From Mariprofundaceae bacterium (GTDB lineage: Bacteria > Pseudomonadota > Zetaproteobacteria > Mariprofundales > Mariprofundaceae), in NCBI GenBank assembly GCA_021772895.1, contig JAJFLC010000019.1, positions 1 to 40,267 on the forward strand: 40,267 bases of DNA. The letters run 5' to 3'. Positions 1 to 40,267 of this stretch are shown one piece after another. A model generated the notes under the pieces. It was given only the letters and a program-made list of their open reading frames with translations, was not told the origin of the DNA and made no database searches. The position numbers were made by a program, and so were the translations under genes. Within the stretch, counting starts at the first letter, position 1, and each line of letters starts with the position of its first letter.

Positions 1-138
1 TGGTGTTCCCAAAGAGCATTTTCCATTGTTTTTGAAGGAGTGTGAGTGGCGTTTTAACAACAGTGAGCCAAGAGGCCAATTAAGTCAGTTAAAACAATGG
101 GTTAAAATGAATAGTAACTAGTTATCTGGGACAGCCCC
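1..138 (+). mobile_element. 3' end of an IS1595-family insertion sequence
   Basis: The window opens inside an insertion sequence. It holds the last 39 codons of a transposase (2-121) and then a candidate terminal inverted repeat, whose reverse complement reads GGGGCTGTCCCAGATAA and which ends near 138. The bases just outside (from 139) would be the target-site duplication, but the other end of the element is outside the window, so neither the repeat nor the duplication can be confirmed. The element lies about 50 bp downstream of pntB and does not interrupt it. Confidence 0.7.
2..121 (+). CDS. IS1595-family transposase, C-terminal fragment
   Basis: This is an open frame from the window edge to a TAG stop at 119-121. 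It encodes 39 residues containing FLKECEWRFNN followed by QLKQWVK. The E-W-R-F-N pattern near the C terminus is typical of the ISXO2-like DDE transposase domain of IS1595-family elements, where it follows the last catalytic residue. The DDE triad and the N-terminal zinc ribbon would lie upstream, outside the window. The gene is partial only because of the window boundary, so whether the full transposase is intact cannot be judged. Confidence 0.7.
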   Translation, partial: GVPKEHFPLFLKECEWRFNNSEPRGQLSQLKQWVKMNSN

Positions 139-187
139 AAACAAATATTTAAACGAACACCGTTGTCAGTAAAAATGATCGGAAGAA

Positions 188-1585
188 TCAATCAATCGCA
201 TGCAAAATTGTTTCACATGCTTTTTTAGCATCATCAAACAACATCATCGTTTTATCCATATAAAACAGATCATTATCCAAACCGGCATAACCAACCGAAA
301 GAGAACGTTTTACCACCAGTACATGGTTCGCTTTGGTCACTTCCAGAATGGGCATCCCATAGATCGGGCTACTTGAATCCGTTTTAGCTGCCGGGTTCAC
401 CACATCATTGGCACCAAGAACAAGCGCAACATCTGTATCAGAAAACTCCGGATTGATCTCATCCATTTCATAGACAATATCATAAGGCACATCGGCTTCT
501 GCCAGCAATACGTTCATATGCCCGGGCATACGCCCTGCGACCGGATGAATGGCAAACTTCACATTCACACCAGAAGCAATCAAACTATCCACCACCTCTT
601 TCAAAGCATGCTGAGCACGGGCAACGGCCAGTCCATAACCAGGAACAATGATCACGCTGCGGGCATTTTTAAGTAAAAAGGCTGCATCTTCAGCCGCACC
701 TGCCTGAACCGGACGATCACCCACTGTTGCAGCCCCGCCAACCGTACTTGCCTGCCCACCAAAACCACCAAGAAGTACGTTGAAAAGTGATCGATTCATC
801 GCCTTACACATGATGTAAGAAAGAATCGCACCGGATGATCCCACCAGCGCACCCGCAATAATTAACATATTATTGCCAAGCGTAAATCCGATACCTGCAG
901 CTGCCCAACCCGAATAAGAGTTCAGCATCGAGACAATCACAGGCATATCCGCGCCACCAATTGGTATGATCAGCAATACACCCAAAACAAGTGCAATCGC
1001 CAACATCAACAGGAATGAAGACCAGCTCGGATCTATACAGAACACGATACCTGCAATCATCATAACAATGCCAAGCATCAGGTTTACAAAATGCTGACCT
1101 TTGAATGTGACAGGCGTGCCTGAAAGCAGACCCTGTAATTTAGCAAAGGCCACAAGGGAAGCTGTGAATGTAATCGCACCAATAAACGTGCCAAGGAACA
1201 ATTCAATTCGGCTCGCCAGATGCAAACCGCCATCGTCAGCAGCAATACCATAGGCAGCCGGATCATAAACGGCGGAAACAGCAATCAATACCGCTGCCAA
1301 ACCCACCAGTGAATGCATAAAAGCCACCAGTTGCGGCATATGTGTCATCGGAATTTTACGTGCAACCGAACCACCCGCCACAGCACCTACGGCCAATGCA
1401 CCCAGGATCCATGCATAGTTTTGCACACCAGGCAGCTGAAGTGTGACCAGCACAGCAATCAGCATGCCGATCATACCAAAGAGATTTCCACGACGGGATG
1501 ATTCAGGTGAAGAGAGCCCTTTCAAGGCCAGAATAATCAATACCGCAGCGATCAGATAGGCCAATGCCACCATGTTTGCACTCAT
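188..1585 (-). CDS. pntB: NAD(P) transhydrogenase subunit beta
   Basis: This is the beta subunit of the proton-translocating transhydrogenase, which uses the proton motive force to reduce NADP+ with NADH. It combines a membrane domain (about residues 1-260, many hydrophobic helices) with a C-terminal NADP-binding domain III. The domain III signatures GYGLAVARAQHALKE and LGANDVVNPAA are visible. At 465 residues it is the usual length. Two in-frame ATGs are close together. The one at 1591 directly abuts the ribosome-binding site AAGGGG, whereas the one at 1585 has 6 nt spacing, so 1585 is chosen. It is the last gene of pntAA-pntAB-pntB, 10 nt after pntAB. The downstream side carries the IS1595 end. 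Confidence 0.95.
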   Translation of the reverse strand: MSANMVALAYLIAAVLIILALKGLSSPESSRRGNLFGMIGMLIAVLVTLQLPGVQNYAWILGALAVGAVAGGSVARKIPMTHMPQLVAFMHSLVGLAAVLIAVSAVYDPAAYGIAADDGGLHLASRIELFLGTFIGAITFTASLVAFAKLQGLLSGTPVTFKGQHFVNLMLGIVMMIAGIVFCIDPSWSSFLLMLAIALVLGVLLIIPIGGADMPVIVSMLNSYSGWAAAGIGFTLGNNMLIIAGALVGSSGAILSYIMCKAMNRSLFNVLLGGFGGQASTVGGAATVGDRPVQAGAAEDAAFLLKNARSVIIVPGYGLAVARAQHALKEVVDSLIASGVNVKFAIHPVAGRMPGHMNVLLAEADVPYDIVYEMDEINPEFSDTDVALVLGANDVVNPAAKTDSSSPIYGMPILEVTKANHVLVVKRSLSVGYAGLDNDLFYMDKTMMLFDDAKKACETILHAID

Positions 1586-1595
1586 GATCATCCCC

Positions 1596-1934
1596 TTACT
1601 GCCGCTTCTTGAACATAGCTAACATTCTTTGTGTCACCATGAAACCGCCAAAAATATTCACACCGGCAAGCCCAACAGCGATCAAACCCAGCACCGTTGC
1701 CAGATTCATTTCGACCGGACCTGCGGCCAAAATCGCACCCACAATGACAATGCTTGAGATTGCGTTGGTTACACTCATCAAAGGTGTATGCAGTGCGGGT
1801 GTAACATTCCATACCACGTGATAACCAACAAAGATCGCCAACACAAACACGGTAAAAGAAAGAATAAACGGATCAGCTGAACTCTGGGCTGTTTGTGTGG
1901 CAGCCTGTGCGCTATCAATCATAGCCTGACTCAT
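1596..1934 (-). CDS. pntAB: NAD(P) transhydrogenase subunit alpha, membrane part (alpha-2)
   Basis: This small membrane subunit of 112 residues corresponds to the C-terminal transmembrane domain of E. coli PntA. About three hydrophobic helices are visible, with the conserved region [23 protein letters not shown] (written here only as a landmark) around residues 39-61. A separate gene for this part is the arrangement known from Rhodospirillum rubrum, so the enzyme here has three polypeptides. The ATG overlaps the pntAA stop by 4 nt (ATGA), which indicates translational coupling. With PntB it forms the proton channel. Confidence 0.93.
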
Positions 1935-3100
1935 GCCTTTCCTCCTGTTTTATCAGCAATCATCTTGCCGAAAAACTGTGTTTTTAAAACCTTTCCTTCA
2001 TGACAAAGAAGCGAACCTTCAATAATTTCATCTTCCATATCAAGCTCGATTGAGCTGCTTTCAGCATCGATCATCGGCTGAATATAGTTATACATATTGC
2101 GCGCATAAAGGTTACTTGCATCCGCTGCGATCAATGCCGCGATGTTACTGATACCAATCAAGGTCACACCATTCTCTGTCTGATAAACCGCATCTAATTC
2201 TGTCAGTGGACAATTCCCACCCATTTCTGCTGCCATATCAACGATCACAGATCCCGATTTCATGTCCTTCGCAGTCTCCGCCGTAATAAGAATCGGTGCA
2301 GGTTTACCCGGAATTAACGCTGTGGTAATGACAATATCAGAAGCAATGGTATGTTCATGAATGAGTGCGGACTGTTTTTGTTTGTATGCATCTGACATCT
2401 CTTTGGCATAACCACCGGCATCTTCAGAATCTTCATCAACACCTTCTTCAAGCTGCACTTCAACAAATTTCGCGCCCAGACTTTCAACCTGCTCTTTGGT
2501 TGCAGCACGAACATCAAAAGCCTCAACCATCGCACCCAATCGGCGTGCTGTTGCGATGGCCTGAAGGCCTGCCACGCCCGCACCCATTACCAGCACCCTG
2601 GCTGGCTGCACTGTGCCTGCGGCAGTCATCATCAATGGCATAAAACGTTTATAATGTTCCAAAGCCAGCAACACGGCTTTGTAACCGGCAATATTGGCCT
2701 GTGAAGAGAGCACATCCATGCTTTGAGCACGGGAAATACGTGGGATCATCTCCATCGACAGACAACTCAAACCTGCATCATTGTAAGCATTCAGCAGCGG
2801 ATTTGTGAAAGGTGAAAACAGGCTTGCGATCACGGCGCCTTTTTTAATTCCGCCCATTTCTTTTTCAGAAGGAGACCGAACTTTCAATACCAGATCAGCA
2901 GCAGCACATGTGTCAGCAAATGAAGTTGTAAGTTTAGCTCCCGCCTCTGCAAACAACGCATCCGGGATATCAGATCCCAAACCCGCACTTTTTTGCACAG
3001 AAACCTCGCAGCCTGCCGCGATATATTTTTTTACTGTTTCAGGTGTAGCTGCAACCCTTGTTTCATTGGCAAAGGTCTCTGCAGGAACTGCAATGTGCAT
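1931..3100 (-). CDS. pntAA: NAD(P) transhydrogenase subunit alpha, NAD-binding part (alpha-1)
   Basis: This is the soluble NAD(H)-binding domain I subunit (389 residues), related to alanine dehydrogenase. The Rossmann signature [20 protein letters not shown] lies near residues 170-190, followed by the EAFDVR motif. The N terminus [20 protein letters not shown] matches the family. Its length fits the split alpha-1 form, with the membrane part encoded by the next gene. The start ATG follows a purine-rich AGGGGGAAGAG ribosome-binding site. The 90 bp upstream is AT-rich, but I could not fit a convincing promoter at a sensible distance from the start. Confidence 0.95.
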
Positions 3101-3190
3101 CTCTTCCCCCTAATATATAAACAGTCCAATTCCATTCAATTCATGTTCGCGATTAAAAAGAGGAGCGCATTTTATGCCCCGCTTCAGCTT

Positions 3191-3613
3191 TTACAAGCGA
3201 AGTTCGACTTTTAAAACCGCATCGGCTTCATGAACAGGCATCTCCATATCAATGAGTTCCGAAGCAGGCACATAAACATGTGGATAACGAGACAGATCAT
3301 CATCTAAAATTTCTTTATCGTACATCAATAAATCAAGATCCAGCGTTCTAGGCTTCCATGAGCCTTCGGAACGATCACGACCATGCTTGTCTTCCAATGA
3401 CTTAAACCAGTCAATCAACGCTCTACGATCAGGTGCATTTCTGATCAGACAACAGGCGTTAAGAAAGTTTTCACCCTCCATGCCAACCGGCTCAGATTGA
3501 TACACATTGGAAAAACAGACATCAGAAAATTGTTTTTTTATCTCAATGGCCGCATCAACCAGATGTTTTTCAGGGTATATATTTGATCCTATCCCGACCA
3601 AAGCAATCGACAT
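3191..3613 (-). CDS. folK: 2-amino-4-hydroxy-6-hydroxymethyldihydropteridine pyrophosphokinase (HPPK)
   Basis: The enzyme transfers pyrophosphate from ATP to the 6-hydroxymethyl group of dihydropterin in folate synthesis. The N terminus ALVGIGSNIYPEKHL matches the family's (A)xxxGSN start, and the hallmark RTLDLDLLMYDKEILDD with the metal-binding Asp pair lies near residues 87-103. At 140 residues it is slightly shorter than the usual 155-160, but all core motifs are present. Its ATG overlaps the TAA of folB by one base (TAATG). The enzyme acts directly after FolB, so the pair encodes consecutive folate steps. Confidence 0.93.
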   Translation of the reverse strand: MSIALVGIGSNIYPEKHLVDAAIEIKKQFSDVCFSNVYQSEPVGMEGENFLNACCLIRNAPDRRALIDWFKSLEDKHGRDRSEGSWKPRTLDLDLLMYDKEILDDDLSRYPHVYVPASELIDMEMPVHEADAVLKVELRL

Positions 3614-3993
3614 TATTGTTGTTTCCTCTGTGATGATACACTCCGTTCAATCACCACGGCCACATTTTCAGAACCACGAACAGCTCCGGGCTTGGACATT
3701 TTCAACCTGAGCCACGCAACATCAAATTCGGAAATCACAATCTTTGCACACGCCTCAGCCAGTGATTCAATCAAACCAAAACTTGATTCTTCCACATAGG
3801 ATATCAGCCGTTTTGAAACAGCCTTATAATCCAGTGTATCTGCAATATCATCTGTCTGAGCAGCCTTGGAAATGTCCCATGCCATTTTCAAATCAAGGCG
3901 GACACTCTGGCGAATATCGCGTTCCCAATCATAAATCCCGATGACCGTACGCACTTCCAAACCTTCAATCAGAACATAATCACTGCTACTCAT
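3613..3993 (-). CDS. folB: Dihydroneopterin aldolase
   Basis: The enzyme converts 7,8-dihydroneopterin to 6-hydroxymethyl-dihydropterin, the substrate of FolK encoded next. The FolB core LEVRTVIGIYDWERDIRQSV is near the N terminus, and the TLDYK segment and SFGLIESLAEACA helix with the catalytic Glu and Tyr environment follow. The open frame can be read from a GTG at 4014, but ATG at 3993 sits 5 nt after a strong AGGAGG and gives 126 residues, which is close to the family norm, so I use it. The reading frame ends one base into folK. Confidence 0.92.
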   Translation of the reverse strand: MSSSDYVLIEGLEVRTVIGIYDWERDIRQSVRLDLKMAWDISKAAQTDDIADTLDYKAVSKRLISYVEESSFGLIESLAEACAKIVISEFDVAWLRLKMSKPGAVRGSENVAVVIERSVSSQRKQQ

Positions 3994-4029
3994 TTTGCCT
4001 CCTTGCTTCATCACCCATACTTAAAAAAC

Positions 4030-4057
4030 TTGACACTGACCACTAATCTCACACAAT
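4030..4057 (+). promoter_or_regulatory. Possible sigma70 promoter of the small zinc-finger gene
   Basis: A consensus -35 hexamer TTGACA (4030-4035) is followed after 16 nt by CACAAT (4052-4057, four of six matches to TATAAT). It points at the small gene starting at 4096 and would leave a leader of about 30 nt with its ribosome-binding site. The region also separates this gene from the divergent folB. Confidence 0.4.
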
Positions 4058-4095
4058 TCGCGCCTTTTTGAAGGCTTCTGAAGGGGTATTTTATA

Positions 4096-4260
4096 ATGGC
4101 TTTAGATCACATGAAAGTAACAGAAACGGTCGTTTCCTGCTCCGATAATGGTCAGCACCCTCTTGTTTATATCAAACTAAGCAAAGGCACTGGGAAATGC
4201 CAGTATTGCGGGCAGGTCTTTGAATTGGTGGAAGATAAAGAAACCGTAACACCTCAATAA
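4096..4260 (+). CDS. Small CHCC-type zinc-finger protein
   Basis: This 54-residue gene starts with ATG 9 nt after AAGGGG. The protein contains a Cys at residue 15, the motif HPLVYIKL at 21-28 and CQYCG at 35-39, giving the C...H...C-x2-C zinc-binding pattern of the zf-CHCC domain. In mitochondria this domain is the NDUFS6 subunit of complex I. Bacterial stand-alone versions are common, about 50-70 residues long, and of unknown role. It lies alone on the plus strand between folB and rlmB, with its own likely promoter and a hairpin after the stop. Family assignment is from the visible motif. Confidence 0.85.
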   Translation: MALDHMKVTETVVSCSDNGQHPLVYIKLSKGTGKCQYCGQVFELVEDKETVTPQ

Positions 4261-4279
4261 AAAATTCAAACAACCCGCC

Positions 4280-4307
4280 AAACAGTCAAAGTCAAATTGA
4301 CTGTTTT
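4280..4307 (+). terminator. Hairpin after the zinc-finger gene, possible terminator
   Basis: There is a perfect 10-bp inverted repeat (AAACAGTCAA at 4280-4289 and its complement at 4297-4306) with a 7-nt loop, followed on the plus strand by a short T run. It overlaps the last codons of the convergent rlmB (stop at 4292). It can end transcription of the small gene. On the minus strand the downstream T run is missing, so it may be one-directional. Confidence 0.5.
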
Positions 4308-5056
4308 ACAACGCACTGTTTGGATTGCTGTCTAACCACTTCAAACAATCCAACACCGGTAGCCACAGAAACGTTCAGCGATTCTACCGATCCCGGCATC
4401 GGTATTTTCAATAGCTGATCGCATGACTCGCGTACCAGACGGCGCATACCTTTACCTTCCGAACCCATCACCACCGCCAGTGAACCTGTCAATTCAAGCT
4501 CATAAATCGAAGACTCGGCTTCACCAGCAAAACCACACAACCAGAAACCCGCCTCCTGCATCGTCTTCATGCTGCGCACAAGATTGGTAACCTGTAGCAC
4601 CGGCAAACGCGACAATGCTCCGCAAGCACTTTTTGCAACCACAGGTGAATGCAAATCGGCCGCATTATCTTTCGGAATCACGATACCAACACAACCTGCC
4701 GCTTCGGCCGTCCGCACACAGGCACCAAGATTATGTGGGTCTGTCACCTGATCAAGCACCAGCACCAATGGCTTGCTATCCATATCCAAACCTTCCAGCC
4801 ATTCATTAAAAGCGTGTTTTTGCAGTGTTTTTGATATCAACCGCGCCACCACACCCTGATGAGGCACACCATTAGCATGGCGCTCCAAAGCCTGTTTCGG
4901 CACAAAATGAAATCGAATGCCCGCCTTTTTTGCCAAATGAACCAGCTCATTGATTCGCGGGTGCTTTTTACCCTTCTCAATCAGCAATTCGTCAATGGGT
5001 TCGCCTGCTTCAAGGGCATGTTTAACGGCATGAATACCAGCAATCATTTGTGTCAT
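4292..5056 (-). CDS. rlmB: 23S rRNA (guanosine-2'-O)-methyltransferase of the RlmB type
   Basis: This is a SPOUT (TrmH-like) methyltransferase of 254 residues. The N-terminal substrate-binding domain starts MIAGIHAVKHALEAG. The C-terminal knot shows the three SPOUT motifs: NLGACVRTAEAAG, VVMGSEGKGMRRL and IPMPGSVESLNVSVATG. It modifies the conserved G2251 in the ribosomal P loop in E. coli. The first ATG is kept because the E. coli protein begins with the same four-residue offset (M-x-x-M-I-x-G-I-H-A-V). It may be co-transcribed with radC upstream, although 90 bp separate the two. Confidence 0.92.
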   Translation of the reverse strand: MTQMIAGIHAVKHALEAGEPIDELLIEKGKKHPRINELVHLAKKAGIRFHFVPKQALERHANGVPHQGVVARLISKTLQKHAFNEWLEGLDMDSKPLVLVLDQVTDPHNLGACVRTAEAAGCVGIVIPKDNAADLHSPVVAKSACGALSRLPVLQVTNLVRSMKTMQEAGFWLCGFAGEAESSIYELELTGSLAVVMGSEGKGMRRLVRESCDQLLKIPMPGSVESLNVSVATGVGLFEVVRQQSKQCVVKQSI

Positions 5057-5146
5057 CCGGCAAACCTAACAACAATCCGAATAGCAGACCTCATGTTTTT
5101 ATAGAACCGTCAATATCCGCTTCAAATAACAATTTCAGTTGAATAT

Positions 5147-5821
5147 TCAGAACCAGCCACTCTCCTTGAATGATAAAACCTCTTTTCCAGCTATCAAAAA
5201 ATGATCAAGCACCTTGATATCCAGCGGTGTACAGGCTTCAGCCATGCGATGGGTTAAATTGATATCTTCATCACTTGCCTGCGGTGTACCGCCTGGATGA
5301 TTGTGAAACAGAATAAGTCCTTTGGCATCCAGTTCCAGCGCGCGTTTCATTAAGTTTCGTGGATAAACTGCTGCCCGGTCCACCGTACCTTCAAAAAGAA
5401 TCTGAGTTGCCACGTGTCGATTTTGCTGATCGGTAAAAACAGCACCAAAACACTCCATGCCACGGCCCTGAACCAGAAGTCTGAGATGTGCCTTCACTTT
5501 TTCAGGCCGGTCAAACACTGATTTTCCAGGCAAGTCTGAAGCCAGATAGCGCACCTCGACTTGTCGTACCAATGTTAAAAACACAGCCCCTTTCTCACCC
5601 ATACCTTCAATTTGTTTCATCTCTGTCAGCGGTGCATCAAAGACGCCTGCCAATGTTCCAAACACTTTGAGAAGCCGTTTAGCAATCGGTTTCACATCGA
5701 CCCGGGGAATGGCATAAGTCAAGAGCAACTCAAGCACTTCATAATCATGAAATCCCTCGAAGCCACCTTTAGAAAAACGCTCTCTTAATCGATCACGATG
5801 TCCTGCTATAAGTGCTGTCAC
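5147..5821 (-). CDS. radC: RadC-family JAB/MPN+ domain protein
   Basis: The C-terminal JAB1/MPN+ metalloprotease-like domain carries the metal site HNHPGGTPQASDEDI (His-x-His and Asp, about residues 173-187). The N-terminal helix-hairpin-helix-like part follows HRDRLRERF. RadC was once linked to DNA repair, but its real role is unsettled. The frame is open from ATG 5842, but that codon is fused to its would-be ribosome-binding site. The GTG at 5821 sits 4 nt after GGGAGG and yields 224 residues, so I prefer it. The gene is head-to-head with the large glutamate dehydrogenase gene. Confidence 0.88.
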   Translation of the reverse strand: MTALIAGHRDRLRERFSKGGFEGFHDYEVLELLLTYAIPRVDVKPIAKRLLKVFGTLAGVFDAPLTEMKQIEGMGEKGAVFLTLVRQVEVRYLASDLPGKSVFDRPEKVKAHLRLLVQGRGMECFGAVFTDQQNRHVATQILFEGTVDRAAVYPRNLMKRALELDAKGLILFHNHPGGTPQASDEDINLTHRMAEACTPLDIKVLDHFLIAGKEVLSFKESGWF

Positions 5822-5956
5822 ACGCCCTCCCAAAAACAACATCTCCCTTTATGTAAGACGATGGATGCTGTAACGTCAAATTTACGTGGCTTCTCTGCTT
5901 CTTCGACGATAGAAAGAGTCAGGGCAAAATTGCAAAAAAGGACTACAATAAAACAT

Positions 5957-8900
5957 ATGAGAATTCTTCGCCGCCAATTGATGGATTTACTGGAAGAGGC
6001 CAGACACCAGCAGGGCCTCGAAGAGTTTCCTAAACGCCTGCGATCAGCACTACTCCATGATACACTTGAGCTTCTTCCCCACCCTGACAAACCCGCCAGT
6101 AAAAAACGCATCGACCTGCGCTTTCGCACCATCAGCCATGGTGCACTTCACCGCCATCTTGTCACCATTCGTTGTCCTGATCAGGCTTTTTACCTTGATG
6201 CGATCAAAGGCTACCTCCTGCGCAGTGATATCCAGCCCATCAATCAGCACACCATGGTGGCCGCCATGCAATGTGATGAAAAAGTATGTGATGTTTATAT
6301 TCGCCATCCTGATCAACAGTCAGATGATAATTTCATGTTTATTGCCCTTCACCTCTCAGCCACACTTGTTCCTGACTGTGCAACAACGTGTCAGGATATC
6401 AGTGCGATTCTTCGTGCTGTAGACCTCTCTGTGTCTGATTTCGAAGAAATGCAGCAAAAACTCGCTTTCATTATTGAAAAAATTCGGCCTGATGATCAGG
6501 CATCCGCAAATCTTCTGGATTGGATGAATCAGGATAATTATCTCTTTTTTGCTTTACAGACCGATGGCACACGCCTTGGAATATTGCGGGATTACCGTGC
6601 CATGAATCGCATTGCACCTGGATTGCAAAAAGAAATTCATGCCATTGAGCTACCCACTTCTCCGGGCATAACATGGCTACATTTGCCTGCATGCCAGCAC
6701 TATCTCTATAGCGCGGACAATGTAAAAGTCATACAAATTTGCTGGCATGATCACAAAGGAAAACTTGGGCATGCTATCCTGATCGGACATTTTTCCCGCA
6801 GTGCCCGACACACAAATGCCAGTCAGGTTCCATGCATCAGTCAACATTGGAAAACGCTTCAGAAATCCTCAATTTTGCAGCACTCAGCATTTTATCGCCG
6901 GGAAGTAAGAACGCTTTACGACAGGCTTCCCAAGCCATTATTGCATTCCATCCCCGCAAAAGAATGGCTCATGCCACTTAAAAACATTATTGACATGACC
7001 TCTCCCACTCAAACATCCACATCGTATTTGAAACCCGCCAAAGGAGATCTCAGCTACCTGCTTATTGCGATTCCAGCCAACCGTTTTGGCCCAAATATTC
7101 TGAGCCACATCAAGACCAAAGTTCAGGAACATCATGTGACCATCCATGGTTCAGAATCTTTTGGCATTGGCCCTTACCGGATCATCATTCTCGCGATTCA
7201 GGTTAACCCCCAATCGGAACTGACAAGCATTCCGGCTTCTGTGAATGAATGTATTATTTTCTGGAAAGACCGTGCAAAAAAAATATTGTTGGCTCACGCC
7301 GATGAGATCAATCTGCCTGAAACACTCAAAGAGCTTGAGCATTTGCCCACACTGTATCAGGAGCTGTTCCCGCCGACTCAGTTTCTTGCTGATATTCAGG
7401 CAAGAGCCTATGTCATATCCAACTGTAGAACCGTGGTTCGCGTGCATCATCGCCAGAGTGGAGAAGGTAATGTTGAGTTGCACATCCTTACCTGCAAAAC
7501 CATCCCTCTGGGTGAACTTGTTGATAAAATCCAAGCTTTTGGACTGATTGCTATTCAGGAAGCCGTAGTTGATTTTGGTCATCAAACACAACAAATATTA
7601 ATCAATTGCATCCGTTGCAATACACCAACAGAACTACACCCCGATGACCTGCAACGATTACGCCATGGATTGGAATTTGTATTCAATGATAAAGCAGATC
7701 ACGACATACTCAATGCGCTTCTCACCACCACAACGCTTGATATCAATCAGATTGGTATCCTCATCGCGCTTAGAAACCATCTGATTCAGATCATGCCGGA
7801 TGCTGCACCCATGCCGTTATCAAACATGATGCTTCGTTATCCCATCGCCTCCGAGCGCCTGCTGCAAACCTTTACAGCGCTGCACCTTCCGTCCATGCCT
7901 GCCAGCTACTTTGTGCAAGCTAAACTTGAATTTGAGCAAGCCATGACTGATGTGCTTAGTCTTACCGATGATCGCTGGTTTCGGGCTTTGGAAAAGCTGG
8001 TTGGAGCCGGTGTTCGTACCAATGCCTTTGTTCGTGAAATCGGTGATCCCATCGTCTTTAAGATCAATGCTGAGTTACTCGATTTTGCGCCAAACCCCCT
8101 CCCATACAGAGAGATTTTTGTCCATGGTGTCCATGTTGAAGGCATTCATCTCCGGGCAGGCCCTGTCGCCCGTGGCGGCATCCGTTTTTCAGATCGCCCT
8201 GCCGATTTTCGAACGGAAGTGCTGGGCCTTATGTCCACACAAGTGGTGAAAAATGGCCAAATTGTACCTACAGGGGCCAAAGGTGGCTTTGTCATACGGG
8301 GTGGGTCAGGCCCGGATTTTGTATTAAAACAATATCGTATATTCATTCAGGCACTTCTGGAAATAACGGACAACCTGGTACATGGAGAAGCCATCGCGCC
8401 GGATGGCATTCGTATCGCTGAAAATGATCAGGATGATTCTTATCTGGTTGTTGCTGCAGACAAAGGCACTGCACGCTTCTCTGATGATGCCAATGAAGAA
8501 TCCCGCCTTGCCTGTTTCTGGCTTGATGATGCATTTGCCAGTGGTGGCAGCCACGGTTACGATCACAAAGCGATTGGTATTACTGCCCGTGGTGCATGGG
8601 TCTGTGCCGCTCACCATTTTAATCTGATGGGAATTGACGCCTACACCGACACGATTCGGATTGTTGCCATTGGTGATATGGGTGGCGATGTATTTGGTAA
8701 TGGCATGTTACTCAATCCTAACATACTGCTTATCGGAGCCTTTAATCACAGCCACATCTTTCTCGACCCTGATCCAGATGCAAAAAAAGCCTTTGCTGAG
8801 CGCCAACGTCTGTTTAAAGCCGCTTCGGGATGGGATCAATACAATGTACAACTGATCAGTCCCGGTGGCGGTGTGTTTCAACGAAACTCAAAATCAATCG

Positions 8901-10537
8901 CGCTCTCCGAAGAAGCACGCAAAGCATTAGGTGTTAAATCAGGCTCACTCTCGGGTGAGGCACTGATCCAGACCTTATTAAAAACAGACGTTGATCTACT
9001 CTACAATGGCGGTATTGGCACCTATGTCAAAGCCAGCGACGAGACCGATCATGAGGTTCAGGATCCGGCCAATAACAATGTTCGTATTGATGCAAATCAG
9101 TTAACGGCGAAAGTAGTCTGTGAAGGTGGCAATCTTGGATTTACTCAAAAGGCCCGCATCGAATTTACACGCAATGGAGGCATTATCAATACAGACGCCA
9201 TTGATAATTCAGCCGGCGTGGATATGTCTGACCACGAAGTGAATTTGAAAGTTTTATTCTCGACACCGGAACTGATTCATACGCCGATGTCAAAACGAAA
9301 CAACATTCTTAAACAGGTCGAAGAAACGGTGACTCAACAGTGCCTGAATAACAACCAGCTACAATCCCGAGCACTCACACTTGCAGTCTATGATGCCAAT
9401 GAACATTTACCACGCCTGACAAGGCTTCGTGATACACTCATTGAAGACAAACGACTGGAACTCCAAGCCGACCCTCACATAGAAGATAACAGGACACTGA
9501 CGCTGCACCCTCAATTGGCGGTACTGCTTGGTCATGAAAAAAACCGTATCCGCGATGTATTGGATAGTGAACATTTTCACATGAAGAGCTGTTTTGCTGA
9601 TGAACTTCTGAAAAGCTATTTTCCCGCACCGTTATGGCGTCGTTTCTCTCATGTCATGCAGCAACATCCATTGTTGGCAGGCATCATCCACACGCAAGCG
9701 ACGAACCATATCGTTAACCATATGGGTTTGGCCTCCATACATCACTTGCAGAGTTTACTGGATCAATCTGAAGATCGCATTGTACAGGCATTACTGATCG
9801 CGAAAACGCTGCTGGATACAGACAGCTTGCGAGAAAATATTTGGGCAAGGGTTACAGACAAAAATATCGCCACCCATCTTCAGCGAAACATGCAGGAACA
9901 AACCATGTATTTTGCTGAAGAACTTCTACGCCTCTGTTCAGTCTATGATCTTGATATGGCATGGATTCAGAAACAACAGCGCGGGTTACGCCACTTTCGC
10001 AACTCACTCGGAGCACAAGGAATTGGAGGTGCAGAGAACAGTCGCTATCTGGAAGTGTTAAAAACAGCCCCGCAAGCAGGTCTCAAACCAAGCGATGCAG
10101 CCCATCTTGCGGCCATGCCTGAATTGACTCAAATGGCTACCGCTGTTCATATCAGCGCTTCAGAGAAGATCGCTTTATCGCAATGCCTGAAAGCAACACA
10201 GGCATGTATGCATCTACTTCCCTTCTCCACACTTGAATCTTCTTTGCGCTCTTCTTCATGGGCAGATACAGAAGCTCACGCGCTACGCAAAGAGTGGCTA
10301 CATCGGCTTACGTTGCTAAAAAAACGTGCCACACGACAACTTCTGCAACATAAATCCCGCTCACCATTGGTAGCAGGCACACAGTTATGGGGACAACACA
10401 AACATTGGCAACATTTACAGGAAAGTATTCAAAGCAACGGGTTACATCAACCTGATGATTTAATGGCTGAGTCAGGAAGACTTCGTCTCATTTTAACACT
10501 GACACATCTTGAATCAGTGATTGATGAAAACGAATGA
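5957..10537 (+). CDS. NAD-specific glutamate dehydrogenase, large (about 180 kDa) type
   Basis: The enzyme oxidatively deaminates glutamate to 2-oxoglutarate with NAD+. The 1,526-residue protein has the layout of the bacterial GDH_2/Bac_GDH family: a long N-terminal ACT-like regulatory part, then a central catalytic core and a helical C-terminal part. In the core, AGPVARGGIRFSDR lies near residue 740, IVPTGAKGGFVIR with the probable catalytic Lys near 775, and NGGIGTYVKASDE near 1,020. VVCEGGNLGFTQKARIE of the Rossmann domain follows. The open frame extends to 5798, which would overlap radC's start on the other strand. ATG 5957 (MRILRRQLMDLLEEA) fits better, though its ribosome-binding site (AAGGA) is 14 nt away, so the start is uncertain. 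No partner genes lie beside it. Confidence 0.92.
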   Translation: MRILRRQLMDLLEEARHQQGLEEFPKRLRSALLHDTLELLPHPDKPASKKRIDLRFRTISHGALHRHLVTIRCPDQAFYLDAIKGYLLRSDIQPINQHTMVAAMQCDEKVCDVYIRHPDQQSDDNFMFIALHLSATLVPDCATTCQDISAILRAVDLSVSDFEEMQQKLAFIIEKIRPDDQASANLLDWMNQDNYLFFALQTDGTRLGILRDYRAMNRIAPGLQKEIHAIELPTSPGITWLHLPACQHYLYSADNVKVIQICWHDHKGKLGHAILIGHFSRSARHTNASQVPCISQHWKTLQKSSILQHSAFYRREVRTLYDRLPKPLLHSIPAKEWLMPLKNIIDMTSPTQTSTSYLKPAKGDLSYLLIAIPANRFGPNILSHIKTKVQEHHVTIHGSESFGIGPYRIIILAIQVNPQSELTSIPASVNECIIFWKDRAKKILLAHADEINLPETLKELEHLPTLYQELFPPTQFLADIQARAYVISNCRTVVRVHHRQSGEGNVELHILTCKTIPLGELVDKIQAFGLIAIQEAVVDFGHQTQQILINCIRCNTPTELHPDDLQRLRHGLEFVFNDKADHDILNALLTTTTLDINQIGILIALRNHLIQIMPDAAPMPLSNMMLRYPIASERLLQTFTALHLPSMPASYFVQAKLEFEQAMTDVLSLTDDRWFRALEKLVGAGVRTNAFVREIGDPIVFKINAELLDFAPNPLPYREIFVHGVHVEGIHLRAGPVARGGIRFSDRPADFRTEVLGLMSTQVVKNGQIVPTGAKGGFVIRGGSGPDFVLKQYRIFIQALLEITDNLVHGEAIAPDGIRIAENDQDDSYLVVAADKGTARFSDDANEESRLACFWLDDAFASGGSHGYDHKAIGITARGAWVCAAHHFNLMGIDAYTDTIRIVAIGDMGGDVFGNGMLLNPNILLIGAFNHSHIFLDPDPDAKKAFAERQRLFKAASGWDQYNVQLISPGGGVFQRNSKSIALSEEARKALGVKSGSLSGEALIQTLLKTDVDLLYNGGIGTYVKASDETDHEVQDPANNNVRIDANQLTAKVVCEGGNLGFTQKARIEFTRNGGIINTDAIDNSAGVDMSDHEVNLKVLFSTPELIHTPMSKRNNILKQVEETVTQQCLNNNQLQSRALTLAVYDANEHLPRLTRLRDTLIEDKRLELQADPHIEDNRTLTLHPQLAVLLGHEKNRIRDVLDSEHFHMKSCFADELLKSYFPAPLWRRFSHVMQQHPLLAGIIHTQATNHIVNHMGLASIHHLQSLLDQSEDRIVQALLIAKTLLDTDSLRENIWARVTDKNIATHLQRNMQEQTMYFAEELLRLCSVYDLDMAWIQKQQRGLRHFRNSLGAQGIGGAENSRYLEVLKTAPQAGLKPSDAAHLAAMPELTQMATAVHISASEKIALSQCLKATQACMHLLPFSTLESSLRSSSWADTEAHALRKEWLHRLTLLKKRATRQLLQHKSRSPLVAGTQLWGQHKHWQHLQESIQSNGLHQPDDLMAESGRLRLILTLTHLESVIDENE

Positions 10538-10710
10538 TGCTAACGCACCCGCATCATCAATCTCTCACAGTGGCATATCAACATGTCAGTGGCCTTGATC
10601 GATAAACTTGTATGCAGCCCTCCATCCACACATCCACTCATAAAAAAAGCCATGTGTTTGACCCTATAAAATATTTTGACGTCATCCCCCCTTACAACGA
10701 CACTAACGGC

Positions 10711-11772
10711 ATGCGTCCGGCTACTGCATATATCAACATTGCAAATTTGAAATATAATTTCGATTTACTCAACAAACGGGCTGAAAGCTCTGACATTATG
10801 GCTGTTGTGAAAGCCAACGCATATGGACATGGTCTTCATCTGATTGCACCCGCCCTGTTTGATGCAGGCTGTCGACACTTTGCCGTCACGGATGCCGAAG
10901 AAGGGAAAAAAACACGTGAGTTACTCCCTGAGGCTAAAAGTGTTGTACTTCTTTCAGGTGTTTTTGATGCCAGCGATGCCCAATCAGCCTGTTCACACCG
11001 CTTAACCCCGGTCATCACTCACGCACATCAAGTGAAGCTTTTACACACAGCAGGCTTTACTGATTCCGTATGGATCAAAATCAACACAGGTATGCAACGC
11101 CTTGGTGCAGACCATCCGGCTCAACTGATCAAACTATGCCATGAAAACGACATCCAGCTTGCTGGCATCATGTCACATTTAGCATGTGCCGATACACCTG
11201 AGCATCCCCTTAACAACGTGCAAGCAAGAGAATTTTCTAAAGCCTGTCAGCAACTTGACTCGAAACTGCCATCTTCATTGCTCAACAGTGCAGGCCTTGT
11301 AGCACTACCCGAACAAACCCATGACTACATACGCCCCGGCATTGCACTCTATGGCTCAGAACCTGTGCCACAGGAACCACTGGGTTTAAAACCTGTGATG
11401 CAATTAACGGGACAGGTCACACATGTGCGCCAGATTTCCAAAGGTGTAAGTCTCTCTTATGGCGCCAGTTTCACCGCACCCGATCAAATGCACATTGCTG
11501 TCATCAGCTTAGGTTATGGGGATGGCTTGCCCCGCCACCTTTCAAACCAGGGGCAAGCTTTTCATGGGCGAGACAGCTTCCCAATCGTTGGACGCATTTG
11601 CATGGACTTCTGTCTCATCGATTGCACACATAAAGTTCTTAAACCTGGCGATACGGTTGAATTTTGGGGCGCACAACAAAGTGCTGCCGATGTTGCACAA
11701 TCCATTGATACCATTGCTTACGAACTTTTTACTGGTATTGGCCCGAGGGTCTTTCGGACAATCAAACAATGA
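10711..11772 (+). CDS. alr: Alanine racemase
   Basis: This PLP enzyme supplies D-alanine for peptidoglycan. The PLP lysine is Lys34 in VVKANAYGHG and the second catalytic base is Tyr250 in SLSYGASF. The C-terminal beta domain shows GRICMDFCLID and the ending GIGPRVFR. From ATG 10711 the protein begins RPATAYINIANLKYNF, which matches normal alanine racemases, and has 353 residues. The frame is open back to 10612, adding 33 non-conserved residues that I do not think are translated, although no good ribosome-binding site precedes 10711. The stop overlaps the mlaE start by 4 nt, tying D-alanine supply to lipid transport genes in one operon. Confidence 0.93.
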   Translation: MRPATAYINIANLKYNFDLLNKRAESSDIMAVVKANAYGHGLHLIAPALFDAGCRHFAVTDAEEGKKTRELLPEAKSVVLLSGVFDASDAQSACSHRLTPVITHAHQVKLLHTAGFTDSVWIKINTGMQRLGADHPAQLIKLCHENDIQLAGIMSHLACADTPEHPLNNVQAREFSKACQQLDSKLPSSLLNSAGLVALPEQTHDYIRPGIALYGSEPVPQEPLGLKPVMQLTGQVTHVRQISKGVSLSYGASFTAPDQMHIAVISLGYGDGLPRHLSNQGQAFHGRDSFPIVGRICMDFCLIDCTHKVLKPGDTVEFWGAQQSAADVAQSIDTIAYELFTGIGPRVFRTIKQ

Positions 11773-12539
11773 AATTTTTACAATCCTTCGGAACCCTTTT
11801 TGAAGCGCTATTGACCCAACTCGGCCTCTATGCTTCAACATTAGGGCAAGTTGTGAAACTTATTTTCACAGCACCCCGATATCCCCGTTTCATTCTCAAT
11901 CAGGCAGAAGAGGTTGGTGTGCAGTCTCTGCCTGTTGTCCTGTTAACCGCCCTGTTCACCGGCATGGTATTAGCGCTTCAGTCTTATATTGTTTTTCACC
12001 GTTTTGCGGCTGAAAGCATGATTGCTGTGGTTGTATCCCTCTCCATGGTACGCGAATTGGGTCCGGTTCTGGTCGGGCTTATGGTCGCCGGGCGCATTGG
12101 CGCTTCATTTGCTGCCGAGCTTGGTACCATGCGTGTATCAGAGCAGATTGATGCCTTATGGACACTCTCAACCAACCCCATGCGTTACCTCATTATGCCA
12201 CGCGTGATTGCTGCAACACTTATGTTGCCTCTGCTGGTCGTTGTTTCGGATTTTATTGGTATCTATGGTGGTTATGCCATCAGTGTTTTTATGCTTGACC
12301 AAAACCCCGCTGTATACCTTGAAAAATCAACAGAGTTCATGGAGTTAAAAGACTTTTATTCAGGTCTGGTCAAAGCTGCATTTTTTGGCATGTTAATCGG
12401 TGTGATTGGATGCACAGAAGGGTTTAACTGCAAAGGGGGCGCTGCGGGTGTAGGCAAGGCCACAACGCGTGCGGTGGTGATTTCCTGTATGAGCATTCTT
12501 ATTTTTGACTACTTCCTGACCGCCTGGATGTTCGGATGA
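11769..12539 (+). CDS. mlaE: MlaE-type ABC transporter permease
   Basis: This is an integral inner-membrane permease of the Mla phospholipid transport system (256 residues, the normal size). About five hydrophobic segments are visible. The MlaE/YrbE features include ALQSYIVFHRFAAES, the conserved MVRELGPVLVGLMVAGRIGASFAAELG region (only the landmark EQIDAL that follows is needed to place it, near residue 123) and GCTEGFNCKGGAAGVG near 215-230. It overlaps alr by 4 nt and is followed by the ATPase gene, giving the order mlaE-mlaF-mlaD. In E. coli the order is mlaF-mlaE-mlaD. Confidence 0.94.
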   Translation: MKFLQSFGTLFEALLTQLGLYASTLGQVVKLIFTAPRYPRFILNQAEEVGVQSLPVVLLTALFTGMVLALQSYIVFHRFAAESMIAVVVSLSMVRELGPVLVGLMVAGRIGASFAAELGTMRVSEQIDALWTLSTNPMRYLIMPRVIAATLMLPLLVVVSDFIGIYGGYAISVFMLDQNPAVYLEKSTEFMELKDFYSGLVKAAFFGMLIGVIGCTEGFNCKGGAAGVGKATTRAVVISCMSILIFDYFLTAWMFG

Positions 12540-12549
12540 AAAATTTAAG

Positions 12550-13347
12550 ATGAATATCGAACAACCACGCATCAAAATCCGGGGTTTAAGCAAACGCTTC
12601 GAAGATAAAGTCATCCTTGATGAGGTTGATCTCGACATCATGCCCGGCAAATCAATGACGGTAATTGGTATGTCAGGAACAGGCAAAAGCGTTTTGATCA
12701 AGTGTATTTTGGGTCTGTTAAAACCCGACTCTGGCGAAATTCTTGTTGATGGTGAAGATTGGCTGGCGCTGAATCAGCAAGAACAACTCAAACGCATGCG
12801 GCGTGTCGGCATGCTGTTTCAGGGGGCTGCTCTTTTTGACTCGCTTCCAGTCTGGGAGAATGTTGCCTTTGCACTGCTCAGGCATGGCGAAAACAAAAAC
12901 ACGGCTCGCGAACGAGCCAGTGAAGTTCTGGCCTGGGTTGGACTGCCCAGTATTGAAGACCTGATGCCTTCTGAACTTTCCGGCGGCATGGCCAAACGCG
13001 TGGGGCTCGCCCGTACCATATGCCACAAACCTGACATTGTATTTCTCGATGAACCCACCACAGGACTGGATCCGATCATGTCAGATGTCATCAATCGATT
13101 GATTGTCAGGCTGCACAAAGGTTCAGGTACTACCATTATCAGCATTACCCATGACATGAAAAGTGCTGCCATGATCAGTGATCATATCGCCATGCTCTGC
13201 CATGGCCGGATACATCGTCAAATCACCCCTGATCAGCTAGACTCTGATCAGGATCCTGTGCTTCGGCAATTTATAGAGGGCCGGGCTGAAGGGCCTGTCA
13301 ACTGTAGTGCCTGGGGTAAAGATATAGAGGAGGCAGTAAAACGATGA
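12550..13347 (+). CDS. mlaF: MlaF-type ABC transporter ATP-binding protein
   Basis: This is the cytoplasmic ATPase of the Mla transporter (265 residues). Walker A is GMSGTGKS (residues 40-47), the signature motif is LSGGMAKRVGLAR (about 143-155) and Walker B is IVFLDEPTTGLDP (about 163-175), with the switch His in ISITHD. The LSGGMAKR form of the signature is typical of MlaF rather than of nutrient importers. It starts 10 nt after mlaE with only a weak ribosome-binding site, and its stop overlaps mlaD by 4 nt. Confidence 0.95.
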   Translation: MNIEQPRIKIRGLSKRFEDKVILDEVDLDIMPGKSMTVIGMSGTGKSVLIKCILGLLKPDSGEILVDGEDWLALNQQEQLKRMRRVGMLFQGAALFDSLPVWENVAFALLRHGENKNTARERASEVLAWVGLPSIEDLMPSELSGGMAKRVGLARTICHKPDIVFLDEPTTGLDPIMSDVINRLIVRLHKGSGTTIISITHDMKSAAMISDHIAMLCHGRIHRQITPDQLDSDQDPVLRQFIEGRAEGPVNCSAWGKDIEEAVKR

Positions 13348-14276
13348 ATCAACAAGCCAGACTTGGAGCCTTTGTTCTTGTTACCCTAATGTTAATTGGT
13401 TTCGCGACAGGGCGTATAGGCGATATGATCTGGGTTAAACAGGATACCCACATTGTTGAAACCGAATTTGATGATCTGCTTGGCCTTAATGTACAATCAC
13501 CTGTACTCATGGCAGGCGTTAAAGTTGGTATCGTTCAGGAGATTCTTCTCAAAAACAGTCGGGCGGTTGTGCGTGTGGCACTTAATCCTGATGTCCGGCT
13601 TCCAGCCTCCACCCGTGCATCCATTATCAGCCGTGGTCTTGTAGGTGAAAAGAACCTTTCCTTAAAAGCAGATCCCGGTGACACCAAATGGTTACCCGAT
13701 GGCGCAACGATCCCTTCTAATCCTGCGGCTGATATCAGTACATTCATTGCCAAATCATCTGAGATCACAGATGACATTAAAGATTTAAGTAGAACATTTG
13801 CAAACATGTTCAGCGACGAAAATGAAACGTCTTCATTCAAAAACCTACTGACAAAAACCAATCAGACCGTGGAACAACTCACGGAAGTTGTTGAAGAAAA
13901 TCGGTCAGATCTTCGCTCAACGATTCGCAACCTGAACAAAACCAGTGAAATACTAAATCAAAAACTACCAGCCATATTAAAGGAAATTTCAAAAATGAGC
14001 CGGCAGCTTCCATCGACTGTGTCCGCAGGAAAAGATTTTTTTGAAAACAGTAATGCTGCGATTCTGGATAATCGCGAAAATCTTTACCGGATGATATTTG
14101 AACTTCGAAAAGCATCAGAAAATCTCGAAACACTGTCAAGCGACCTAAAACGCAACCCCTGGAAATTGATGAAAGAAAAACCCGAAATTCCTCTATCAAA
14201 AAAAGAAAAACAACAAAAGATGGAAGAAGCACTGTTAACCACCGGAAATATGGGGAATACCCCTGCGCATCGTTAA
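13344..14276 (+). CDS. mlaD: MCE-domain substrate-binding protein (MlaD-like)
   Basis: This is a periplasmic, membrane-anchored lipid-binding protein of 310 residues. An N-terminal helix (residues about 7-24) is followed by one MCE domain (about 35-115), with VQSPVLMAGVKVGIV and the later GLVGEKNLSLKAD. The rest, to the C terminus, is predicted to be helical or coiled coil, with repeated Leu/Asn/Glu heptads and a charged, lysine-rich end. E. coli MlaD (183 residues) lacks this long extension, so the protein resembles the longer single-MCE proteins found with mlaE-mlaF in other phyla. It has a GAGGAGG site 10 nt before the ATG and overlaps mlaF by 4 nt. Confidence 0.88.
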   Translation: MNQQARLGAFVLVTLMLIGFATGRIGDMIWVKQDTHIVETEFDDLLGLNVQSPVLMAGVKVGIVQEILLKNSRAVVRVALNPDVRLPASTRASIISRGLVGEKNLSLKADPGDTKWLPDGATIPSNPAADISTFIAKSSEITDDIKDLSRTFANMFSDENETSSFKNLLTKTNQTVEQLTEVVEENRSDLRSTIRNLNKTSEILNQKLPAILKEISKMSRQLPSTVSAGKDFFENSNAAILDNRENLYRMIFELRKASENLETLSSDLKRNPWKLMKEKPEIPLSKKEKQQKMEEALLTTGNMGNTPAHR

Positions 14277-14298
14277 ACTTTTTTCCCTGTTTTTTGCT

Positions 14299-15087
14299 GT
14301 GGGCCAGGCACTTTCGATCTCAGCATTTTCGATGCTGCTACTGCCTACTGCGACATTTGCAGCCACACAAATGGAAAAGGCCTATCAACATCTTGAAAAT
14401 GCACAATGGACTGAGGCAAGACGCGCATTTGAATTGGAACTCATATCTCACCCCAAAAACCTTCATGCACGTTACAACCTGGCCCTTTTATTACATCAAG
14501 CAGGTCACGATGAGCAAGCGTTAGAACTCTACAAAAAAAATATGGCACTCGGCTGGCATCTTCCCACTGTTGTGAACCTCTCCAATATCTACATCGCCCG
14601 AAAAAATATTTCTCAAGCTCAAAGGCTACTTGAAAAAGCTGCAAAACGTTTTAGAAACGAGGCTACGCCCCGTTATTTACTGGCTGAATTAGAGGAAAAG
14701 GCAAACCATATTAAACCTGCCCGACAATGGTATAAACAGGCCCTTCGGGCCGACCCGCTCAATGGTTTTGCTCATATTCGTTACGCCCGTTTTTTGACAC
14801 AGCAAGGCGAATCCAAATTAGCATTTAAGCATGCTTACCGAGCCATACAGCTTCAACCAAAATGTTCAACATGCCTGAATATTTTGGGTGATATTCAAGC
14901 CCAGCATAAAAAATACAACCTTGCGATAGAAAGTTATCAAAAAAGTCTCGCACTGAACCCGGCCTCAGACACACGACAAAAATTTATTAACGTACTCCAT
15001 CAAATTGGCAAACATGAGCGTGCAAACCGCATGCAACGGGCCCTGGATGCATGGTTAAAACACCAACAGACAGAAGCATCGCTTTAG
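14299..15087 (+). CDS. Secreted tetratricopeptide-repeat protein of the mla operon
   Basis: The protein has a hydrophobic N terminus ending ATFA, which looks like a signal peptide, and then about six TPR-like helical repeats. Examples are the segment from MEKAYQHLENAQWTEARRAF, the ALELYKKNMALG unit, and the last one, IESYQKSLALNPAS. It is probably a periplasmic scaffold. The function is unknown, but its position 22 nt after mlaD suggests a partner of the transporter. The start is doubtful. GTG 14299 gives a signal peptide with no basic residues, while the same frame upstream encodes L-R-I-V-K before it, with no ATG, GTG or TTG there. The true start may be a rare codon (for example CTG 14263), overlapping mlaD. 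Confidence 0.7.
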   Translation: MGQALSISAFSMLLLPTATFAATQMEKAYQHLENAQWTEARRAFELELISHPKNLHARYNLALLLHQAGHDEQALELYKKNMALGWHLPTVVNLSNIYIARKNISQAQRLLEKAAKRFRNEATPRYLLAELEEKANHIKPARQWYKQALRADPLNGFAHIRYARFLTQQGESKLAFKHAYRAIQLQPKCSTCLNILGDIQAQHKKYNLAIESYQKSLALNPASDTRQKFINVLHQIGKHERANRMQRALDAWLKHQQTEASL

Positions 15088-15139
15088 CTACCTTCTACTT
15101 CCAAACCAATTCACCGGATAACGGCTATACTTATCATTG

Positions 15140-16258
15140 ATGGTAACCGATCAGACAAACCGTTTTCCGTTTAAAACATCCACCCCCGGCTCAACCGGTG
15201 TCGAAATGGAGTGGATCACGATTGATGTCAACAATGGAAAACAGATCCCGGTCGCACCTGAACTGTTAAAAAGTGTTCCTGCCACACCAAGAATTAAACA
15301 GGAACTTTTTACATCAACCATCGAAATCAATACAGACATTCACTTTACAACACATGCATGCATCGATGAACTTTCCAGTCTGAAAAAAGAGGTCACCGAT
15401 CATCTCTCCACAATGGATGCCACGCTTCTAAGCTCAGGCACGCACCCTTTCTCCCGATGGCGGGATCAGCATGTTTCCAATGACCCTCGCTACCACAAAC
15501 TTCTTGAGCGGCTGCAATGGATGGCACATCGGTTTAATATTTTTGGTGTTCATGTGCATATCGGTATGCCCAATGGTGATACCTGTATCCATGTGATGAA
15601 CCAGCTTCTTCCCATCTCACCCATATTTCTTGCTATATCTGCCAACTCACCTTTCTGGCAACGAGATGACACAGGCCTCTCCTCCAGCCGTATAAAAATA
15701 TTCGAAGGTTTGAGTCAAGGTGGCATGCCGTTCTATTTTCAGAACTGGCAGGACTTTGAACACTGCGCCGAACGCCTTCTGGCTACCGGCAGTATTGATT
15801 CCGTTCGTGATATCTGGTGGGAAATGCGCCCACATCCGGATTTTGGCACTTTGGAAATTCGCATTGGTGACATGCCTGCCAACAAAAATGATACGGCCGC
15901 CTACATTGCCTACGTTCGCGCTGAATCTATGGCTGCCATACAAACTGATTCCGGAAAAAAGGTGCACCCTTCACTGATTAGGGAAAACCGCTGGCGCGCC
16001 TGCCGCTATGGTATGCAAGCTGAAATCATTGATCCTGTCAGTGAAGAGCCTGTTTCTCTACTAATCTGGCTTGAAAAGCGTTTGCACTGGCTCGCTGATC
16101 ATGGTGCACACAGTGAAGATTTAGAACTGATAAAAGAACGATTACACACTTGGAAAAACGCCGGCGATGGTGCAACACGTCAGCGCCATCTGTTTAAAAA
16201 AACTAACAATTTGGAAAATGTAGTCAGACACATGCACGAGGAAGATGGATGGAGTTAA
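15140..16258 (+). CDS. Carboxylate-amine ligase of the GCS2 (YbdK) family
   Basis: This is a 372-residue glutamine-synthetase-fold ligase. The N-terminal GVEMEWITID holds the ATP/metal-binding Glu residues. GVHVHIGM with paired His lies near residues 135-142, and EIRIGDMPA is near 240. In E. coli, YbdK has weak gamma-glutamylcysteine ligase activity, so a role in thiol synthesis or another amide-forming reaction is possible but unproven. The frame begins with TTG then ATG (15140), and ATG is taken as the start. The gene is followed after only 4 nt by an M20 amidohydrolase, so the pair may make and break related amide bonds (inference). Confidence 0.82.
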   Translation: MVTDQTNRFPFKTSTPGSTGVEMEWITIDVNNGKQIPVAPELLKSVPATPRIKQELFTSTIEINTDIHFTTHACIDELSSLKKEVTDHLSTMDATLLSSGTHPFSRWRDQHVSNDPRYHKLLERLQWMAHRFNIFGVHVHIGMPNGDTCIHVMNQLLPISPIFLAISANSPFWQRDDTGLSSSRIKIFEGLSQGGMPFYFQNWQDFEHCAERLLATGSIDSVRDIWWEMRPHPDFGTLEIRIGDMPANKNDTAAYIAYVRAESMAAIQTDSGKKVHPSLIRENRWRACRYGMQAEIIDPVSEEPVSLLIWLEKRLHWLADHGAHSEDLELIKERLHTWKNAGDGATRQRHLFKKTNNLENVVRHMHEEDGWS

Positions 16259-16262
16259 ATTC

Positions 16263-17456
16263 ATGACGATTACAGCAGAAAAAATTAAACACATGACCGA
16301 TGACATCATGGAAGATATCATCGCAATACGACGACATCTCCACCAAAATCCGGAACTTTCAGGCAAAGAAAAAAATACTGCCGCATTCATTGAAAAACAG
16401 TGCATGCAACTTGGCTGCGGCATTCGAAAAAATCTAGGTGGCCATGGCCTTCTTGCCACACTTGCATCCAACAAAAGCCCATCAATTAAAACAACCGAAA
16501 CCATTCTCCTGCGAGCCGATATGGATGCACTTCCCATCCAGGATGCCAAACAGTGTGACTATGCATCCAAAATCAAGGGTATTTCCCACACTTGCGGCCA
16601 CGATGCCCACACCGCCATATTACTTGGCACCCTCATGCTGTTGTCAAAACTGGACATTGAACTCCCATACAATGTTGTCGCTATTTTTCAACCTGCGGAA
16701 GAGATCACCGAGGGCGCTGCTGCGATGTTAAAAGATGGCGTGCTTGATGGCATTCAGGCGCATCGAGCCTATGCTTTGCACGTTTACCCTTATCTCCCAG
16801 CAGGCAGTATCGGATTAAGAAATGGCGTCATGTGCGCAGCAGCAGATATGTTTGAAGTTGAAATCACAGGCCGCGGAGGTCACGCCGCCCGTCCTCACGA
16901 ATGTATCGATGTCATCCTGATTGCCAGCCATATCGTTCAGGCACTTCATCATATTATCAGCCGCAGGGTGGATCCCATGCATCCTGCAGTCCTGACCATA
17001 GGTCAGATCAACGCCGGACATGCTGCCAATGTAATGCCAGACAAAGTACATTTTTCAGGCACCGTTCGTAGCCTTAACACAACAACCCATGAAGAAATCA
17101 GAGGCCGTATGGATCATATTATCCGCCAAACTGCCGAAACCTGGGGTGCAACAGCAAGTTTTCATATGCGTTATGGCACACCCATACTGGAAAATAGCGC
17201 CAATGCTATTGAGGGGGTACATCGAACTCTAAAAAAATACGCTCCCAGCATTCCGATTGTGGATATTGATCAACCTTCAATGGGTGGTGAAGATTTTGCG
17301 GAATTTTTACAACATGTCCCAGGTTGCCTGATGCGCCTTGGTACTGGCAGCACCCCTGCCACACGCTATCCCTTGCATCATGCCTGTTTTGATATTGATG
17401 AGAAAGCCATGCACGCCGGGATCATCACGATGGCAAGTCTCTGCCTGCCATCGTAA
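16263..17456 (+). CDS. M20-family amidohydrolase
   Basis: This is a metal-dependent amidohydrolase of the M20D (hippurate hydrolase/IAA-amino acid hydrolase-like) type, 397 residues. Visible motifs are RRHLHQNPELSGKE at the N terminus, LLRADMDALPI, the metal-binding THTCGHDAHTA-type site (here SHTCGHDAHTA) and QPAEEITEGAAAML. The dimerisation domain shows GRGGHAARPHE, and the C-terminal site is PSMGGEDFAEF. The frame is open from ATG 16245, but that codon is too close to its ribosome-binding site. ATG 16263 has GGAG 8 nt upstream. The natural substrate cannot be read from the sequence. Confidence 0.88.
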   Translation: MTITAEKIKHMTDDIMEDIIAIRRHLHQNPELSGKEKNTAAFIEKQCMQLGCGIRKNLGGHGLLATLASNKSPSIKTTETILLRADMDALPIQDAKQCDYASKIKGISHTCGHDAHTAILLGTLMLLSKLDIELPYNVVAIFQPAEEITEGAAAMLKDGVLDGIQAHRAYALHVYPYLPAGSIGLRNGVMCAAADMFEVEITGRGGHAARPHECIDVILIASHIVQALHHIISRRVDPMHPAVLTIGQINAGHAANVMPDKVHFSGTVRSLNTTTHEEIRGRMDHIIRQTAETWGATASFHMRYGTPILENSANAIEGVHRTLKKYAPSIPIVDIDQPSMGGEDFAEFLQHVPGCLMRLGTGSTPATRYPLHHACFDIDEKAMHAGIITMASLCLPS

Positions 17457-17542
17457 ACAACGCGGTTAATTCCTGAACCTGATGTTTAGCACATTCAAAT
17501 TTAAGGCTTGTAATTTCACCCAACAGACCCCATATATTCGTT

Positions 17543-17968
17543 ATGTTTAAATTTGTTTTTGCACTGTTTATTTTACTTCCACTTGCCGAACTTTATCTGC
17601 TCATTGAGGTTGGGTCCGGCATCGGAGGTCTGTCCACCATCGCGCTTTGTCTTCTGACTGCAGCACTGGGCGGCATACTTGTCCGTCACCAGGGCATGCG
17701 CACCCTCGTTCAGGCCAGGGAGCTTATGAATCAGGGTCAACCACCTGCTGAGCAGATGTTGCATGGCATCATGATTGCAATGTCAGGTGTATTGCTGTTT
17801 ATCCCCGGTTTCCTTACCGATTTTATTGGCTTTGTTCTCCTCATACCCATGGTCAGGGACTATCTAAGTCGTTGGATCATCTCTGCGCAGCTATCAAAAC
17901 AAAGAAAAGGTGGCCAGGTCATCATTGATGCCGAAGTGATAGACCCAAATAAACATCATCTGCCTTGA
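17543..17968 (+). CDS. fxsA: FxsA-family inner-membrane protein
   Basis: This is a small membrane protein of 141 residues. The N terminus FKFVFALFILLPLAELYLLIEVG matches the FxsA start (only PLAELYLLIEVG is needed as landmark). GGILVRHQG and GVLLFIPGFLTDFIGFVLLI (helix near residues 83-102) follow. In E. coli, FxsA relieves exclusion of phage T7 by F plasmids, and its normal role is unknown. The C-terminal tail is charged and cytoplasmic. No clear ribosome-binding site precedes the ATG. Confidence 0.88.
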   Translation: MFKFVFALFILLPLAELYLLIEVGSGIGGLSTIALCLLTAALGGILVRHQGMRTLVQARELMNQGQPPAEQMLHGIMIAMSGVLLFIPGFLTDFIGFVLLIPMVRDYLSRWIISAQLSKQRKGGQVIIDAEVIDPNKHHLP

Positions 17969-17981
17969 CGCACAGCAACAA

Positions 17982-18008
17982 AGCATGCAAATTGACATGC
18001 TGTTTTAT
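17982..18008 (+). terminator. Weak hairpin between fxsA and the Bax1 gene
   Basis: A 6-bp inverted repeat, AGCATG (17982-17987) and CATGCT (17996-18001), with an 8-nt loop is followed by GTTTTATT. It may be a weak or partial terminator after fxsA. The stem is short, so read-through into the next gene is likely. Confidence 0.3.
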
Positions 18009-18029
18009 TAAACAATTGAGAGGTCTCTT

Positions 18030-18689
18030 ATGCAATCGCCTTTAACAGCTTCCGTCGTTCAAACCGATGACCGGATCACATTTTTAGGAAAAACTTATGG
18101 CATGCTGGCTCTGTGTATTGCTGCTGGCAGTGCTGGTGCCTATTTTTCTATGGGACTCGCTTTTCCGTATGAACATCCATTTATGATGCTTTTTGCCATG
18201 ATCGGCGGAATTTTTGCTGTGCAAGCGGTTCGCCATATGGCTGGCATCAACTTTGCCGCACTCCTTGGTTTTGGTGCTTTAACCGGTATGGCAATCGCGC
18301 CACTGGTCAGCATGGTATCTGCAAAATCCGGTATGCTTGTAACACAGGCATTTATGACCACTGCCATTACATTTGTATCGCTTACAGCTTATGTCTTTTA
18401 CTCCCGTAAAGACTTCTCATTTCTGAAGGGTTTTGTCTGGACAGGACTTATTGCCATGATTGTACTGAGTCTATCGAATTATTTCTTTTTTGAATCAGGA
18501 ACTTTACAACTGGCACTAAGCGGCATGGGTGTTTTACTCTTCTCGGCCTTCATCCTTTATGACACATCAAATATTCTCCGCGACTATCCCAATAACGAAT
18601 ATATTTCTGCAGCACTGACACTCTATCTGGATGTCTTCCTGCTCTTTCAGAATCTATTAGCTATGTTCGGTATGCTTAACGACGACTAA
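18030..18689 (+). CDS. Bax inhibitor-1/YccA family membrane protein
   Basis: This 219-residue integral membrane protein has about seven hydrophobic helices, the fold of the TMBIM/UPF0005 family. Family hallmarks include the basic residues ahead of the first helix (FLGKTYGMLAL) and the C-terminal ILYDTSNILRDYP, then ALTLYLDVFLLFQNLL near residues 188-203. The paired Asp residues in these parts form the proposed pH-sensing site in the characterised homologue BsYetJ. E. coli YccA and YbhL are homologues, and YccA modulates FtsH proteolysis. It has a GAGAGG site 6 nt before ATG and is followed by a strong terminator. Confidence 0.9.
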   Translation: MQSPLTASVVQTDDRITFLGKTYGMLALCIAAGSAGAYFSMGLAFPYEHPFMMLFAMIGGIFAVQAVRHMAGINFAALLGFGALTGMAIAPLVSMVSAKSGMLVTQAFMTTAITFVSLTAYVFYSRKDFSFLKGFVWTGLIAMIVLSLSNYFFFESGTLQLALSGMGVLLFSAFILYDTSNILRDYPNNEYISAALTLYLDVFLLFQNLLAMFGMLNDD

Positions 18690-18707
18690 ACCGATTAGCT
18701 TTAAAAT

Positions 18708-18752
18708 AAAAAGCCGCCAGTCTGTTTCAAACACAGACTGGCGGCTTTTTTT
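18708..18752. terminator. Strong bidirectional rho-independent terminator
   Basis: There is a perfect 15-bp stem (AAGCCGCCAGTCTGT at 18711-18725 and its complement at 18733-18747) with a 7-nt loop. It is flanked by an A run on the left and a T run on the right. It therefore ends transcription in both directions, stopping the Bax1 gene on plus and aroB (stop at 18771) on minus. This is the clearest terminator in the window. Confidence 0.93.
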
Positions 18753-18770
18753 CTGCGGCTCCCAAGAAGG

Positions 18771-19871
18771 TTACAAATAAGAGGCGATAAGCGTTCTTAT
18801 ATTCTCATCCGTGATATCTTCAGCGATAAATGAATCCCCAATCTCTTTCAAAAGTATATAACGAATCCTGCTGCCAACATTCTTTTTATCGTGTCCCATC
18901 GCATCAAGCCACTCATTTACTGTAAATTCCGGGATCACAGTGGGCAAACCCGTTGCCTCATAAATACGTTTAATACGCGGTTCAAGGTTTTCAGCACTGT
19001 GTCCAAGCATATGAGAAAGCCGGGCTGCCATCAGCGTTCCCAATGCAACCGCTTCACCATGTAAATAACGGGTATAATGTGTCATTGACTCAATCGCATG
19101 GCCAAAAGTATGCCCAAGATTCAACAGTGCCCTCATGCCCTGTTCCGTCTCATCAGCCATCACCACTTCAGCTTTATGACGACATGATGTAAGAATAACT
19201 TGGGATACAACCTTAGAATCCAAGGCTAAAAGCTGCTGCACATTCTTTTCAAGGTAACTAAAAAATTGTACATCCCTGATCAATCCATATTTAATCAATT
19301 CAGCAACACCCGCACGCAATTCACGGATCTCGAGTGTTTTCAATACACTCGGGTCGATCCAGACCAATCGAGGTTGATAGAAAGCTCCAATCATGTTTTT
19401 ACCATGTGCATGATTAATCGCAGTCTTGCCACCTACACTGGAATCCACCTGTGCCAATAACGTTGTAGGAACCTGAATAAATGGAATGCCACGTCGATAG
19501 CAGGATGCAGCAAAACCCGTCATGTCACCCACCACACCACCGCCCAACGCGATAATCGGTTCATTCCTTGATAACTTGCATGCCATCAGGCTATCCATGA
19601 CCTGCATCCAGGTTGCTGTATTTTTATATTTTTCACCATCAGGTAAAACGAATGTTTCGACATGCCAACCGGATGTTTCCAGGCTTTTTCTGACCGTTCC
19701 AAGATAAAGGGGTGCCACCACGTCATTGCTTACAATTAGACAACGTGAAGGTACTGTAAACAGCCTTCTGATCGCCTCACCAATTGATGCCAGAGATTCA
19801 AATTGAATATGAATGTCGTATGAGCGCTCACCCAAATCAACATGGTAAATATTCAAATCACTCATCCGCAT
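18771..19871 (-). CDS. aroB: 3-dehydroquinate synthase
   Basis: This is the second step of the shikimate pathway, cyclising DAHP to 3-dehydroquinate with NAD and zinc. The 366 residues are the standard length. Motifs include LPDGEKYKN, ALGGGVVGDMTGFAAS (NAD site), VPTTLLAQVDSSVGGKTAIN, and the zinc ligands in NLGHTFGHAIE and YLHGEAVALG. The start overlaps aroK by 14 nt. A second ATG two codons later is equally possible. Its position as the last gene after pilQ-aroK, closed by the bidirectional terminator, is classic for gammaproteobacteria-like chromosomes. Confidence 0.95.
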   Translation of the reverse strand: MRMSDLNIYHVDLGERSYDIHIQFESLASIGEAIRRLFTVPSRCLIVSNDVVAPLYLGTVRKSLETSGWHVETFVLPDGEKYKNTATWMQVMDSLMACKLSRNEPIIALGGGVVGDMTGFAASCYRRGIPFIQVPTTLLAQVDSSVGGKTAINHAHGKNMIGAFYQPRLVWIDPSVLKTLEIRELRAGVAELIKYGLIRDVQFFSYLEKNVQQLLALDSKVVSQVILTSCRHKAEVVMADETEQGMRALLNLGHTFGHAIESMTHYTRYLHGEAVALGTLMAARLSHMLGHSAENLEPRIKRIYEATGLPTVIPEFTVNEWLDAMGHDKKNVGSRIRYILLKEIGDSFIAEDITDENIRTLIASYL

Positions 19872-20421
19872 ACTCTGACAGAAAACCAGCTATCTCTTCC
19901 ACTGCTTCATCTACACTCAATAATGATGTGTCGACTCTGAAATCTGCACATGCTTTGTAAACAGGTCTACGCTGTCGATCAAGTTCCCGTGCCTTCTGTA
20001 ATGGATCTACGCCTTTCAGCAATGGCCGGTTCGGATCGTTTGCTGTCCGTGCTGCCAACACTTCCGGCGATGCATCCAACCAGATAACCGGGCCTGCCTT
20101 TTTCATCCGTTCACGATTCGGTGCACTCAATACCGTGCCACCGCCGGTTGCAATCACTTTGGATTCAGAGTCAGCAGTTAACATCTCAAGTCCTTCACTC
20201 TCAAGTGCTCGAAAAACACACTCTCCATCTTCTTCAAATATTCGAGAAATTGACTTTCCAGCCTTATCAACAATCACCTCATCCAAATCCACAAATACCA
20301 TACGAATTCGGGCAGCAAACTGCTCTACCAGTTGCCGCCCGATTGTTGATTTTCCCGATCCCATCGGACCAACCAATACTATGCTGCTATTTTTGTAATT
20401 AATGTGAGCCTGTAGATTCAA
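19858..20421 (-). CDS. aroK: Shikimate kinase
   Basis: This P-loop kinase phosphorylates shikimate. The P-loop is GPMGSGKST near residues 18-26, the Asp-containing shikimate-binding DLDEVIVDKAGKSI follows, then IATGGGTVLS and the lid region DPNRPLLKG. At 187 residues it is slightly longer than usual. No ATG exists at the N terminus. The frame opens with a TTG at 20421, 23 nt inside pilQ's end, so the precise start is uncertain. It is tightly linked to aroB downstream. Confidence 0.93.
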   Translation of the reverse strand: MNLQAHINYKNSSIVLVGPMGSGKSTIGRQLVEQFAARIRMVFVDLDEVIVDKAGKSISRIFEEDGECVFRALESEGLEMLTADSESKVIATGGGTVLSAPNRERMKKAGPVIWLDASPEVLAARTANDPNRPLLKGVDPLQKARELDRQRRPVYKACADFRVDTSLLSVDEAVEEIAGFLSEYADE

Positions 20422-22861
20422 CCACTGTCGGTGTTAAAAAGACCAAAAGTTCGGTTCGATTGTCGACCACTTTCTTCTTTTTAAACAACCAACCCAACAA
20501 TGGGATATCTTTCAACAGTGGAACACCCGCTTCATTTCTAGTCTCATCCCTTGTATAAATGCCGCCAATTACAATAGTTTCACCATTATCCATAAACACT
20601 TCGGTTTCTACTCGTTTTGTGCTAATTAACACGTTTGCATCTGTACCTACAGCTGTAGATGTTGGGCTATCTTTAGTGACTACTATTGCAAGAATGACTC
20701 GCTTATCTGCTGTAATTTGTGGTGTCACTTCCAATCCCAACGTAGCCTTTTTGAACTGTACATTTGTACCATTCTGACTTACCGAAGTGAATGGAATATC
20801 AGTACCTTGATCAATCACTGCTTTTTTCAAGTTTGTTGTTAAAACACGAGGATTTGAAATAATTTTAACTTTATCATCAGCTTCTGCCGCTGATAATTCT
20901 AAATCCAGATTTAACACCCCGGAAAGCGAGCCCAGTGCCACACTTATAGCACCACCACTACCTGAGGCTACTGCCGCAGGCAAGTCAACCAACTTTGTAC
21001 CAACGGCAGACCCTGCAACTGTAACAGAACTTGGAAATGCATTATTGGGGGTGTCGTTAAATGAACCTCCCCAACTAATACCAACTTCACGTTGGAAGTT
21101 ATCTGAAGCCTCAACAATTCTAGCCTCGATTAAAACCTGTTGGACAGGCGTATCAATCGTTGCAATTAAACGTTTAATACTATTTATTGCATTCTGTGTA
21201 TCTTTAATAATCAGTGTATTTGTACGTTCATCAACAAGAAAGCTGCCTCTTGGAGAAAGTATGCCTACACTTGTTTCTGTGCTTGAGGAACTACTATCCC
21301 CTGTAGCAGTTGTAGTTGTCGTCCCACCTTTTGTTGCATTTGCAGAAGCTCCTTCCAAGATCGCTTTCACATCTACGACCTTCGCAAAACTCAACGTAAC
21401 AAATTCCGTGATAAGCGGTTCCAATTGCTCCGAACCCTTGCGTGCCTGTAGCTTTGATTCATACTCAGTACGCAGAACTTCAACAGGTGCAATACGCATC
21501 ACATTACCTGTTTTCTCCTGGCCAAGCCCCCGTGCAGACAGAATCAAATCAAGAGCCTGATCCCATGGAACATCAACCAGGCGCATCGTTAATGAACCCG
21601 TAACATCATCGGACATAATAATGTTCAGGTCACTCATTTCAGATATCAATTTCAATGCATTACGGATATCAATATCTTTGAAATCAAATGTAACTTTCTG
21701 ACCTGAATAAGCAAATTCATCTTTCGTCGTACTTCCACTTCTCGCCAAATACAAATCTTCCGGTTCTAAATTAACGGTAAGCACATTGCCTTGCTGAAAT
21801 GACGTTACATTCACCTTTCCACGCAAACGACCCACAATTCGAACTGCATCATCGATCACATAACTATCTAACTGCTTAATCGGCCCTGGAAATGCCCGCA
21901 CATCCTGTGAACGTTCCTGCCCACTGGCCAATTGAGCTTTCTTAATGTTAATAACCACATTGCCATCTTTTTCATTAATATTCACGACAGGATTTGTTAC
22001 ATCCGTACGAATGACGATATGCGCAATACGATCATCCGGTTGAAAGTTCACACTTTCAACAACTACGCCTACAGCCTTCCTTTTCGGTGCAATGTGACCA
22101 AAACGTACTGTTAACTGCCCCTGTTCAACATCAATTTGCTGATTCATTTCTCCACCGGGAAGTAACCCAACAACCAACCTCACTCGCCCTTCAGCCTCAC
22201 CCACAGTCACATTTCTAACACGCTGCGTTGAGTATTGATAAAACTCTTTTGGCAACATCGAAGATGCACCCCAAAAATCAAGAATCAAAGTCTGATCCTG
22301 ATTTGTCAAAAATGCGTTGTGACTTGCATCCATGTTTTCACCACGCAATACAAGTTCAGTGATAGAACCTTTATCACGCACCTCAATATCTTTAAGTTTC
22401 GCAGCAGTGATTGACTGGTCATCTTCTGCATCAGCATGAGAGAAACGTATAATCAAACCATTATCCGCATCCTCAATATGATAAGTAATCATCTCACTCA
22501 GACCTATCTCAAGCCGAACCCCATCTTCACCCTTGACTGGAAACACACTTGTTACACCCATACCATTCGGACGTATTGAATCTACATCACCACTGATTGA
22601 GGCATTTGGAAAGTTCAACACCATCCTTGGTGGACCATCCAAATCAAACACCTGATATTCAAGCGCACCATCAGCCTCAACCCGAACAACATCGCCTTGT
22701 TCGGAATCCATAAACGAAACATTATTAATTTGGGCGGCACCAGCAAGGGATGGCAATAACAAAGCTATTACAAACACAAACCCTGTTTTTGACAGGTAAC
22801 CATTCAACTTTTTAAGGGAAAACACCCTCGATTTTTGAATATCTCCGTGGTTAAACATCAT
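20399..22861 (-). CDS. pilQ: Type IV pilus outer-membrane secretin PilQ
   Basis: This forms the outer-membrane channel for the pilus. After a signal peptide ending LAGAA there appear to be three AMIN-like beta domains (peptidoglycan binding), beginning near INNVSFMD, IEVRDKGS and VESVNFQP. An STN/N0 domain (VTFDFKDIDIRNALKLI), an N1 domain interrupted by a Thr/Ser-rich insert and the secretin core (VTPQITADKRVILAIVV, GGIYTRDETRNEAGVPLLKDIPLLGWLF with the GVPLLKDIP landmark) follow. Most PilQ proteins have two AMIN domains. The frame starts at 22903, overlapping pilO by 4 nt, but ATG 22861 follows a strong GGGAGG at 5 nt, giving 820 residues. Either may be used. Confidence 0.95.
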   Translation of the reverse strand: MMFNHGDIQKSRVFSLKKLNGYLSKTGFVFVIALLLPSLAGAAQINNVSFMDSEQGDVVRVEADGALEYQVFDLDGPPRMVLNFPNASISGDVDSIRPNGMGVTSVFPVKGEDGVRLEIGLSEMITYHIEDADNGLIIRFSHADAEDDQSITAAKLKDIEVRDKGSITELVLRGENMDASHNAFLTNQDQTLILDFWGASSMLPKEFYQYSTQRVRNVTVGEAEGRVRLVVGLLPGGEMNQQIDVEQGQLTVRFGHIAPKRKAVGVVVESVNFQPDDRIAHIVIRTDVTNPVVNINEKDGNVVINIKKAQLASGQERSQDVRAFPGPIKQLDSYVIDDAVRIVGRLRGKVNVTSFQQGNVLTVNLEPEDLYLARSGSTTKDEFAYSGQKVTFDFKDIDIRNALKLISEMSDLNIIMSDDVTGSLTMRLVDVPWDQALDLILSARGLGQEKTGNVMRIAPVEVLRTEYESKLQARKGSEQLEPLITEFVTLSFAKVVDVKAILEGASANATKGGTTTTTATGDSSSSSTETSVGILSPRGSFLVDERTNTLIIKDTQNAINSIKRLIATIDTPVQQVLIEARIVEASDNFQREVGISWGGSFNDTPNNAFPSSVTVAGSAVGTKLVDLPAAVASGSGGAISVALGSLSGVLNLDLELSAAEADDKVKIISNPRVLTTNLKKAVIDQGTDIPFTSVSQNGTNVQFKKATLGLEVTPQITADKRVILAIVVTKDSPTSTAVGTDANVLISTKRVETEVFMDNGETIVIGGIYTRDETRNEAGVPLLKDIPLLGWLFKKKKVVDNRTELLVFLTPTVVESTGSH

Positions 22862-22899
22862 TCTTGCCTCCCGGAGCCCAATTTGTTTCCAGTTTTTCA

Positions 22900-23505
22900 T
22901 CATTTTTTACCTGGCTTCTTTTTTGTACTGGTCTCAACAAATCTATATGTCATAACATTTCCTTTAATAGATAAAGAACCGCCCGCTTTCCCCTGTGAGA
23001 GGGCTAAATTTTTTACGGCAACAATTCGAGACATCTCACCGACACGTTTGAGAAATGTAAGAAGCTGTCGATAACTTCCCGTCACATTGATATTAACGGG
23101 AACTTCCGCATAAATTTGTTTAACATTTTCACCTTGCGGCGTAAAAACGCTGAATTCAAGGCCCGAATCTTTTCCTGCCCAGGAAACATTCTCCAGTAAA
23201 TCAGGAATCTGCGACTGTTTTGGCAACATGTTAAGCGCTACTTTTAACTGTTTCTCCAACTTGGCAAATTCTTCCCGCTTTTTAGGCAAGTCTCTTGCTA
23301 ACATCTGATTTCGCTTCAGCGTAATCCTTTGCATCTCAACCTGTGCCTGCTGAGCTTCAATACTTTCCTGTAACGGCATCCAGCCCATATAAAGATAAGA
23401 AACCAGCATTAGCACAAAAATGACCGCAAGCGCAACAAGCTTTTGCCATAAAGGAAGCGGAAGTACAGGCCTTAGTGCATCAAGGTTCAAAGCATCAAGG
23501 TTCAT
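22900..23505 (-). CDS. pilO: Type IV pilus inner-membrane protein PilO
   Basis: This is a bitopic alignment-complex protein of 201 residues. One transmembrane helix (about 25-45) is followed by a coiled coil (about 50-95) and a ferredoxin-like periplasmic domain (FSVFTPQGENVKQIYAEVPVNINVTG, landmark PQGENV). It partners PilN. The N terminus repeats the hexapeptide NLDAL twice (residues 2-6 and 7-11), encoded by a short direct repeat. The ATG overlaps the pilN stop by 4 nt, and its own stop overlaps the longer pilQ frame by 4 nt, so no pilP lies between. Confidence 0.92.
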   Translation of the reverse strand: MNLDALNLDALRPVLPLPLWQKLVALAVIFVLMLVSYLYMGWMPLQESIEAQQAQVEMQRITLKRNQMLARDLPKKREEFAKLEKQLKVALNMLPKQSQIPDLLENVSWAGKDSGLEFSVFTPQGENVKQIYAEVPVNINVTGSYRQLLTFLKRVGEMSRIVAVKNLALSQGKAGGSLSIKGNVMTYRFVETSTKKKPGKK

Positions 23506-24077
23506 GCTCCCTCCCCTTTAGTTGATTCAACCTTCTCTTCTTCCACACGACTCATTGTTAAACTAAATTGACGAATTGGAACATTCCCTGCCTGTGTACG
23601 CGTAATCGTTTTCAGGCTGACATTTGCAAAAAATGGTGACTGGTCCAACGCCCTCATGAAATTTGCAACCGCCTTATTACTCTCTCCTAAGCCACTAATC
23701 GCCAAGCTTTCACCAGTGTCAGCAATACTCGTTAGCCATACATTTTCAGGAATCACTTCAGCAAGTCCATTTAATGTTACCAGTGAGTGAAACCTTCCTT
23801 CCTGAAGCTTATCAACCAACGCCAGCTTTCGCTCTACATCTGCACGCAATTTATCCAGGTTACGAATTTTACCAATTTTCTTTTTCAAAACATCATTTTG
23901 CGCTTTTAAACTGCTAAACTCATCTTCCAATGCTGTCAATTCAGATGTTTTATATACATCAACAAAAAACAGTATGCTGGCAGTGATTGCTATTAAGCCC
24001 AATAGTATTACAAGGTGCTGAATAATTTGATTTTGGCGACGCTGTGCCCGATAGGGTAAAAGGTTAATGCGAATCAT
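23502..24077 (-). CDS. pilN: Type IV pilus assembly protein PilN
   Basis: This is a bitopic inner-membrane protein (191 residues). The N-terminal cytoplasmic tail begins MIRINLLPYRAQRRQNQ, and the INLLP motif is what binds the cleft of PilM. One transmembrane helix (about 22-43), a coiled coil and a periplasmic domain (ENVWLTSI, LAISGLGESNKAVANFM) follow. It forms a heterodimer with PilO. The ATG overlaps pilM's stop by 4 nt, so pilMNO are translationally coupled. Confidence 0.94.
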   Translation of the reverse strand: MIRINLLPYRAQRRQNQIIQHLVILLGLIAITASILFFVDVYKTSELTALEDEFSSLKAQNDVLKKKIGKIRNLDKLRADVERKLALVDKLQEGRFHSLVTLNGLAEVIPENVWLTSIADTGESLAISGLGESNKAVANFMRALDQSPFFANVSLKTITRTQAGNVPIRQFSLTMSRVEEEKVESTKGEGA

Positions 24078-25150
24078 TTGTCAAAACTCCGCATAGCAAG
24101 TCCAATAGGAACCATCATGGAAGGCCCGATCCTATTCAAATAATCCACATCAAATTTTCGGGAAGAGGCCTTGACATTCAAAAAGGGATTGACCACTTCA
24201 GCTTCAATGCCAAGGCGCTGCTCAAGCTCATTGGCAATATCGGGAATCATTGCACTGCCACCACTCAATAACAGCTTCTGAACCGGGTGCTCGGCGTGAT
24301 TTGCAGCATAAAAATCCAATGACCGAACAAGTTCAGAAGTTAGCCCCACATAAAAACGTTCCATCGCCTCAGAACTAATCTCTGAAAAATGCTCGAGTTT
24401 CATCTCTTCTGCAGCCTGATAACTTACGTTGTGCTCTTTCTGTATTTCTTCGGTCAAATTCTGACCACCATAAAATTGATCACGAACAAATGCCATTTGA
24501 CCATTAATCATAATGTTCACATTAATCAGATTGGCTCCAATATTCACCAATGCAACTGCAGGGGTCGCCTCATCCTCAAAAGCATCAACAGCAACCTCTT
24601 CTTTATTTTCTGCGATTTCCATTGCATTTTCAAGTGCAAAAACAGCACAATCAACACATGTCGTTTCGATCCCGGACTCACTTAAGACCAATTGATAATC
24701 ATCAACCACTTCCCGTTTGCATGCGGTCAACACCACTTCCATTTCATCTGGATTACCCGGCACTTCACCCAAAATTTGGAAATCCAGATAAACATCATCG
24801 ATATCGTATGGAACATGCTGATCAGCTTCAAATTCAATTTGAGTTTCCAGATCAAACTCAGTGGTGGTTGGCATCGTCACTGTTTTAATAATCACTGCAT
24901 TGCCAGACACCGAAATGGCAGCTTTATGAGTAGAAGGGTGTGCGATTTCTATCGCGTCCAGCAATGCCTGCGAAACTGCCATAGAATCAATCACGGTATT
25001 TTCAACGATTGCATCTCGAGGCAGAGGAACAATTGCCATAGATTTTAATTCATAGCCGGAACGACTATATCCAAGTTCCACAAGCTTCACACCTGTCGCA
25101 CTGATATCTATGCCAATTAATCCTTCATTACTTCGTGAAAAAAGGCCCAC
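24074..25150 (-). CDS. pilM: Type IV pilus assembly protein PilM
   Basis: This is a cytoplasmic actin-like (FtsA-fold) protein of 358 residues that binds the PilN tail. The N terminus shows GLIGIDISATGVKLVEL, the phosphate-1 type nucleotide loop. YGGQNLTEEIQKEHNVSY is in the middle, and LLLSGGSAMIPDIANELEQRLG (landmark SGGSAMIPDI) near residue 296 is the adenosine motif. The start is GTG, which has AGGAGG 4 nt upstream. It is the first gene of the pilMNOQ-aroKB operon. Confidence 0.94.
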   Translation of the reverse strand: MGLFSRSNEGLIGIDISATGVKLVELGYSRSGYELKSMAIVPLPRDAIVENTVIDSMAVSQALLDAIEIAHPSTHKAAISVSGNAVIIKTVTMPTTTEFDLETQIEFEADQHVPYDIDDVYLDFQILGEVPGNPDEMEVVLTACKREVVDDYQLVLSESGIETTCVDCAVFALENAMEIAENKEEVAVDAFEDEATPAVALVNIGANLINVNIMINGQMAFVRDQFYGGQNLTEEIQKEHNVSYQAAEEMKLEHFSEISSEAMERFYVGLTSELVRSLDFYAANHAEHPVQKLLLSGGSAMIPDIANELEQRLGIEAEVVNPFLNVKASSRKFDVDYLNRIGPSMMVPIGLAMRSFDK

Positions 25151-25191
25151 TTGCCCTCCTAAGTTGATGTTCTACTCACACATACAAACGC

Positions 25192-25221
25192 AACTTAGCT
25201 TATTTAAAGAGATATTGTCAA
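25192..25221 (-). promoter_or_regulatory. Possible promoter upstream of pilM
   Basis: On the minus strand a consensus -35 TTGACA (25221-25216) lies about 65 nt before the pilM start. The best -10 candidate at 18 nt (TAAGTT) matches only three of six positions. The 182-bp gap between the cytochrome gene and pilM is the natural place for this operon's promoter, but this is only a weak match. Confidence 0.25.
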
Positions 25222-25332
25222 GCACTAGCTTTATATAAAAACGTCTTTGGGCACGAAACACTCAAGGTTGACAAACCTGAACAATTTCATAGTTGTAAAC
25301 AAAAGCATCAACAATCAATATGGTCTGCGCAT

Positions 25333-25803
25333 CTATTTTGAGTTTGATTTCTTGATCAGATAATGTGCAATCTTTGTTAACTCACCATTAGAGACATTAA
25401 CAGATGGCATATCTGTTCTCCCATCTGCTGCTTCGCGGAGCCTGAAAAAAATCTCCTCAAAAGGTCGTGCCCCCCCTGTTTCTCGATCAAGGAGAATCCA
25501 CCCCAACCCCTCTTTGCCATCCCGGTTTTTCACCCCAAAAAGATGGCACGCCGCACACTTACTTTCATACAAGGCCTTGCCATCTACCTTTACAAACCCA
25601 CCGGAAGAAGAGGTTGTTTCAAGCGCAGGAACATCCCGAACCGCCGTCTGTTTTTCACTGGCAGGAACCTTCGAGAGATCGTCAGTCATTTGAAGTCGTC
25701 CTGAATCATCGTACCATTGATACAAAGTAGCAGCCTGGCCCACACTGAAGTCAAAAGAAATGACAACGATTATGGCCATGACAAAGCATGAAAAAAAGCT
25801 CAT
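25333..25803 (-). CDS. DUF4124-like/monohaem cytochrome c fusion protein
   Basis: This exported protein of 156 residues has a signal peptide (about 1-24, ending GQA), a DUF4124-like beta segment LYQWYDDSGRLQMTDDLSKVP (about 27-47; landmark YQWYDDSGR), a short Ser-rich linker and a class I cytochrome c domain. The haem site is C83-A-A-C86-H87 and the distal ligand is probably Met132 in TDMPS. The start ATG 25803 overlaps the previous gene's stop as ATGA and follows AGGA. It is the last gene of the minor-pilin operon, where PilY1/PilE-type genes would often stand. An electron-transfer or redox role at the cell surface is inference. Confidence 0.8.
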   Translation of the reverse strand: MSFFSCFVMAIIVVISFDFSVGQAATLYQWYDDSGRLQMTDDLSKVPASEKQTAVRDVPALETTSSSGGFVKVDGKALYESKCAACHLFGVKNRDGKEGLGWILLDRETGGARPFEEIFFRLREAADGRTDMPSVNVSNGELTKIAHYLIKKSNSK

Positions 25804-28358
25804 TTTAATTCCTGCCAATACTTTCTACCAATGGTAGTGGTGGGCTTGTTTGTTGGAAGGTTATCAATGGAGGTATCGTCGTAAGCAATGACTGTTCTTG
25901 CATCAGCTCCAGCCTCATTCTTCATGAACACACCGTGCCCTGTAATCACGACCCCGTTGATATACTGCAACGCATCCTGCCCCATGTTTTTTTGCTCCAG
26001 CTCAAGTTGACCAGGCGTATAAACCACACCAGATGTATTGACAGCATGATGCATGTCTACCAACCCACCGGCATACATCTCCGCAGGAATATCAGCAAAG
26101 TGCTTATCAATTTTTGCCGCATCGCCCACACCAGTCACGTAAAAATATTTATTCTTATCTGCTTCAAAAGGGGAGCCAGGACCAATCAGATCAGTATTCC
26201 AGATACTTTTCCCTGCCACACTGCCCACAGCAGTCAAACCGGTCTCCTTCATTGCCCTTTTCCAACCATGCACATACCCGCTGGGTAGGAAAGCGTGGTA
26301 TAAATCCGCTGATGATGGCGCATCAGGCTTCAGGTCTGCAGCCGAATCAATATAAAAGTCTTTATAATTCCCTTCAATATCAGCCAGCGAGACCGTTCCT
26401 GTTGTATACCACTTATTTTTACTCGCGGCCGCAGTTGTACGGACGTAATAATCCAGCAACGTATGCATTCGGGTCTTGTCTGCAAGAGTCCAGTTGTTGG
26501 ATGACACCGGTGTATCGGTCGAAGTTCGGGTCACTCTGGCTGGAGACTCTTGCGTCATCCAGTCCTTATAGCTAAACGGGGCCGTAGCGGGGACATAGGC
26601 GGGCCCAGTGGGATCGTAAACATTGGAGCTCCAGTTCACCCCCACATTCCAGACATCCCAGATCATATCCATAATCCCGTCGCCAGAAGCCATCGCATCT
26701 GAGGTCAAGTCCCAGCTGGGTGCACCATTTGGATAAGTGTCAATCTGTGTATAATCAGGAGAAAGAGACGTCTGGCCTGTCCGGGGGGTATGCCCATCCA
26801 TCACCGGATTAAAATTCAACGGGTTGTCAGCATTTATTTTGAACGTAAGCGCCTCTTGCTGAGTGAGTAACCTCTCTGTAGCGGGGTCATAAACACCGTC
26901 ATCATTTGCATCATCATAAAAATCGATAAGCGCCCCCCCATAAACAATCAGTTTTCCGGCTGGAGAGACCTTTCCACCTGTAGCAAACGGGTCATGGTCA
27001 ATGGTATATTTGGTCACTGAGTTACCACAAATTGTATCTGTATCAGTCGTGGCTGATGTCGGTAACAACAATCTGACCAACCCATACATCGGTATACTAT
27101 TCACAATGTTATACTCAACGTCTGCCCATTGGAGTGTGCCCATCCTCCCATGATCGGCATTACCGGTTTTGAGTGCGACATACTTCCCCAGCGGGACTCC
27201 ACCTGTATTTACAGTATATGTGTAAATATCTTCAGTCACAAATCCCGAGATGCGGTTTGCGGCCTCACGGTAGGCATCAAGCTGAAATAACTGGTCACTT
27301 GGGCTATCGAAATAGTTCATTGTTTCACCAGCAAAAAGGTCTGCCTTCACTACAGTTCCATATATATCATGCATAGAGCCTCCGGCCGTCGCTGGGTAAT
27401 TTGCACTTGCTACCTTGCCCGGATCATAAATAACATCGGGAATAATCCCTAGCAGTTCGGTGCCTGTTCCATGATCGGTCTTCCATGGCTTGTTCTGTCC
27501 TGGTGGGTTAATCCCATTATTGGATGCCATCGCCAAACCACCAGGTGCCTGTGTGGCATCAATCAAATGGCTGTTGCCCTGTACAGGACCCGCCGGGGCT
27601 GCAGACAGGCCTTCGCCGAGTTCGTTAGAATCAGTTGAACTTGTTGTTGAGGCAGTACCAGCAATACAATCTGTATCATTATTAAAGCGAGGCGCATTAA
27701 TCATGGCTGCAAACGCTTTAATATTTATATCTGTCGTTGCCATATATTCTCTGCCAAGACGCAAAGCATTACCTGATTTTCCTAAGGCATAGACAACCAC
27801 AGCACAATCTGAACAGGCTGTGGAACTTACATGCTGTGGGTCTACGTATGGATAACCATCAGTTGTTTGCGGCCTGAAACTGGTTGCCCAAACGGCAACC
27901 TGCGGGTCTGTCACTGCACCCCAAGAAAATGCCTGGCTTACACCGCCGTTGGCAGTCAACGTATAAATACGAATGCCACTGGTGCTTGCTTGGGTATAGA
28001 CGTCCGCCACAGATGTAGCGAATCCATAAGGATCTACGCCAATTAACTGACTCGGATACTTGTCAACATAGATCGAAGGTGCTGTACCCGATGCTGTAGA
28101 AATAAAGCCTGCGAGATCATTCAACTCTTTAATCCCTCCGCTAGAAGTGCTTCCGTTAAATCTCCAGTAGGCGTAAGTTTCGTTCAAACCGGCATTCATG
28201 GCTGCAAATGCCTGCTCAGCCTCTGTAGAACCCGTTGACACTTTAATTTCAACATTGGTTTTGTAAAAAGAAACCGCCCCTAAAACAGTTAAAATTGCCA
28301 GCAACACAATCGATGTCACCAAAAGAAAACCTTGTTCACGCTTTTGATCATGACTCAT
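25800..28358 (-). CDS. Long PilX-like type IV pilus assembly protein
   Basis: The N terminus carries a class III (prepilin) signal, REQGFLLVTSIVLLAILTVLG, cleaved between Gly and Phe, and lacks Glu5, as PilX/GspK-type pilins often do. The rest is about 830 residues, far longer than PilX (about 170-200). It is rich in Gly, Asn, Asp, Thr and Pro and has several Cys. D483-A-N-D-D-G-V-Y-D491 resembles an EF-hand or thrombospondin-3-type calcium loop. I recognise no other domain. It could combine the roles of PilX and the large tip protein PilY1, which is missing here. ATG 28358 follows AGGAG at 7 nt. The frame is open to 28379. Confidence 0.7.
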   Translation of the reverse strand: MSHDQKREQGFLLVTSIVLLAILTVLGAVSFYKTNVEIKVSTGSTEAEQAFAAMNAGLNETYAYWRFNGSTSSGGIKELNDLAGFISTASGTAPSIYVDKYPSQLIGVDPYGFATSVADVYTQASTSGIRIYTLTANGGVSQAFSWGAVTDPQVAVWATSFRPQTTDGYPYVDPQHVSSTACSDCAVVVYALGKSGNALRLGREYMATTDINIKAFAAMINAPRFNNDTDCIAGTASTTSSTDSNELGEGLSAAPAGPVQGNSHLIDATQAPGGLAMASNNGINPPGQNKPWKTDHGTGTELLGIIPDVIYDPGKVASANYPATAGGSMHDIYGTVVKADLFAGETMNYFDSPSDQLFQLDAYREAANRISGFVTEDIYTYTVNTGGVPLGKYVALKTGNADHGRMGTLQWADVEYNIVNSIPMYGLVRLLLPTSATTDTDTICGNSVTKYTIDHDPFATGGKVSPAGKLIVYGGALIDFYDDANDDGVYDPATERLLTQQEALTFKINADNPLNFNPVMDGHTPRTGQTSLSPDYTQIDTYPNGAPSWDLTSDAMASGDGIMDMIWDVWNVGVNWSSNVYDPTGPAYVPATAPFSYKDWMTQESPARVTRTSTDTPVSSNNWTLADKTRMHTLLDYYVRTTAAASKNKWYTTGTVSLADIEGNYKDFYIDSAADLKPDAPSSADLYHAFLPSGYVHGWKRAMKETGLTAVGSVAGKSIWNTDLIGPGSPFEADKNKYFYVTGVGDAAKIDKHFADIPAEMYAGGLVDMHHAVNTSGVVYTPGQLELEQKNMGQDALQYINGVVITGHGVFMKNEAGADARTVIAYDDTSIDNLPTNKPTTTIGRKYWQELK

Positions 28359-28382
28359 ATCATAGCTCCTCTCACGCATCAG

Positions 28383-29090
28383 TTAATCCACTACACTCAT
28401 CGGATGTACTTGAACATACCGCCAAATCCTTTTTTTGCCTGCTACACCAACATTATTGTTAAGCACATCTTTAAATGAACCCTCTTTGTATCCGGCATCG
28501 ACAGCGATTTCGATCAAAATAGTAAATCCCGACACATTCAACGCGCCTGTATCCGGCCTGTTCACGCTACGGGTTGGCAATACGTTAGGAATATCAAGAA
28601 AATTTCCTCTGGGGTATGTTGCCGTATCACTATCATCAAAAATTTTAAAAAACGTCACATTTGAAAGCATGGGAGCTACATTGCCAGTAGCACTGTGTCG
28701 ATCATAGCTCAGCACACCGCTTCCATCATAAACATATCGACGCAATGCTCTTCTGTTTACAGGCACCCCCGCCGTTGCGTTGTCCCATACCGTAAAGTCT
28801 AAAACAGCTGTATAAGGGTCCGTACCTAAAGCATCCGCGATCGTAATAAGAGGACTTACCCCATCTGTATCGATTAAAGCCGAACGCAAATCTTCCGCGA
28901 TAAATTTGATGCCAAATTCCAGATCCTGCACTGCATCAATACGTTTGTTTTGGTATTTGTACTCTGTATTCTGCTGAGTAAAAGTGAGAAGCAGTCCACC
29001 CAAAACCACCATGGCGATAACGATGGTAACCAACACCTCGATCAGACTGAAACCCTTTTCTTTTACCCCGGTTTTGTACTGAGCACTCAT
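28383..29090 (-). CDS. pilW: Type IV pilus minor pilin PilW-like
   Basis: This minor pilin of 235 residues has prepilin leader KEKG followed by FSLIEVLVTIVIAMVVLGGLL, with Glu5 present. The helix continues to FTQQNTEYKYQNKRIDAVQDLE, and GIKFIAEDLRSA is typical of PilW. The C-terminal part is beta-rich. It overlaps pilV by 4 nt. In Pseudomonas the order fimU-pilV-pilW-pilX primes pilus assembly, and the same order is seen here. Confidence 0.85.
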   Translation of the reverse strand: MSAQYKTGVKEKGFSLIEVLVTIVIAMVVLGGLLLTFTQQNTEYKYQNKRIDAVQDLEFGIKFIAEDLRSALIDTDGVSPLITIADALGTDPYTAVLDFTVWDNATAGVPVNRRALRRYVYDGSGVLSYDRHSATGNVAPMLSNVTFFKIFDDSDTATYPRGNFLDIPNVLPTRSVNRPDTGALNVSGFTILIEIAVDAGYKEGSFKDVLNNNVGVAGKKRIWRYVQVHPMSVVD

Positions 29091-29467
29091 GGCACCACCA
29101 CCCGGCTACGTAGCGTCACAGACTTGGTACTGCCCCGGTTATCCCATTGGAGCGTCAGCACAATGCCTGCGGGTCCTTGCGCCAGCGGGTCTGGATTCAA
29201 CGTGACAACAGAGGTCATATCTCCTCCTAACTGAGTGTATATATCGGCCACAGCATCTGTCGCCCTATAGCCCGCAACTGCATTTTGCTCAATGTTTGCC
29301 ATCGCGGACTGGGCAAGCGCAGCCATATTCATTCTCTGTTCACTTACATGGTTAGCTTTAATGTCAACAATCAACATGTTTGCCATCGCAAGCAGGCCAA
29401 CAGCTACAATGAGCATTGCCACCATCGTCTCAATCAAGGTAAATCCCTTTTGCTTTTGTTTGATCAT
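29087..29467 (-). CDS. pilV: Type IV pilus modification/minor pilin PilV-like
   Basis: This short minor pilin (126 residues) has leader KQKQKG and the N-terminal helix FTLIETMVAMLIVAVGLLAMA with Glu5, followed by HVSEQRMNMAALAQSAMANIEQN, as in PilV. The frame is open to 29476, but the second ATG (29467) overlaps the fimT stop in an ATGA and places the leader at normal length. A short globular region with a Thr/Val-rich end follows. Confidence 0.83.
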   Translation of the reverse strand: MIKQKQKGFTLIETMVAMLIVAVGLLAMANMLIVDIKANHVSEQRMNMAALAQSAMANIEQNAVAGYRATDAVADIYTQLGGDMTSVVTLNPDPLAQGPAGIVLTLQWDNRGSTKSVTLRSRVVVP

Positions 29468-30000
29468 GGCAAGCAATCAGGGGCCACGCATTGTGTCCGT
29501 ATATCAATACGACCCGTCACATTATTAACCATAACAATAAACTCTCTATCTGAACCGACAGAAGAAACTCTAATGTTTTTATTGTCCGCGGTACCACGCC
29601 GTCGAAATGTAAACGTCCGGCTTGCTGTCGTCGTCGGATCAGAAGAGGCACAAGTACCGCAGACAAATTTTTGGAGATTTATATTGTCAAAACTATAACT
29701 CTGACCAAGTGCATCCGTTACCCCATCATTGACGTAATCAAAAACAATAGCTTGCTCCGTCCCCGATGATAACGCTCTTAAGCGTGCTTGCTGTAGAATA
29801 CTGGTAATCTGTTCTTTAGCTGAATCCACACGTGTATCTTCCCGCATGTTGCCGTAAGCGCCTATGGCAATCGCCAGCAAGATTGCGCCAATGGCAATAG
29901 TTACCATCATTTCGACAAGTGTGAATCCAGACTGAAAAAATCTAACTTGCGCGTTATCAATTCTTACGTTTAGGTTTGGCTGAATGCGTACACTTTCCAT
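29464..30000 (-). CDS. FimT/FimU (GspH-type) minor pseudopilin
   Basis: This prepilin-like protein of 178 residues has the type III signal FFQSG followed by FTLVEMMVTIAIGAILLAIAIG with Glu5. Next is DSAKEQITSILQQARLRALSSGT, the pattern of the GspH/FimT domain (helix then beta sheet). Two CxxC-like pairs are visible (VCGTCASS and TQCVAPDC), which may form disulfides. The leader is about 24 residues if ATG 30000 is used, and the frame is open to 30051. The 5' end overlaps the divergent mrcA start by 17 bp, so promoters of one gene must lie inside the other. Confidence 0.82.
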   Translation of the reverse strand: MESVRIQPNLNVRIDNAQVRFFQSGFTLVEMMVTIAIGAILLAIAIGAYGNMREDTRVDSAKEQITSILQQARLRALSSGTEQAIVFDYVNDGVTDALGQSYSFDNINLQKFVCGTCASSDPTTTASRTFTFRRRGTADNKNIRVSSVGSDREFIVMVNNVTGRIDIRTQCVAPDCLP

Positions 30001-32347
30001 CATCCTGAAAATAGTGGCCTCCTTAAGTGTTTTTACTGTGATAGCCGTCACTATATGCTACCTCTATTTTTCCAGCAACCTCCCTGAGCTTACCAAACTT
30101 TCAGCCTACCAACCGCCACTTGTTTCGCGGATTTTTAATACGGATGGTGAACTGCTGGCTGAATATGCCGATGAGCATCGTATTCTTACACCCTTCGAAG
30201 ATATTCCCGAACAACTTCGTAACGCTTTTCTGGCCGCAGAAGATCAACAATTTTATGAACACCCGGGCATCAATCCTGCCCGCATTCTTTCGGCCGCTCT
30301 TGCCAATATTCGTGCAGGGCGCACAGTGCAAGGTGGCAGCACCATTACACAACAGGTCGCTAAGAACTTCCTGTTGTCGTCAGAAAAAAAACTTTCACGT
30401 AAAATCCGCGAAGCCATTCTCTCGTATCGCATTGAGCAGGCATTTTCCAAGAATGACATCCTTTACCTCTATCTCAACCATATTTATCTTGGACGCGGCG
30501 CTTACGGTGTCACATCTGCAGCATGGCGTTATTTTGGCAAACGTCTTGATGAACTGACTTTAAGTGAATGCGCGATGCTGGCAGGACTACCCAAGGCGCC
30601 CAGCTACTATGCACCACACTTAAAACCGGAAGCCGCAAAGAAACGCCGCAATACTGTCCTGTATTTGATGGAACGGAGCAGCTTTGCCAAATCTGACGAT
30701 GTTAAGCACGCACTTGAAGAAGCGTTAACCGTCGCACCCCTGCCACAAAACAAACTGACAAATGCATATGCCAATGAAGTTCACCGTCAATTGGTTCAAA
30801 AATTTGGTTTACAAACCCTAAGAAAGCAGGGCCTGAACATCATCATACCTTACAACGCCAGCGCAGAAGCACATGCTGTTCGCAGCATTCGTGAAGGCAT
30901 CCTTGATGTAGAGCAGCGGCAATTATACCGCATTCCTGACCATCATGAACCTGAAGCGTGGCCTGCCCTCATTGAAAAATGGGCCGCAGCACAACCCGAA
31001 GGTGAGCCACAGCCTTTGAGCAAAGATCAGATTATCCCCGCACTTATTGAAAAGGTTCAGCGCAATGGTGACCTCGCAATCAATGATGGCAAACGACAAT
31101 GGTTGCTCACAAAACCTCAATGGCAATGGCAGACATGGCCAAAGGAGATGCCTGCTGACACGAAAAAACGGAAGCTTACATGGATCGCTGGTGATGAAAT
31201 TGTCCTGCAAGGTGATGGAGAAGGCGGCGTTCGCCTTACTCAACAACCATCCATCGAATCTGCACTTTACAGTATTGACCTGAAATACGGCACAGTCTTA
31301 GCAAGAGTCGGCGGTTTTGATTTCAACTTTGGAGATTTTGACCGGGTAAGCCATGCCCAACGACAGCCGGGCTCAGCCTTCAAACCCTTGCTTTATGCCA
31401 CCGCACTTGAACAGGGATTAACCCCTGCCAGCATTGTCATGGACACGCCTGTTGTATTCGACAGTCAATCTACAGACAATTTCTGGCGTCCTGAAAACTA
31501 CAAAAACAAATTTGCAGGTCCGGTGACACTGCGCGATGCATTGGAACACTCACGCAATCTCGCTTCTATCAAATTATTACAAAACATTGGCATTCGTACA
31601 TTTACCGACAAATTACGCGATTTTCCCTTTGATCATGACTTCCCACAACAACTCGCACTCTCGCTTGGTGCCACTGAAGCACCCTTGGAACAGCTAACCG
31701 AGTCCTACGCCATATTAGCCAGCGGTGGCAAAAAATGGTCCCCAGTCAGCATTCAACAGGTAGAAGATCGCAACGGCAAAAGCCTGCATCGTTCCGTTGC
31801 AGGCCATCGCTGTCAGGTATGCCATGTCGACCCCGTTCTTTCAGTGAGCCAGGGCATGCGCCCGGCGGAGCAAATCCTTGAGCCAACCACCAGCTTTCTG
31901 ATTACCAACATGATGAAGGGTGTTATCGATAACGGTACCGGACGCCGTGCAAGAGCACTTAGACGCCCGGCAGCCGGAAAAACAGGCACGACCAATAAAC
32001 AGGTTGATGCCTGGTTCATTGGTTATACACCGCAGATATTAACCGGTGTATGGACGGGGCGCGATACGCCAACACCTATGGGAAAAAGCGAAACGGGTTC
32101 CCATGCTGCCTTGCCAACATGGCTGGCATTTATGCAAAGCGCTCACAAAAACAAAGAGGTTCAATCTTTCACACCGCCCGAAGGCATTGAATGGGCCTTG
32201 ATCGACCGAAAAACCGGCAAACTTGCAAATGCTGAAACCAAATCGCCCCTATTGGAGGCTTTTAAAGAAGGAAGTGCGCCGACTGAAGAACCGCAGACAG
32301 GACCAAAAACCGAAGAAAACGGCGATTTTTTCGATTCGGATATTTAA
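29984..32347 (+). CDS. mrcA: Penicillin-binding protein 1A (class A PBP)
   Basis: This bifunctional peptidoglycan glycosyltransferase/transpeptidase has 787 residues, a normal length. It has a transmembrane anchor near residues 6-28, a GT51 domain with EDQQFYEHPG, GGSTITQQVAKN and YLNHIYLGRGAYG, an OB-like insert (about 250-420) and a transpeptidase domain. The catalytic motifs are S464-A-F-K467, S-R-N (near 523) and K666-T-G668. An odd feature is a loop before KTG with C610-Q-V-C613-H614. The ATG at 29984 has only a weak ribosome-binding site (TAGG). Confidence 0.94.
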   Translation: MRTLSIILKIVASLSVFTVIAVTICYLYFSSNLPELTKLSAYQPPLVSRIFNTDGELLAEYADEHRILTPFEDIPEQLRNAFLAAEDQQFYEHPGINPARILSAALANIRAGRTVQGGSTITQQVAKNFLLSSEKKLSRKIREAILSYRIEQAFSKNDILYLYLNHIYLGRGAYGVTSAAWRYFGKRLDELTLSECAMLAGLPKAPSYYAPHLKPEAAKKRRNTVLYLMERSSFAKSDDVKHALEEALTVAPLPQNKLTNAYANEVHRQLVQKFGLQTLRKQGLNIIIPYNASAEAHAVRSIREGILDVEQRQLYRIPDHHEPEAWPALIEKWAAAQPEGEPQPLSKDQIIPALIEKVQRNGDLAINDGKRQWLLTKPQWQWQTWPKEMPADTKKRKLTWIAGDEIVLQGDGEGGVRLTQQPSIESALYSIDLKYGTVLARVGGFDFNFGDFDRVSHAQRQPGSAFKPLLYATALEQGLTPASIVMDTPVVFDSQSTDNFWRPENYKNKFAGPVTLRDALEHSRNLASIKLLQNIGIRTFTDKLRDFPFDHDFPQQLALSLGATEAPLEQLTESYAILASGGKKWSPVSIQQVEDRNGKSLHRSVAGHRCQVCHVDPVLSVSQGMRPAEQILEPTTSFLITNMMKGVIDNGTGRRARALRRPAAGKTGTTNKQVDAWFIGYTPQILTGVWTGRDTPTPMGKSETGSHAALPTWLAFMQSAHKNKEVQSFTPPEGIEWALIDRKTGKLANAETKSPLLEAFKEGSAPTEEPQTGPKTEENGDFFDSDI

Positions 32348-32358
32348 TTCCGCCTGAC

Positions 32359-33492
32359 TCACACCCTGATAAGAGAAACACCTTCTTTCACAAAAAGCCA
32401 AGCTGCTTTAATCAGTTGCTTTAGACGTTTGCGAATAAAATTACACTTTACACAGCCACTTTGCACCATCTGCTTGCGAACTTCATACCTCGGATAGATC
32501 GTTTCACGCCAAAAATGAAGTCGGTGAGAAAAATCAGGCTGCATACGAGCAAACAAGCGTTCAGCCAAAAAAGGAATGATTTCATGTTTCATAAAACGCC
32601 TGAAAAGACTTCGTTCCACAAATCCCATTTTCGGCCTGATTATTTCAAGAACATGATCTGGCACTTGTGCCCCAAGATGCTCTTTTACATAAGAGAGGGC
32701 ATAAAAACAGGGTCGCTCAAGTTTGTACTCCTGAATTCCTTCAAGAATTTCATCCCATTGATCTGATTGATCGACTTCATTTGCCAACAATGCGATATCA
32801 TAGAGCCATATCAGGCGTTCAAAAGAATGTTTCAAGGCATGAAAACAAAGATACGGCAAATTTACCCGGGGATGCAGCAGCAGTGATTCTTCACCAACAA
32901 GTTCGCCTTCCTGTGCATATTTCAAAAAATCATCAATGCGGAGTGGCGTCAGATGTTCCCACGTCCGAATCCGTTCAATGCCCAAGGGTTCATGATGCAA
33001 ATCAATAGGTATGTCACCACGCGCATAAATATTACTGTATTGAGAATCAGGACGAAAACCAATGTCCCAAAGCGCCTGTTTGGCATCGAGCATCTGTCGC
33101 TCATCAATAAGCAGGTCTATATCGCTGATTGGACGTAAGGCAGCTTTTTCAGCATACAGCATCTCTGTAACCGCCACGCCACGCATACAGATGACCTGAA
33201 TATTCGACTGATGCAGGGTTGCCAAAATACGCCCGCAGGCATGCTGCATGCGCAGATATCTCAGATTCATTTCATGCAGGCGAGCGGTAAGTGACGCTTT
33301 CATATCATGGTTTATATTCAGATCAGAAACACCTGTCATTTTCTGCCAGACCAGACCCTGCACACCCTCTTCAATCACCAGATTCAACAATTCAACATTT
33401 CCAACATCAGCATCTGACATGGGCCTGACATCTGCTATAATTTCACCCAGACGCTGCCTCAAAGATGCTCGCTTAATATTAGAACTAGCCAT
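32359..33492 (-). CDS. NTP_transf_5-like nucleotidyltransferase family protein
   Basis: This protein of 377 residues belongs, as I recognise it, to the nucleotidyltransferase family that occurs with RiPP and sugar-type clusters (Pfam NTP_transf_5). The acidic pair is in RPISDIDLLID (about residues 117-127), and IDLHHEPLG and the helical C-terminal half with LCFHALKHSFERLIWLYDIALL (landmark HALKHSFERL) follow. The N terminus is helical. It points away from the Cys-rich gene and shares the intergenic region with it. In lasso-peptide clusters such proteins can occur together with an HPr-kinase-like enzyme, as they do here. The substrate is unknown. Confidence 0.75.
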   Translation of the reverse strand: MASSNIKRASLRQRLGEIIADVRPMSDADVGNVELLNLVIEEGVQGLVWQKMTGVSDLNINHDMKASLTARLHEMNLRYLRMQHACGRILATLHQSNIQVICMRGVAVTEMLYAEKAALRPISDIDLLIDERQMLDAKQALWDIGFRPDSQYSNIYARGDIPIDLHHEPLGIERIRTWEHLTPLRIDDFLKYAQEGELVGEESLLLHPRVNLPYLCFHALKHSFERLIWLYDIALLANEVDQSDQWDEILEGIQEYKLERPCFYALSYVKEHLGAQVPDHVLEIIRPKMGFVERSLFRRFMKHEIIPFLAERLFARMQPDFSHRLHFWRETIYPRYEVRKQMVQSGCVKCNFIRKRLKQLIKAAWLFVKEGVSLIRV

Positions 33493-33514
33493 AAGCAAGC
33501 ACTTTAGGCTAAAC

Positions 33515-33537
33515 TATTTCGCTGTCCAGCCGAAATA
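33515..33537. promoter_or_regulatory. Inverted repeat in the divergent intergenic region, possible operator
   Basis: TATTTCG (33515-33521) and its perfect complement CGAAATA (33531-33537) are separated by 9 bp. The repeat lies midway between the divergent nucleotidyltransferase and Cys-rich genes, which is where a shared regulator would bind. Arms of 7 bp could also arise by chance in an AT-rich region. Confidence 0.35.
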
Positions 33538-33564
33538 AGCAGGATACGGGTAAGGGTGAAGGCC

Positions 33565-33975
33565 ATGAATGAAGAGTTAAAACAGCAGAAACTTGATAAC
33601 GACCAGATTGCACGGCGTAAGCTGCTAACGATGGCAGCCTATGTACCGCCTGCCATTCTTGGTGTGATGATTGCAGGTAGCAAAATTACTGAAGCTGCTA
33701 CGCCTGTTGGTGTAACCAAAAACTGTAAAGGTGGTGGAATGATTACCGTTTCAGCGGGTGGCAGTGCCTGCTGCCCATGTGTACCCACCGATCCAAAATA
33801 TAATATTATTAAATGCAATCAGGCTAAATGCAAGCTTGGCAATTGCCCTGCATGTGGCCAATTGATCTTCACTAAACAAAAGGACTGCACCAAAAAAGTA
33901 GCAAAATCCGGTTGTGCCTGTACCTGCACTGAAACACCGGTCGGCAGTGGCTTCTGGCGCATGTCAGGCTGCTAA
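33565..33975 (+). CDS. Cys-rich small protein with twin-arginine leader, candidate substrate of the maturation cluster
   Basis: This 136-residue protein is of unknown family. Residues 1-16 are polar. A17-R-R-K-L-L22 resembles a Tat motif and is followed by the hydrophobic stretch TMAAYVPPAILGVMIAG and a possible cleavage site near TEA|AT. The mature part (about 45-136) has 13 Cys: C54, C69, C70, C72, C84, C89, C94, C97, C108, C117, C119, C121 and the C-terminal C136. It is basic and Gly-rich. ATG 33565 has AAGGG 8 nt upstream. The gene directly precedes a radical SAM enzyme and a PqqD-like protein, so I infer it is their substrate. It could instead be a metal or iron-sulfur protein. Confidence 0.7.
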   Translation: MNEELKQQKLDNDQIARRKLLTMAAYVPPAILGVMIAGSKITEAATPVGVTKNCKGGGMITVSAGGSACCPCVPTDPKYNIIKCNQAKCKLGNCPACGQLIFTKQKDCTKKVAKSGCACTCTETPVGSGFWRMSGC

Positions 33976-34007
33976 CGCACTTTCCAAATTCGAAACCAAA
34001 CTAATTA

Positions 34008-35135
34008 TTGACTGAAACCACGTTTACTCCAATCTATCTTCCCGATGGTCAGGTTGTTCTGGCCGAACAGAATGATAATTCCTGCTATCGTCTTTACGGT
34101 TTTGATAACGAAGTCTCAATCTCAGGTGCCTTTGCTGAAAGTTTCAAAGCCCTGATCAACAACAACGCATCTGATAGCGATATGACCCGACTTCATTCGC
34201 TTGAACAACAGCCGTGGCTAAATGGATTAAGTCAGGCATCTACAAAACCAGTGATACCACCACAGCAACAACTGATTAGTTCGCAGCTTGGCATGTTATT
34301 CATCGAAGTGACTGACAAATGTAATGAACGCTGTATTCACTGCTACGCAGACTCCACACCCGAACGCACTGATTTTCTCCCTCTTGCTAGGATCACTGAT
34401 ATTCTGGATCAGGCACTCGATTTTGGCACACCCTTTGTTCAATTTACCGGTGGAGACCCTCTGATCCATCCTAATATTATTGAAATCGTGAGTTATGCAG
34501 CCAAACGCCCTTTCAAGGGCATTGAAATCTACACCAATGGCCTGCTACTTCATGAGAAAATGCTCAAAAAACTCGCGCCTTACAAACCTCAACTATCATT
34601 TTCCATTTATGCGGATCGCCCCGAAATTCATGATGCCATCACACGTCTTCCCGGCAGCTGGAAACGGACACTCGATGCCATGAAAAGATCAAATGCTGCT
34701 GGACTAAAAATCAGGGCTGGTATCGTTCTGATGGAAGAGAATATCGAGTGTGCGGAAAGGATGCCTGCCTTCCTTCATGAACATCTGGGCATGGGTATCG
34801 ATCAAATTCGTTTTGATGCCGTCAATCAGGTTGGGCGTGGCAAAGCGCTAACCATGCTACAGGGCATCACACCCTCTCACTCGTCCTCATCCGGCCCGGA
34901 CCGAAAAGGAAAACTCTGCATTGCAGCCAATGGTGATGTATACCCATGTATCTTCGCCCGAAACTTCAAACTGGGCAATATTTCCAATCAGTCATTAAAG
35001 ACCATCTTTGCCTCTATGCAGCACAAAAATCCTGATAAAAATGGCAGTAAACGTTGGAACTCGTGCTCTGAACAACTAAGCTGTGGTGATTGTCGAATCA
35101 TTGCCTATACCCTTGAAGGAAGTAACCGTGTCTGA
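34008..35135 (+). CDS. Radical SAM/SPASM peptide-modifying enzyme
   Basis: This 375-residue protein has the SAM-cleaving cluster motif C105-N-E-R-C109-I-H-C112, the GGDPL motif (near 152) and a C-terminal SPASM domain. The SPASM Cys residues include C304, C314, C353, C359 and C362, enough for auxiliary Fe-S clusters. Residues 1-90 are a separate N-terminal region that may be a recognition domain. The architecture matches enzymes that make cross-links in ribosomal peptides (PqqE, AlbA, QhpD groups). The only possible start is TTG 34008, 33 nt after the Cys-rich gene and without a visible ribosome-binding site, so translation may depend on coupling. PqqD overlaps its end by 8 nt. Confidence 0.85.
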   Translation: MTETTFTPIYLPDGQVVLAEQNDNSCYRLYGFDNEVSISGAFAESFKALINNNASDSDMTRLHSLEQQPWLNGLSQASTKPVIPPQQQLISSQLGMLFIEVTDKCNERCIHCYADSTPERTDFLPLARITDILDQALDFGTPFVQFTGGDPLIHPNIIEIVSYAAKRPFKGIEIYTNGLLLHEKMLKKLAPYKPQLSFSIYADRPEIHDAITRLPGSWKRTLDAMKRSNAAGLKIRAGIVLMEENIECAERMPAFLHEHLGMGIDQIRFDAVNQVGRGKALTMLQGITPSHSSSSGPDRKGKLCIAANGDVYPCIFARNFKLGNISNQSLKTIFASMQHKNPDKNGSKRWNSCSEQLSCGDCRIIAYTLEGSNRV

Positions 35136-35424
35136 ACAGCCAGAAACCAAAGTTCCCGAATATCCTGTTAAACGTCCGACCATGATTGGTGAAGAGTTGG
35201 AGGGTATGGATGAAGTCGTCTATGTAGATATCGACTCCGGCACCAATGTCTCATTGAATGTGCTTGGAGCTACCATACTTGAGCTGTGTGACGGAAAGCA
35301 CTCTATCGAAAACATCATCGATCTTGTTCTCGAAAACCTGTCCGGAGAGCGCGAGCAGATAAAAAAAGATATTCATCATATCCTGATAGAATATGCCGCA
35401 TACGGTCTCTTTATTGAGGAGTAA
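35128..35424 (+). CDS. PqqD-family peptide-binding protein
   Basis: This 98-residue protein has the PqqD fold (RiPP recognition element). The pattern VYVDIDSGTNVSLNVLGATILELCDGKHSIENIIDLV (landmarks LNVLGATILELCDG) is followed by an acidic helix and ends AAYGLFIEE. PqqD proteins deliver the precursor to a radical SAM enzyme. The frame is open to 35083, but GTG 35128 has AAGGA 7 nt upstream and is chosen. It overlaps the radical SAM gene's end by 8 nt, which is typical of tightly linked partners. Confidence 0.85.
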   Translation: MSEQPETKVPEYPVKRPTMIGEELEGMDEVVYVDIDSGTNVSLNVLGATILELCDGKHSIENIIDLVLENLSGEREQIKKDIHHILIEYAAYGLFIEE

Positions 35425-35433
35425 GCCTTTAAC

Positions 35434-36273
35434 ATGTGGCAGCGAACTTTCGGCGTAGGAAATATCTCTGTAAGGCTTGAGTCTGACCAGCAACGTTGCA
35501 CAGATGATATCCAAGCCATCACGTCCCTGTTTCCAGATTCAGAAAGACAACCCGGCCTGATATTTTCGATTAAACAACGGAAAAAAATCACTCTTTGTGT
35601 AAATGATGAAGAACTTTGGCAAAGCAATGACTCAGGTGAAATAAGTGCCGCATTTGAAGTGCACCTCTATATTCGAATCGTTCAGGAGCTGGTTCCTGAA
35701 CTTGCCTCCATCCATGCTGCCAGCATCGGCATTGATCAGCAGGCATGCATCTTTGCCGGTGTGTCTGATGCGGGCAAAAGCAGCATGTGTACCAAAGCTG
35801 TCATTGAAGGAAGTCATTATCTCTCAGACGAATTTGCCCTGCTTAACAAAACAGGTGAAGTTGAACCTTTTCCCCGGCCCCTACAATGGGGAAAAGAACA
35901 ACATCCGGCTTTTACGCATGATATGATGGCAAAAGCGGGCATCAAACAAACCACCTTCCAGTTTCCAGATACCGAAGGAAACAATGTATCTGCTCTGTTA
36001 TGGCTACCTGAAAAAGTTCAACATACGCCGCTACCGCTTCGCTGGGTTATATTTCCACGCTTTGATGCATCCGTTTCCACACCTGAGCTTACAACCATCC
36101 GACGTGGTGAAGCATTAATGGAACTGCCGCAACATTTACATCAACAGCAACGTGCCGACATCATGCTTCAAATGCTAAATCAGCGTATCCCAAAAGATGC
36201 TACCTTCCATCGGCTTCGTTTTTCAAATGTACATAAGGCTTGGGAGCTGCTTAAACATTCCCTTTTTTCATAA
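35434..36273 (+). CDS. HPr-kinase-like protein (HprK-related) of the maturation cluster
   Basis: This protein of 279 residues has a Walker A loop G109-V-S-D-A-G-K-S116 and a downstream LSDEFALL acidic motif with FPRPLQWG, as in the kinase domain of HPr kinase. The canonical HPr-phosphorylase regions and HPr itself are absent here, so another phospho-acceptor is likely. Related kinases phosphorylate the C-terminal residue of lasso-peptide precursors (paeninodin). I recall HprK-related proteins beside PqqD-like proteins as a recurring genomic module. Its end overlaps the convergent ATP-grasp gene by 23 bp. Confidence 0.78.
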   Translation: MWQRTFGVGNISVRLESDQQRCTDDIQAITSLFPDSERQPGLIFSIKQRKKITLCVNDEELWQSNDSGEISAAFEVHLYIRIVQELVPELASIHAASIGIDQQACIFAGVSDAGKSSMCTKAVIEGSHYLSDEFALLNKTGEVEPFPRPLQWGKEQHPAFTHDMMAKAGIKQTTFQFPDTEGNNVSALLWLPEKVQHTPLPLRWVIFPRFDASVSTPELTTIRRGEALMELPQHLHQQQRADIMLQMLNQRIPKDATFHRLRFSNVHKAWELLKHSLFS

Positions 36274-37450
36274 GCTTTCTTTTTCGAACATTTTGAAACG
36301 TCTTATAAAAAAGGCTCAGGCTCGCTGATCTATCCAGACCATCCCAGGCACCCAAAATCATATTGGGTCTCTTTTTACGATAATCTCGAATGGTCACAAA
36401 AAGATTCTTAAGCTGCGCTATCCATATTCGATTTCCTTGCCCTTTCACAACCCAGTCCGGTTCGTGATAACACGTTGCAATCATACGTACATATTCGGCT
36501 TTCGAGCGTTGCAGACACGCCTCTTCCAGCCTCACACCCTCAGCACATATTTGGTAATAAGCTGATAACATCCCTGCCCCATCAGCCTCTGCAAGACAAC
36601 TCCAGCCTGAAAGCCGAGGATTCACCTCCATGACATACCATTGTCCATCAGCATCCTGTTTGCATTCCACTTCGGCAAAACCCTTCCAATTCAAAGTTGA
36701 AAGCAAGTCTCGCGCGCCCTCATAAAGTTCTGGAATCCACTCTGCTTTTGCAGCAGTCGTCTCTCCAAACAATCCAAATTTCGTTTTGGCAACCCGTTGG
36801 CGCCGGCAGGTAAACCCCCGCACCGGTCTTGAATCATGATCAAAGAGAATCAATGCCGAAGCCATTCGATCAACATCGCCTTCAACAAACTTCTGAACCC
36901 GATGATACTGATCAGCATTCTTTTCTACATCCTGAGATTCAAGAAAACGTTGCAGTGCCGAAGAATCGGCAAATACTTGAAACCTGTCCCGCTCTGATTT
37001 GATCATCAACGGAAAAACATAACTCTCCGTATTTTCATACAAATCACTGACCCGCACAATCTCCATTGATGCGACTTTCAACGTATCTGTTTCTGGTAAG
37101 TTCTCAGTTGCAAGCGCTTGTTCGACCGTCTCTGCATCCACAGTCAGAAAACGCATGCCTATCTTTTGAAGTAACTGCTGATAAGTAGCCGTAAATTTGG
37201 CAAGATCATCCACACATGGCAGCCATACGCCAGCAAGCCCCGAACTTTTAAGCCCAAGCGCATAAGTACCATTCAACTGCTCATCTAAACACTGTAATTC
37301 AACTGATCGCTGGACGTATCGGCTTTTTCTGGCCCATCCCTCAATGGGCCAAAATGTCCCTTCTACCGGGATACCGGCACGCCCTGCTGCCTGCGCCAGA
37401 GCAAACATCTGTGAATCCTGAAGATCATGAATGATAAACGGTGTATTCAT
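36251..37450 (-). CDS. ATP-grasp domain enzyme of unknown substrate
   Basis: This protein of 399 residues has ATP-grasp features: a middle domain with FPLMIKSERDRFQVF (nucleotide-binding Lys), and the metal-binding WYVMEVNPRLSGWSCL near residues 270-282. The N-terminal part (HDLQDSQMFALAQAAGRAGI) is a pre-ATP-grasp Rossmann-like domain. Members couple ATP hydrolysis to carboxylate-amine bond formation. The acceptor is unknown. It is co-transcribed with the transporter upstream (4-nt overlap) and convergent with the kinase gene. It could tailor the Cys-rich product or make a small-molecule ligand. Confidence 0.75.
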   Translation of the reverse strand: MNTPFIIHDLQDSQMFALAQAAGRAGIPVEGTFWPIEGWARKSRYVQRSVELQCLDEQLNGTYALGLKSSGLAGVWLPCVDDLAKFTATYQQLLQKIGMRFLTVDAETVEQALATENLPETDTLKVASMEIVRVSDLYENTESYVFPLMIKSERDRFQVFADSSALQRFLESQDVEKNADQYHRVQKFVEGDVDRMASALILFDHDSRPVRGFTCRRQRVAKTKFGLFGETTAAKAEWIPELYEGARDLLSTLNWKGFAEVECKQDADGQWYVMEVNPRLSGWSCLAEADGAGMLSAYYQICAEGVRLEEACLQRSKAEYVRMIATCYHEPDWVVKGQGNRIWIAQLKNLFVTIRDYRKKRPNMILGAWDGLDRSASLSLFYKTFQNVRKRKLMKKGNV

Positions 37451-38595
37451 GGTTTATGTGGCAATCTCCATGCCAATAACATACCCATCAATGCAATGAA
37501 CGCACAAACAAAAAAAGCCTGAGTGTATCCAGCGTAACTTACAATCACGCCACAGCCCATAATACCTACCGTGCTTCCCAGCCCAAATCCACAGGCTGAA
37601 TACCAACCCTGCGCTGTGGCATGGCGGTTTGCCGGCGCAAGTTTTTTTACCCATACAATGGCTGAAAGATGGAATGCGGCAAAACTTGCTGCATGTAATA
37701 ACTGTAACAATAACAATCCATACCATGCTTCTGTCATGCCAATACCCAGCCAACGCATGGATGCAAGCAGAAGCGAAATCGACAATACCCAGGCTGGAGC
37801 AGCCTTTTGCAATGGTTTGGACCATCCCCACATCAGAACAATCTCCGCCAGCACACCAAAAACCCAAAATGCCCCGACCTGCCACCCTTGATAACCAACC
37901 TCAACCAGATACAGACTATAGAAACCATAATAGGCTCCATGCGATACCTGCATCAAAAAACTAACAATCAGGAGCGTGATAAAAGCCTGCCCAAACCGGG
38001 CCTCACCGGTTTCAGGTCTATCTGAAACAATATGCTGACTTGGAAACCCGCGTGCGGCGAAGGCGAGTAATAACATCAGACCAAACAACCACCACGGAAA
38101 CTGGCTCATATGACCATCTACAAGCCATATACCACCTGCAAGAGAAGCCAAAATAAAGCCAATTGATCCCCAGACACGAAGGCGCCCATATTCAGCCAGT
38201 GCCGCTTCAGAAATAGAGACAGAAAGGCCATCCGTTAAGGGCAAAATAGCGGCCCATAGGATACCGAATAATAATACAACTAACGCCAACCACCCGATAT
38301 CACTCACATAGTCCATGGCAATCGCAAAAATCGCTGCTAAAAGCGAAGCAATCACAATAAACAATCTGCTATGGCCTGATGCATGACGATCCGCCAAATG
38401 TCCAATCCAGGGAGGAGAAAGCACTTTGGCAACAGCGATAAGCCCTGTCATCACGCCAATCATCATCACGTCCAGTCCTTTTTCATCCAGATAGATCGGA
38501 AAAAAGGGTAAAATAAGGCCCATGGCTGCAAAATATGCAGCGTAAAAAAGCCGAATGGCATGCAATGATATGGAGGGAATCATAACGCACAGCAT
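37447..38595 (-). CDS. MFS transporter, phenylpropionate transporter (HcaT)-like
   Basis: This protein of about 382 residues has twelve predicted hydrophobic helices and belongs to the major facilitator superfamily, closest by eye to the MFS_1_like/HcaT group. The N terminus has YLDEKGLDVMMIGVMTGL and the loop PPWIGHLADRHAS, the A-motif region. EYGRLRVWGSIGFIL is typical of this group. The start may be ATG 38595 (weak GGGGTGG site upstream) or ATG 38583, which matches other family N termini. It overlaps the ATP-grasp gene by 4 nt. In this context it might export a product or precursor. Confidence 0.85.
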   Translation of the reverse strand: MLCVMIPSISLHAIRLFYAAYFAAMGLILPFFPIYLDEKGLDVMMIGVMTGLIAVAKVLSPPWIGHLADRHASGHSRLFIVIASLLAAIFAIAMDYVSDIGWLALVVLLFGILWAAILPLTDGLSVSISEAALAEYGRLRVWGSIGFILASLAGGIWLVDGHMSQFPWWLFGLMLLLAFAARGFPSQHIVSDRPETGEARFGQAFITLLIVSFLMQVSHGAYYGFYSLYLVEVGYQGWQVGAFWVFGVLAEIVLMWGWSKPLQKAAPAWVLSISLLLASMRWLGIGMTEAWYGLLLLQLLHAASFAAFHLSAIVWVKKLAPANRHATAQGWYSACGFGLGSTVGIMGCGVIVSYAGYTQAFFVCAFIALMGMLLAWRLPHKP

Positions 38596-38665
38596 AGCGT
38601 TCCACCCCGGCACTTACAGCATTCATACGCTTGCAGCATTGCAGCGAATCGATAATCATCCTCGC

Positions 38666-39697
38666 ATGTCACACATCACTCGGTCTATTCTATGCATCGT
38701 CATGCTTCTGTTTATCTCATCCTGTGAGCAAAAAAGTGGTTTAACGCTTGCACCGGAATGGCAGACAGAAATCATCAGCGAATGGCAGAATGAGCTGCCC
38801 GACATGCTGGTTCTTTCACCTGATGGAAAAACACTCTTTATCAGCTGTGAAACAACTGCCGACATGCTCGCACCATCTCTGATTCGAATCGCACTTGATA
38901 CGGGAGAAAAAGAGACCCTTTTATACGGCTTAGGCCGTGCCGATGGTTTAAAAATGGATCACAAAGGAGACCTCTGGCTGGGCGAAGAGGTTGATGATGG
39001 TTTGATTGTTCACATCACATCGCCTGCCACCATTGCACCGGAACAGCGTCTGGATCGAAGTAGATTGGTGAGTAGCCATCCTGATATTATCGCAGTTGCA
39101 TCTGCGGGCCGTTTTTCACATGAAGGCATGGTTTTCTCAAAAGATCATCAATATCTTTACCTCGCAGATGAATGGTCTGAAGGCTGCCTTTATAGATATA
39201 CGTTGAATAACAAAGCACTTCACGTTTTACATAAAACAAAAGGCTGGCTCAAAATCAACACACCGCAGGATTCAAGATTTAAAGCTGAAGTATTACATGG
39301 TCAATATTTTGACCGGCTGGAAGATATGGAACTTCTCCCGGATGGCCGAATACTCATGGCAGAAACAGGTTCACAAGCTAAACAAGGTCACATCTGGCTA
39401 CTTGATGACAGGAACAGTATGCCCAAAGTCTCTTCTTATCTTCAACATACCGATATCAAACATCCTGACAATCTTGAGTGGGATCAAAAACGCCATTGGT
39501 TATGGATCACCGATGATAGCTCGCCCTCCAGGTTATGGGCATGGGATGGCAAAAATATAAAACAAATAGCATCTCATCGTTTTGCTGAAATTACCGGCGT
39601 AGAAACCGATCATCATGGCTCCGTCTATTTCAACCTTCAGCACAATATCTTTGGCCCGGACTTAACGCTTAAAATGAATCGTTCCCCAAAAAAATAA
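38666..39697 (+). CDS. PhoX/DUF839-like beta-propeller lipoprotein
   Basis: This is an exported lipoprotein of 343 residues with a lipobox I-S-S-C near residues 17-20. The rest shows repeated propeller-like strands. The segments FSHEGMVFSKDHQYLYLAD, LEDMELLPDGRILMAETG and HPDNLEWDQKRHWLWITDD resemble conserved parts of the DUF839/PhoX phosphatase family, whose acidic residues bind calcium. It could also be read as an SMP-30-like propeller. The frame opens at 38555 but only the ATG at 38666 gives a signal peptide. No clear ribosome-binding site is seen, and the link to the neighbouring cluster is inference. Confidence 0.6.
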   Translation: MSHITRSILCIVMLLFISSCEQKSGLTLAPEWQTEIISEWQNELPDMLVLSPDGKTLFISCETTADMLAPSLIRIALDTGEKETLLYGLGRADGLKMDHKGDLWLGEEVDDGLIVHITSPATIAPEQRLDRSRLVSSHPDIIAVASAGRFSHEGMVFSKDHQYLYLADEWSEGCLYRYTLNNKALHVLHKTKGWLKINTPQDSRFKAEVLHGQYFDRLEDMELLPDGRILMAETGSQAKQGHIWLLDDRNSMPKVSSYLQHTDIKHPDNLEWDQKRHWLWITDDSSPSRLWAWDGKNIKQIASHRFAEITGVETDHHGSVYFNLQHNIFGPDLTLKMNRSPKK

Positions 39698-39700
39698 ATC

Positions 39701-40132
39701 ATGGATGTCTGGATCGAAACTGTCATAAGGCAACTCATCCTCTACTCACTGCCTGTGCTCATATCGCTGACGTTTGTCAGTTTCATCGAATGTAAATTGA
39801 TTGCAAAACCAGCACCACATCCATTTCATGCCATCAGTTGGATGGGGACATGGTTGCCATGGATCGCTGCTATATTCTTTTCCCGAGCAGTCATTTTTGC
39901 CCTTCCCCGACCTGTTGAATCTGGAAAACATGCCGCTTTATACCGTTGCTCAGGTCACATCATACTTTGCATCACAGGTTTTTTGCTTTATTGCTGGAGC
40001 CTGAACCATCAACCTCCCACAGGTCTTCCTCCATTGCATCTCTGGTGGGCTAAAATATTGATGTTTTTTAACCTGTGCATGATATGCATGCACCTTCTTC
40101 CTCTTCCAGGCATGTATGTAGGAGAGTCGTAG
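39701..40132 (+). CDS. Small membrane protein, possibly M50-like and truncated by an IS30 insertion
   Basis: This protein of 143 residues has about four hydrophobic segments. By eye it resembles the M50 (site-2 protease) membrane fold. HPFHAISWMGTWLPWI corresponds to the NPxxHIDPxGT landmark. LPRPVE is like the KPVPV landmark, and FFNLCMICMHLLPLPG is like NLLPIPPLDGG. The HExxH metal site is not present: the matching region reads VSFIECK. If related, it would be catalytically dead. The TAG stop (40130-40132) lies inside the inverted repeat of the IS30 element that begins near 40129, so the true C terminus is missing. It follows the lipoprotein gene by 3 nt. Confidence 0.4.
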   Translation: MDVWIETVIRQLILYSLPVLISLTFVSFIECKLIAKPAPHPFHAISWMGTWLPWIAAIFFSRAVIFALPRPVESGKHAALYRCSGHIILCITGFLLYCWSLNHQPPTGLPPLHLWWAKILMFFNLCMICMHLLPLPGMYVGES

Positions 40133-40171
40133 ATTCAAGTTGTAAGTGCAATTTTATGAATTGTTTGAGTT

Positions 40172-40196
40172 GGCAAGCTGCGTAAGCAGTCTTGCC
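40172..40196 (+). other. Hairpin in the IS30 leader
   Basis: GGCAAGCTGC (40172-40181) pairs with GCAG-t-CTTGCC (40186-40196) around a GTAA loop, giving a 10-bp stem with one bulged T. It lies 34 nt before the transposase ATG. Hairpins here could limit transposase synthesis from outside transcripts, which is inference. Confidence 0.4.
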
Positions 40197-40230
40197 CTTA
40201 TCAAACACCACTCATCAAAGGAGCACGAAC

Positions 40231-40267
40231 ATGAGCTACACGCAGCTTACCGAGAACGATCGTATCG
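40231..40267 (+). CDS. IS30-family transposase, N-terminal fragment
   Basis: The start ATG follows AAGGAG by 7 nt. The first 12 residues, MSYTQLTENDRI, match the conserved N terminus of IS30 transposases (M-S-Y-T-Q-L-T-x-x-x-R). The coding region runs off the window edge, so the DDE domain is not visible. Confidence 0.75.
   Translation, partial: MSYTQLTENDRI

Follow-up and report, generated by a model that had tools for sequence, protein, structure and literature searches.

Two questions are raised by a group of genes between positions 32,359 and 40,132 of the stretch of DNA that we analysed (the window, 40,267 nucleotides): which of these genes belong together, and what is done to the small protein encoded among them. 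A preliminary description had treated nine genes as one cluster for the maturation of a Cys-rich protein. All nine open reading frames are present on the coordinates and strands of Table 1, but conservation as a unit extends to just five of them, namely those for a nucleotidyltransferase (PF14907), the precursor, a radical SAM/SPASM enzyme, a PqqD-family protein of the RRE type and an HprK-like kinase. The nucleotidyltransferase gene is divergent from the precursor gene, which is followed by the radical SAM, PqqD/RRE and kinase genes, and these core genes are mutually adjacent in every intact main locus of the relatives compared. The ATP-grasp enzyme, the MFS transporter, the propeller lipoprotein and the membrane protein are accessory neighbours. 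The core cassette contains neither a RiPP-type protease nor a dedicated exporter. In several loci, a small cytochrome c gene adjoins the nucleotidyltransferase gene.

Table 1. Cassette features and neighbouring genes in the window.
Feature	Positions	Strand	Remarks
Nucleotidyltransferase NTP_transf_5 (PF14907)	32359..33498	-	134.9 bits vs cut-off 31.2; D126, D128, D166 invariant
Precursor, 136 aa, 13 Cys	33565..33975	+	Likely start ATG 33565, AAGG before it
Leader block RRKLLTMAAYVPPAILG	33613..33663	+	Tat twin-Arg motif overlapping YxxPx[ILV] RRE-binding motif (as in PMC13381572)
Core motif S-x5-C-x-P-C (SAGGSACCPC)	33751..33780	+	Candidate modification site; 40/40 precursors
Radical SAM/SPASM enzyme	34008..35135	+	CNERCIHC at 34320-34343; SPASM Cys in C-terminal part
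PqqD-family RRE	35128..35424	+	GTG start overlaps radical SAM gene end; invariant N44, D81
HprK-like kinase	35434..36273	+	P-loop GVSDAGKSS; invariant DE (residues 132-133)
ATP-grasp enzyme	36251..37450	-	Accessory; adjoins kinase in about half of loci
MFS_1_like transporter	37447..38613	-	Accessory; neighbour in about half of loci
Beta-propeller (SGL-like) lipoprotein	38666..39697	+	Neighbour only; start inferred at ATG just before lipobox
Membrane protein, truncated	39701..40132	+	143 aa vs 201 aa in relative L070; M50 identity unsupported

The preliminary description had staked its proposal in advance on the co-occurrence of the genes for the Cys protein, the radical SAM enzyme, PqqD and the kinase, and these genes do occur together. 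Among 61 genomes of relatives, the precursor, radical SAM and kinase genes are found in the identical 21, and the nucleotidyltransferase gene in those 21 plus one more (G030), where a stop-ridden pseudogene scar lies at a locus whose cytochrome c/pilin neighbours match those of a sister genome. In about 398 sampled Pseudomonadota genomes, the radical SAM family occurs in 37, all of them Zetaproteobacteria; the leader family has matches in 36 of these, and the remaining genome has its radical SAM gene at a contig end. A scan of the genome contigs with a single protein as query returned no match; one with an alignment as query matched Zetaproteobacteria only. Of two further leader matches that were rejected, one (G343) appears to be fortuitous, the genes of the cassette being absent from its vicinity, and the other (G269) belongs to an HPr-rel-A-type locus. 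The radical SAM gene is part of every main locus of the cassette; the second copy in G163 (L115) consists of nucleotidyltransferase, precursor and PqqD genes without a radical SAM gene of its own, and the dependence on this enzyme in cis is therefore not absolute.

As first described, the precursor contains 13 Cys and carries a twin-Arg leader, whose RR occupies residues 17-18. The protein matched no Pfam or NCBIfam family, PDB profile searches with the whole protein and with the leader gave nothing useful, and its AF2 models, computed alone and with an 11-row alignment, were of low confidence (pLDDT 57 and 48), without a confident fold. The precursors have in common a Tat-type leader, RRxLLK…YxPPxIL, in which RR, LL, Y, PP and G are invariant among the loci collected by position, and which contains YxxPx[ILV], the motif bound by the RREs of lasso peptides and LPP (PMC13381572). 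The features of a Tat substrate are present, including the twin-Arg motif, a hydrophobic stretch and a signal-peptidase-like site (AxA/AxG in most precursors), and TatC is encoded in the organism's own genome. Tat constraint alone could keep the RR, LL and Pro of the leader for export.

The enzymes that had been named from their motifs kept their identities. The PqqD-like protein (PF05402, 41.1 bits against a cut-off of 23.4) is kin of the TbiB1, TfuB1 and PqqD structures, and its invariant Asn and Asp have a spacing of 37, the same as that of N33 and D70 in LppB, which contact the Pro and Tyr of YxxP (PMC13381572). Judged by these residues, it appears to be a discrete RRE with conserved leader contacts, as expected of an RRE-dependent RiPP. 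The kinase matches TIGR04352 with E 3e-16, though its 59 bits fall well short of the 200-bit cut-off, and its P-loop is invariant among the relatives aligned; the nucleotidyltransferase (scores in Table 1) likewise keeps the DxD...D carboxylates throughout the alignment. For the radical SAM/SPASM enzyme, the scores are 95.2 bits for PF04055 (cut-off 29.5) and 36.2 for the SPASM family PF13186 (cut-off 21.5).

Outside the leader, the sole conserved stretch of the precursors is S-x5-C-x-P, which occurs in 40 of 40 sequences, compared with a mean of 2 (maximum 8) in shuffles. The leader and this motif together define the family. The large Cys-rich substrate of the preliminary description fits the window precursor but not the family as a whole: most precursors have 13-17 Cys, and in about a third the core has just 4-8, mostly with a charged, Gly-rich or low-complexity tail, so a large Cys-rich core is not a defining feature.

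We consider that the cassette is probably an RRE-guided, RiPP-like pathway of protein maturation and export in Zetaproteobacteria, and for binding, chemistry, export and final function we infer the following scheme. The PqqD/RRE protein would bind YxxPx[ILV] within the Tat-type leader, and the precursor would be modified in the cytoplasm while bound. The HprK-like kinase may phosphorylate the invariant Ser of S-x5-C-x-P, whose phosphate the nucleotidyltransferase could extend or cap, and the radical SAM/SPASM enzyme is predicted to introduce a carbon-centred modification at CxP(C), for which a thioether or another crosslink is the likeliest form. The modified protein would then exit via Tat, and signal peptidase would cut off the leader. 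The scheme points to exact candidate residues, which are Y26, P29, S63, C69, P71 and C72 of the precursor and N44 and D81 of the RRE. The precursors (about 90-190 aa across the family) are large for a RiPP, and this, like the lack of a RiPP-type protease and a dedicated exporter in the core cassette, counts against the RiPP-like reading.

The Cys protein might instead be a conventional redox or metal-binding protein (with Fe-S or Cu) that is exported by Tat and in which the radical SAM enzyme and RRE install a protein-derived cofactor, as QhpD and the quinocofactor maturases do, while the kinase is regulatory. Tat exports folded, cofactor-loaded proteins, which together with the 13-17 Cys of most precursors and the neighbouring cytochrome c gene speaks for this explanation. 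We nevertheless regard it as unlikely: the third of precursors that are poor in Cys keep the same machinery, the core is far more variable than the leader, and no set of Cys is fixed across the family.

The radical SAM tree separates cleanly according to the core type of the precursor (none of 500 shuffles gave a value as low), and the closest overall HMMs are TIGR04053, StsB, AhbD and AlbA; a plasmid search with the protein retrieved distant radical SAM enzymes only. If the enzyme acted like an anaerobic sulfatase-maturating enzyme (anSME), the Cys (or Ser) of CxP(C/S) would be oxidised to an aldehyde. The invariance of CxP and the presence of anSME among the PDB matches to the SPASM region (E 6e-4) agree with this, but anSME substrates carry Arg after CxP(x), where the precursors have none, and anSME is not one of the best overall HMM neighbours; we find this activity improbable.

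The combination of genes had been described as matching no named system, but it can be given a place: among named systems, HPr-rel-A and the modules of LPP and phospho-lasso peptides (PMC13381572, PMC8498205) stand nearest, and it differs from them by its radical SAM enzyme and its YxPP/Tat leader. The HPr-rel-A system (TIGR04352 HprK_rel_A, TIGR04353 PqqD_rel_X, PF14907) likewise has an RRE-type PqqD, an HprK-like kinase and NTP_transf_5. Our analysis also found a Tat-type leader, RRxLLK...PxIxTL, in its upstream protein, which resembles that of the cassette (hhalign probability 90.8, E 1.2e-6), and NTP_transf_5 and a Tat-leader protein share the operon in both. There is nevertheless little chance that the cassette is simply this known system with an incidental radical SAM enzyme. 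The window PqqD does not match TIGR04353 (cut-off 35 bits; 14.9 for the L066 orthologue) and the kinase remains below the TIGR04352 cut-off of 200 bits (59.3 in the window, 47.7 in L060). Most HPr-rel-A loci examined have no radical SAM gene, unlike the main loci of the cassette, and their gene order is different; their leader is without the Tyr of YxPP, and their Ser lies at +3 past the predicted cleavage site rather than in S-x5-C-x-P. These loci show that Tat leader, RRE, kinase and nucleotidyltransferase can exist without radical SAM. That the radical SAM enzyme makes a small molecule by heme-type chemistry, as AhbD/NirJ do, and is a mere neighbour of the Cys protein is very improbable, since the AhbD and NirJ models, although among its best HMM matches, all score below their cut-offs, the cassette has no tetrapyrrole genes, and the enzyme strictly co-occurs with precursor and kinase and follows precursor type in its tree.

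LPP (PMC13381572) share with the cassette a discrete RRE, an HprK-like kinase and an NTP transferase, as well as a YxxPx[V] leader, a conserved N-terminus and a hypervariable C-terminus; the conserved Ser of LPP is an established phosphate acceptor, a role that the invariant Ser of the cassette may have by analogy. LPP come from Bacillota and have an SpI-like leader peptidase and an MsbA-like exporter, neither of which is found among the window genes or the conserved neighbours, and their description names no radical SAM enzyme and does not call the leader Tat. The phospho-lasso peptides paeninodin and pseudomycoidin (PMC5067487, PMC8498205) also rely on an RRE (B1), an HprK homologue and a phosphate-decorating nucleotidyltransferase, but they have a short core and no radical SAM enzyme and need a B2 protease and a macrolactam cyclase; the locus contains no ORF for an asparagine-synthetase-like cyclase or a B2 protease. 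The idea of a maturation cluster around the Cys protein, akin to lasso systems without their cyclase, is upheld by strict co-occurrence and by the HprK, nucleotidyltransferase and RRE set, but not in its nine-gene extent.

SynChlorMet and GeoRSP (NCBIfam) resemble the cassette in pairing a PqqD-like protein with radical SAM/SPASM, and SynChlorMet ScmC is HprK-like. Their models are not reached: TIGR04303 (radical SAM) and TIGR04302 (PqqD) of GeoRSP gave 69.5 and 36.9 bits against 400 and 100, and ScmC, ScmD and ScmF gave 13.7, 19.4 and 67 against 125, 100 and 400. The sactipeptide maturases AlbA and StsB are SPASM radical SAM enzymes that act on Cys-bearing ribosomal substrates, but their substrate type and partner genes are unlike those of the cassette, and the window enzyme scores below their models (88.3 against 850 bits for AlbA, 94.9 against 625 for StsB).

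The cassette appears to unite on one substrate the RRE/HprK/nucleotidyltransferase and RRE/radical SAM logics, hitherto treated separately, and to link them to Tat export. In the literature searched, we found described neither the exact gene combination nor the RRE/HprK/nucleotidyltransferase parts together with radical SAM and a Tat-type leader, and a term search of a paper on stalk formation in Zetaproteobacteria found none of the cassette genes. We tentatively raise the possibility that these Tat-exported proteins are a class not described before: a single segment would serve as Tat signal and RRE leader alike, the invariant Ser would be (poly)phosphorylated and further decorated, and radical SAM would crosslink the Cys motif next to it. 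Together with HPr-rel-A, they would form a large class of RiPP-like proteins in Proteobacteria that are phospho-tailored and exported by Tat. The comparison also indicates proteins on which the widespread HPr-rel-A operons are likely to act; the literature searched yielded no paper on these operons.

Among the accessory neighbours, the ATP-grasp enzyme (ATP-grasp_3, 27.1 bits against a cut-off of 23.2) and the MFS transporter (MFS_1_like, 214.8 against 25.2) are what they had been taken for. The lipoprotein called PhoX-like is below the PhoX cut-off (22.2 against 24 bits) and exactly at that of the SGL propeller (26.3), and the supposed M50-like protein has no M50 Pfam match and no HExxH. For a possible link to IS30 at the contig end, searches gave no match among plasmids and no further copy in the organism's own genome.

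The hosts of the cassette are iron-oxidizing marine bacteria, and the precursors are small, fast-evolving proteins. Between two genomes of the same genus (G000 and G003), the flanks are 76-79% identical and the inner cassette just 35-44%, as expected for a diversifying peptide locus; such fast divergence between close relatives suggests that the locus is involved in how iron-oxidizing bacteria interact with neighbours, phages or minerals.

The five-gene cassette, in which a nucleotidyltransferase gene (NTP, PF14907) diverges from genes for a 136-aa, 13-Cys precursor, a radical SAM/SPASM enzyme (rSAM), a PqqD/RRE protein and an HprK-like kinase, is real, conserved and unnamed. Whole-genome searches with each part placed the precursor, rSAM and kinase in an identical set of 21 out of 61 relative genomes, and the NTP in those same 21 plus, in G030, a remnant interrupted by two stop codons; the genomes are related by phylogeny, and these counts are not independent trials. 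PqqD is present in every intact main locus, and the co-occurrence of these genes proposed in the preliminary description is borne out. The G030 remnant lies next to cytochrome c and pilin genes, the very neighbours that an intact cassette has in a sister genome; given these shared neighbours, it seems to be the trace that a deletion left of a former cassette. Sister genomes without any cassette gene point to the genes being gained and lost together. Among about 398 genomes drawn from the phylum, the rSAM profile matches 37 and the leader profile 36 of those 37; the rSAM gene of the sole exception lies at the edge of a contig, and the seeming separation of cassette genes in G007, G187 and G240 is also due to contig ends. 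All cassette-bearing genomes of this draw belong to the window's taxonomic order, and the relatives with the precursor family that bear names are all Mariprofundaceae/Zetaproteobacteria MAGs.

Every intact main locus has the same order: the divergent NTP, one or two precursor copies, rSAM, PqqD and kinase. About half of the loci continue with an ATP-grasp gene; the MFS transporter and propeller lipoprotein occur in about half or somewhat fewer. One genome (G163) holds, besides its full cassette, a second small set about 20 kb away, made up of NTP, precursor and PqqD and lacking an rSAM. Several relatives, unlike the window, have a gene for a small cytochrome c next to NTP.

The window is one entire contig of a 2.45 Mb genome, and all nine ORFs first described in it are present at their claimed places. 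Family searches back the NTP, radical SAM/SPASM, PqqD, ATP-grasp and MFS identities. The kinase matches an HprK-related model, at a score under that model's cut-off; the lipoprotein called PhoX-like scores below the PhoX cut-off, and the M50 identity given to the membrane protein finds no support. The precursor matched no family model or PDB entry in the respective searches. The membrane protein gene is shortened near the contig end (143 aa vs 201 aa in relatives); there a new ORF opens with MSYTQLTENDRI, which may resemble the start of IS30-type transposases.

Precursors were gathered by their position between NTP and rSAM with a loose Cys-or-RR filter, and then aligned. The leader residues RR, LL, Y, PP and G are invariant in this alignment (RRxLLKxxxYxPPxILG); after them come a hydrophobic stretch and, in most precursors, an AxA/AxG site. 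By its sequence, the leader is a predicted Tat-type signal; TatC is encoded in the window's own genome. The cores vary widely: in a set of 40 re-collected by the leader pattern, where leader invariance is built in by selection, 28 are Cys-rich (13-17 Cys) and 12 have 4-8 Cys, most of them with Lys/Asp/Ser- or Gly-rich tails. The only stretch common to all cores outside the leader is S-x5-C-x-P, found in 40/40, whereas in shuffled cores the count averages 2 and never exceeds 8; the motif played no part in selecting the set, whose sequences are related and hence not independent.

Relatives of the cassette PqqD protein include PqqD itself and the lasso RREs TbiB1 and TfuB1. In LppB, the RRE of linear polyphosphorylated peptides (LPP), Asn33 grips the leader backbone around Pro, and a bond links Asp70 to the YxxP Tyr (PMC13381572). 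All 14 PqqD family members compared have Asn44 and Asp81, 37 residues apart as in LppB, and aligned TfuB1 has Asn and Asp at these positions. The precursor Y-x-P-P-x-[ILV] fits the RRE-binding form YxxPx[L/V/I/F/A] (PMC13381572). From this kinship, residue conservation and motif, we infer that one short leader segment doubles as Tat signal and RRE ligand.

HprK-like kinases of phospho-lasso (PMC8498205) and LPP (PMC13381572) clusters phosphorylate Ser, and in pseudomycoidin a nucleotidyltransferase adds hexoses to Ser phosphate (PMC8498205). The cassette kinase and NTP both retain active-site motifs, and the invariant Ser of S-x5-C-x-P would be the natural candidate for the kinase target. The rSAM retains CxxxCxxC and most SPASM cysteines. 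Its tree splits exactly along precursor core type, and its target is therefore probably the core, with CxP(C) as the most plausible site; the kind of bond made is something we infer. Each part is ordinary and the combination unusual; sequence gives the pathway logic good support, and its chemistry is predicted.

When the window genome is compared with its congener G003, the flanking PBP1A and MFS are 76% and 79% identical and NTP 63%, while precursor, rSAM, PqqD and kinase are only 35-44% identical. The cassette appears to have diverged in place, through either replacement or fast evolution. Loci for biological interaction typically diverge in this way, and the product may serve in antagonism or in surface or mineral interaction.

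At cut-off, the cassette proteins reached none of the GeoRSP, SynChlorMet, AlbA, StsB, HPr-rel-A or lasso RRE models. A TIGR04353 search of 249 genomes found an HPr-rel-A-type PqqD in 48 (42 above cut-off), and the loci viewed in full encode, in order, a precursor-like protein, PqqD_rel_X, HprK_rel_A and NTP_transf_5. An RRxLLKG...PxIxTL protein lies near PqqD in at least 23 of 30 such loci; of the 23 leader proteins counted, 20 have a Ser in position +3 past an AxA-like site, comparable to Ser3 of the LPP precursor LppA. This Tat-like-leader protein is likely the unnamed substrate of the HPr-rel-A system. In an hhalign comparison, the zetaproteobacterial leader profile matches that of HPr-rel-A (probability 90.8, E 1.2e-6). 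From these comparisons, the cassette is most fittingly grouped with HPr-rel-A and LPP, as a relative that bears an rSAM and a YxPP leader, rather than treated as an invention of its own. In other Pseudomonadota, HPr-rel-A operons (L129-L158) have a Tat-like leader protein upstream, and a different trio, made up of an HprK-like protein, PqqD_rel_X and a PqqE-like radical SAM protein, shares one operon outside Zetaproteobacteria.

Coordinates of the features discussed, in the window and in loci (L) cut from the compared genomes
Feature	Sequence	Positions	Compared with
Precursor gene (+)	window	33565-33975	
Flank, two species of the genus	window	29984-32347	L126
Flank, two species of the genus	window	37447-38613	L057
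Shortened membrane protein gene and contig-end ORF	window	39701-40267	
NTP remnant (G030)	L128	9904-10353	
Second small set (G163)	L115	7186-9308	
Small cytochrome c gene	L055	6506-6970	
Small cytochrome c gene	L058	11183-11701	
Small cytochrome c gene	L054	11775-12230	
Tat-like leader protein, HPr-rel-A operon	L129	851-1381	
Tat-like leader protein, HPr-rel-A operon	L136	886-1410	
Operon with PqqE-like radical SAM protein (G041)	L155	368-2699
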